Source of the DNA: an uncultured Eubacteriales bacterium
Lineage (GTDB): Bacteria; Bacillota_I; Bacilli_A; RF39; UBA660
DNA length: 36,190 bases
Assembly: GCA_900313815.1 (NCBI GenBank)
Contig: OMST01000030.1
Span: 1-36,190 of the forward strand
Direction of reading: 5' to 3'
A model generated the notes under the pieces. The model was not told the DNA's origin. It saw only the letters and a program-made list of their open reading frames with translations, and ran no database searches. How positions within the stretch are numbered: position 1 is the first letter of the stretch; each line of letters starts with the position of its first letter. Below are positions 1 to 36,190 of the stretch, piece after piece. Both the position numbers and the translations under genes were made by a program.

Positions 1-111
1 AAGCGAAAATAGTAGTATTATTGGTACTACTGTTATTATTACCTTGATTATAGTTACTACTATATTCATTATTTCTAACACATTTGGGCTTTCACATATT
101 CCTAATATCAT
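1..111 (-). CDS. Small hydrophobic membrane protein, N-terminal part only
   Basis: The reading frame starts at 111 and runs off the left edge, so only 37 residues are visible. The start is supported by an AGG ribosome site six bases upstream; an in-frame ATG at 123 is possible but lies over that site. The protein begins MILGICESPNVLEIMNI and becomes a continuous hydrophobic helix (residues about 16-37, rich in Val and Ile) with a single Lys. A -10-like TACAAT lies just upstream, after the terminator of the preceding prepilin gene. The short head and long apolar helices are reminiscent of VirB2/TrbC-like pilin subunits of Gram-positive secretion systems, but this is impression only. No function is assigned. 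Confidence 0.55.
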   Translation of the reverse strand, partial: MILGICESPNVLEIMNIVVTIIKVIITVVPIILLFSL

Positions 112-144
112 TCTTATCCTCATATATATTGTATCATAAAAAAT

Positions 145-162
145 AAAACTTTCAAAAGTTTT
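145..162 (-). terminator. Intrinsic terminator of the prepilin-like gene
   Basis: AAAACTT/AAGTTTT stem with a four-base loop, followed on the minus strand by an ATTTTTT tract. It begins directly after the stop codon of the gene at 166-1335. Confidence 0.75.
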
Positions 163-165
163 ATT

Positions 166-1335
166 TTAATTTGGCATTGTACTAGTTGGTATTGCTATAA
201 TAGGACGAACTCCGTAATCTGATAACATATAATGTGATTCATAGCTATATGATCCATTTTTACTTATTGTTTTAACTGGGGTTTGACCACTAGTTGAACC
301 AGTCCACGCTACGGATGCAACCCAAAAACTAGTATTCTCTAACCATAGATTTCTATTGTAGGGACAAGATGTATTTCCAGAACATCCCAAATTTAAAGCT
401 TGAGTATTATTTAACAAGTCACCATATAAAACGTTAATTCCCAAAGATCTAATTTTAGACACATAGTCTTCTACATATAATGCAATGCTATAATCATTTT
501 CAATTGACCAATATTGTTTTTGAATATCTGGTATATGTTCTTCTACAATTAACTCACCTCTGAGATTAGGATTATAAACAGAAGCATTTCTGGCATCAGG
601 ATATTCATCTGTAAAATAATTTGGATTTGATGTGGATTGCCAATATTTTGTTCCTGAAAAAGGTACTACTCCAACTCTTTCAGTAGCAGTCAATTGACTT
701 TGCCATCCATATCCACTCTCACCAGGTTGTATTTCTCGCACAATAGATGCTCCTGTATCATTGCTAAAATCTGTAACATATCCAACGTATAAATTATATT
801 TTGCAAGTAATATTGTTTCTGTAGAATCACTACTAATAACATTAAAATGTTCTGTATCTATTGCTATTTCATCGCCAACAGATATAGAATTTTCATCAGC
901 ACGAGAAGTAAAGACGATTGAACTTGCTCCCAATGTTAAAGCATTTTTTTCTGTTACTGTTTCTACATCAGAGCTTTCTGCTACGTCTATTCCCGCATTA
1001 TTTGCTATATCATATTGAAAATCTCCATTAGTTACTTGTAACTTTGTTATCTTTCCTTCATTATTCATTTTTACATAGTATCTTAATTGAGAATTACCTG
1101 TTAAGTCTAATGATTTAGTGCTTCCTTCTGCATTTGACCATGTCGTGTTTGTTCCCCCACTTAACAAATATTGTTGTCTTGCTGTTCTTATTACTGTATT
1201 TACTTCATTTGTAAATGAATCTCTTCTTGCATTATTAAACATTCTTAGTACCGCTGGCAATGCCATTATTACTAAGATTGCTAATATTGCTATTACTGCT
1301 AATAATTCTACTAATGTAAAACCCTTTTTCTTCAT
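166..1335 (-). CDS. Prepilin-like protein with large C-terminal surface domain
   Basis: The first residues are a textbook type IV prepilin leader: basic MKKK, then G|FTLVELLAVIAI with Glu at mature position 5 and a helix to about residue 32. The expected role is processing by a prepilin peptidase and display on the outer face of the membrane or in a pseudopilus. At 389 residues it is much longer than a ComGC-type pilin. Residues about 151-389 form a Trp/Tyr-rich region (GDEIAIDTEHFNVIS, YGWQS, PFSGTKYW, SFWVAS, GVRPIIAI) that resembles the DUF6273-like domains hung on pilin leaders in gut Firmicutes and may be an adhesin or glycan-binding fold. One CxxxxxC pair lies near residue 320. It has its own consensus promoter and terminator, so it is monocistronic. 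No pilus assembly gene is in the window. Leader call is firm; domain name is tentative. Confidence 0.85.
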   Translation of the reverse strand: MKKKGFTLVELLAVIAILAILVIMALPAVLRMFNNARRDSFTNEVNTVIRTARQQYLLSGGTNTTWSNAEGSTKSLDLTGNSQLRYYVKMNNEGKITKLQVTNGDFQYDIANNAGIDVAESSDVETVTEKNALTLGASSIVFTSRADENSISVGDEIAIDTEHFNVISSDSTETILLAKYNLYVGYVTDFSNDTGASIVREIQPGESGYGWQSQLTATERVGVVPFSGTKYWQSTSNPNYFTDEYPDARNASVYNPNLRGELIVEEHIPDIQKQYWSIENDYSIALYVEDYVSKIRSLGINVLYGDLLNNTQALNLGCSGNTSCPYNRNLWLENTSFWVASVAWTGSTSGQTPVKTISKNGSYSYESHYMLSDYGVRPIIAIPTSTMPN

Positions 1336-1353
1336 CTATTATCACCTATTTTA

Positions 1354-1382
1354 ATTATATTTATTTACAACAATAATGTCAA
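1354..1382 (-). promoter_or_regulatory. Consensus sigma-A promoter of the prepilin-like gene
   Basis: On the minus strand TTGACA (1382-1377) and TATAAT (1359-1354) are separated by exactly 17 bases, a perfect vegetative promoter. The ATG at 1335 follows a GGTGAT ribosome site. A perfect consensus suggests strong constitutive expression. Confidence 0.85.
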
Positions 1383-1409
1383 TTAAACAGCAGTGAATTT
1401 ACATATTAA

Positions 1410-1431
1410 AAAGACTAATTAATTAGCCTTT
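1410..1431 (-). terminator. Terminator at the end of the rimP-rbfA operon
   Basis: AAAGGCTAA/TTAGTCTTT hairpin with a TTAA loop, followed by U residues. The rbfA stop codon (1419-1421) lies inside the hairpin, so the last rbfA codons also encode the terminator stem. Confidence 0.75.
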
Positions 1432-1769
1432 TTATCATCTTCATTATGAAGTTCTTCAATAATTTTTTCTATCTTTTGACCATATTCTATAGATTCATCA
1501 AATATAAATCTTAGTTCTGGTGTATGTCTTATTTCTAATCTTGAAGCAAGTAATGATCTAAAGAAACCAGCTGCATTATTTAAATCATGCTCAACTTTTT
1601 CTCTATCATCAGTTGTTGTAAAATAAACTTTAGCATAACTTAAGTCATTAGTTACTTCTACTGCTGTTAAAGTTACATTTTTAAAATCTTCATCTTTTGC
1701 TTCTAAAAATAATATATTACCTAACTCTTTTTGAATATCGGAAGCAGCTCTTTCAGCTTTTAATTTCAT
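1419..1769 (-). CDS. rbfA: 30S ribosome-binding factor A
   Basis: RbfA binds the 30S subunit during late 16S rRNA processing and is released before initiation. The 116-residue length is normal. It opens with the family pattern of a basic helix, RAASDIQKELGNILF, followed by VTLTAVEVTNDLSYAKVYFTT, the KH-like strand containing the conserved SxDLxxAxVY element, and ends RHTPELRFIFDESIEYGQKIE, close to family consensus. The ATG overlaps the infB stop (ATGA at 1769-1766), so the two are translationally coupled. In Bacillus, ylxP sits between infB and rbfA; here it is absent. Confidence 0.96.
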   Translation of the reverse strand: MKLKAERAASDIQKELGNILFLEAKDEDFKNVTLTAVEVTNDLSYAKVYFTTTDDREKVEHDLNNAAGFFRSLLASRLEIRHTPELRFIFDESIEYGQKIEKIIEELHNEDDKKAN

Positions 1770-3892
1770 ATTCTCTTCACTTCCTTAACTTCAAATACTT
1801 CAATAATATCTCTTTCTTTAATATCAGGGAAGTCTTCAATTGTCATACCACAATCAAAGCCTTGTTTAACTTCTTTTGCTTGGTCTTTTTCTCTTTGAAG
1901 TGTTGCTACTTTAGTAGTAGCTAGTACTATACCATCTCTAATAACTCTACATGGAGTATTTACCCTTACTACTCCACTTGTTACATGACATCCAGCAATA
2001 TTACCAACTTTAGAAAAATGGAATAATTGTCTTACTTCTGCTTCTCCAATTACTATTTCTTCATATTCTGGATCTAACATACCTTTCATAGCAGCTTCTA
2101 TTTCTTCTACTAATTTATAAATAATATTATAAAGTCTTATTTCTACATTATGTTCTTTGGCAGCTTCTTTTGTATCTCTACTAGGTGATACATTAAATCC
2201 TATAATAATTGCATTAGATGCATTTGCTAAAACTACATCACTCTCGGTAATAGTTCCAACACCACTTCTAATAACATTAATTTTTACTCCTTCAACAGAT
2301 ATTTTTAATAATGCATTCTTAACTGCTTCTTCACTACCTTTAACATCTGTTTTTAGTACTATATTAATTTCTTTTCTTCCTTCTTTAATTTGATCAAATA
2401 ATTCATCTAAACTTAATGCTTTATGAGCTTGTTTTTTAGCTTTTTCATGTTCTTTTCTCTTTAAAGCTACACTTCTAGCTTCTTTTTCACTTTCAAAAGC
2501 CATAAACTTATCTCCAGCCACTGGAACATCCTCTAGTCCGGTTACTTCAACTGGTTTAGAAGGTTCAGCACTAACTACTTCACGTCCACTATCATCTTTT
2601 AGTGTTCTTACTTTTCCATAGCTTGTTCCAACTACGATTGGATCACCAAGTCTTAAAGTACCATTTTGAATTAATAGTGTCACTACTGGACCTATATTCT
2701 TATCTAATCTAGCTTCAATAACAGTACCAAGAGCATATCTATTAGGATTTGCTTTTAATTCTGATACTTCAGATAAGGCATTAATATTATCAAGTAATAA
2801 GTCCACTCCTTCACCAGTATGAGCAGAAAGTTTTACAAATATTGTATCTCCTCCCCATTCTTCTGGAGTAAGACCAAGTTCACTCATTTCACTCATTATT
2901 TTTTCAATATTAATATTTGGTTTATCTATTTTATTAATTGCAACTATTATTGGAACATTAGCTGCTTTAGCATGATCAATCGCTTCTTTAGTTTGAGGCA
3001 TAACTCCATCATCAGCAGCAACTATAATAACAACTATATCAGTTACAGAAGCACCTCTTGCTCTCATTTCAGTGAAAGCAGCATGTCCTGGCGTATCTAT
3101 AAATGTAATTTTTCTTCCATCTTTTTCAACTTGATAAGCACCAATTGCTTGAGTAATTCCACCCGCTTCTTTATCAGCAACATGTGAACTACGGATATAA
3201 TCAAGTAATGTTGTTTTACCATGATCAACATGACCCATAATAGTAACTACTGCTGGTCTTAATACCAAGTCTTCTTCTTTGTCATTTATAACATATTCTT
3301 CAAAATTAGTAATATCAGTAGTTTCTTCACGAATGATTTCTTTATTATAATCAAGTACTACTATAGAAGCATCATCAAATGATATAGCTTGATTAGAAGA
3401 TATCATAAGTCCCATACTAATTAATTTTTTAACAACATCACTAGCACTTACACCAATACCAGCTGCTAAATCAGATACACTCATACCTTCTTTATATATT
3501 ACAGTATTACTTTCTACTTGTTCTTTATTACTTTGAAGTTTAGATTTGTTTTTATAAATGTTTTTCTTCTTTAATGATAAATCTTCTTGAGCTTGTTTAT
3601 TAGAATCTTTCTTTTTAATTTTTTCTTTAACTTTAACATCTTTATCGATTTCAATATTATATGCTAAAGCAGCTTCTTCTGCTCTATCTTCAAGTTCAAA
3701 TTTATCAGCTAGTTCTTCTGTTAAATTATTATCAGCACTTGAATAATCACCAAGTTCATTATCTAACATAACTATTGCATCATCATCTAATATATCTTCT
3801 GCATCTTTATAATTAAAGCCTAATTCTTTAGCTTTTTTAATTACAACATTTATATCAACATTTAATTCTCTAGCATAATCTTCAACTGTCAT
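1766..3892 (-). CDS. infB: Translation initiation factor IF-2
   Basis: The initiator-tRNA-binding GTPase that joins the ribosomal subunits. All G-domain motifs are present: GHVDHGKTT (residues 220-228), DTPGHA, NKID and SAHTGEG. Two short IF2_N-like helical modules lie at residues 1-50 ([12 protein letters not shown]) and about 133-185 ([19 protein letters not shown]), joined by a Lys/Glu-rich linker. Domains II to IV follow, ending with the IF2 C-terminal beta-barrel ([16 protein letters not shown]). Total length is 708, close to Bacillus IF2 (about 716). AAGGAGGTCG precedes the ATG. The rnpM stop is 19 bases upstream with no ylxQ between them. Confidence 0.98.
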
Positions 3893-3911
3893 AAAACGAC
3901 CTCCTTTTCTT

Positions 3912-4169
3912 TTATAATTTAGTTAATAATTCATCATATAAACTATCTTCTATTTTAACTTCTAAATGATGCTCTAAAGCTTTGTTTTTACGAGCTAACT
4001 CAATAACTTCTTTATCTTTTTTTAAATAAGCTCCTCTTCCATTAGCACGTAATGTATCATCAACAAATACTTTACCTTCATTATTTCTTACAACTCTTAA
4101 TAAGTCTTTTTTTTCTAATTTTTCATGTGTTATAACACATGTTCTCATAGGTATTTTTTTAACTTTCAT
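3912..4169 (-). CDS. rnpM: YlxR/RnpM family RNA-binding protein
   Basis: An 85-residue YlxR-fold protein. It has the family signatures PMRTCVITHEKLEKKDLLR, VFVDDTLRANGRGAYL and a C-terminal basic helix. The Bacillus orthologue was described as an RNase P modulator, so a role in RNA metabolism linked to transcription/translation is likely. It keeps the canonical place between nusA and infB. Start choice is clear: TAGGAGGAAACC sits just before the ATG at 4169. In many relatives the next gene is ylxQ (an L7Ae-type kink-turn protein); here infB follows after 19 bases. Confidence 0.93.
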   Translation of the reverse strand: MKVKKIPMRTCVITHEKLEKKDLLRVVRNNEGKVFVDDTLRANGRGAYLKKDKEVIELARKNKALEHHLEVKIEDSLYDELLTKL

Positions 4170-4180
4170 AGGGTTTCCTC

Positions 4181-5326
4181 CTATTTTTTATTTATTTCAT
4201 TATTAATGTCTGCTAAAGTCTTAATATTTATTGTATATTTAGTTAATCTACTAGCAAGTTTAATATTAATACCTTTTTTACCAATTGCTAAACTTAAATT
4301 TTCATCATCAGCTATAACTAAAGCTTCTTTTTTCTTTTCATCAGTAATACTTACATTTAAGTTTTTAGCAGGACTTAATGCATTAGCAATAAATTCTTCC
4401 ATATTGTCTGAATATGCTATTAAGTCTACTTTTTCTCCTCCAAGTTCATTTATTATATTAGCTATTCTTCTTCCTTTTTCACCAATACAACTTCCTATTG
4501 GATCCACATTTGAATTTGTAGAAGCTACAGCAACTTTACTACGAACACCAGCTTCACGAGCAACTCCACGTAATTCTAAAGTTCCATCACTAAATTCTGG
4601 TATTTCATGTTCAAATAATCTTTTAACGAATCCAAAATTCTTTCTAGATACTAGAATAAGTGGTCCTTTTGGTGTACTTTCTATTTTAGTAATATATACT
4701 TTTATAGAATCACCCATAGTTAATTTTTCACCAGGAATAAGTTCACTTTTAGGAAGTATTCCACGAGCTTTACCTAAATCAACATAATAGTTCTTTGCAT
4801 CTTCCATAGCAAGGAAACCAACCATTAATTCGTCTTCTTTATCTTCAAATTCACTCATTACCTTTTCACGTTCAGCTTCTCTAATCTTTTGTAATACTAC
4901 TTGTTTTGCTACTGAAATAGCTACTCTACCAAAATCATGAGGAGTTACTTCTTCTAATATTTCATCTCCTACTTGATAATCTTTATTAATTTCTTTAGCA
5001 TCACTTATAGTCATTTCATTTAGATAATCATGTTTAACTTTAACTTCTCCAGTTTCTGGATCAATTTCATCATCATCATCTTTATAATCATCAACTATAG
5101 TAGTTACTTTAAATACTTTAATTTCTCCAGTATTTCTATCAATTAATACACGTGATGTATAATCAGCTTTTTCATTTTTTCTAAAAGCAGTAGATAATGC
5201 TGTTTGCATAGCTTCTATAACGACATCTTCATCTATACCTTTTTCTTTTACTATGAAATCTAAAGCTTTTTTAAATTCAGGTGCATTAACTCCAGTTTGT
5301 ACTTCTTCAGTTTTCTTTCTACTCAT
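4181..5326 (-). CDS. nusA: Transcription termination/antitermination factor NusA
   Basis: NusA binds RNA polymerase and nascent RNA to modulate pausing, termination and antitermination. Order of domains: N-terminal polymerase-binding domain (about 1-130; EFKKALDFIVKEKGI and the GDEILEEVTPHDFGRVA segment), S1 domain (about 131-205; GILPKSELIPGEKL), then two KH domains carrying DPIGSCIGEKGRRI and SLAIGKKGINIKLASRLT. Length 381 fits the Gram-positive short form without the acidic repeats. It overlaps rimP by eight bases, with GGAGTAAGCG before the ATG, so the two are coupled. NusA often autoregulates this operon through the leader; see the hairpin at 5592-5617. Confidence 0.97.
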   Translation of the reverse strand: MSRKKTEEVQTGVNAPEFKKALDFIVKEKGIDEDVVIEAMQTALSTAFRKNEKADYTSRVLIDRNTGEIKVFKVTTIVDDYKDDDDEIDPETGEVKVKHDYLNEMTISDAKEINKDYQVGDEILEEVTPHDFGRVAISVAKQVVLQKIREAEREKVMSEFEDKEDELMVGFLAMEDAKNYYVDLGKARGILPKSELIPGEKLTMGDSIKVYITKIESTPKGPLILVSRKNFGFVKRLFEHEIPEFSDGTLELRGVAREAGVRSKVAVASTNSNVDPIGSCIGEKGRRIANIINELGGEKVDLIAYSDNMEEFIANALSPAKNLNVSITDEKKKEALVIADDENLSLAIGKKGINIKLASRLTKYTINIKTLADINNEINKK

Positions 5327-5570
5327 CTTCGCTTACTCCTTTACTACCAACATCTAAAACATAATTTTCAAGATCCAAATTTAAACTATCAATAATTGGA
5401 TCTACAATTCCTGTTGCTTTTACACATAAATCAACGTCTACACCATTCTCACTATCAATAGTTACGAATAATGTATCTTGGCCATCTTCTTTTCCAAAAT
5501 GAACACCTACAAGTTCAATATTTTCTTTTGCAAGTGGCTCACGCACTGCATTTGCGATTTGTTCTTCCAT
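5319..5570 (-). CDS. rimP: Truncated ribosome maturation factor RimP, N-terminal domain only
   Basis: RimP assists 30S maturation. The visible 83 residues match the N-terminal alpha/beta domain: REPLAKENIELVGVHF, then DTLFVTIDSENGVDVDLC with the conserved IDSExGVxVDxC pattern. The family normally continues from a YxLEVSSPGLDRPL motif into a C-terminal SH3-like domain, for about 150 residues in all. Here the motif reads YVLDVGSKGVSEDE and the protein ends. nusA starts eight bases before the stop, leaving no DNA for the missing domain. I chose the ATG at 5570 because GGAGGTG lies just upstream of it; the ATG at 5582 overlaps that ribosome site. First gene of the operon, with its own promoter. 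Confidence 0.88.
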   Translation of the reverse strand: MEEQIANAVREPLAKENIELVGVHFGKEDGQDTLFVTIDSENGVDVDLCVKATGIVDPIIDSLNLDLENYVLDVGSKGVSEDE

Positions 5571-5591
5571 AAACACCTCCATTTATAATTA

Positions 5592-5617
5592 AAGAGTGAA
5601 GCTCACGCCTCACTCTT
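5592..5617 (-). promoter_or_regulatory. Hairpin in the 5' leader of the rimP-nusA operon
   Basis: AAGAGTGA pairs with TCACTCTT (8 bp) around a ten-base loop, between the promoter and the rimP ribosome site. A weak U-rich stretch follows on the minus strand. It may be an attenuator or a protein-binding site; NusA-dependent control of this operon is known in bacteria, but a link to this hairpin is inference. Confidence 0.55.
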
Positions 5618-5630
5618 CGTTGTCAGTTGT

Positions 5631-5659
5631 ATTATAACACATTAAATTATATGATACAA
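5631..5659 (-). promoter_or_regulatory. Promoter of the rimP-nusA-rnpM-infB-rbfA operon
   Basis: Minus strand: TTGTAT (5659-5654), 17-base spacer, TATAAT (5636-5631). The predicted start lies about 55 bases upstream of the rimP ATG, leaving room for the leader hairpin. Confidence 0.8.
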
Positions 5660-5684
5660 CAATAAAATAATTATTTTTAAAATA

Positions 5685-6563
5685 TTATCTTAATAAATAT
5701 TCTCTTGAAAGTATTCTATCATCTGATGTATATTCTATTATATATTTATTATTTCTTTTAACTAATATTATCCCTATTGTTTTATCTTGATATATTCCTT
5801 TTATATTTTTATCTATATAGTTCATATATGTTTGTATTTGACCTATATGTTCTTTTCTTAACTCACTATGTTTTAATTCTACAACTACATAACAATTATA
5901 TTTTATATTAAACAATAATAAATCTATATAGTTATATGTATTCCCCATCTTTATTTTATATTCATTATCTATAAATGAATATCCTTCACCTAGTTCTTTC
6001 ATAAACTCACTTATATTTTCCACTATTAATTCTTGTAATACTTTCTCACTTATTATTTCTTTCTCTTTTGTCTCTATTATTATTGGCTCTTTTATACTCT
6101 CTTTTATTTCTATATTTTCATTATTTATAATCTTTTCTACTGCATCTTTACTTAATCTTTCATACTCTTTATTCTTAATCCTTTTCCTTAAATCCCTTAC
6201 GCTTAAATTATTTTGTTCACATACTTTTATATAGTATTGAATTTTAATAACATCTTCTAACGATAACAATTGCAAATAATGTGTCCATGTTAAATTGGCA
6301 ATCAGCGATTGCCCTTTTTGAAATATATAAAACTGTCTCATATATTTTAGACTTCTTTCACTATATCCTCTGCCGAGTTCATTAGTTAACTTTATTGAAT
6401 ATTTTTTTATTATTCCTTCTCCATAATGTTTACCTGCTTCACTTAATAGTTTTCCTACTTTATAATATGTTTCTAAATCACTTCTATTTTTACTGTAATC
6501 TTTTACTCTTTTTATTATTTCATTATTTATTAAATTCTCTTTTATCTCTTTATAATAATTCAT
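5685..6563 (-). CDS. YhcG-type PDDEXK nuclease domain protein (DUF1016)
   Basis: The N-terminal part (about 1-140) has the DUF1016 helical pattern: YYKVGKLLSEAGKHYGEGII, LGRGYSERSLKYMRQFY, LTWTHYLQLL. The C-terminal part is a PDDEXK fold with Asp214 (YIDLLLF) and the Glu229-Leu-Lys231 pair (VVVELKHSELRKEHIGQIQTYM). Family members are found near restriction or toxin loci, or alone, and are thought to act on DNA or RNA; the true substrate is unsettled. At 292 residues it is shorter than most (about 330-380). AGGAGGTACTA precedes the ATG. It stands alone between the rimP operon and a divergent polymerase, with no methylase or specificity subunit nearby. Confidence 0.88.
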   Translation of the reverse strand: MNYYKEIKENLINNEIIKRVKDYSKNRSDLETYYKVGKLLSEAGKHYGEGIIKKYSIKLTNELGRGYSERSLKYMRQFYIFQKGQSLIANLTWTHYLQLLSLEDVIKIQYYIKVCEQNNLSVRDLRKRIKNKEYERLSKDAVEKIINNENIEIKESIKEPIIIETKEKEIISEKVLQELIVENISEFMKELGEGYSFIDNEYKIKMGNTYNYIDLLLFNIKYNCYVVVELKHSELRKEHIGQIQTYMNYIDKNIKGIYQDKTIGIILVKRNNKYIIEYTSDDRILSREYLLR

Positions 6564-6615
6564 TAGTACCTCCTAATAATATAATTAGAAAGTTTTACTT
6601 ATTACACTTAAATTA

Positions 6616-6643
6616 TTGACTTTAATTTATATTATGATAAAAT
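6616..6643 (+). promoter_or_regulatory. Promoter of the Y-family polymerase gene
   Basis: TTGACT (6616-6621), 16-base spacer, TAAAAT (6638-6643). The start site would fall within or just before the inverted repeat at 6648-6665. Confidence 0.65.
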
Positions 6644-6647
6644 TAAA

Positions 6648-6665
6648 TACGAAAGGGTGTTCGTA
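6648..6665 (+). promoter_or_regulatory. LexA/DinR-like operator
   Basis: TACGAA and TTCGTA form a perfect inverted repeat around the six-base AGGGTG. The core CGAAA-GGGT-GTTCG differs by one base from the Gram-positive SOS box CGAAC-N4-GTTCG. It covers the ribosome site and the first base of the start codon, where a bound repressor could block transcription. Confidence 0.65.
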
Positions 6666-7906
6666 TGAAAGAAAGAGTTATTTTCAGTATTGATCTTAAA
6701 AGTTTCTTTGCATCTTGTGAATGCATTGAAAGAGGATTAGATCCATTTACTACACCTCTTGTAGTAGCAGATACACTACGTGGAGGAGGTGCTATGACTC
6801 TAGCCGCAACACCCTATCTTAGAAATAAAGGAGTTCCATCCAGAGGAAGAGTCTTTGAACTACCCAAAAATTTAAATATTATATTTGCTAAACCAAGAAT
6901 GAAATTATATGAACAATATAGCTATAGCGTTAGAAATGTATTTAAAAGTTTTTTTAGTGAAGAAGATATTCATTTCTATTCTATAGATGAAGCATTTATG
7001 GACGCTACTGATTATTTAAAATATTATAAATTAAGCGATATAGAACTTGCTGAAAGAATAATGAAAGAAATAAAAGACAAAACAGGTCTTACTTCCACTT
7101 GTGGTATTGGTCCAAATATATTTTTAGCTAAAGTTGCTATGGATTATGATGCAAAAAATAATAAATCATTTATATCAAAATGGACATATAAAGATATTGA
7201 AACTAAATTATGGGAAATATCTCCTCTTTCTAAAATATGGGGATTTGGTAAAAGAACAGAAAAAAAACTTAATAATTTAGGAATATATAAAGTTAAAGAT
7301 ATAAATAAATATAAAAAAGAATTTTATATTAAAAGATTTGGTAATGTAGCTGGTAATGATATATGGTGTAAAGCTAATGGAATAGATTTTACTACTATAA
7401 AAGATTTAAATGAACAAACACATGAAAAATCAATGAGTATGTCACATATATTATATAGAGATTACAATATAGATGAAGCATTTCTAGCTATGAAAGAAAT
7501 GAATGATATATTATGTGAAAGACTTAGAAAGCATAATAAAACAACTAGATTAGTTTATTTAGGTATTAGATATTCAAGAGATTTACATAAAAGTTTTCAT
7601 GATACAATACTTTTAAATAATGAGGAAGATATACCAGAAAATATATTTAATGTTTTAAAATATATATATGAAAAAAATATTGAAAACTTACCTATCAGAC
7701 AAATAGCTATAGTATTTTCTAGATTAAATGATAAAAAAAATAGACAATTGAGTCTATTTGATAAAAATGAAATTAAAACAGATGAATATCATAAAATAAT
7801 AGATAAAATAAATGAAAGGTTTGGTAGTACTTCCCTTTTAAGAGCATCTTCTCTATTAAAAGGATCCACTATTAAAAACAGAAAAAACTTTAAAGATAAA
7901 ATTTAA
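6665..7906 (+). CDS. Y-family DNA polymerase (UvrX/UmuC-like)
   Basis: Translesion polymerase. The catalytic carboxylates are in SIDLKSFFASCECIERGLDP (Asp10 region) and in YSIDEAFMDATDYL. The palm, finger and thumb blocks follow (STCGIGPNIFLAKVAMDYDAK, then the helix-hairpin-helix WGFGKRTEKKLNNLGI), and a little-finger domain runs to about residue 350. The opening RGGGAMTLAATPYLRNKG and the 413-residue length fit the UvrX/YqjW branch more than DinB. The C-terminal RQLSLF resembles a beta-clamp-binding QLSLF peptide. An SOS-type operator at the start codon suggests damage induction. The 3' end forms part of a bidirectional terminator. Confidence 0.93.
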   Translation: MKERVIFSIDLKSFFASCECIERGLDPFTTPLVVADTLRGGGAMTLAATPYLRNKGVPSRGRVFELPKNLNIIFAKPRMKLYEQYSYSVRNVFKSFFSEEDIHFYSIDEAFMDATDYLKYYKLSDIELAERIMKEIKDKTGLTSTCGIGPNIFLAKVAMDYDAKNNKSFISKWTYKDIETKLWEISPLSKIWGFGKRTEKKLNNLGIYKVKDINKYKKEFYIKRFGNVAGNDIWCKANGIDFTTIKDLNEQTHEKSMSMSHILYRDYNIDEAFLAMKEMNDILCERLRKHNKTTRLVYLGIRYSRDLHKSFHDTILLNNEEDIPENIFNVLKYIYEKNIENLPIRQIAIVFSRLNDKKNRQLSLFDKNEIKTDEYHKIIDKINERFGSTSLLRASSLLKGSTIKNRKNFKDKI

Positions 7907-7914
7907 AGTTTTTT
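7882..7914. terminator. Bidirectional terminator between convergent genes
   Basis: Thirteen-pair stem AAAAAACTTTAAA/TTTAAAGTTTTTT with a seven-base loop. Oligo-T follows on the plus strand and an oligo-T stretch on the minus strand, so it can serve both the polymerase and the ATP-grasp gene. The polymerase stop (7904-7906) lies in the 3' arm. Confidence 0.85.
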
Positions 7915-8926
7915 ATATATCTTTACTTAATCTATCAACATATAATGGTTTTAATCCCACTTTATTATTTAGATATTCCGGTATTTGAACAAATGTATAG
8001 TCTTCCCATTTATTGCAACTAATTAATGCTACTTTTTTATTTGAAATCATAAAATTCCATTCAACTTCTAATAATTCATCTGTTTCTTTAGCACATTTAA
8101 TTGCCGTATTAATTGCTTTTTCAAACAAAGGTACTTCAAAGTTTATTAACTTTTCATTTGTAACTGGATGTTTAGAAATAATTTCTCCATATCTATCTCT
8201 ACCCCTCTGCTTAATAATACCTGTTTTTAAATCAACATAGCAATTTACATAATTACTTTTTTTATAATCATATTCAAATGTTCTACTGATGCCAAATTTC
8301 ATAATAGCACCCACTACATCAACTTCATTATCAGTTCTAAGCGTGGTAATACTTAATATATTAATGTTATTTGGGTTTATTCTTTCAATGTCTTTATGTT
8401 GAGGTAAATATTCTTCTAATATAGGTAAATTATTCTTTTTAGCACTGTCAAGTAAAAATGCTGGACTTCTAAAATCTTTTAATTCTAATACTTCAGTAGT
8501 ATTTTCTTTCGTATTAGATGATTTACATACTATTGTTTTCTTTGTAGATATTAATTCTTCTAATTGTTTAAAACTTAAATTTTTTGAATAACAAATATCT
8601 CTATTTAAATATTTATCATATTTTTTATAGAAATCTCTTCTATCATTTAAAAAACTAATTAGTTTTTTTCTATATAAATATTTTTTTATTTTGTTATGAA
8701 AATGTTTTGTTAAGTAAGTTGATTCTATTCCTCTTTTAACTATATAAAATTCATATATTCTATATTCATCATAATTGCTACCATATTTTATATAACAACG
8801 TATAATATCAATTAAAACATACAAATATAAATTACCAGTATTTCTTTTTACATACATGATTGTTTTATTTAAACCTGTTATATGTTTTTTTAAATATTTG
8901 AAAAATTTAACAATTTTTTTCTTCAT
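7913..8926 (-). CDS. ATP-grasp protein, sugar-transfer associated type
   Basis: The C-terminal two-thirds match the pattern of the ATPgrasp_ST family: TIVCKSSNTK (nucleotide-binding lysine strand), PILEEYLPQH, INILSITTLRTDNEVDVVGAIMKFG, and LLEVEWNFMI near the C-terminus, where the metal-binding acidic/Asn residues lie. The N-terminal basic segment (about 1-100; DEYRIYEFYIVKRGIEST and LTKHFHNKIKKYLYRKK) is also typical. The family occurs in capsule and exopolysaccharide loci and is presumed to ligate or transfer onto carbohydrates, but no reaction is proven. It is isolated here from any glycosyltransferase. AAGGTGG precedes the ATG. Length 337 is normal. Confidence 0.8.
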   Translation of the reverse strand: MKKKIVKFFKYLKKHITGLNKTIMYVKRNTGNLYLYVLIDIIRCYIKYGSNYDEYRIYEFYIVKRGIESTYLTKHFHNKIKKYLYRKKLISFLNDRRDFYKKYDKYLNRDICYSKNLSFKQLEELISTKKTIVCKSSNTKENTTEVLELKDFRSPAFLLDSAKKNNLPILEEYLPQHKDIERINPNNINILSITTLRTDNEVDVVGAIMKFGISRTFEYDYKKSNYVNCYVDLKTGIIKQRGRDRYGEIISKHPVTNEKLINFEVPLFEKAINTAIKCAKETDELLEVEWNFMISNKKVALISCNKWEDYTFVQIPEYLNNKVGLKPLYVDRLSKDI

Positions 8927-8983
8927 AAAACCACCTTACATTTTTATTATATATTTTTGTAAAGAAAATATCAACATTTTACC

Positions 8984-9013
8984 TTGACTTAACATTAAAT
9001 AATAATTTATAAT
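8984..9013 (+). promoter_or_regulatory. Promoter of the ClpX-like gene
   Basis: TTGACT (8984-8989), 18-base spacer, TATAAT (9008-9013), followed by a TTGAGGTGATG ribosome site and ATG at 9047. Confidence 0.8.
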
Positions 9014-9046
9014 ATTAACTTAATTAGATATATTTGAGGTGATGTT

Positions 9047-10618
9047 ATGGCAACTCTTAATAATGTTATTGCTATATTATATAGAAGAGAAGATGTTAAT
9101 GAAGAAGAATTCGATGAAGAAGATAGAAAGAAAATAGAAGAGCAAAATGAAAGTGGTGTTTCATTAAGACATTGTACCTTAACTCCTCTTGAAATATTAG
9201 ATGGTTATGAAACAGTTGTAAATGGGCATAGAGTATTTATTCCTAAAAATTCTAACAACTCTCAAATGAAAATGATAAATGATCCTGCTGGTCAAAATGA
9301 TGAATTCATATATGGATTCCCTATACCAGTAAATGAATACAATGATAGCGATAAAAGAGAAATAATCACTGTAATGAAAAATGAAAAACTATATAATTTA
9401 ATACTATTTCAAAACTTTGAAAAAGATAGAAAAGATGAATTAGTAACATTTACAAATGATTATATAAGACAAGGAAACATTACATTTATAGTTGATCCTA
9501 CTAACTATAATAGTACATTAACAATGTTACATGCTGATGTTGAAGTGCTTAAAAGAAACTATCCTAACGCTGAAATGATTACAGTTAAACCTGCTAGTAA
9601 TCCAGAACCACAAGAAGAAACAAAAAAAGTTGAAAAAGCCAAGCCAAAGATAGAAATATATAGTGATAAGATATTTGATGAAGTTAGCAAATATGTAGCA
9701 TGTCAAGATGAAGCCATTAAAATGATTTCATCAATATTCGCCAGAAACTATCTTGCAAAAAATCGCAATTTAAAAAGTAATTTTATTCTATGTGGTCCAA
9801 CGGGAGTTGGTAAAACAGAAATATTTAGACAACTTGCCAAGGCCATTTCATTACCAATTATACAAGAAGATTCATCTGAATTTACTGCAGAAGGTTATGT
9901 TGGTAGAAGTGTAACTTCAATATTAACTAAACTTCTTGTCGCAACAAATTGGGATTTTAAAGCAGCTGAACACGGAATAATATATATTGATGAAATAGAT
10001 AAAAAAGCAGGTGATGATTTAGGTGTTACTAGAGGTGCTGTCATTGATGCTTTCTTAAAAATGATGGAAGGACACGAATATGTTGTAGTGACTCCTGAGA
10101 AAAAAGAAGAAATAATTGATACATCTAGAATGACTTTTGTTTTTGGTGGTGCTTTTTCAGGTATAGAGAAATATGCAGATATAGATAATGGAAAAATTGG
10201 ATTCGGACGTGAAAGTAAAAACATTGATCCCAAGTTAATTTATAATCCACAAACTATTATGAATTTTGGATTAAAACCAGAATTTGTTGGTAGGTGTAAT
10301 GTTATTGCATTAAATTCCTTCCATGTACCAGAATTTATGGAATTAATGCACAAATCTGAACTATCATATCTAAAATTATATAGAGATTTTCTTATGTCAG
10401 CAAGAAATATAGAATTAGTATATGATGAAGATACAATAAGAGCCATTGCAGAAAAAGCAGACAAATTAAAAGAAGGTGCTAGAGGTATTAAAAATATAGT
10501 AGAACAAGCTTTATTATTATCTGAATTTTATACCTTATCATCCAATTATAGAAAATATAAACAATTAATTATTACTCCTGAAACTATAGAAGACAATAAA
10601 AAGTATATTTTAAAATAG
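9047..10618 (+). CDS. ClpX-like AAA+ ATPase with a non-standard N-terminal domain
   Basis: Residues about 205-520 are a ClpX/HslU-type AAA+ module: Walker A GPTGVGKT (250-257), pore-loop-1 GYVGRS (283-288), Walker B IIYIDEID (311-318), FGGAF, the arginine-finger region KPEFVGR and sensor-2 GARGIKN. An IGF tripeptide at 384-386 (KIGFGRES) sits where ClpX carries its ClpP-docking loop. The first 200 residues do not resemble the ClpX zinc-binding domain: there is no CxxC pair, and an alpha/beta region rich in acidic residues ends in a Pro/Glu/Lys linker (184-200). It could be an unfoldase feeding ClpP with its own substrate recognition domain. Whether it replaces or supplements housekeeping ClpX cannot be told here. 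Its 3' end overlaps the convergent gene by nine bases. Confidence 0.88.
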   Translation: MATLNNVIAILYRREDVNEEEFDEEDRKKIEEQNESGVSLRHCTLTPLEILDGYETVVNGHRVFIPKNSNNSQMKMINDPAGQNDEFIYGFPIPVNEYNDSDKREIITVMKNEKLYNLILFQNFEKDRKDELVTFTNDYIRQGNITFIVDPTNYNSTLTMLHADVEVLKRNYPNAEMITVKPASNPEPQEETKKVEKAKPKIEIYSDKIFDEVSKYVACQDEAIKMISSIFARNYLAKNRNLKSNFILCGPTGVGKTEIFRQLAKAISLPIIQEDSSEFTAEGYVGRSVTSILTKLLVATNWDFKAAEHGIIYIDEIDKKAGDDLGVTRGAVIDAFLKMMEGHEYVVVTPEKKEEIIDTSRMTFVFGGAFSGIEKYADIDNGKIGFGRESKNIDPKLIYNPQTIMNFGLKPEFVGRCNVIALNSFHVPEFMELMHKSELSYLKLYRDFLMSARNIELVYDEDTIRAIAEKADKLKEGARGIKNIVEQALLLSEFYTLSSNYRKYKQLIITPETIEDNKKYILK

Positions 10619-11407
10619 TAATTCATTTATATTAACTATTTTATATCCTTTACTTTGAATATAATTTATAGTGGCTGATAATTCGTTTAAATTATTATTA
10701 GATTCTTTGATAAAGATAATTACACCTTTATCAAGAATCTTTTTTGTTGTAGTAAGTAAATCTTTATCAATATAATTAATTATTTTAATAGTATTTATTT
10801 TCTTCTTTATACAATCATTTATTATTTCATAATCATTTGTTTTAACACAAAATATTTCATCATGCAATATATTTATAAAGTTATTTAATTCTTTTAAACT
10901 ATTACCTTTAAATAATATGTTACTATGATTTTCTATATTATCTAAGTTTTCACTTAAAGAGTTATAGTTCATTAATATATTTAATTCTATGTTTTTTTGG
11001 CCTGCTATTTTTAACATTTTATTATAATATTTACCACTATTAACATCTATTACTATAGAAATGTTATTATTATATTCATTACCTCTTATGATATACTTAT
11101 TTAAATTATTCTTTTTACTTAATATGCATTCATTTTCTTTATATTCAATTAACTCTTCTTTAAAACCTATTCCTTTCATATTAGAATAACTTTTATCTTT
11201 ATCAACTCTTAATCCTGATAATCCTAAAATAATACCATCTTCTGTGATACTACCTTCTCTACATTTATAATCAAAAGAATCAGCATATTTATTTATAGAA
11301 GCTAAAATAACATTATTTTTTTCAGATAATTCTATAACTTTATTAGTCCAATAAAAACTAAATATTGCAATTAAAAAGATTGTAAAGTATTTAAAATAAT
11401 TATTCAT
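10610..11407 (-). CDS. Membrane-anchored polysaccharide-deacetylase-like protein, probably inactive
   Basis: An N-terminal signal anchor (FKYFTIFLIAIFSFYW) is followed by a 90-residue region (ITEDGIILGLSGLRVDKDKS) and then a NodB-like half-barrel. The closing segment LSATINYIQSKGYKIVNINELL is typical of polysaccharide deacetylases. The metal-binding motifs are eroded: the usual TFDDGP strand reads VIDVNSG and the HxxxH motif is reduced to NHSN. It may therefore be a structural or binding protein at the cell surface. A -10-like TATAAT lies only five bases before the ATG, and no Shine-Dalgarno is visible. Read-through from the upstream peptidase is possible. The last nine bases overlap the ClpX-like gene tail-to-tail. 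Confidence 0.65.
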   Translation of the reverse strand: MNNYFKYFTIFLIAIFSFYWTNKVIELSEKNNVILASINKYADSFDYKCREGSITEDGIILGLSGLRVDKDKSYSNMKGIGFKEELIEYKENECILSKKNNLNKYIIRGNEYNNNISIVIDVNSGKYYNKMLKIAGQKNIELNILMNYNSLSENLDNIENHSNILFKGNSLKELNNFINILHDEIFCVKTNDYEIINDCIKKKINTIKIINYIDKDLLTTTKKILDKGVIIFIKESNNNLNELSATINYIQSKGYKIVNINELLF

Positions 11408-11412
11408 ATTGT

Positions 11413-11418
11413 ATTATA
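11413..11418 (-). promoter_or_regulatory. -10 element abutting the start codon (possible leaderless mRNA)
   Basis: TATAAT (11418-11413) lies five bases before the ATG at 11407. No convincing -35 is seen. If used, transcription would begin at or next to the start codon, consistent with the lack of a ribosome site. Confidence 0.4.
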
Positions 11419-11422
11419 TGAA

Positions 11423-11460
11423 AAAAGATATAAGTTTTATACTAAATACTTATATCTTTT
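11423..11460 (-). terminator. Terminator embedded in the 3' end of the M3 peptidase gene
   Basis: AAAAGATATAAGT/ACTTATATCTTTT, 13 pairs, followed by oligo-T on the minus strand. The 5' arm encodes the last residues of the peptidase (KRYKY) and the stop codon lies in the loop. Confidence 0.85.
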
Positions 11461-12579
11461 AATTAATTCATTACTTTTTTCTTCATAATATGGTTTTATT
11501 AGTTCGCATGATAAGAACTCATCATAATTTATTCCTAAAGTTTCTACATTTTGTTTTAATGTTTGTTCTTGTTTTAAGCCAAGGAAATCACTAAATTTTT
11601 TATTAAACTCTTTTGGATTATCTTTATGTATCATTAATGCATTAGCTGCCATCATAGTACCTATAAAATAATATAAATCATTTCTTAAATTGCTTCCTTT
11701 TAATCCTGTGCCATTATCAAAAACAACTATTCCATCGGTATTAACTAAAAAGTCAGATGGTGATGTTAACATTTTATGATATTTTAAGAATTGTCGTGGT
11801 ATTGCAGATAATTTAGCTAATATTATATTATTGGCTAAATCTGTTTCTATTCTATTTTGTACTAAATAGTCTGCAAAAGAAATTTCAAAGAAACATGATG
11901 GTACTTCACACATAGGATCAGCAGCAGTATATTTCTTACTTTGAGATAACATAGTATGTTGCAAGTCTACTGCATGACCAAGTTCATGAACAAGTAATAC
12001 TATGTTTTCTAAAATCATTGAATCTATATATGTTAAAATATATGTTTTTCCTATTACAGCAGAACCAGCCGTAAATGCATCATGATCATGATCATCATCT
12101 GTTTTTTGAACAGCACCTACTAATAATCTTTTATTTTCTATTAAATCTTTAACTGCTTTTAAAGTATTATCTCCATATTGAGCAAAAAATGGATATATAA
12201 GATCTTTAAATTCTTTTTCAGAATACTTTTTAACTTTATTATAAAAATTACCATACTCAACAAATAAGCAATCAAATATATTTGGATTAATAGCATCATT
12301 AATATTAGTTGATAATTGAAATAAATCATCACAATTACTATTTACAAAGTTTAAAAGTATATCTAACTGTTTCATATTATAATTATGCATGCATTTGTAC
12401 ATATGCTTTTTATTACTGTATAATTCTTCTTCAATATTAATGCCAAATCTATCTCTAGTCATAAGTGCTAAAGATAAATAATCAGATAATTCATCTATTG
12501 TACTAGCTTTTTCATGTTTTAAAAGATATAGTTTTAATTTATATAAATCTTTTAGAAAAGATATATAATCAAATTCCAT
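11437..12579 (-). CDS. Short M3-family zinc peptidase (oligoendopeptidase-like)
   Basis: The zinc-binding motif is VHELGHAVDLQH (HExxH with the M3-type Gly). The third ligand is the Glu in the downstream helix EVPSCFFEISFADYL, spaced as in M3 enzymes. These thermolysin-like enzymes cut short peptides in the cytosol; there is no signal peptide. At 380 residues it is far shorter than PepF (about 600) and starts with what looks like the helical mid-domain, so it is a compact variant rather than a broken copy. It lies 20 bases after serS with a GGGGG ribosome site, so they share a transcript. A dedicated terminator follows. Confidence 0.82.
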   Translation of the reverse strand: MEFDYISFLKDLYKLKLYLLKHEKASTIDELSDYLSLALMTRDRFGINIEEELYSNKKHMYKCMHNYNMKQLDILLNFVNSNCDDLFQLSTNINDAINPNIFDCLFVEYGNFYNKVKKYSEKEFKDLIYPFFAQYGDNTLKAVKDLIENKRLLVGAVQKTDDDHDHDAFTAGSAVIGKTYILTYIDSMILENIVLLVHELGHAVDLQHTMLSQSKKYTAADPMCEVPSCFFEISFADYLVQNRIETDLANNIILAKLSAIPRQFLKYHKMLTSPSDFLVNTDGIVVFDNGTGLKGSNLRNDLYYFIGTMMAANALMIHKDNPKEFNKKFSDFLGLKQEQTLKQNVETLGINYDEFLSCELIKPYYEEKSNELIKRYKYLV

Positions 12580-12599
12580 ATTAACCCCCTAATATATAA

Positions 12600-13883
12600 T
12601 TATTTTTCTATTTTTGATTTACCACCCATATATGGTCTTAAAACTTCTGGAATATCAACACTACCATCTTCATTATAATTGTTCTCTAGGAAAGCTATTA
12701 ACATTCTAGGTGGGGCAATTACTGTATTATTAAGTGTATGAGCAAATTCCTTAGTTCCATCTTCTTTCTTATATCTAATTTGTAAACGTCTTGCTTGAGC
12801 ATCAGTCAAATTTGAACAAGAACATACTTCAAAATATTTTTGTTGTCTTGGACTCCATGCTTCTATATCACATGATCTATATTTTAAATCAGCTAAATCT
12901 CCAGAGCAACATACCAATTTTCTAACTGGAATATTTAATGATTGAAATAATTCAACGCTATAATTCCACATTTTATCATACCAAGTTTCACTATCTTCTG
13001 GTTTACAAATTACAACCATTTCTTGTTTTTCAAATTGATGTATTCTATATATACCACGTTCTTCAATACCATGAGCACCTACTTCTTTTCTAAAACAAGG
13101 TGAATATGATGTCATTGTTATAGGTAATTCACTTTCTTTTAATATTTGATCCTTAAACTTAGCTATCATAGAATGTTCACTAGTTCCAATCAAGTATAAA
13201 TCTTCTCCCTCTATTTTATACATCATATTTTCTTTTTCAGTAAATGACATAACACCATCAACAGCGTCACTATGTATCATATATGGAGGAATGCAATATG
13301 TAAATCCTTTATCAATCATAAAATCTCTAGCATAAGCTAAAACTGCTGAATGAAGTCTTGCTATATCTCCCATCAAATAATAAAAGCCATTACCACTAAC
13401 TCTACCAGCAGCATCTTTATCAAGTCCATTAAATGAAGACATTATATCTGCATGATAAGGTATTTCATAATTAGGAACTTTAGCTTCTCCAAATGTTTTT
13501 TCTTCTACATTTTTAGAATCATCTTCCCCTATTGGAACATCATCAGCAATAATATTTGGAATCATCATCATTATTTCTTTAATTTTAGATTCTAATTCTA
13601 TTTCTCTTTTCTCTAATTCTTCAATTTCGTGTTGCATAGAAGATACTTTTTCTTTTATTTCTGCTACTTCATCAAGTTTTTTATCTCTCATTAATTCTCC
13701 AATAGATGCAGAAAGTTTATTTTTTTCACTTCTAAGATTATCACCTTTACTCTTACATTCTCTATATTCTATATCATAATTATATACTTCATCTACTAAA
13801 GGTAATTTTTGATCTTGAAATTTCTTTTTAATATTTTCTTTCACTAAATCTCTATTTTCTCTGATTAGTTTAATATCTATCAT
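12600..13883 (-). CDS. serS: Seryl-tRNA synthetase
   Basis: Charges tRNA-Ser. The N-terminal coiled-coil arm (about 30-105, KKFQDQKLPLVDEVYNYDIE onward, Glu/Lys-rich) precedes the class II core, with motif 2 in SPCFRKEVGAHGIEERGIYR HQFEKQEM and motif 3 near NNTVIAPPRMLIAFLENN. The normal length is about 425; this form has 427 residues. I chose the ATG at 13883 because GAGGTG lies six bases upstream; an upstream in-frame GTG at 13892 overlaps that site. No serine T-box precedes it: only about 60 bases separate it from the next terminator. The M3-type peptidase follows in the same direction. Confidence 0.97.
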   Translation of the reverse strand: MIDIKLIRENRDLVKENIKKKFQDQKLPLVDEVYNYDIEYRECKSKGDNLRSEKNKLSASIGELMRDKKLDEVAEIKEKVSSMQHEIEELEKREIELESKIKEIMMMIPNIIADDVPIGEDDSKNVEEKTFGEAKVPNYEIPYHADIMSSFNGLDKDAAGRVSGNGFYYLMGDIARLHSAVLAYARDFMIDKGFTYCIPPYMIHSDAVDGVMSFTEKENMMYKIEGEDLYLIGTSEHSMIAKFKDQILKESELPITMTSYSPCFRKEVGAHGIEERGIYRIHQFEKQEMVVICKPEDSETWYDKMWNYSVELFQSLNIPVRKLVCCSGDLADLKYRSCDIEAWSPRQQKYFEVCSCSNLTDAQARRLQIRYKKEDGTKEFAHTLNNTVIAPPRMLIAFLENNYNEDGSVDIPEVLRPYMGGKSKIEK

Positions 13884-13946
13884 ATTGAACACCTCTACAA
13901 AAATAATAACACTAAATTGATAAAATAAAAAGTTTTTTTACATAAA

Positions 13947-13968
13947 AAAAGAGGTAAATTCCTCTTTT
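13947..13968 (-). terminator. Terminator of the tiny-protein pair
   Basis: AAAAGAGG/CCTCTTTT with a six-base loop, followed by T residues on the minus strand. It separates the tiny genes from serS. Confidence 0.8.
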
Positions 13969-13973
13969 AAATA

Positions 13974-14078
13974 TTACCATCCTTGTAAAGTACCAAAAAG
14001 TATAGCTAAAAGGATGAATAATATTAATATAATAAAGAAAATATTACTACCTTGGTTACAACCACAAGCATAATTCAT
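13974..14078 (-). CDS. Tiny YjcZ-like membrane protein, copy 1 (34 aa)
   Basis: A 34-residue reading frame behind an AAAGGAGGTGT ribosome site: a Cys/Gly/Asn-rich head (MNYACGCNQGS), then one hydrophobic helix (NIFFIILILFILLAILFGTL) ending QGW. This is the layout of the YjcZ/TIGR01732 tiny transmembrane proteins, many of which are annotated as sporulation proteins. It is the second gene of a pair, starting 19 bases after the stop of the first, with a terminator behind. The strong ribosome site, paired paralogue and family-like sequence make it credible despite its size. No catalytic role is expected. Confidence 0.8.
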   Translation of the reverse strand: MNYACGCNQGSNIFFIILILFILLAILFGTLQGW

Positions 14079-14097
14079 TCTTATACACCTCCTTTTA

Positions 14098-14196
14098 TTA
14101 GATAAAAGCACCTAGTATGATTACTAGTAAAATAAATAATACTAATGCAAATGCTGCACCTGAAATACCTGTTCCTCTTCCACAAGCTGTATTCAT
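14098..14196 (-). CDS. Tiny YjcZ-like membrane protein, copy 2 (32 aa)
   Basis: A 32-residue frame with an AAAGGAGGAAT ribosome site: the head MNTACGRGTG is followed by the helix ISGAAFALVLFILLVIILGA. The FALVLFILLVIILGA stretch is very close to the Bacillus YjcZ pattern (FALIVVLFILLIIVG). The Met-Asn-x-Ala-Cys-Gly head is shared with its neighbour, indicating duplication or joint selection. A sigma-K/sigma-E-like promoter sequence lies 33 bases upstream, in keeping with spore-phase expression of this family. Function in spores is unproven. Confidence 0.85.
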   Translation of the reverse strand: MNTACGRGTGISGAAFALVLFILLVIILGAFI

Positions 14197-14228
14197 AAAA
14201 ACATTCCTCCTTTTTTATCTTTCACTCT

Positions 14229-14255
14229 TATAGTATGTGAAGATATAATTTTTGT
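14229..14255 (-). promoter_or_regulatory. Sigma-K/E-like sporulation promoter candidate
   Basis: Minus strand CATACTATA (14237-14229) fits the sigma-K -10 pattern CATAnnnTA exactly, and an AC dinucleotide (14255-14254) lies 16 bases upstream as for the sigma-K -35. Matches this short occur by chance in AT-rich DNA; the support is the nature of the genes behind it. Confidence 0.45.
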
Positions 14256-14268
14256 GTATGATAATTAC

Positions 14269-14297
14269 TTGTATTTTAAATATTATTTTGCTATGAT
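14269..14297 (+). promoter_or_regulatory. Promoter of prsA
   Basis: TTGTAT (14269-14274), 17-base spacer, TATGAT (14292-14297) with a TGC extended -10 just upstream. The AGGAGG ribosome site and the ATG at 14319 follow. Confidence 0.75.
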
Positions 14298-14318
14298 ATT
14301 AAGAGTTAGGAGGAAAAT

Positions 14319-15278
14319 ATGAAAAAGAAATTATTATTAGGTTTAATATGTGTTTTAGCACTTACAGGATGTGGACATGTCAAACTAAAAAACGGTGAAA
14401 ATGCAATAGTAAAATTTAAAGATGTTGAGGGTATTAGTTCAGACGATTTATATAAAGAACTTAAGGCAAATTATGGTGGTAGTATATTGGTAAATCTTAT
14501 TGACGAAAAATTATTAAATAAGTTATATAAAACTACTAGTGAAGAAAAGAAATATATCAGTCAAGTTGTTAATAGTTCAAAAGAAACTGCTAAAGGTATG
14601 AACGTTGATGTTGAAACATATTTAGCTTACTATTTTGGTGTTGATTCAATAGATGCCTATGAAAAATATTTATCATTAAATTATAAAAGAAATCTTTGGA
14701 AAAAAGATTATGCATTAGAAAGTGTTACTGATAAGCAATTAAATGAATATTATAAAGATGAATATACTGGCGATATTGAAGCAAAACATATTTTAATAAC
14801 TGTTAATGTTGCTAATGATGCTTCTTCAGAAGATAAAGAAAAAGCTGAAAGTGCTGCTAAAGATAAAGCAATTGAAGTTATTAACAAACTTAAAAATGGA
14901 GAAAAATTTGATGATTTAGCTAAAGAATACTCTGATGACAAATCAACTTCCGATAAAGGTGGTAGCCTAGGAAAAATAAATGTTGGTGATTATGATGATG
15001 ATGTATTCACTGCGCTTAAAAATTTAAAAGTTGATACTTATTCAACTACTCCTGTATTATCTTCATATGGATACCATGTATTATATAAAGTATCTCAAGA
15101 TGAAAAGCCTGAATTAAATGATGAAATAACTGATAAGATTAAAAAAGTTATAGCAAGTGAAATAGAACAAGAAGATAATTTCCTTGCAAAATCTTTAATA
15201 GCATTAAGAGAAAAATATGATATGGAAATAATTGATAAAGAATTATTAAGTACATATAATAATTCAATTGGTCAATAA
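14319..15278 (+). CDS. prsA: PrsA-like foldase lipoprotein (parvulin peptidyl-prolyl isomerase)
   Basis: A lipoprotein of the outer membrane face that helps secreted proteins fold. Signal peptide with lipobox LALTGC, lipidated at Cys18. A helical chaperone region surrounds one parvulin domain (about 152-262): IEAKHILITV, a Lys/Ala-rich helix, EKFDDLAKEYSDDKS, GGSLGKI and SSYGYHVLYKV. All are standard parvulin elements, including the catalytic-site His in AKHIL and in YGYHVL. Length 319 is normal for PrsA. It is monocistronic, with a promoter upstream and a bidirectional terminator after. It lies head-to-head with the YjcZ-like pair. Confidence 0.94.
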   Translation: MKKKLLLGLICVLALTGCGHVKLKNGENAIVKFKDVEGISSDDLYKELKANYGGSILVNLIDEKLLNKLYKTTSEEKKYISQVVNSSKETAKGMNVDVETYLAYYFGVDSIDAYEKYLSLNYKRNLWKKDYALESVTDKQLNEYYKDEYTGDIEAKHILITVNVANDASSEDKEKAESAAKDKAIEVINKLKNGEKFDDLAKEYSDDKSTSDKGGSLGKINVGDYDDDVFTALKNLKVDTYSTTPVLSSYGYHVLYKVSQDEKPELNDEITDKIKKVIASEIEQEDNFLAKSLIALREKYDMEIIDKELLSTYNNSIGQ

Positions 15279-15284
15279 AAAAAG

Positions 15285-15308
15285 AAACTCTAATTTTTAT
15301 TAGAGTTT
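15285..15308. terminator. Bidirectional terminator between prsA and a prepilin gene
   Basis: AAACTCTAAT/ATTAGAGTTT, ten pairs with a TTTT loop. T-rich stretches lie on both sides in the proper orientation. Confidence 0.85.
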
Positions 15309-15319
15309 TTATTTATCAT

Positions 15320-15766
15320 TTATAAACTACATTGATCATATGTTGCTTTATTTAAAGTACTATCAGTAGAATATCCAGTACCACAGAATAAATAAGCTTT
15401 ACCTACGTTATATTTGCCTCTTTCGTCTTTGTTATAGATTATTAATCCAGTACATGATGTATTATTAAATTTTATATCTTTTATGTATTTATCTGTTTGT
15501 ACATCACTTAAACATACATATTTTTGATCTCCAACACCATATTTATAACTATTAGGGCATTCTAGTGAATGATCTATTTTTCTTGTACATCTATCTTGTA
15601 CAAATAAATTAGCTGCATCTACAACCTTTTGTTCTTGAGATTCCATTGCTTTAATTTTAGATTGATTAAACATCTTAACGGCATTAGGAACTACCATTAA
15701 TGATAAAACACCAAGTAAAACTATTACAGCTAATAATTCAGTTAAAGTAAAACCATCTTTTTTCAT
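15320..15766 (-). CDS. ComGC-size prepilin-like protein
   Basis: Prepilin leader MKKDG|FTLTELLAVIVLL with Glu5, then a hydrophobic helix (to about residue 28) and a small globular domain with six Cys residues (for example DRCTRK, LECPNS, YVCLSD, TSCTG, LFCGTG, DQCSL). This suggests an extracellular domain held by disulphides, unusual for a ComGC-type competence pilin. Length 148. GAGGTATTT precedes the ATG. It lies 12 bases after recX in the same direction, so it is probably co-transcribed with it. No comG ATPase or prepilin peptidase gene is in the window. Confidence 0.82.
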   Translation of the reverse strand: MKKDGFTLTELLAVIVLLGVLSLMVVPNAVKMFNQSKIKAMESQEQKVVDAANLFVQDRCTRKIDHSLECPNSYKYGVGDQKYVCLSDVQTDKYIKDIKFNNTSCTGLIIYNKDERGKYNVGKAYLFCGTGYSTDSTLNKATYDQCSL

Positions 15767-15778
15767 AAATACCTCTTT

Positions 15779-16516
15779 CTAATCAAATTGATTTAATATT
15801 TCTTCATAAGAATATCCTTTTCTTAATAATGAAGAAACTATTTTATTTTTATCATCTTTATATTTTTTATTTGCTTTTTCAAAATCTTTTTCTATAGCAT
15901 TAGAAGAATACTTAATATTAGATAATTTCTCATCTATTATTTCTTTATCATAACCCAAGTTATATAAATCATTTTTTAATTTATTAATAAACATATAATA
16001 GCTTTTTTTATTCATTAAACTTTGTTTTTTATTAATAATTTTATCTAATTTCTCATACCATATTTTTTTATCTATTTTATTTAAATAGCTATTAATAATA
16101 GATTCATCTATATCAAGATTTAATAAATAACTTCTTATTTTATATGGACCATCTAATGTAAGATTAATTTTATCATTAACATATGATTGAACATATAACT
16201 TATCATCTAGAAGACCTAATTTATTTATTTTTTCTATAGCATAGTCTATATATTTTTCATCAAATCCTTTTTTATCTAAATAATCAATTATTTCTTTTTT
16301 AGTTCTAAGTTTAGCCTCTATATAACCAAGAGCTTTATCATATGCATCGTAATAACTATTTTCACTAATAATCTCATCTAATAGAAATTCATCTATATTT
16401 TTTTTAATTAGTAAATCATATTTTAAAATAATATCTTCATATAATAATAGTTCTGTACTATCAAATATTATTTTATATTTATTACTACCTACTTTCTTAA
16501 ATTTATTTATTTGCAT
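15779..16516 (-). CDS. recX: RecX family regulatory protein
   Basis: RecX modulates RecA filaments. The 245-residue protein shows the three-helix repeats of the family: AKLRTKKEIIDYLDKKGFDE is the characteristic RTKKEIxxYLxxKGF motif, then AIEKINKLGLLDDKLYVQSY and a C-terminal copy, IVSSLLRKGYSYEEIL. Gram-positive RecX is about 265 residues. It has a GAGGTG ribosome site. Its neighbours are a CofE-like gene (ended by its own terminator) upstream and a prepilin gene downstream; recA is not in the window. Confidence 0.9.
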   Translation of the reverse strand: MQINKFKKVGSNKYKIIFDSTELLLYEDIILKYDLLIKKNIDEFLLDEIISENSYYDAYDKALGYIEAKLRTKKEIIDYLDKKGFDEKYIDYAIEKINKLGLLDDKLYVQSYVNDKINLTLDGPYKIRSYLLNLDIDESIINSYLNKIDKKIWYEKLDKIINKKQSLMNKKSYYMFINKLKNDLYNLGYDKEIIDEKLSNIKYSSNAIEKDFEKANKKYKDDKNKIVSSLLRKGYSYEEILNQFD

Positions 16517-16545
16517 ATGACACCTCTAATACTATTATAACAAAA

Positions 16546-16566
16546 AGTAGTTAATAATTAACTACT
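16546..16566 (-). terminator. Terminator overlapping the stop of the CofE-like gene
   Basis: AGTAGTTAA/TTAACTACT with a three-base loop, followed by TTTT on the minus strand. The TAG stop of the gene (16562-16564) is part of the 5' arm. Confidence 0.8.
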
Positions 16567-17755
16567 CATTGCTGTAATTTGTAAAATATCTTTGAATAAG
16601 TATTACAGGAGTTCCTTTATCTCCACTACCACTAGTTAAATCACAAAGACTTCCTATTAAATCTGTATAACGTCTTGGTGTAGTACCTTGAGTAGCCATA
16701 GTTCCTTTTAATTCTTTATCCTTAGATTTAATTTCTTCTATCATAGCTTGTTTTAATTCATCACCATGTAGATCTTTAAATTTATTTTCACTAAAATATT
16801 TAAGTTTTATTTCATTTGGACTACCTTCTAATCCTTTAGTATAAGCGGGACTTACTACTGGATCAGCTAATTCCCAAATTTTTCCGACTGGATCTTTAAA
16901 AGCTCCATCTCCATAAACCATTACTTCAATAGTCTTACCAGTTTTTTTCTTTAATAATTCTTGAATTTTATTTACTAATACATCACCAGTTCTAGGGAAT
17001 AATTTAACTTTTTCTTCTGTAGAACGATTACTTCCTAAAAGTCCATAAGGTGAGTATCCACTACCATCAACACTTTCATTTAATATATCACTCATTAATA
17101 GTACATGAGCATTTTCATCTTTTTTAAGTATTCTTTCTTTAGTATCAAATCTTGTATGAATATCACATACAATTACATCCTTAGTATAATTTAGAATGTC
17201 TTCTGGATTATTTGAAAATACCATCTCAAATTCAGCACCTTCTTTTAATACTAAATCTCTATATACTTCATACATATTTACTCCAGTAAACATATGTTTA
17301 AAGTGAATAAATTTCTCTTTATAATCTTCTTCAGTTATTAAATCACTTGATGGGTTTATTCCGTATTTAACTAAGTCTTCTTTATATAAAATATCATTAC
17401 CAACTTCATCAGATGGATAACTAGATAATAATGTTATCTTCTTAGTAGATCTAGCAAATGCAGATAATAAAACTGCAAATCTATTTCTACTTAATATTGG
17501 AAATACTAATCCAATATGATCTGAATTATTAAATTTAGTTTTAATATCTTTAGCAATTTGATCAAGTGTTGCAAAGTTACCTTCACTAATACCAACAACT
17601 GCTTCAGTTATTGCAACTATATCTCTATCTTCAAATTCAAAATTTTCTGATTTGCTAGCATTTAATAAGGAATCAACAACTATATTTGCTAAATCGTCTC
17701 CCTCTTTAATAATTGGGGTTCTAATACCTCTTACTATTGTACCTACATTTCTCAT
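16562..17755 (-). CDS. CofE-family (F420-0 gamma-glutamyl ligase-like) protein
   Basis: The protein opens with the family layout: an N-terminal RGIRTPIIKEGDDLANIVVDSL strand-turn, then DRDIVAITEAVVGISEGN and, further on, MVYGDGAFKDPVGKIWELAD and the C-terminal GTTPRRYTDLIGSLCDL. CofE adds glutamate to cofactor F420, but Firmicutes lacking F420 carry this longer 390-400 residue branch, whose substrate is unknown. No F420 gene is present here, so a different acceptor is likely. The gene is single, with an extended -10 (TGC-TATACT, 17783-17778) and its own terminator. AGGAGAGTG precedes the ATG. The family call is good; the activity is open. Confidence 0.82.
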   Translation of the reverse strand: MRNVGTIVRGIRTPIIKEGDDLANIVVDSLLNASKSENFEFEDRDIVAITEAVVGISEGNFATLDQIAKDIKTKFNNSDHIGLVFPILSRNRFAVLLSAFARSTKKITLLSSYPSDEVGNDILYKEDLVKYGINPSSDLITEEDYKEKFIHFKHMFTGVNMYEVYRDLVLKEGAEFEMVFSNNPEDILNYTKDVIVCDIHTRFDTKERILKKDENAHVLLMSDILNESVDGSGYSPYGLLGSNRSTEEKVKLFPRTGDVLVNKIQELLKKKTGKTIEVMVYGDGAFKDPVGKIWELADPVVSPAYTKGLEGSPNEIKLKYFSENKFKDLHGDELKQAMIEEIKSKDKELKGTMATQGTTPRRYTDLIGSLCDLTSGSGDKGTPVILIQRYFTNYSNE

Positions 17756-17794
17756 TTACACACTCTCCTACTTTATAAGTATAGCATAATAAAA

Positions 17795-17825
17795 AAACTA
17801 ATTATATATAAAATACAATTAGTTT
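17795..17825 (-). terminator. Terminator of the sufC-sufB unit
   Basis: AAACTAATT/AATTAGTTT, nine pairs with a 13-base AT-rich loop, followed by seven T residues on the minus strand. Confidence 0.75.
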
Positions 17826-17830
17826 ACATT

Positions 17831-18748
17831 TTACTTAAGAAAACCATTTATTATAGTTTCTTCTGCTTTCTTTTTAGAAAGACCTAGTGTCATTAATTTT
17901 ATTAATTGTTCTCCTGCTATCTTACCAATAGTTGCTTCATGAATAAGTCTTGCATCGATGTGATTAGCAGTTATTTTAGGATCACTAGTTACACTAGCAT
18001 TATCTTTAATAATAGCGTCACATTCCACATGTGCAAAACATTCATTATTACCTATTACATTAGATACAAATTCTTGATGAGATTCTTCGCTAGCTACACT
18101 TCTAGATGTTACTTTTGCACTAGAGTTTTTACCATTTAATTCTACATTAAATATTGTTTTAGCCGTTTGACTCTCATGAGTCATTATTTTTTCATTTATT
18201 ACTAATTTAGAATTATCATCAAGTGTTGCTTTAGTAGTTCTTATTGTTGAAGAAACACCTTTTATTTGAGCAGTATCCATTTCTAATATAGCATTCTTTC
18301 CTAAATATACTTCAGTTACTGGATCAAGTATTCTTTTACCATCTCCATCACCTTCGCCATAATGTTTTTCAATATATTTAACATATGATCCTTCTTCAAT
18401 AAAGAATCTATGAATTCCATTATGAGAACTATCTTTATGAGCATCATTATGTATTCCGCATCCAGCATTTATTATAACTATAGAGTTTTTACCTATATGA
18501 AAATCATTATATACTTTATCACTAAAACCACTTTTGGTTATTATAACTGGTATATGAACATATCCATTTATTGTTCCTTCTTTTACATAAATATCTATAC
18601 CATCTTTATCTGTTTTAGATTCTATTTTAATATTATCAGTAGAGCCTCTTTCAATACTTTTACCATCTTTTCTAATATTAAAAGCACTATCTTTTCTAGT
18701 TAATTCTTCATTTATTATTTTAAGAATATGACTATCTAAATTATTCAT
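17831..18748 (-). CDS. Compact SufB/SufD-family Fe-S scaffold protein
   Basis: The single SufB/D-type partner of SufC. The beta-helix core carries the family C-terminal signature: CFAHVECDAII (a scaffold-type Cys), HIDARLIHEATIGKIAGEQL and LGLSKKKAEETIINGFL. At 305 residues it lacks the long N-terminal region of SufB (about 465) and SufD. Such short partners define the minimal two-gene SufBC (SMS-like) systems seen in anaerobes. The start at 18748 follows GGGGGTGAATCT and overlaps the sufC end by eight bases, giving translational coupling; an earlier ATG would overlap sufC much further with no ribosome site. No cysteine desulfurase or SufU lies nearby. Confidence 0.88.
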   Translation of the reverse strand: MNNLDSHILKIINEELTRKDSAFNIRKDGKSIERGSTDNIKIESKTDKDGIDIYVKEGTINGYVHIPVIITKSGFSDKVYNDFHIGKNSIVIINAGCGIHNDAHKDSSHNGIHRFFIEEGSYVKYIEKHYGEGDGDGKRILDPVTEVYLGKNAILEMDTAQIKGVSSTIRTTKATLDDNSKLVINEKIMTHESQTAKTIFNVELNGKNSSAKVTSRSVASEESHQEFVSNVIGNNECFAHVECDAIIKDNASVTSDPKITANHIDARLIHEATIGKIAGEQLIKLMTLGLSKKKAEETIINGFLK

Positions 18749-19451
18749 TAGATTCACCCCCAACCTTACAACAAACTGCATTAGGAGCAATTCCACTAAT
18801 ATAATTATCAGAATCTATTTCTTTAACTTTTCCACCTTCTAATAATACTAATTTATCAGCTATATTGATGATTCTTTCTTGATGGGATATTATTATAGTT
18901 TTGCCATTATTCTTTTCTCTTAGTTTTTTAAATATATTTATTAAACTCTTAAAGCTCCATAAATCTATACCAGCTTCAGGTTCATCAAATATAGTTACGT
19001 TAGAGTTTCTAACTGATACAGTAGCAATTTCAATACGTTTTATTTCTCCTCCAGATAATGAATTATCTATTTCACGATTAATGTATTCTTTAGCGCACAA
19101 ACCAACTTGAGATAATACTTCACAAGCATCATGAACACTCATTTCCTCTCCACTAGATAAATTGATTAAATCATGAACAGTTAATCCTTTAAATTTAACA
19201 GGTTGTTGAAATGAAAAAGATATTCCTTCTTTAGCTCTTTTATCTATACTCCAATTTGTAATATCTTCACCATTGTATAGAATTTTACCACTGGTTGGTT
19301 TAACTATACCCATAATTATTTTAGCAAGAGTTGATTTACCACTACCATTAGGCCCCGTTATAACAGTAAAATTGCTATCAAACTTAATATTTATGTTATC
19401 TAGAATTTTTTTATTATCTATTTCATATGAAATATTAACTAATTCTATCAT
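18741..19451 (-). CDS. sufC: SufC Fe-S cluster assembly ATPase
   Basis: ABC-type ATPase energising the SufB scaffold. Walker A GPNGSGKST (33-41), Q-loop FSFQQPVKF, signature LSGGEIKR, Walker B VTIFDEPEAGIDLWS and H-loop IISHQ are all present; the DEPxxGID form is typical of SufC. 236 residues from the chosen ATG at 19451, which follows GGAGGAGAAATA. An upstream in-frame ATG would run into the divergent tRNA-Leu promoter. A TATAAT -10 (19475-19470) lies just upstream. First gene of a two-gene unit. Confidence 0.95.
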   Translation of the reverse strand: MIELVNISYEIDNKKILDNINIKFDSNFTVITGPNGSGKSTLAKIIMGIVKPTSGKILYNGEDITNWSIDKRAKEGISFSFQQPVKFKGLTVHDLINLSSGEEMSVHDACEVLSQVGLCAKEYINREIDNSLSGGEIKRIEIATVSVRNSNVTIFDEPEAGIDLWSFKSLINIFKKLREKNNGKTIIISHQERIINIADKLVLLEGGKVKEIDSDNYISGIAPNAVCCKVGGESNE

Positions 19452-19484
19452 TATTTCTCCTCCGAAGATATTATAACATAATAA

Positions 19485-19514
19485 TTGAAAAAATGTATTG
19501 AAATGTGCTATAAT
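19485..19514 (+). promoter_or_regulatory. Promoter of tRNA-Leu
   Basis: TTGAAA (19485-19490), 18-base spacer, TATAAT (19509-19514) with TGC extended -10. The tRNA starts 13 bases after the -10. It lies back-to-back with the sufC promoter region, so the two units may interfere. Confidence 0.75.
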
Positions 19515-19526
19515 CTTCATATGTAT

Positions 19527-19613
19527 GCAAGAGTGGCGGAACTGGTAGACGCAGCAGACTCAAAATCTGCCGGTAGTAATACCTTGAGGGTTCGATTCCC
19601 TTCTCTTGCACCA
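19527..19613 (+). tRNA. tRNA-Leu (anticodon CAA)
   Basis: 87 bases with encoded CCA. Acceptor arm GCAAGAG pairs with CTCTTGC; the anticodon stem-loop CAGA-CTCAAAA-TCTG gives anticodon CAA. A long variable arm (class II) and the GGTTCGATTCC T-arm are present. It reads UUG codons. Confidence 0.96.
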
Positions 19614-19623
19614 AAAAAATATT

Positions 19624-19646
19624 CAATCAGAAATGATTGTTTTTTT
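19624..19646 (+). terminator. Terminator of tRNA-Leu
   Basis: CAATCA-GAAA-TGATTG, a six-pair stem on a GNRA-type tetraloop, followed by seven T residues. Confidence 0.88.
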
Positions 19647-19754
19647 ATATTCCTCTTCAATAATTTTATATGTATCATTAAAGTCTCTTTCAGATATTCT
19701 ATAAATATCATTAATTAAATGAAAGTAAACTATCAATTTCAAAAATTAGAAAAT

Positions 19755-19782
19755 AAAAGCAGATAATTAATTATCTGCTTTT
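19755..19782 (-). terminator. Perfect palindrome terminator overlapping the end of the 135-aa gene
   Basis: AAAAGCAGATAA/TTATCTGCTTTT with a TTAA centre, 28 bases, followed by T-rich sequence on the minus strand. It contains the stop codon at 19767-19769 and encodes the last residues KKADN. Confidence 0.85.
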
Positions 19783-20174
19783 TTCATTTCCAAAATCTTT
19801 TTTTCGGTTGATTTTATAAAATAAGGGGCCTCAATGGCTAAATATTGATCATCAAATGTAGTTGTTTTAACTAATGTTTTAAGTTCTTTAAACGTTCCTA
19901 AAAAAACTTTTGAATCTGTAAACTCTATTCCGTATAAAGCATCATCACCTATTTTAAAAATCATTTTATTACCAGAATAATGTAATTCATATGCCTCAAT
20001 TGGTTTAACTAATTTATTAAATGTACTAGCAACTAATTCAAATGATTCTATTTTATTTAAACTATCATTACTTTGTAAATAATATTTACCTTCAAATTCA
20101 AAAATTGGATATACAAATTCATTTGATAATTCAAAAATATTTAATATCCCTACTAATTTAAATTCTTCTTCCAT
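19767..20174 (-). CDS. Conserved-looking protein of unknown function (135 aa)
   Basis: I do not recognise this gene. It is soluble, without signal peptide or membrane helix, and predicted beta-rich with many aromatic residues (VYPIFEFEGKYYLQ, AYELHYSGNKMIFKIGDDALYGIEF), resembling a small barrel or a repeat of antiparallel strands. It ends in a Lys-rich tail, ILEMKKADN. It has a clear promoter (20228-20201), an AAGGAGTTATTT ribosome site and a palindromic terminator, so it is an independent, expressed gene. It lies downstream of scpB in the same direction but is not in that operon. Confidence 0.75.
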   Translation of the reverse strand: MEEEFKLVGILNIFELSNEFVYPIFEFEGKYYLQSNDSLNKIESFELVASTFNKLVKPIEAYELHYSGNKMIFKIGDDALYGIEFTDSKVFLGTFKELKTLVKTTTFDDQYLAIEAPYFIKSTEKKILEMKKADN

Positions 20175-20200
20175 AAATAACTCCTTTTTTTCGAATTAGT

Positions 20201-20228
20201 ATTATATCATAATATAATATTTTTTCAA
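20201..20228 (-). promoter_or_regulatory. Promoter of the 135-aa unknown gene
   Basis: Minus strand TTGAAA (20228-20223), 16-base spacer, TATAAT (20206-20201), starting right after the scpB terminator. Confidence 0.75.
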
Positions 20229-20233
20229 GAAAA

Positions 20234-20262
20234 AATCTAATTATTTTCTTTATAATTAGATT
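20234..20262 (-). terminator. Terminator embedded in the end of scpB
   Basis: AATCTAATTAT/ATAATTAGATT, 11 perfect pairs, followed by TTTTTT on the minus strand. The last eight scpB codons form the hairpin, with the TAG stop (20239-20237) inside the 3' arm. Confidence 0.87.
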
Positions 20263-20800
20263 CATATAAATCAGTATCATCTTCTTCAACAATTTCTTTT
20301 TTTATTATTTCTGGTAAATCATCTTTAGAAGAAAGGCCAAAATAATCTAAAAAGTCATCTGTTGTCTTATATAAATTAGGTTTCCCAATTGTATCTTCTC
20401 TACCACATATTTTTATAAAGCCTCTTGCTAATAAACGTCTTACTATTTGGGAAGAATTAACTCCTCTTATTTCATCTATTTTTAATCTAGTAATTGGTTC
20501 ATTATAAGCGATTACAGCCAATACTTCTAATGAAGCATTAGATAAAGTAGAGTTTTTAGAATCAGTTACTAATTTTTCATAATATTCTTTATGTTCTTCT
20601 TTTGTTGTTAATTTAAATGAATTACCTAAATACGAAATTCTAAGACCTCTATCATTATTTTCATAATCTTTTTTTAAATCCATTAATAATGTTTTAATTT
20701 CTTCATCATTAACTTCTAATATTTTTTTTATTTCATCTAATGTGATTCCTTCATCACCAACAATAAACAATATTCCTTCAAGTATAGCTTTCTTATTCAC
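20237..20800 (-). CDS. scpB: Segregation and condensation protein B
   Basis: ScpB dimers bridge ScpA in the SMC condensin complex. The 187-residue protein has two winged-helix domains: ILEGILFIVGDEGITLDEIK (first) and ASLEVLAVIAYNEPITRLKI, then GVNSSQIVRRLLARGFI and KPNLYKTTDDFLDYFGL, all close to family consensus. The start is a GTG at 20800, one base after the scpA stop, with GAGTGG inside the scpA tail as ribosome site. Last gene of a three-gene operon; the terminator is folded into its own 3' codons. Confidence 0.96.
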   Translation of the reverse strand: MNKKAILEGILFIVGDEGITLDEIKKILEVNDEEIKTLLMDLKKDYENNDRGLRISYLGNSFKLTTKEEHKEYYEKLVTDSKNSTLSNASLEVLAVIAYNEPITRLKIDEIRGVNSSQIVRRLLARGFIKICGREDTIGKPNLYKTTDDFLDYFGLSSKDDLPEIIKKEIVEEDDTDLYESNYKENN

Positions 20801-20801
20801 G

Positions 20802-21518
20802 TTAATCCACTCTTTCTAAGTATATATCTGAAAAATTATTATCTTGTTTAATATTTATTTCTCTATTTTTAACCATTTCAAGTACTGATAAGAATGTCAC
20901 TACAACATATGGTTTAGAAAAATCATCAAACAATTCAATAAATTTCAATTTGTTTCTTTCCTTTAAGATATCTCTTATTTTAACAATTCTTTCCTTAACA
21001 GACAACTCTTTTCTTGTTATTTTAGTATTTACTGGTTTATTATAGTCTTGTCTTTCTAAAAGTTTTTGAAAAGCATCTAATAAATCAAAAACATCTACAG
21101 TACCATCATTCTCTAATTTTTCATTAGAATACTGTTTTAATGATTCAGGCGCTTTTGTATAATAATTAGATCTTTTTTCTTCTAATTCTTTAAAGTATTC
21201 TGTACTTTCTTTATATTTTTTATATTCAACTAATCTTTTCTTTAATTCTTCTTCAGGATTTTCCTCTATTTCTTCTTCATCTTCTTCTTTTAATTTTGGA
21301 AGAAGTTTTTTGCTTTTAAGTTCTATTAATTCAGCAGCCATAACTAAATATTCACTAGCAATATCTAAATTCATATCAGTCATTTCTTGAATATAATTTA
21401 AATATTTATTAGTGATGTCAGATATCTCTATATCAAAGATCTCCATTTTAGATTTTTTTATTAAATGAAGAAGTAAATCTAATGGTCCTTCAAAATCCCC
21501 TATTAAAAACTTATCCAT
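20802..21518 (-). CDS. scpA: Segregation and condensation protein A
   Basis: The kleisin subunit that closes the SMC ring. Signature FEGPLDLLLHLIKKSKMEIFDIEISDITNKYL, shown here only in part: FEGPLDLLLHLI near the N-terminus (residues 9-20) and EYLVMAAELIELKSKKLLP at about 60-78. An acidic linker follows, then a C-terminal winged helix (KFIELFDDFSKPYVVVTFLS) that contacts the SMC head. 238 residues is normal. AAGGGAATTA precedes the ATG, and scpA begins two bases after the stop of the Pro/Thr-rich membrane protein gene, so this is one operon. Confidence 0.96.
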   Translation of the reverse strand: MDKFLIGDFEGPLDLLLHLIKKSKMEIFDIEISDITNKYLNYIQEMTDMNLDIASEYLVMAAELIELKSKKLLPKLKEEDEEEIEENPEEELKKRLVEYKKYKESTEYFKELEEKRSNYYTKAPESLKQYSNEKLENDGTVDVFDLLDAFQKLLERQDYNKPVNTKITRKELSVKERIVKIRDILKERNKLKFIELFDDFSKPYVVVTFLSVLEMVKNREINIKQDNNFSDIYLERVD

Positions 21519-21520
21519 TA

Positions 21521-22348
21521 TTAATTCCCTTCGTTTGTTTGTTCTTTTACTAATACATATAATGCATTTTCATATATTTCACTAGTTACTGTTATTTGAT
21601 ATTGTCTTAACTTTAAAGCTTCTATTGCCCCAACAGGATTAAATTTCTCTTCATATATTTTTTCTTTATCCTTATTATATAGTTCAATCATTAAATTTAA
21701 TGTTGAAGGATTAGAATAATTTCTGTCAGCTAAATAACTAATAATAAATTTATTTTTTGCATCTTTTTTAAAAGTATGAAACTTAATACTTTTGACTTTT
21801 ATATATGCACTATCATTACTATTGATTTGAAGTAATCCATTAACTAATCTAGCACCACCACTTTCTTCGACTTGAGTTTCAGTAGCTGGTACAAAATTTT
21901 GATTAAAATATAACAATACTTCATCTATATAATATACAAATAACACTATTATAATAATAGCTATAATTAAGAATATATTACCACTTTTCTTTTTACTAGT
22001 ATTAATTACATTTTCAGTTGGTGCCACTATATTTTGTGTATTAACTGGTATTGGTTGAGTTTGAACTGGTGCAGTATTTACTACAGGTACCGTATTAGCA
22101 ACTTGTGCTGTTCCTGTTGACTGTGCTTGAGCAACAGGTGTAGTCTGTACAGGTGCAATAGGAGTTTGAGGTGCAGTAGTATTAGGAGTTACAACATTAC
22201 TTGCTACTGGTGTTGGTGCTACTACATTACCAGAAGCAGGCATAGGAGTTGGAGTAACAACTGTTCCAGTACTAGGCATAGGTGTAGGTGTTACAGGCGC
22301 TGTATTAGCATTCTGAACGTTGTTATTTAAATTGTTTCCTTGATTCAT
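21521..22348 (-). CDS. Pro/Thr-rich single-pass membrane protein linked to scpAB
   Basis: The first 115 residues are low-complexity Thr/Pro/Val/Gln/Asn with degenerate tandem units (VTPTPMPSTG, VTPTPMPASGN, VAPTPVASN). Then come SKKKSG, a transmembrane helix (about 123-142, IFLIIAIIIIVLFVYY) and a 130-residue C-terminal domain of mixed beta strands (residues about 165-275; SAYIKVKSIKFHTF). By the positive-inside rule the Pro-rich part is cytoplasmic and the domain outside. I chose ATG 22348 behind AGGGTG; the GTG at 22357 overlaps that site. Extended -10 TGG-TATAAT (22384-22379) lies upstream. First gene of an operon with scpA-scpB. Function unknown. Confidence 0.82.
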   Translation of the reverse strand: MNQGNNLNNNVQNANTAPVTPTPMPSTGTVVTPTPMPASGNVVAPTPVASNVVTPNTTAPQTPIAPVQTTPVAQAQSTGTAQVANTVPVVNTAPVQTQPIPVNTQNIVAPTENVINTSKKKSGNIFLIIAIIIIVLFVYYIDEVLLYFNQNFVPATETQVEESGGARLVNGLLQINSNDSAYIKVKSIKFHTFKKDAKNKFIISYLADRNYSNPSTLNLMIELYNKDKEKIYEEKFNPVGAIEALKLRQYQITVTSEIYENALYVLVKEQTNEGN

Positions 22349-22378
22349 ACTATTCACCCTATTCTTATTTCTATAAAG

Positions 22379-22387
22379 ATTATACCA
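22379..22387 (-). promoter_or_regulatory. Extended -10 of the membrane protein-scpAB operon
   Basis: Minus strand TGG-TATAAT (22387-22379); the -35 at 17 bases is weak (TATACA). Confidence 0.6.
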
Positions 22388-22418
22388 AAAAAATATATAA
22401 ATGTATATAAAAATTAAA

Positions 22419-22439
22419 AAAACTCAATAATTGAGTTTT
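22419..22439 (-). terminator. Terminator of the spoVA operon
   Basis: AAAACTCAA-TAA-TTGAGTTTT with T residues following on the minus strand, directly after the spoVAE stop. Confidence 0.85.
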
Positions 22440-22785
22440 AATCTTTCACTTTGAATAACAATGTATTTAAAAAAGCACAAAATACAGCAAAGCTTACTCC
22501 ACCAGAAGCATTAACTAACACTCCTTGAAATAAGCCCATAAGGCCACTTTCTTTATATCCTTCACAAGCACCAATAACTAGTAAATGGCCAAAGTTAATT
22601 ATAGGTACACTTGCTCCTCCTCCAAATATTGACAATAGTTTATCATATATACCAAGTCCTGATAATAAACATCCTATTATAACTAATAATGTGTTAATAT
22701 GACCCGGTGTCCATTTTGTTTTTTCAAGTACTAGTTGTGATATAGCGCAAACTATTCCACAGAATAAAAAGGCTTTTAAATACAT
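22438..22785 (-). CDS. spoVAE: Stage V sporulation protein AE
   Basis: Membrane subunit of the SpoVA channel that moves dipicolinic acid into and out of the spore core. 115 residues, four apolar helices, with the family stretches FGGGASVPIINFGHLLVIGACEG and VLVNASGGVSFAVFCAFL, here recognised by the pattern SVPIxNFG. It is the SpoVAEb type. The start overlaps the spoVAD stop by one base (TAATG) with GGAGGTG inside the spoVAD tail. Last gene of the trio. Confidence 0.93.
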   Translation of the reverse strand: MYLKAFLFCGIVCAISQLVLEKTKWTPGHINTLLVIIGCLLSGLGIYDKLLSIFGGGASVPIINFGHLLVIGACEGYKESGLMGLFQGVLVNASGGVSFAVFCAFLNTLLFKVKD

Positions 22786-23756
22786 TAATAAGACACCTCC
22801 AAGCTAATAGCGTGGCTTATGCCTGGCATAGGTATTTTTAAATTAGAACTGATAGATGAATGTAATGATCCAGTTGCTACTATTAGTATTTTTTTATACT
22901 TTTTAAGTGGCAAAATATAATCAAATAATACAAGAGGCAAGCATATAGGTCCACTAGCACCTGCATATATATTTTTCTCTTTATAAAAAATACTACCTGA
23001 ATCTATAACATTATTAAATGTCATATCATATTTTCTATTTAAATATTCTAATACTATTTTAATTCCAAATTCACCTAAATCTCCTGTTAATATAAGATCA
23101 TAATAATCAGATTCCCGCTTAGTTTCTAATAAATGCTTATATATTACTTCTGCACATGACGGTGCCATAGCACTTCCCATATCATTAGTATCTTTATGAT
23201 TAGTTTGTATTACTTTTCCAATTGTTGCACTTTCAATCCTAATATTAGACTTTTCATTAGTTAATAAAGCACTAACACTTCCAGTAGCGGTACATGTATT
23301 ACATTTTTTTCTAATAGAACCATATTCTACTGGAAATCTAAATTGTTTTTCACTAACTAAGTTATGAGAAGATGTTGTTACAATAATTTTGCCTTTTTCT
23401 TTGTTTAAAAACATACTTCCTATGCATAATCCTTCTACAAATGAAGCACATGCAGAGTATATTCCTATCGTAGGTATATTAGCTTTTGAAGCCGCTAAAG
23501 TAGATGCTAATATTTGATTTTGCAAATCTCCATTAATAAGTAAATCTATATCTTTAGAAACAAGCGAATTCTTTAATAATAATCCTTGTATAGAATAATA
23601 TTGGTACTTACTTTCAGCTAATTCTATAGTTTTTTCTCGTATATAATAATCATTTAATAATTTGTCTACATTATCAGTTACTATTGGATTATATTTTTCT
23701 GATCCAAGTAATGTATATTTACTATTTATAAAAACATTTTTAAAATAATATATCAT
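22785..23756 (-). CDS. spoVAD: Stage V sporulation protein AD
   Basis: Soluble DPA-binding subunit of the SpoVA channel, with a thiolase-like fold. Recognisable blocks are KDIDLLINGDLQNQILAST, GIYSACASFVEGLC, TSSHNLVSEKQFRFPVEYG and, towards the end, HKDTNDMGSAMAPSCAEVI and LILTGDLGEFG. The length of 323 is slightly below the usual 338. The thiolase-like Cys in SACAS is conserved in the family but catalysis is not known. ATGA overlap with spoVAC (23756-23753); AAGAGGTG ribosome site. Confidence 0.95.
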   Translation of the reverse strand: MIYYFKNVFINSKYTLLGSEKYNPIVTDNVDKLLNDYYIREKTIELAESKYQYYSIQGLLLKNSLVSKDIDLLINGDLQNQILASTLAASKANIPTIGIYSACASFVEGLCIGSMFLNKEKGKIIVTTSSHNLVSEKQFRFPVEYGSIRKKCNTCTATGSVSALLTNEKSNIRIESATIGKVIQTNHKDTNDMGSAMAPSCAEVIYKHLLETKRESDYYDLILTGDLGEFGIKIVLEYLNRKYDMTFNNVIDSGSIFYKEKNIYAGASGPICLPLVLFDYILPLKKYKKILIVATGSLHSSISSNLKIPMPGISHAISLEVSY

Positions 23757-24187
23757 AATAATACACCTCTTACAAATCCAAATATGATACCAAATATTAT
23801 TCCATACAGAATAATACTCCCTGTCAGTTTAAATATAGATGAACCTATACCTTTAATAAATCCTTCAAATCTTGTATCCATTGCACTACTTGTCATGCTA
23901 TTGGCAAATCCAGTTGATGGCACTATTAAACCACATTTACATATGCTCAATAAATTATCAAAAAATCCGAGACCTGTTAATAAAGAACCTATAAATACCC
24001 ATATAGCAAAAGAATAAAAATAGGCTTGATTAAGAGTTATGCTAAATGTTTTTAAAAGAATATTTATTATTAATTCGGTTAATAAACCAACACATCCTCC
24101 ACTAAAAAAAGCTATTAAAATATTTTTTAGTGGATTTTCATTCTTAACAATGCTTTTAACTAAATCATCATATTCTTGATTATTCAT
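23753..24187 (-). CDS. spoVAC: Stage V sporulation protein AC
   Basis: Membrane subunit of the spore DPA channel, reported mechanosensitive in Bacillus. 144 residues with several helices and the pattern AFFSGGCVGLLTELI, GLGFFDNLLSICKCG and VPSTGFANSMTSSAMDTRFEG, which is highly typical of SpoVAC. I chose ATG 24187 (MNNQEYDDLVKS) behind GGTGAAATT; the open frame extends upstream but would pass through the antisense of tRNA-Glu. It ends with TGA, overlapping the spoVAD start. Confidence 0.95.
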   Translation of the reverse strand: MNNQEYDDLVKSIVKNENPLKNILIAFFSGGCVGLLTELIINILLKTFSITLNQAYFYSFAIWVFIGSLLTGLGFFDNLLSICKCGLIVPSTGFANSMTSSAMDTRFEGFIKGIGSSIFKLTGSIILYGIIFGIIFGFVRGVLL

Positions 24188-24275
24188 AATTTCACCAATT
24201 ATATTTTTTCCAAAAATACTTATTAAATACAAAAAACATTTAAAATTAATTAAAAATATGATATACTTTATACAC

Positions 24276-24351
24276 GGCCCATTGGTGAAATGGTTAACAC
24301 ATCGCCCTCTCAAGGCGACATTCATGGGTTCAAATCCCATATGGGTCACCA
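24276..24351 (+). tRNA. tRNA-Glu (anticodon CTC)
   Basis: 76 bases with encoded CCA. Acceptor GGCCCAT pairs with ATGGGTC (one G-T); the anticodon stem-loop CGCC-CTCTCAA-GGCG gives anticodon CTC; T-arm ATGGG-TTCAAAT-CCCAT. The body closely follows Bacillus tRNA-Glu. It reads GAG. A -10-like TATACT lies at 24262-24267. Confidence 0.93.
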
Positions 24352-24362
24352 ATATTTAAAAT

Positions 24363-24385
24363 AAGACTGATTATTCAGTCTTTTT
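24363..24385 (+). terminator. Terminator of tRNA-Glu
   Basis: AAGACTGA-TTAT-TCAGTCTT followed by TTTC and further T residues. Confidence 0.85.
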
Positions 24386-24426
24386 CTTTACTTTATTTTG
24401 GGGTATAATAATATTAGGTGATATTT

Positions 24427-25761
24427 ATGTGGAGAGCTATTGTTATTTTAGGATGTAAAGTAACTAATAAATTAAGTAAATTAACTGGACATGGTGGTAG
24501 TACTATTGGAGGAAGAATTGCTTTAAAAGTATATAAAAATATATTAAAGAAAATTAAACTGCCTAAATATGTTATAGGGATAACTGGTTCTAGTGGTAAA
24601 AGTTCTTCTACTGAACTTGTATATAACATATTAACTAAAAACAATATGAAAGTTGTTTATAATAAAGAAGGAAGTAATACTATTACAGGTATCGCATCAC
24701 TTATATTAAATAATTCAAGTCTAACTGGTAAGTTAAAAGCAGATGTATTACTTATGGAATTAGATGAACAATTCTTAAAATATATTTTTAAAGAAATTAA
24801 ACCTACTCATTTAATGATTACAAATATTACTAGAGATCAACCCCCTAGAAACTCTCACCCTATTAAAATATTTAAAGCAATTAAAAATGCTATTCCGGAT
24901 AAAACACATATTATTATAAATGTAGATGATCCTTTGGTTAATAGAATGAGAATTAATCATAAAGGAGGAGTTACTACATATGGTATTGATAAAAACGATT
25001 ATTCAATGAAGATTAATCTTAATAATTTAGATGCAGCTTATTGTCCAATATGCAATTCTAAATTAGAATATGATTTTTATCATTATGGACATATAGGAAG
25101 TTATCATTGCCCTAAATATCATTTTAATAGAGGTAATCCTGATTTTGAAGCAAAAGATATTGATATAGATAATAAAACAATTACTATAAATGAAAATAAA
25201 ATTAATTTACCTTCTGATTTCTTATATACAGCTTATTTTGTAACAGGATGTTATGCATTATGTAAAATAATTGGTATAGATGATAAAGATATATTAAAAG
25301 TATTAAATGATGAAAATATTAAAACTAAAAGATTAGAGATATATAATTTCCATAATAGAAAATGGCAATTATTAGTTAGTAAGAATGAAAATAATTTAAG
25401 CTATAAACAATCACTTGATTATATTAGACATCAAAAAGGAGATAAAACTATAGTACTTGGATTTGATAATTCAAGTAGACGTTATAAAGAAAATGATATT
25501 TCTTGGATATGGGATATAGATTTTGAAATATTAAATGATTCTTCAATAAAAAATGTAGTTTTAATTGGAAGATTCTGTTATGACATGTTATTACGTATGG
25601 AATACGCAGGTATTAATTCGGATAAATTAATACTTGTAGAAAATATGTCTGATTTAGCTAGTGCAATTAAAGATAAAACAACTGGTGATATATATTCAAT
25701 GAACTGCTTTGATAAAGAAATAGAAATTAAAAAAATAATTAAGGAGGAAAATAATGATTAA
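24427..25761 (+). CDS. murT: MurT-like lipid II isoglutaminyl synthase subunit with altered zinc ribbon
   Basis: Mur-ligase-type subunit that, with GatD, amidates D-Glu of lipid II. P-loop ITGSSGKSSST (52-62, in place of TGTNGKTT), central NITRDQPPRNSHP, and the C-terminal SWIWDIDFE block (which in S. aureus carries the Asp that completes the GatD catalytic triad). A zinc ribbon starts C206PIC209 and continues YHC228PKYH: the usual fourth Cys is Tyr231, with His232 next to it. 444 residues is normal. I chose ATG 24427 because AGGTGA precedes it; the upstream GTG overlaps that site. A TATAAT -10 lies at 24404-24409. It overlaps gatD by eight bases. Confidence 0.92.
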   Translation: MWRAIVILGCKVTNKLSKLTGHGGSTIGGRIALKVYKNILKKIKLPKYVIGITGSSGKSSSTELVYNILTKNNMKVVYNKEGSNTITGIASLILNNSSLTGKLKADVLLMELDEQFLKYIFKEIKPTHLMITNITRDQPPRNSHPIKIFKAIKNAIPDKTHIIINVDDPLVNRMRINHKGGVTTYGIDKNDYSMKINLNNLDAAYCPICNSKLEYDFYHYGHIGSYHCPKYHFNRGNPDFEAKDIDIDNKTITINENKINLPSDFLYTAYFVTGCYALCKIIGIDDKDILKVLNDENIKTKRLEIYNFHNRKWQLLVSKNENNLSYKQSLDYIRHQKGDKTIVLGFDNSSRRYKENDISWIWDIDFEILNDSSIKNVVLIGRFCYDMLLRMEYAGINSDKLILVENMSDLASAIKDKTTGDIYSMNCFDKEIEIKKIIKEENND

Positions 25762-26476
25762 TATTTTACATTTATATTATGACCTTCTAAATTTATATGG
25801 TGAAAATGCTAATACTAGATGTATAGTTAATAACCTAAAAAGAAATAATATTAAAGTTAATTTGGATTTAAAAAGTATTAAAGATAAAGTAGATTTTACT
25901 AAATATGATTTAGTTTATATATCTTGTGGAGATGAAGAAGCTATTGAAATGGCTCTTAATGATATATTAAGATTTAAAGAAGAATTAAATAAATATATTG
26001 AATCTAATAAGTATTTAATATTAACCGGTAATGCTATGACATTGTTTGGCAAGAATATTAAGACAAATGAGAGAACTTTAGATGCTCTTGGTATATTTAA
26101 CTATAAAACAGAATATATTACTTCTGGTGGCTTTAAAAATGCCTCAAGTGACAGAATTGTTGGTGAAGTACTTGGAACAACATCACTCATAAAAGAAAAA
26201 ATAATAGGATTTCAAAATAGATGTGATTATATATATGGTATTAAAACTCCATTATTTAAATTAAATACTAAATTTTCTAATAATGGAAAAGATACATCAG
26301 AAGGATTTACATATAAAAATGTTTACGCAACACATACTATTGGTCCTCTATTAATTAGAAATCCATATCTTACAGATTATATATTAGATAAATTATGTAA
26401 AGATAAAAAATTAAAATATAAAGCAGTAGATGATACATCTAAACTAGCATATAAAAAATACTTAAATATTAATTAA
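25754..26476 (+). CDS. gatD: GatD-like class I glutamine amidotransferase, catalytic residues missing
   Basis: The partner of MurT, normally supplying ammonia from glutamine. The fold matches GatD end to end: LHLYYDLLNLYGENANTRC at the start, IGFQNRCDYIYG in the middle, and NPYLTDYILDKL near the end. The nucleophile motif, ICGGYQFLG in S. aureus GatD, reads LTGNAMTLFG here, so Cys94 aligns with Gly92. The HGPLL motif that supplies His189 reads ATHTIGPLL, with Ile in the His place and a His two residues earlier. Glutaminase activity is therefore unlikely as usually understood; it may be structural, or the complex may use free ammonia. AAGGAGG precedes the ATG inside murT. Confidence 0.9.
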   Translation: MINILHLYYDLLNLYGENANTRCIVNNLKRNNIKVNLDLKSIKDKVDFTKYDLVYISCGDEEAIEMALNDILRFKEELNKYIESNKYLILTGNAMTLFGKNIKTNERTLDALGIFNYKTEYITSGGFKNASSDRIVGEVLGTTSLIKEKIIGFQNRCDYIYGIKTPLFKLNTKFSNNGKDTSEGFTYKNVYATHTIGPLLIRNPYLTDYILDKLCKDKKLKYKAVDDTSKLAYKKYLNIN

Positions 26477-26486
26477 GTATTTTTTT
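26453..26486 (+). terminator. Terminator embedded in the end of gatD
   Basis: AAATACTTAA/TTAAGTATTT, extendable to 13 pairs by flanking A/T runs. The gatD TAA stop (26474-26476) lies in the 3' arm and the last residues KKYLNIN are encoded by the hairpin. Confidence 0.87.
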
Positions 26487-26503
26487 AAAGAACTAAAATT
26501 TAA

Positions 26504-26524
26504 AGCATCTATTTTATAGATGCT
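26504..26524 (-). terminator. Terminator of the pssA-psd operon
   Basis: AGCATCTAT/ATAGATGCT, nine pairs with a three-base loop, just after the psd stop, with a T-containing tail on the minus strand. Confidence 0.8.
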
Positions 26525-26526
26525 AA

Positions 26527-27390
26527 TTAACACTTCTTACCTATTCTTTCTCCATATTTAACTATTGTTTCTATATTTTCATTAGAATTATTTATTATAT
26601 CTTCATCTAATTCAATAGTATCTTTTTTAAATAATAATACTATGGTAGATCCACCAAATTCAAAGTATCCCTTTTCTTCACCTTTTTTAAATGAATATTC
26701 ACTATGATGATTAGTAATTCTACCTATACCTAAAGCACCAATTTCTATATCAATAACTTCTCCAAAGTTATTTGTATTTAGTATAGTCCATTCACGAGAA
26801 TTGGTTTTATAAAAATTATAATATTTTAATGATATTGGTTGAACTGTATGAAATACTCCATCTATATAATGATTTTCACTTTTAGTACCATTATCTATAT
26901 AACAATATCTATGATAATCATCAGTGGATAATCTAAATACACAGGCATATCCATCTTTATATTCATTTAATATTTTCTTATCAATTAATGTATCTATACT
27001 ATAATAAGAATCTTTTATTTTTAAAGTTAAATCTTTATTTATTTTATATACTGTTAATTTAGAATCACATGGCGATATTAAAACATTCTTATTAGCTAGT
27101 ATTGGTCTTTTAGAATCCTTTATCTTTCTAATAAAGAAATCATTATATGATTTATAATTCTTATCTACATAATCATTTATATTAATATTATTTTCTTTAA
27201 TAAATTTATCTATTCTTTTTATAGAAAAAGAACTATTCATATATTTACCTATAATATTAGTTACAAAAGAACTAACAAGTATTTTTATAAATAATCTTCC
27301 TATTAAGGTACCATAAAAAAAATTAAGAGTATTATTTGACTCTATAATAATATTATCTCTTGAATTTCTTTTTCTAACTACATATTTCAT
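26527..27390 (-). CDS. psd: Phosphatidylserine decarboxylase proenzyme
   Basis: Converts phosphatidylserine to phosphatidylethanolamine at the membrane. The self-cleavage motif is FEFGGSTIVLLF near the C-terminus (usual LGST, here GGST): the chain is cut before the Ser, which becomes the pyruvoyl group. The conserved His block DDYHRYCYID and the SPCDSKLTVY and FFIRKIKDSKRPI segments agree with the family. 287 residues is normal. The ATG overlaps the pssA stop (ATGA). Together they make PE from CDP-diacylglycerol and serine. Confidence 0.94.
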   Translation of the reverse strand: MKYVVRKRNSRDNIIIESNNTLNFFYGTLIGRLFIKILVSSFVTNIIGKYMNSSFSIKRIDKFIKENNININDYVDKNYKSYNDFFIRKIKDSKRPILANKNVLISPCDSKLTVYKINKDLTLKIKDSYYSIDTLIDKKILNEYKDGYACVFRLSTDDYHRYCYIDNGTKSENHYIDGVFHTVQPISLKYYNFYKTNSREWTILNTNNFGEVIDIEIGALGIGRITNHHSEYSFKKGEEKGYFEFGGSTIVLLFKKDTIELDEDIINNSNENIETIVKYGERIGKKC

Positions 27391-28013
27391 GGCAATATTA
27401 AATTTCTCACTGTTAATATTAATAACAATTCAATTACTCCGATTATAATAAATAATATCATTACTTTTATATTAGGCTTTTTAATCTTAATTTTACTTAT
27501 AAATAGTATACCAACTAATAATAAAACTAAGCCATATACTAATGGGAAATAACTATTTAAAAATCTTTTAAATATATATATGAATGGAAATATTAATGCA
27601 GATGATGTTACTGGTAAACCAGTATATTCTTTAACTGGTTTAGAACTATTTCTTAATATTTCGAGTACATTAAAATATGCAAGTCTTATAAGAGCTGCTA
27701 AAGGGAAGAATATTACAAGTGGTACTAAATAAGTATGTTTAATTCCTAAAGAGTAACCAATTAAAGAAGGTAATACTCCAAAGCATACTAAATCTGATAA
27801 TGAATCTAGTTGAATACCAAATTGTCTTTCTTCTATAGTTCTTCTTTGTTTAGTTCTGGCAACTTTACCATCAAACATATCACAAAGACCAGAAAACATT
27901 AAACATATTATTGCTCCAAAAGAATGACCCATTATAGAAAGATATATACCAACCATTCCTGATGCAAAGCCTAAATATGTTAATATAACTGTATAATCAT
28001 AAAAACCTATCAT
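27387..28013 (-). CDS. pssA: CDP-diacylglycerol-serine O-phosphatidyltransferase
   Basis: Integral membrane enzyme making phosphatidylserine. The CDP-alcohol phosphatidyltransferase motif is complete: CDMFDGKVARTKQ, then FGIQLDSLSDLVCFG, matching DGx2ARx8Gx3Dx3D. Several membrane helices follow. 208 residues from ATG 28013, which follows GAGGTG. The promoter (TTGCAA at 28064-28059, 17 bases, TATAAT at 28041-28036) lies within the longer upstream open frame, which supports this start. Confidence 0.94.
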   Translation of the reverse strand: MIGFYDYTVILTYLGFASGMVGIYLSIMGHSFGAIICLMFSGLCDMFDGKVARTKQRRTIEERQFGIQLDSLSDLVCFGVLPSLIGYSLGIKHTYLVPLVIFFPLAALIRLAYFNVLEILRNSSKPVKEYTGLPVTSSALIFPFIYIFKRFLNSYFPLVYGLVLLLVGILFISKIKIKKPNIKVMILFIIIGVIELLLILTVRNLILP

Positions 28014-28035
28014 ATATATTATACACCTCAAAATA

Positions 28036-28064
28036 ATTATACCTATTTTTATTATAAATTGCAA
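28036..28064 (-). promoter_or_regulatory. Promoter of pssA-psd
   Basis: TTGCAA (28064-28059), 17-base spacer, TATAAT (28041-28036) on the minus strand. The predicted start is very near the ribosome site, giving a short leader. Confidence 0.75.
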
Positions 28065-28090
28065 TTTTTATCTATTATTTCAATTAAAAA

Positions 28091-28113
28091 GCAAACATAT
28101 TTATTATGTTTGC
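28091..28113 (-). terminator. Terminator of leuS
   Basis: GCAAACATA/TATGTTTGC, nine pairs, followed by TTTTT on the minus strand, just past the leuS stop. Confidence 0.87.
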
Positions 28114-28119
28114 CTTATA

Positions 28120-30525
28120 TTATTTGACAACTAAGTTAACTATTTTATTTGGTATAACTATTTCTTTAATTATTTCTTTTCCTTCTAAATGTTTAGATAC
28201 ATTTTCTTCTTCTTTAGCTAGTTTTAATACTTCATCATTAGGTGTATCTTTAGTTACATTAATAGTTCCTCTTAATTTACCATTAACTTGAATAGCTAGT
28301 GTTAATAATTCATCTTGCACTTTAGATTCATCATATACTGGCCAAGGTGATTCACATATTGGCTTACCTAAATTATATTGTTCATTTAATTCTTCTGTTA
28401 TATGAGGAATAATTGGATTTAATAAAGTTAATAACAATCTATAGTCATCTTTAGTTATTCCATCTTCGCATTTATCATATTCATTTAACATAATCATTAA
28501 TGATGAAACAGCTGTATTATATTTTAAATGAGTTAAATCATATTCAATCTTTGATATTGTTTTATTAGCAAGTACTTCATCAGTGTAACCATCTTTATTA
28601 TTTAACTTCTCACCTATTTTAATTATTCTATCAATAAATCTAGAACATCCTTTTAATGAGTCTGTATTCCATGGAGCATCCATTTGATAATCTCCCATAA
28701 ACATTTCATACATACGAAGTGTATCTGCTCCATATTCATTAACTATGTCATCTGGATTAATAACATTTCCTTTGGATTTACTCATTTTTTGATTATCAGA
28801 TCCTAAAATCATGCCATGACTTACACGAGTCCATATCATTTCTTTATTAGGAACTAATCCAATATTATATAGGAATTGTACCCAGAATCTTGCATATAAT
28901 AAGTGTCTGGCTGTATGTTCCATACCACCATTGTACCAATCTACTTTATTCCAATATTTCATAGCTTCCATACTAGCAAATTCTTTAGTATTATGTGGAT
29001 CCATAAATCTTAAGAAATACCATGATGAACCAGCCCATTGAGGCATAGTATCTGTTTCTCTTTTAGCATCTTTTCCACATACTGGACATTTACAATTAAC
29101 AAATTCAGATATTTTAGCTAGAGGTGATTCACCATTATCTGTTGGTTCATATTCAGTTACATCTGGTAATGTTACTGGAAGATCTTCTTCTTTTACAGGA
29201 TTCCATCCGCATTTATCACAATATATCATTGGAATAGGTTCTCCCCAGAATCTTTGTCTTCCAAATACCCAATCTCTCATTTTATAGTTATTAACTCTTC
29301 TTGCTATACCTTTTTGAACTAACATATCAGTTATTTTCTCTTTAGCTTCTTCTACAGTTAATCCAGTAAATTCTTCAGAATTCATTAATTTAATACCTTT
29401 ACCAAGATAATCTTGTTTTTCAAATGCTTTAGTTGAAATATCACCTTCAATAACTTGAACTATATCAAGATTGTGTTCTTTAGCATATTCATAATCTCTT
29501 TGATCATGTGCAGGAACTGCCATAACAGCACCAGTACCATAATCTCCTAAAACGAAGTCTCCTAAATATATTGGAACATGTTTTCCATTAATAGGATTAA
29601 TTGCTTCAATACCTTTTACAAGTACTCCGCTTTTACCTTTATTTAATTCTGTTCTATCCATAGCAGATTTTAATGCTGTTTCTTTAATATATTCTTCTAC
29701 TTCTTCTTTATTCTCTACTCTAGGCATTAATTCTTGAATTAATTTTCCATCTGGAGCAATTACAAAGAATGTAATACCAAATACAGTTTCTATACAAGTA
29801 GTAAATATACTAAATTTACCACCACCTACTATATCAACATCCATTTCTACACCAGTAGATTTACCTATCCAATTTATTTGACCTAACTTTATTTTTTCAG
29901 CAAAATTAGTATCATCTAATCCTTTTAATAAATCTTCTGAATATTTAGCCATTCTAAGCATCCATTGACTTTTTTCTCTTTGCTCCACTTGTGTTCCACA
30001 TCTTTCACATTCTCCACCAGCAGCGTCTTCATTTGATAATACCATTTTACATTTAGGACACCAGTTTACTTTTGTAACTGCTTTATAAGCCATATCATGC
30101 TTAAAGAATTGTATAAATTGCCATTGAGTCCATTTATAATAATCAGGATCAGTTGTTGAAAATGACCTATCCCAATCAAATGAAAATCCTATAGTCCTCA
30201 TTTGATTACCAAATACTTCTACATTCTTTTTAACAACATTTTTAGGATGTTGATGTGTTTTAATAGCATATTCTTCAGCAGGTGCTCCAAAAGCATCATA
30301 CCCCATTGGATATAATACATTGTATCCTTGCATTCTTTTCATTCTAGCAAGAGCATCTTGAGCAGTATAACTTCTTACATGTCCAACATGTAATCCAGAA
30401 CCACTAGGATATGGAAATTCAACTAATATATAATATGGATTTTTACCTTTGTTTTCTACTTTAAATGTTTTATTCTTTTCCCAATAATCTTGCCACTTTT
30501 TTTCTATTTGTTTAAAATTATACAT
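28120..30525 (-). CDS. leuS: Leucyl-tRNA synthetase
   Basis: Charges tRNA-Leu. Class I motifs: HVGHVRSYTAQD (HIGH form) near residue 50 and KMSKSKGNV near 580. Zinc-type Cys pairs are seen at CPKCKMVLSN/CERCG and CDKCGWNP/CPVCGKD. The editing domain includes GTGAVMAVPAHDQRD, with the conserved Asp that gates proofreading. 801 residues, as in Bacillus (804). The gene starts one base after the 118-aa membrane gene and is regulated by the leucine T-box upstream of that gene. Confidence 0.98.
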   Translation of the reverse strand: MYNFKQIEKKWQDYWEKNKTFKVENKGKNPYYILVEFPYPSGSGLHVGHVRSYTAQDALARMKRMQGYNVLYPMGYDAFGAPAEEYAIKTHQHPKNVVKKNVEVFGNQMRTIGFSFDWDRSFSTTDPDYYKWTQWQFIQFFKHDMAYKAVTKVNWCPKCKMVLSNEDAAGGECERCGTQVEQREKSQWMLRMAKYSEDLLKGLDDTNFAEKIKLGQINWIGKSTGVEMDVDIVGGGKFSIFTTCIETVFGITFFVIAPDGKLIQELMPRVENKEEVEEYIKETALKSAMDRTELNKGKSGVLVKGIEAINPINGKHVPIYLGDFVLGDYGTGAVMAVPAHDQRDYEYAKEHNLDIVQVIEGDISTKAFEKQDYLGKGIKLMNSEEFTGLTVEEAKEKITDMLVQKGIARRVNNYKMRDWVFGRQRFWGEPIPMIYCDKCGWNPVKEEDLPVTLPDVTEYEPTDNGESPLAKISEFVNCKCPVCGKDAKRETDTMPQWAGSSWYFLRFMDPHNTKEFASMEAMKYWNKVDWYNGGMEHTARHLLYARFWVQFLYNIGLVPNKEMIWTRVSHGMILGSDNQKMSKSKGNVINPDDIVNEYGADTLRMYEMFMGDYQMDAPWNTDSLKGCSRFIDRIIKIGEKLNNKDGYTDEVLANKTISKIEYDLTHLKYNTAVSSLMIMLNEYDKCEDGITKDDYRLLLTLLNPIIPHITEELNEQYNLGKPICESPWPVYDESKVQDELLTLAIQVNGKLRGTINVTKDTPNDEVLKLAKEEENVSKHLEGKEIIKEIVIPNKIVNLVVK

Positions 30526-30526
30526 A

Positions 30527-30883
30527 TTATTTTTCCTTTCTCTTTAAATATTTTCCCGTTATATCATATAAAAGATATATTAAAGCAATTATCAGGACAA
30601 AACATATTAATGTTCCCCATAATACATTATTAATATTTGTAAATACTACTACACAAATAGATATTATAATTGTATTAACAAAAGTAACTGTTCTTAATAC
30701 AGTTTTATATTTTGTTTTCTTTAAATCTAATTGATATTTAGCAATATATCCTCTAAGAGGATCTTTTTCTTTTAAAGCACTATATTCTTTTTTATTTCTA
30801 TTAATAAATACTGAATATATAAGATATACTATTAAAAATGTACATACAAAATCTAATAAATTTTTTAAAACTATATTTAACAT
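30527..30883 (-). CDS. Small three-helix membrane protein co-transcribed with leuS
   Basis: 118 residues: helix 1 about 9-28 (LLDFVCTFLIVYLIYSVF), a basic cytoplasmic loop (LRGYIAKYQLDLKKTKYKTV), helix 2 about 62-81 (VTFVNTIIISICVVVF) and helix 3 about 88-108, then a Lys-rich tail YLKRKEK. I do not recognise a characterised family; the KYxLDxKKxKYK loop followed by a helix looks like a conserved element. It sits between the T-box leader and leuS, with AGGAGG before its ATG and a single base before leuS, so its expression responds to uncharged tRNA-Leu. This hints at a role in leucine or amino-acid handling, but that is inference. Confidence 0.78.
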   Translation of the reverse strand: MLNIVLKNLLDFVCTFLIVYLIYSVFINRNKKEYSALKEKDPLRGYIAKYQLDLKKTKYKTVLRTVTFVNTIIISICVVVFTNINNVLWGTLICFVLIIALIYLLYDITGKYLKRKEK

Positions 30884-30898
30884 AATTTCCTCCTAAAA

Positions 30899-31082
30899 AT
30901 AAAAAAGAATAGTACAAGGAGTCATATAGACGGTACCATCCTTTTTTTAACTTTTAAATCTTTATCGCAGAACTGCGCTATTTCTAGAAAAACAAGTTCA
31001 ATTATTATTTATTTTAGTTTACACCAACCACTAAATCTCTATAATAAACTTTAATTTACTACTTTTTTCATCAGCGAAATAT
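30899..31082 (-). promoter_or_regulatory. T-box riboswitch leader (leucine specificity)
   Basis: The leader contains the T-box core GGATGGTACCG (30941-30931). The antiterminator AGGA-[TGGTACC]-GTC/GAC-TCCT can form, and the competing terminator GGATGGTAC/GTACTATTC (30941-30933 with 30915-30907) is followed by TTTTTT. Stem I starts GAAAAA and closes with TTTTTC; its 5' side has the AGTA loop element, and the apical part carries AGAGA and GGTTGGTG. The specifier side reads TTGAACTTG, giving CTT (30996-30994), a Leu codon, placed as in ilv-leu type leaders. Uncharged tRNA-Leu should permit read-through into the membrane gene and leuS. T-box identity is firm; the specifier assignment is from manual folding. 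Confidence 0.93.
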
Positions 31083-31088
31083 GTATAA

Positions 31089-31117
31089 ATTATACTATAA
31101 TTCAGCTATATATTCAA
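31089..31117 (-). promoter_or_regulatory. Promoter of the T-box-leuS transcript
   Basis: TTGAAT (31117-31112), 17-base spacer, TATAAT (31094-31089) on the minus strand. It overlaps the last codons of the GH31 gene; no terminator separates them. Confidence 0.8.
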
Positions 31118-33497
31118 GTAACTTTAAGAACATTTTTATAAATACACTATCTAGTCCTTTTCTACTTAACCTTCTTATTGCGATACGTTTTTTATTTATT
31201 GGTAAATCACTAAATAATGTTTTATCTATTTCCTCTTTTAGACTTGTTGGTATTTTTAAATCGCTAATGATTGCTTCTAAATCTTCATTAATAACACGTA
31301 CAGCATCTATTTCAATATCACTACCTTTGCAGTGAACATATATTTTACTAGCTGTCTTAACATCTTTAAAAGTGACTACAAAGTCAGTTCCATCTACATA
31401 GCTTTCAAATGGAACATTTACTTCATCAGCAAACACTTGAACACCTTTAGTAAATTTAGTATTTCTAAATCTAATCTTATAACTACGTTTTTCAGGTACT
31501 ACGGAAGCATTTCCCCCTTCCATAGGCTCAATAGATACAGAGAAATCGTTTTCTTTATAATAATAATTAATCTCTGTTGTCCATCCATATCCTTCTTTAT
31601 ACATTGATGTTGATCCATCATCTTCATATAGTTTATATGTATTACTTCTACCTGGGAATATTTGTATTTCTAATTTTTTAGGATTTGATGTATCATTTAA
31701 ATTTTCATTATCTAATATAGCCATTGGTATTATAGCACCAGTTCTAGCATATACTGGATAATCTTCATCTTTATAGAATGTTACATATCTACGTCCACCA
31801 GGGAATTTTTTACCTGTTTTGAAATCATACCATATACCATTTGGTAAGAATACTTGATGAACAACCCTATTCATAACAGAGTCCTTTAATTCAACTATTG
31901 GACTTACAAATAACTCAGTACCAAAATAATATTCATTTCTATAATTCTTTTCATCATATGTTTCTGGATATTTATAATATAATGGTTGAACTAATGTAGC
32001 ACCATAGCTAGAATATTTATACGCTTCACTATATAAATAAGGAATTAATCTATGTCTTAATCTTAAATAATCTGATACAACTTTAAATGTTTCAGCATCC
32101 CATTTCCATGGTTCTCTTTTATAATATTTTCCAAATGTACTAGATAATCTTAATATTGGACTATATACTCCTAGTTGAACCCATCTCATATATAGTTCTC
32201 CATCTTCAGTTCCACCTTCAAAGCCACCTATATCATGACTCCACCAAGATATACCAATATTAGAAGAGTTTGCATTATAGAATGGTAATGTTCTAAGTGT
32301 CTTCCAACTAACATTCAATTTACCTGAATATAATATTCCGAATCTATGTCCAACATAACCAAAGTTACGACTCATTAATAAATTTCTTTTAGTTTTATTT
32401 GCTGACATATTATTAAATAAATAATAATTCATAATATAGTCTCTTAAATAATTCTTTTTATTAGAATCATCTATCCATAAGAAATCAATGCCTTGATTTA
32501 AGAATGGATTAATTATTGTTTTTAAAAATGCATCAACGAAATTGCTATCATAAACATTTACTGGTAAACTTTGAGTATTACCATATAATTTAGCAAATTC
32601 TCCAAAGTTTACTTCTTCATTACTTAATATACCATCTGTTTTAATATTACAGCCTAAGAATATATGATTCTTTTTTAAGAATTGACTTAATCCTTCTGTT
32701 GAAGGTATACCTACTTTATTTAAACTAAAACTTAAATTAGAGAATTTATTTCTTGTTCTTTCATATTCTCCTAAAAGGAATACTGATAAAGGTATTTCAC
32801 TTCTTTTAAAATCATTTACTATAGTTTCTATATCAGTAATATTATATGCTTCATTTTTATTCCACCATACGCCTAATGCATATCTAGGAATAAGTGGTGG
32901 TAAACCAGTTAGTTTAAAGTAATCTCTAAGAGCAGTTCCAAAATCATTATTGTATACAAATAAGTATGTATCTATATTTTTATAATTTGGAGCAACTATA
33001 TTTCCATTTTCATCTAATACAGGAGTTCTTGAATCATCAAATGATACAAACCCATCTAATGAGAATAATCCTTTATCTAAACTAGATTCTCCTTTAACAT
33101 TATCTAGGCTATAGAATGTTCCCTTTAAATTACGTACTTCAGGATGATTAATATACCATATTTTATCAGTACCATTTAATAATACTTTTAAATATTGATC
33201 AGGAGCAAATCTACTTCCTATAAAAGGTTTATCTTTCATATATTGAATTTGAAAATAGCTAGTACTAATAATTAATACATTATCATCTTCTTTAAATGTA
33301 ATTTTAGGTATACCAAAAGACCTATTAGTTGCAAAGAATGTAGGATAATCATTAAATGATCCTGTTTCACTATATTCAAATCTAATAAGTACATCAGATA
33401 ATATACTAATTCTATACTTTCTACCCATAAATACATAAGTTGGAGCAGTTTTGCCCTTATTTAAATCTATGTGAAAGTGGGGTCCAAAGTCAAACAT
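31095..33497 (-). CDS. GH31 glycoside hydrolase-family protein with substituted acid/base residue
   Basis: An 800-residue cytosolic (no signal peptide) alpha-glucosidase/xylosidase-family protein. Order: N-terminal beta-sandwich (1-200), TIM barrel with RYALGVWWNKNEAY, the nucleophile strand DFLWIDDS (Asp343), SWWSHDIGGFEGG, REPWKW and LRLRHRLIPYLYS, then C-terminal sandwiches (IIPMAIL, YEDDGST) and a small helical tail. In the related subfamily with a WxHDIGG block the acid/base Asp is in an SGDT-like motif; here the same place reads YSGKLNVSW with Lys393. Hydrolysis may be lost or altered. AGGAGGTAAAC precedes the ATG. It lies 18 bases after the HerA-type gene, so they form an operon. Confidence 0.88.
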   Translation of the reverse strand: MFDFGPHFHIDLNKGKTAPTYVFMGRKYRISILSDVLIRFEYSETGSFNDYPTFFATNRSFGIPKITFKEDDNVLIISTSYFQIQYMKDKPFIGSRFAPDQYLKVLLNGTDKIWYINHPEVRNLKGTFYSLDNVKGESSLDKGLFSLDGFVSFDDSRTPVLDENGNIVAPNYKNIDTYLFVYNNDFGTALRDYFKLTGLPPLIPRYALGVWWNKNEAYNITDIETIVNDFKRSEIPLSVFLLGEYERTRNKFSNLSFSLNKVGIPSTEGLSQFLKKNHIFLGCNIKTDGILSNEEVNFGEFAKLYGNTQSLPVNVYDSNFVDAFLKTIINPFLNQGIDFLWIDDSNKKNYLRDYIMNYYLFNNMSANKTKRNLLMSRNFGYVGHRFGILYSGKLNVSWKTLRTLPFYNANSSNIGISWWSHDIGGFEGGTEDGELYMRWVQLGVYSPILRLSSTFGKYYKREPWKWDAETFKVVSDYLRLRHRLIPYLYSEAYKYSSYGATLVQPLYYKYPETYDEKNYRNEYYFGTELFVSPIVELKDSVMNRVVHQVFLPNGIWYDFKTGKKFPGGRRYVTFYKDEDYPVYARTGAIIPMAILDNENLNDTSNPKKLEIQIFPGRSNTYKLYEDDGSTSMYKEGYGWTTEINYYYKENDFSVSIEPMEGGNASVVPEKRSYKIRFRNTKFTKGVQVFADEVNVPFESYVDGTDFVVTFKDVKTASKIYVHCKGSDIEIDAVRVINEDLEAIISDLKIPTSLKEEIDKTLFSDLPINKKRIAIRRLSRKGLDSVFIKMFLKLLEYIAEL

Positions 33498-33515
33498 GTT
33501 TACCTCCTATAGAAA

Positions 33516-35276
33516 TTATTGCTTTAGTTGTACCATCCAGTTATTATATATTTCGCAGTTTGCACTAGTTGGTGGTGGATCTGCTTTCTCCATTTTAACA
33601 ATCATTGGTATTTTAAATAATCTACCAAATGCCACACAAGTTCCTGATTGTAATGTCTTTTGCTTTTCAACTACATCCTCACTCATATTTGGAACAGATT
33701 TGGCAATATATTCCAAATCAGCAGGATGATTTATTTTAAATATTAAGAAATTTGCACATTGACTAATAACATTTTCATTTAAATCGGTTGGCCTTTGAGT
33801 TATTAAGTCAAGTAACAATCCATATTTACGTCCCTCTTTAGCGATACGTTCGAATATGTTATATCCAAGTAATTCTTTATCATCGCCTTCCATAACATAT
33901 CTATGAGCTTCTTCAAGTATCATATGTATTGGGAATGTTGCTCTATTTTGAAGACCTTTTGTAAATTTCATAAACATACGTCCAAATAATTTAACAATAC
34001 TTCTAGCAAATCTATCATCTACATCTTCAAGATTAAAGTTAACTATTTGGCTCTTTTGATTTCCATTCATTTGAAGGCTTTTAATATATTCTTCTACAGT
34101 TACATATCCATCTGAAGAAAAGAAAGTTCCATTACCACGAGTTGCTAAGTCATGTAATTTAACTTTTAAACTCATCGCAGCATCATACATTGCTTCATTT
34201 AATAAATATCTTTCGCTATATAAAGTAAAATTTAATGCAACTTCTAAATCGTGTAATGAATAATATACACCTTCTGCTTCAAAATTCCATTTTCTATTTT
34301 CATCAATAAATTCTTTAATATAGTCAGCTATTATTTTTCTTTCAGCAAACCTTCCTTCACTATCTATATCAAAACAATTTCTAAATATACGTGTAAAACC
34401 TACTCCAGGGACTTCTGTATCTAATGATAATTCTGGAGTACTAGTTTCACTTAATATTTCAAATATTTGATCTCTTATTTTAGACGATGTTTGATTAGTA
34501 TACATTATATTAGTTATTGCTTTTGCAAGAATATGATTCTTATAATCATGTGCTTCTTCATCTTCACGAGCAAACATTTTAACATATAATAATGCTGTTT
34601 CTACCATAGCTATTTGTGAGAATTTAGTAGCATCTAATAAGTTTAATACATCATCTAATTCTAACAAACATACTGGAATATTTAATTTTTCATAAGGCTT
34701 ACTCATATTTGTAGTAATAACTTTAAAAGAATAGTAAGGATTTAATTCCTTTAATTTTGAAAAAGCATTTATATATTCACCATATGAATCAAATATAAAT
34801 AAATTTGATCTATAAGGAATTATATTGTTTTTAGATGCAAAAATATTTTGTAATATTCTACATATACCATAAGTTTTACCACTACCAGTATTACCAAAAA
34901 TAGCTGTATGATTTGAGAATAATTCATCAATATTTACATTTAAAGGTGTATCTTTATATAAAGGACTAACTCCTAATCTTATACTTTTACCTTCTTCTCC
35001 AGTTAATATTTTTAATTCTTCTTGATTTATTATTCTTACATTGGCTTCTAAACTTGGTTTAATTAATAATCCACCTATAAAATCATTATCAGTAAGTTCA
35101 CCTAAAAAGTTTACTTTTATTGTGTCTTCTTCAATAGAATCAACTTCACCTAATATTTTTTTACCATCATCTTCAAATACTATATGAAGATTTATTAAAT
35201 CTTTTATATTACCTTGAGTTTTATCTATAGAGACAACTGCTCCAGATTTATTAATAGTAATAATTTTTCCAAGCAT
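33516..35276 (-). CDS. HerA-type hexameric ATPase (DUF87)
   Basis: A FtsK/HerA-superfamily DNA-translocating ATPase. An N-terminal HAS-like beta-barrel (about 1-95; MLGKIITINKSGAVVSID) precedes Walker A FGNTGSGKT (127-135); Walker B is MILEEAHRYV, with downstream DLITQRPTDLNENVISQC as the sensor/Arg region. 586 residues. Archaeal HerA works with the NurA nuclease in end resection, and bacterial copies also pair with SIR2 or nuclease partners in defence. No NurA-like gene adjoins; the next gene is GH31. The start at 35276 is preferred because the promoter start site falls below the ATG at 35333. The ribosome site AGGAAGG is rather distant. Confidence 0.88.
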   Translation of the reverse strand: MLGKIITINKSGAVVSIDKTQGNIKDLINLHIVFEDDGKKILGEVDSIEEDTIKVNFLGELTDNDFIGGLLIKPSLEANVRIINQEELKILTGEEGKSIRLGVSPLYKDTPLNVNIDELFSNHTAIFGNTGSGKTYGICRILQNIFASKNNIIPYRSNLFIFDSYGEYINAFSKLKELNPYYSFKVITTNMSKPYEKLNIPVCLLELDDVLNLLDATKFSQIAMVETALLYVKMFAREDEEAHDYKNHILAKAITNIMYTNQTSSKIRDQIFEILSETSTPELSLDTEVPGVGFTRIFRNCFDIDSEGRFAERKIIADYIKEFIDENRKWNFEAEGVYYSLHDLEVALNFTLYSERYLLNEAMYDAAMSLKVKLHDLATRGNGTFFSSDGYVTVEEYIKSLQMNGNQKSQIVNFNLEDVDDRFARSIVKLFGRMFMKFTKGLQNRATFPIHMILEEAHRYVMEGDDKELLGYNIFERIAKEGRKYGLLLDLITQRPTDLNENVISQCANFLIFKINHPADLEYIAKSVPNMSEDVVEKQKTLQSGTCVAFGRLFKIPMIVKMEKADPPPTSANCEIYNNWMVQLKQ

Positions 35277-35308
35277 AATAAAAACCAACCTTCCTATTCT
35301 ATAAAATA

Positions 35309-35337
35309 ATTTTATCACAAATAGTTTTTTCATACAA
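35309..35337 (-). promoter_or_regulatory. Promoter of the HerA-GH31 operon
   Basis: Minus strand TTGTAT (35337-35332), 17-base spacer, TAAAAT (35314-35309). It lies downstream of the first ATG of the open frame, which fixes the start at 35276. Confidence 0.7.
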
Positions 35338-35345
35338 TAGAAAAA

Positions 35346-35366
35346 AGAACAAAACTTTTAAGTTCT
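35346..35366 (-). terminator. Probable terminator after the repeat protein gene
   Basis: AGAAC/GTTCT short stem around an A/T-rich loop with TTTTTT following on the minus strand. It lies about 100 bases past the stop of the repeat protein; nothing else is seen in 35367-35465. Confidence 0.5.
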
Positions 35367-35465
35367 ATTCTTATATTATATTAATTTATGAATTAAAACA
35401 TTCTGTAACAAATTATTTAAATTTCTTTTATGATGATGGCTTATTATACTTATCACATCAAGTGA

Positions 35466-36190
35466 TTAACCTTCACATGGTAAATATTTTGATCTTACAT
35501 CTATGTTAGCACTAGTACAACCTTTAGAAGGGTGATAATTTTTATCTCCCAATATCTTTACTTGTACTATAGTTTGTCCAATTTCTGTTCTCGTTGGAAG
35601 TGTGGTGCTCCAGTCTGTCCACGTTTGGCCTCCATCTTCTGATGCTCTATAATAAATTGTACCACCAGATCCACCAATAATTGTTATTGTATGAGGTTGC
35701 CCATCATATATGCCACAATATGGAATTTTAGTTGGACAGGTAGCTTCTAGTGGCTCTACTGATAAATATGCATAACCGCATGTTACAGTTTTGTGATTCG
35801 AATCCCCAACCACTCTTACATATACTTGTAATACCCCAACGTCAGTTAATGTTGGATTTGTTGTACTCCATGTTTCATTATCAGTACTATATTGTATTGT
35901 GCCCCCAGAGCCACCACTAACAATTATTGAATGAGGTTGCCCATCATAATCTTCTTTATACCTCGTTAATGTTGGACATGTTGCTAAAACTTTATCTATT
36001 TTTAATGTGCCTGTTGCATAACTAATACTATAATTGCTTGTTAAATCTGTTGATCCTTTTTTTATTGTTGCAGCACTCGGTGTAATTGTTCCATTTGTTG
36101 TGCAATTTGATGTACTTGGAGTTAATGTTATTGCTGTTAAACTATGTCCACTTACTAATGTATCTACTGTTACATCACTAGTTGAATTAC
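35466..36190 (-). CDS. Large surface protein with tandem Ig-like repeats, C-terminal part
   Basis: The frame is open from the stop at 35466 to the right edge, so about 240 C-terminal residues are visible and the start lies outside. Two repeats about 80 residues apart begin YDGQPHSIIVSGGSGGTI (at 35948) and YDGQPHTITIIGGSGGTI (at 35708), each followed by a Ser/Thr-Trp strand (ETWSTT; QTWTDWSTT) and a VQVKILGD-like strand. Upstream is an MBG-like unit (SNYSISYATGTLKID). Each repeat carries Cys residues (ATCPT, VTCGY). The protein ends KYLPCEG with no LPxTG anchor. Such repeats form rigid stalks on surface proteins; a prepilin leader or signal peptide at the unseen N-terminus is likely. A short GTG-start frame here is only an internal piece. 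Confidence 0.85.
   Translation of the reverse strand, partial: NSTSDVTVDTLVSGHSLTAITLTPSTSNCTTNGTITPSAATIKKGSTDLTSNYSISYATGTLKIDKVLATCPTLTRYKEDYDGQPHSIIVSGGSGGTIQYSTDNETWSTTNPTLTDVGVLQVYVRVVGDSNHKTVTCGYAYLSVEPLEATCPTKIPYCGIYDGQPHTITIIGGSGGTIYYRASEDGGQTWTDWSTTLPTRTEIGQTIVQVKILGDKNYHPSKGCTSANIDVRSKYLPCEG
35696..35948 (-). repeat. Tandem 240-bp coding repeat (YDGQPH units)
   Basis: The plus-strand sequence GAGGTTGCCCATCATA recurs at about 35693 and 35933, 240 bases apart, marking the start of each 80-residue repeat. More copies may lie beyond the right edge. Confidence 0.75.

Follow-up and report, generated by a model that had tools for sequence, protein, structure and literature searches.

ClpX is usually viewed as half of a protease. 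There are also ClpX unfoldases that act without degradation, namely mitochondrial ClpX and yeast Mcx1, and Mcx1 lost its IGF motif together with ClpP. Mitochondrial ClpX, for example, activates ALAS through partial unfolding without degradation (PMC7077987). In E. coli ClpX, the substitutions I268L, F270L and V274A lead to severe ClpP-binding defects, and the RKH loop is unique to ClpX-family enzymes (PMC7112951). Related proteins include HslU, which belongs to the same clade and is likewise an AAA+ ring unfoldase, the ClpX-like proteins of phages and the zinc-domain-less ClpX-like proteins of uncultured Clostridia. The ClpX-like AAA+ protein analysed here probably resembles mitochondrial ClpX in working without a protease; unlike Mcx1, it keeps the GF of the IGF motif.

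The window (the whole stretch of 36,190 nucleotides that was analysed) encodes this protein of 523 aa in an intact open reading frame with an ATG start (9047..10618, forward strand, as for all features of this gene given below). A ribosome-binding-site-like GAGGTGA lies just 5' of the frame (9036..9042), and further upstream a promoter-like TTGACT-18-TATAAT (8984..9013) scores 11/12 in a consensus scan, a match rather than functional proof. The full ClpX-type AAA+ core recognised by the initial annotation is borne out by the NCBIfam ClpX models, which cover residues 192-519, and by a Pfam AAA_2 match across residues 243-419. The core occupies residues ~206-523, most of them with pLDDT above 90 in an AlphaFold2 model built from an alignment of 30 sequences. 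Within it are found a Walker A motif GPTGVGKT (aa 250-257; 9794..9817; G250, G253, G255 and K256 invariant), a pore-1 loop GYVGRS (aa 283-288; 9893..9910; the stretch GYVGRSV begins at 283), a Walker B motif IIYIDE (aa 311-316; 9977..9994; D315 and E316 invariant), an arginine-finger motif GR (aa 415-416; 10289..10294) and a sensor-2 motif GAR (aa 477-479; 10475..10483), the last two placed by alignment. All of these are shared with canonical ClpX, as is the IGF motif, and they are kept in relatives with only 23-55% identity; the protein is likely to work as a motor in the ClpX manner. The altered pore charge noted in the initial annotation is real in this protein, but is variable across the family, where GYVGRS, GYKGKD, GYVGKS and GFVGQS all occur.

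Despite this core, the protein is not to be filed as ClpX, because it falls below the curated cut-offs, lacks the zinc domain and the RKH loop, and stands outside the ClpX clade. Its scores of 195.6 bits (NF003745) and 176.5 bits (TIGR00382) are about half the respective cut-offs of 359 and 370.75 bits, whereas four canonical ClpX controls of the same class reach 488-664 bits. A Cys4 zinc finger is present in the canonical ClpX that other families of the class carry; here the only cysteines are at 43, 219, 249 and 417, so there is no such finger, and as just one of them falls within the first 200 residues, the earlier reading of an N-terminal region without zinc-finger cysteines holds. In addition to what that annotation had seen, the segment of the canonical GGRKHP loop (aa 345-358; 10079..10120) has no RKH in this protein or its relatives when aligned with ten canonical ClpX sequences of the class, in all of which the loop is present as RKH or RKN. 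The gene tree gathers canonical ClpX in a supported clade (99/90) that excludes the ClpX-like protein, and the branching order among the ClpX-like groups is unsettled.

The match to HslU reaches 89 bits where 362 are needed, and HslV (PF00227) is absent from all 18 genomes of the genus, the own genome included, which led to its rejection as a partner. Phage ClpX-like proteins (Prevotella Lak, Pseudomonas and others) are 32-35% identical in the core over residues ~174-520, and the N-terminal domain is unmatched in them; a viral origin was rejected, as the phages match the core only and no relative was found in IMG/VR with this query. The Clostridia proteins share the ClpX-type core and an IGF-like motif but differ in having short N-termini, a GYYGADV-type pore loop and a separate clade, and perhaps represent a parallel case. 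Ten of their loci with a GY[YWK]G[AG]DV loop were recorded (L122, L125, L128, L131, L133, L135, L141, L142, L145 and L151).

Where canonical ClpX carries its zinc domain, this protein has about 200 new residues. Residues 1-170 (9047..9556) form a mixed alpha/beta domain with pLDDT of about 90 for most positions, followed by a linker (aa 173-198; 9563..9640) that is probably disordered (pLDDT below 50). Relatives share the domain, with the same start and a G53 that hardly varies, although identity beyond the closest of them is only 11-25%. The proposal that it is new has withstood profile searches: nothing matched among PDB sequences, and none of 24 N-terminal domains exceeded a Pfam cut-off, the scattered weak matches occurring in one member each. 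All of these were taken as chance, Longin_2 for the domain of the window (E 0.09) among them. Hypervariability of the domain, suggested by 77% identity against 99% for the core between G002 and G017, was rejected at the window's locus, where it is explained by a recombined low-divergence tract that runs from serS into the core. At the paralogue locus of the same two genomes (L107/L109), the N-terminal part diverges beyond background. In both ClpX-like genes of this pair (L060/L061 and L107/L109) the low-divergence tract ends near the junction of N-terminal domain and core.

Of 243 genomes surveyed in the bacterial family, 90 have a relative (E up to 1e-20), so the protein is no chance occurrence. 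The host group consists of small-genome bacteria, and some relatives come from gut sources such as goat omasum. The window also encodes an F420-0:gamma-glutamyl ligase family protein (16562-17755, reverse strand), here in a small-genome gut bacterium. The canonical ClpX zinc domain (PF06689) exceeded its cut-off in none of the 243 genomes and canonical ClpX is present in other families of the class, so canonical ClpX appears to have been lost or replaced family-wide. Some genomes hold two or three ClpX-like copies, a few in tandem; a second paralogue group, which has an N-terminal region distinct to it and a [VI]GF motif, was seen in G017, G012, G002 and G006 (L107-L110). Separately, AAA proteins of 600-680 aa whose N-terminal halves have no known identity lie beside dinB in congeners (L064:11247-13277, L062:5651-7477, L100:9505-11367) and represent another variable ATPase of the same locus.

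Within the genus the locus is the same in all ten congeners that bear the gene. On one side is an ATP-grasp sugar-transfer-type protein (PF14397; 7913..8926, reverse strand); on the other, likewise on the reverse strand in the window, are a 265-aa protein (10610..11407), whose 3' end overlaps the ClpX-like frame by 9 bp, and a 380-aa protein with a HELGH motif (11437-12579), two genes from the ClpX-like gene; serS comes next, and nusA-infB is nearby. Exceptions are the missing 265-aa gene in G005 and G007, an extra ORF in G015 and a contig that starts inside the gene in G017. The gene is missing from G009 and from G014, and in the latter the ATP-grasp and 265-aa flanks lie 3 bp apart. The ClpX-like gene tree matches the species tree, which was built on one gene (IF-2), and a vertical history with losses therefore follows for the genus. 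Relatives beyond the genus have different neighbours, aspS and hisS among them. The 380-aa protein is itself 32% identical to its counterpart in G012, compared with 92% for the adjoining SerRS.

The initial annotation proposed a ClpP-partner unfoldase, a claim that the genome itself speaks against. So far as its 67.5%-complete assembly allows (G000; 1.03 Mb, 75 contigs), it has neither an HMM match to ClpP (PF00574) nor a canonical ClpX zinc domain; a lack of clpP is the outcome by which the initial annotation said its claim would be refuted. In seven ClpP-bearing congeners clpP adjoins whiA, and in six a uridine-kinase-like gene lies on its other side; in G003 that gene sits on another contig, and in G012 it is followed by gapA. 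In the own genome whiA and the kinase-like gene are assembled 98 bp apart (L182:9123-11809; contig C69), and tblastn finds no clpP there. The same interval has lost clpP in G002, G005, G006, G009 and G017 (L183-L187), with another ORF of ~235 aa in its place in G005 and G006. Counted by eye on the IF-2 tree, there have been about four separate losses in the genus, and the ClpX-like gene persists in every genome with an emptied clpP site except G009. Formally, clpP could still lie elsewhere in this species' genome, because the assembly is only 67.5% complete.

Nor does the distribution of the ClpX-like protein follow that of ClpP. In the genus, three genomes (G001, G004 and G012) have both, eight have only the ClpX-like protein, six only ClpP and one neither, a negative association (p 0.05, kinship ignored). 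Across the family, ClpP is found in 207 of 243 genomes, among them 74 of the 90 with a ClpX-like protein, and there is no association (p 0.46, kinship ignored). What tracks ClpP instead is a protein with Clp_N (PF02861), about 435-459 aa long, found in 9/9 ClpP-bearing and 0/9 ClpP-less genus members (Fisher p 4e-5, kinship ignored). Each of the seven that were read (L194:2078-3385, L195:1973-3301, L196:1864-3171, L197:1607-2932, L198:1677-3014, L199:1842-3221 and L200:1781-3115) has an N domain and one AAA module of the ClpA/ClpC first-module type. Clp_N and AAA were both found in the two that were scanned, one of which can be aligned with ClpA over that protein's first ATPase module. An [IL]GF tail stands in the last few residues of five of the seven; a sixth has FGF there and the seventh a less clear IGY. 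From its sequence, this protein looks like a minimal ClpP partner. A Clp protein of ~700 aa was rejected for that role, since the examples that were read, from four congeners, are ClpB-like and lack an [IVLM]GF docking loop.

Selection on the ClpX-like gene continues where clpP is gone. For G002 and G017, both without clpP, dN/dS is 0.19 over the whole gene and 0.17 over its N-terminal part; their core gives little signal because it carries a recently recombined tract that the two share. For the clpP-less pair G005 and G006 the value is 0.48, near saturation. Values below 1 in such pairs speak for a ClpP-independent function. The core evolves much faster than canonical ClpX: G000 and G012 share 56% identity in it and 95% in IF-2, and for G005 and G006 the figures are 62% and 96%, whereas IF-2 and ClpX keep a roughly equal pace in canonical pairs (92/92, 81/80, 75/62 and 67/63% identity). 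G002 and G017 are an exception (99/99), because of the recombined tract. Fast evolution and loss of the gene in several congeners could also be expected of a decaying ClpX remnant without function, an explanation that the open frame and intact ATPase motifs of the relatives examined, together with the purifying selection, render most improbable.

The IGF motif on which the initial annotation relied is indeed present (aa 384-386; 10196..10204), in a loop that is probably flexible (residues 382-388, pLDDT below 50). Among relatives G385 is kept in 42/43 and F386 in 39/43, and both are invariant in the ten genus members aligned, with or without ClpP. This near-invariance of GF, the presence of ClpP in most genomes with a ClpX-like protein and the three congeners with both would suit a true ClpP partner whose clpP is missing through incomplete assembly or was lost too recently for the loop to decay. 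That explanation is unlikely, considering that the clpP site is assembled and empty here and has been vacated in five congeners, that association with ClpP is absent or negative, and that the Clp_N protein follows ClpP perfectly instead. Furthermore, [ILVM]GF is kept in 10/11 clpP-lacking and 27/32 clpP-bearing genomes; since GF is retained irrespective of ClpP, the motif is no report of a ClpP partnership in this group. Relatives often have L or M at the first position of the motif, and here a Ser stands at the V274 place (read by eye), the positions at which I268L and V274A are defective in E. coli (PMC7112951). The invariance of G385-F386 with or without ClpP is a hint that something still binds at this loop, and the persistence of GF may reflect slow decay, a structural need invisible in the model or another partner.

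Conservation of GF in a flexible loop after the loss of clpP could point to a new unfoldase-peptidase pair, in which the loop binds a peptidase or partner other than ClpP, for instance the nearby HExxH (M3-like) protein. This 380-aa neighbour has its HELGH motif, a congener homologue weakly matches Peptidase_M3 below the cut-off, and the gene is conserved near the ClpX-like gene in the genus. Yet it stays in G014 and G009, both without the ClpX-like gene, and the neighbours outside the genus differ. M3 enzymes are not known to cooperate with AAA+ rings, and such a pair is considered unlikely. A role in phage defence or another conflict would explain the patchy presence (90/243) and the fast divergence of the core, and the paralogues and tandem copies could be read likewise. 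A YhcG/DUF1016-type PDDEXK nuclease (PADLOC PDC-S02, a candidate defence system) is encoded in the window at 5685-6563 on the reverse strand and was not seen there in the congeners examined. The fixed locus and vertical inheritance within the genus argue against such a role, as do the housekeeping neighbours elsewhere, PADLOC matches that are weak and lie mainly over the ATPase, and the empty IMG/VR search, and it is regarded as unlikely.

The protein is thus most probably a ClpX-derived, ring-forming AAA+ unfoldase or remodeller that is ClpP-independent here and has an N-terminal domain for client recognition; as clpP has been lost from its site in this genome, the motor most likely works alone. 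Clients would be recognised by the surface of the alpha/beta domain, flexibly linked to the motor, in place of the zinc domain and RKH loop. ATP hydrolysis would then drive the Tyr-Val pore loops to pull on clients, which would be activated, disassembled or unfolded rather than fed to a protease. Ring formation and client handling are general features of the family, from which we infer a hexamer, unfolding activity and the recognition role of the domain. The distinct substrate set proposed in the initial annotation is plausible.

More speculatively, canonical ClpX may have been replaced family-wide by ClpX-derived ATPases that left ClpP, re-used the docking loop for a different partner and choose clients by the N-terminal domain. 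This broader scenario is considered unlikely. The pairing of ClpP with the Clp_N single-AAA protein offers a candidate minimal Clp protease. As for the IGF loop, its presence is no reliable sign here that ClpP is the partner. A ClpX relative that has outlasted deleted ClpP several times in one genus provides a natural experiment on the ClpP-independent work of ClpX.

Follow-up and report, generated by a model that had tools for sequence, protein, structure and literature searches.

Several Gram-positive pathogens cannot do without the MurT-GatD complex, which has been described as glutamine-dependent. Glutamine is captured by Arg128 in GatD of Staphylococcus aureus, while Asp32 of Streptococcus pneumoniae GatD is the literature candidate for the third catalytic residue. 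In the S. aureus enzyme, MurT without GatD is inactive with any donor, GatD C94G loses glutamine-dependent amidation with NH3-dependent amidation at pH 8.5 unaffected, and at pH 7.5 the complex does not use ammonia (PMC3266927). Vertebrate CPS1 lost the Cys of its GATase domain and uses free ammonia (PMC4655335, PMC7657897).

The window analysed here, the whole stretch of 36,190 nucleotides, contains a murT-gatD pair (Table 1) which resembles those of S. aureus and S. pneumoniae in gene order, in fold, in the ligase residues of MurT and the equivalent of its Asp349, as well as in the GatD equivalents of Tyr17 and Arg128, the acidic residue corresponding to S. pneumoniae Asp32, and the GP-x-N-P interface loop. 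Unlike the GatDs of these two species, however, it has neither a nucleophilic Cys nor a catalytic His, the oxyanion GGG is changed to G[SM]G and CGGYQ to GN[SA]x[ED]; MurTs of its clade differ by the KNEN and SRRY insertions and by the GSSGKG P-loop. The Cys-to-Gly replacement is the same as in the S. aureus C94G mutant (PMC3266927), and the predicted consequences are also the same, namely the loss of glutamine use and the retention of ammonia use and of the need for GatD. In contrast to C94G, the change in the clade is natural and ancient, and is accompanied by His loss and by remodelling of the pocket and of MurT. The structural retention of a glutaminase domain after Cys loss and, presumably, the use of free ammonia by the synthetase are shared with CPS1 (PMC4655335), which differs in its unrelated synthetase, in the replacement of Cys by Ser, in the fusion of its GATase domain and in having no link to the cell wall.

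Table 1. Location of the murT-gatD features in the window and of related ORFs in other contigs
Feature	Position	Strand	Remarks
murT, Mur-ligase-like partner	24418..25761	+	447 aa; Mur_ligase_M and MurT_C domains
MurT P-loop GSSGKS (57-62)	24586..24603	+	GSSGKG[ST] in the clade vs. canonical GTNGKT
MurT K322-N323-E324-N325	25381..25392	+	K-N-P loop of canonical MurT, lengthened by 2 residues
MurT S353-R354-R355-Y356	25474..25485	+	clade-specific; DNAAD here in S. aureus; immediately before Asp360
MurT Asp360	25495..25497	+	equivalent of Asp349, which completes the triad in S. aureus MurT-GatD; kept despite the lost His
gatD homologue without catalytic Cys/His	25754..26476	+	240 aa and stop; intact ORF
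GatD Glu17 codon	25802..25804	+	matches the third-residue candidate (S. pneumoniae GatD Asp32); E/D in 40/40
GatD Thr91-Gly92-Asn93 codons, old nucleophile elbow	26024..26032	+	Gly92 at the position of S. aureus Cys94
GatD Arg134 codon	26153..26155	+	aligns with S. aureus Arg128; retained in 37/40
GatD Ile196 codon	26339..26341	+	replaces catalytic His189 (HGP to IGP); I/L/V in all main-clade relatives
ORFs of 75-80 aa, alike in appearance, in relatives	L201:6297-6527, L199:9956-10189, L208:7300-7539, L209:6217-6447, L034:2295-2522, L035:2326-2568	divergent to murT
Second murT of the same genome	L084:34-1374	-	446 aa; contig C58

A GatD homologue without the catalytic cysteine and histidine

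The assignment of the ORF to GatD is supported by its match to the NCBIfam GatD model NF045636 (E=6e-26, 91.3 bits, which lies below the curated cut-off of 400 bits), by a Pfam GATase_3 match exceeding the cut-off, and by the phmmer similarity to S. aureus GatD 6gs2 (E=1e-21). The AlphaFold model of the protein (pLDDT 92.8, pTM 0.91) has the class I GATase fold of GatD type, with S. aureus GatD 6h5e_A as the best PDB match in Foldseek (TM 0.86, E 6.5e-22). The first-pass annotation regarded the gene as intact and well conserved and as coupled to murT, a description that holds: the reading frame is open over its whole length, its start overlaps the end of murT by 8 bp, and relatives keep the gene beside murT.

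A profile-profile alignment in which 40 relatives are set against 20 canonical GatDs (E=1.8e-54) places the canonical Cys at Gly92 and the canonical His at Ile196, the two positions named previously, and the residue counts on either side of the elbow also favour Gly92 as the Cys position. Thr91, which a single phmmer alignment with S. aureus GatD had offered as the aligned nucleophile, was rejected on the basis of the profile alignment and the flanking lengths, and the register given in the first-pass annotation is upheld. The codons at these sites, ACC-GGT-AAT for Thr91-Gly92-Asn93 and ATT for Ile196, include ordinary Gly and Ile codons, which rules out recoding or a stop codon; the AGG and one CGG reassignment described in uncultivated Bacilli belong to the order RFN20 (PMC8629427). 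T91 and G92 are present in 40/40 sequences and N93 in 37/40, and in the same alignment no Cys is conserved and no active-site position has acquired a conserved His. A repositioned Cys-His pair, the finding that would have argued against catalytic loss, is thereby rejected for the clade. As indicated by the secondary-structure strings, the strand in the model of the canonical GatD L048 extends to Ile93, Cys94 is located in the turn and the helix begins afterwards, while in the model of the window GatD the helix begins already at Gly92, which is what relaxation of a strained nucleophile elbow would produce.

The window GatD is almost certainly a pseudo-glutaminase, and its sequence makes glutaminase activity very unlikely. 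The possibility of glutamine hydrolysis by an unusual nucleophile, such as Thr91, or with MurT contributing residues, would fit the invariance of Thr91 beside the elbow, its phmmer pairing with S. aureus Cys94, and the presence in the window protein of both Tyr15 and Arg134. It is nevertheless highly improbable, considering the assignment of Gly92 to the Cys94 position by two approaches, the regular helix start predicted for the elbow, the lack of a conserved Cys and of a conserved His at the old site, and the fact that even C94S abolishes S. aureus GatD function (PMC6113224). The retained Arg134 may mean that GatD still binds a ligand.

Spread across the order and the MurT partner

Our survey covered the order with 146 genomes, nearly all of those listed belonging to a single family. 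To judge from sporulation genes and the literature, among other evidence, this order is probably RF39. A GatD homologue was found in 49 of them and MurT_C in 48, in the same genomes, the odd one corresponding to a contig end; in every relative whose contig reaches far enough, murT adjoins gatD. The active-site motifs, read in all 49 GatDs, have the Cys-less form TG[N/T/S/D] with [I/L/V]GP in 48, the sole canonical GatD (CGG/HGP) being that of G014 (L048). The search for the same change in related genomes, suggested in the first-pass annotation, shows that GatDs throughout the order are Cys-less as a rule, and because the same kind of replacement occurs in 48 of the 49 gene-carrying genomes, chance or a sequencing error can be dismissed. 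The same form is encoded in nine further MAGs, whose titles name Tenericutes, Bacilli, Clostridia or Firmicutes. Two more deep groups within the family are also Cys-less, one of them occurring in G124, G027, and G143 as a second MurT-GatD pair. Among the GatDs of the class that were read outside the family, all are canonical except that of G193 (L067, TGC/IGP). The matches listed in the phylum-wide search, and hence the survey for the Cys-less form, are confined to the same class. A canonical second GatD was found neither in the genome of the window (67.5% complete) nor in relatives with the Cys-less form, and the same search does detect a canonical GatD (G014, E=1e-30). No report of a Cys-less GatD was found in the literature searched, in which subscription journals were mostly beyond reach.

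The canonical pair of G014 (L048/L087) includes the only canonical GatD of the family, and its MurT clusters with the canonical MurTs from a different family, a pattern suggestive of horizontal replacement.

Both domains of the window MurT score above the cut-off (PF08245, 40.7 bits; PF08353, 78.8 bits), and the protein retains the ligase residues, namely P-loop Lys61, Asn87, Glu114, Asp116, Lys322, and Asp360. The position of the Mg-binding Thr60 is occupied by Ser62 in the window and by Gly in 85% of main-clade MurTs. Besides the P-loop, two loops distinguish the clade. E324 is present in 100% of its MurTs and absent from canonical MurT, and in the SRRY loop the conservation amounts to 100% for S353, 96% for R355 and 98% for Y356. 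The DNAAD motif found there in S. aureus is thought to touch residue 3 of the stem peptide (PMC6113224). Of a Cys4 zinc ribbon, C209, C212, and C231 are present, the fourth residue being Tyr in the window (Tyr234) and in the three relatives nearest to it, and Cys in many others. In the MurT tree, obtained by a quick search without bootstrap for a protein independent of the trait definition, the MurTs paired with canonical GatDs and those paired with main-clade Cys-less GatDs separate once each (SH-aLRT 99 and 98). MurT has co-evolved with the Cys-less GatD.

The genome of the window encodes a second, deeply divergent MurT (L084), with the P-loop GTNGKSTT and no Asp349 equivalent. Its gene ends 33 bases from the contig start and the expected gatD falls beyond, so that a second gatD may be absent from view in this incompletely recovered genome; relatives of the L084-type MurT also have Cys-less GatD. 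Several relatives carry, upstream of murT and divergent to it, an ORF of 75-80 aa that looks alike among them and has no Pfam match in the one copy scanned; it was not found beside the window murT.

Constraint on gatD and the cell-wall context

The dN/dS values are 0.05-0.15 for the closest gatD pairs, about 0.2-0.4 for more distant ones and 0.36-0.42 for pairs with the window gene, the higher values being subject to AT bias and saturation. Mean column entropy at the former active-site and interface positions of GatD, a set picked from the literature and the alignment, is 0.75 bits vs. 1.90 bits elsewhere, and none of 20,000 shuffles gave a value as low; the elbow and His-loop core is looser than in canonical GatD (1.10 vs. 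0.35 bits). The reduced size of these genomes and the presence of the pair in only about one-third of the genomes of the order could be taken as signs that GatD is degenerating and functionless. That reading is already largely refuted, and we find it scarcely credible, as the ORF is open in nearly every genome, the new residues are invariant, the closest pairs show low dN/dS (the values of the window pairs being affected by compositional bias), and MurT co-occurs in essentially every genome with GatD.

The pseudo-active site is strongly constrained, with no drift in the new residues T91, G92, N93 and R202, which are invariant or nearly so. Together with the retention of Arg134 and with the gain in MurT, at the GatD/substrate junction or close to it, of the invariant E324 and of S353-x-R355-Y356, this would suit a clade MurT that joins another amine, e.g., glycine or another amino acid, to the alpha-carboxyl of D-Glu, the remodelled GatD pocket binding or delivering the amine. 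Amino acids are indeed the usual additions of Mur ligases. Such a function seems unlikely, though, as the conserved residues could serve purely as an interface. To our knowledge, glycine on the alpha-carboxyl occurs only in other bacterial groups.

Peptidoglycan loss was rejected as the reason for the Cys-less GatD, since every one of the 146 genomes contains MraY (over the cut-off in 134). The genome of the window encodes MraY and pieces of Mur ligases, including MurE with DNPR, usually a DAP-type signature. Most relatives tested carry MurE, mostly with DNPR, plus other Mur ligases, which agrees with the prediction that RF39 is of the m-DAP type (PMC10868615). The murT-gatD pair neighbours murG-murB-ftsQ in G111, G106, L034, and L035 (named by profile in G111 and by sequence start in the others), and a murC-like gene is located near it in G124.

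Five genomes encode two MurE-like proteins each, with DNPR vs. DDPH/DDPY as the specificity motif: G012 (L150/L163), G114 (L146/L164), G096 (L149/L166), G083 (L151/L162), and G074 (L152/L165).

No MurC, D, E or F was detected in G111 (L198, L199), a single contig of 1.26 Mb, or in G022 (L200, L201), which is 94% complete; the sole protein of Mur-ligase fold in each is MurT. For this reason lipid II is doubtful as the acceptor in these two genomes. The presence of MurT alone there, the occurrence of a second, deeply divergent MurT in some genomes, that of the window included, and the replacement of the DNAAD motif are compatible with a repurposed envelope ligase complex acting on an acceptor other than lipid II. 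We regard this as rather improbable, because MurE and further Mur ligases occur in most of the relatives tested, and in several genomes the neighbours of murT-gatD are peptidoglycan genes. Moreover, even G111 and G022 retain MraY and PBPs: G111 has, in addition, MurG and MurB, its PBPs numbering two, and G022 an FtsW/SpoVE-type protein, its PBP being of SpoVD type. A more inclusive proposal may be entertained tentatively, in which a natural MurT-GatD family has dropped glutamine in favour of another amine on the D-Glu alpha-carboxyl or of another envelope acceptor, with a non-catalytic pocket in GatD and a new Arg/Tyr loop in MurT.

Ammonia as the putative donor

Of the 146 genomes of the order, 145 lack glutamine synthetase (PF00120), and all 14 control genomes were positive; for the genome of the window itself, gene absences rest on family searches. 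Members of the order therefore probably import glutamine. The PyrG proteins of relatives keep an intact glutaminase motif, so these cells have not generally abandoned glutamine. The absence of GlnA may be tied to the Cys-less GatD, although it extends to genomes without MurT-GatD and to the canonical G014.

The first-pass annotation left three options unranked, i.e., free ammonia, another donor, or a different job in cell-wall biology. Of the three options, ammonia is the best backed, by the behaviour of S. aureus C94G (PMC3266927) and by the near-absence of glutamine synthetase. The best single explanation, in which we have middling confidence, is a MurT-GatD complex with a pseudo-glutaminase GatD, in which MurT would amidate the lipid-linked stem peptide (lipid II) with free ammonia. 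GatD would keep its fold, the loops that bind MurT and a large part of its pocket, and would be unable to hydrolyse glutamine. MurT, as an ATP-dependent Mur-type ligase, would convert the D-Glu alpha-carboxyl of a lipid-linked, probably DAP-type, stem peptide to an acyl phosphate, and the attack of free cytoplasmic ammonia would give D-isoglutamine, GatD acting as an obligatory non-catalytic partner of MurT. An inert GatD would be retained because MurT is inactive without GatD, as in S. aureus (PMC3266927), and the behaviour of S. aureus C94G makes an inert but obligatory GatD, with ammonia as the natural donor, plausible; for the use of free ammonia after Cys loss, CPS1 is a proven precedent (PMC4655335, PMC7657897). 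The failure of the S. aureus complex to use ammonia at pH 7.5 speaks against ammonia use unless access is better in the clade enzymes, of which the remodelled MurT loops give an indirect hint.

A conserved Cys-less GatD in an order of gut bacteria would be a natural counterpart of C94G and a cell-wall parallel to the step that made CPS1 ammonia-dependent. It also cautions that the annotation of GatD from homology does not imply glutamine-dependent amidation. By setting what GatD contributes structurally apart from its work as a glutaminase, the Cys-less GatDs provide a ready set of proteins for testing.
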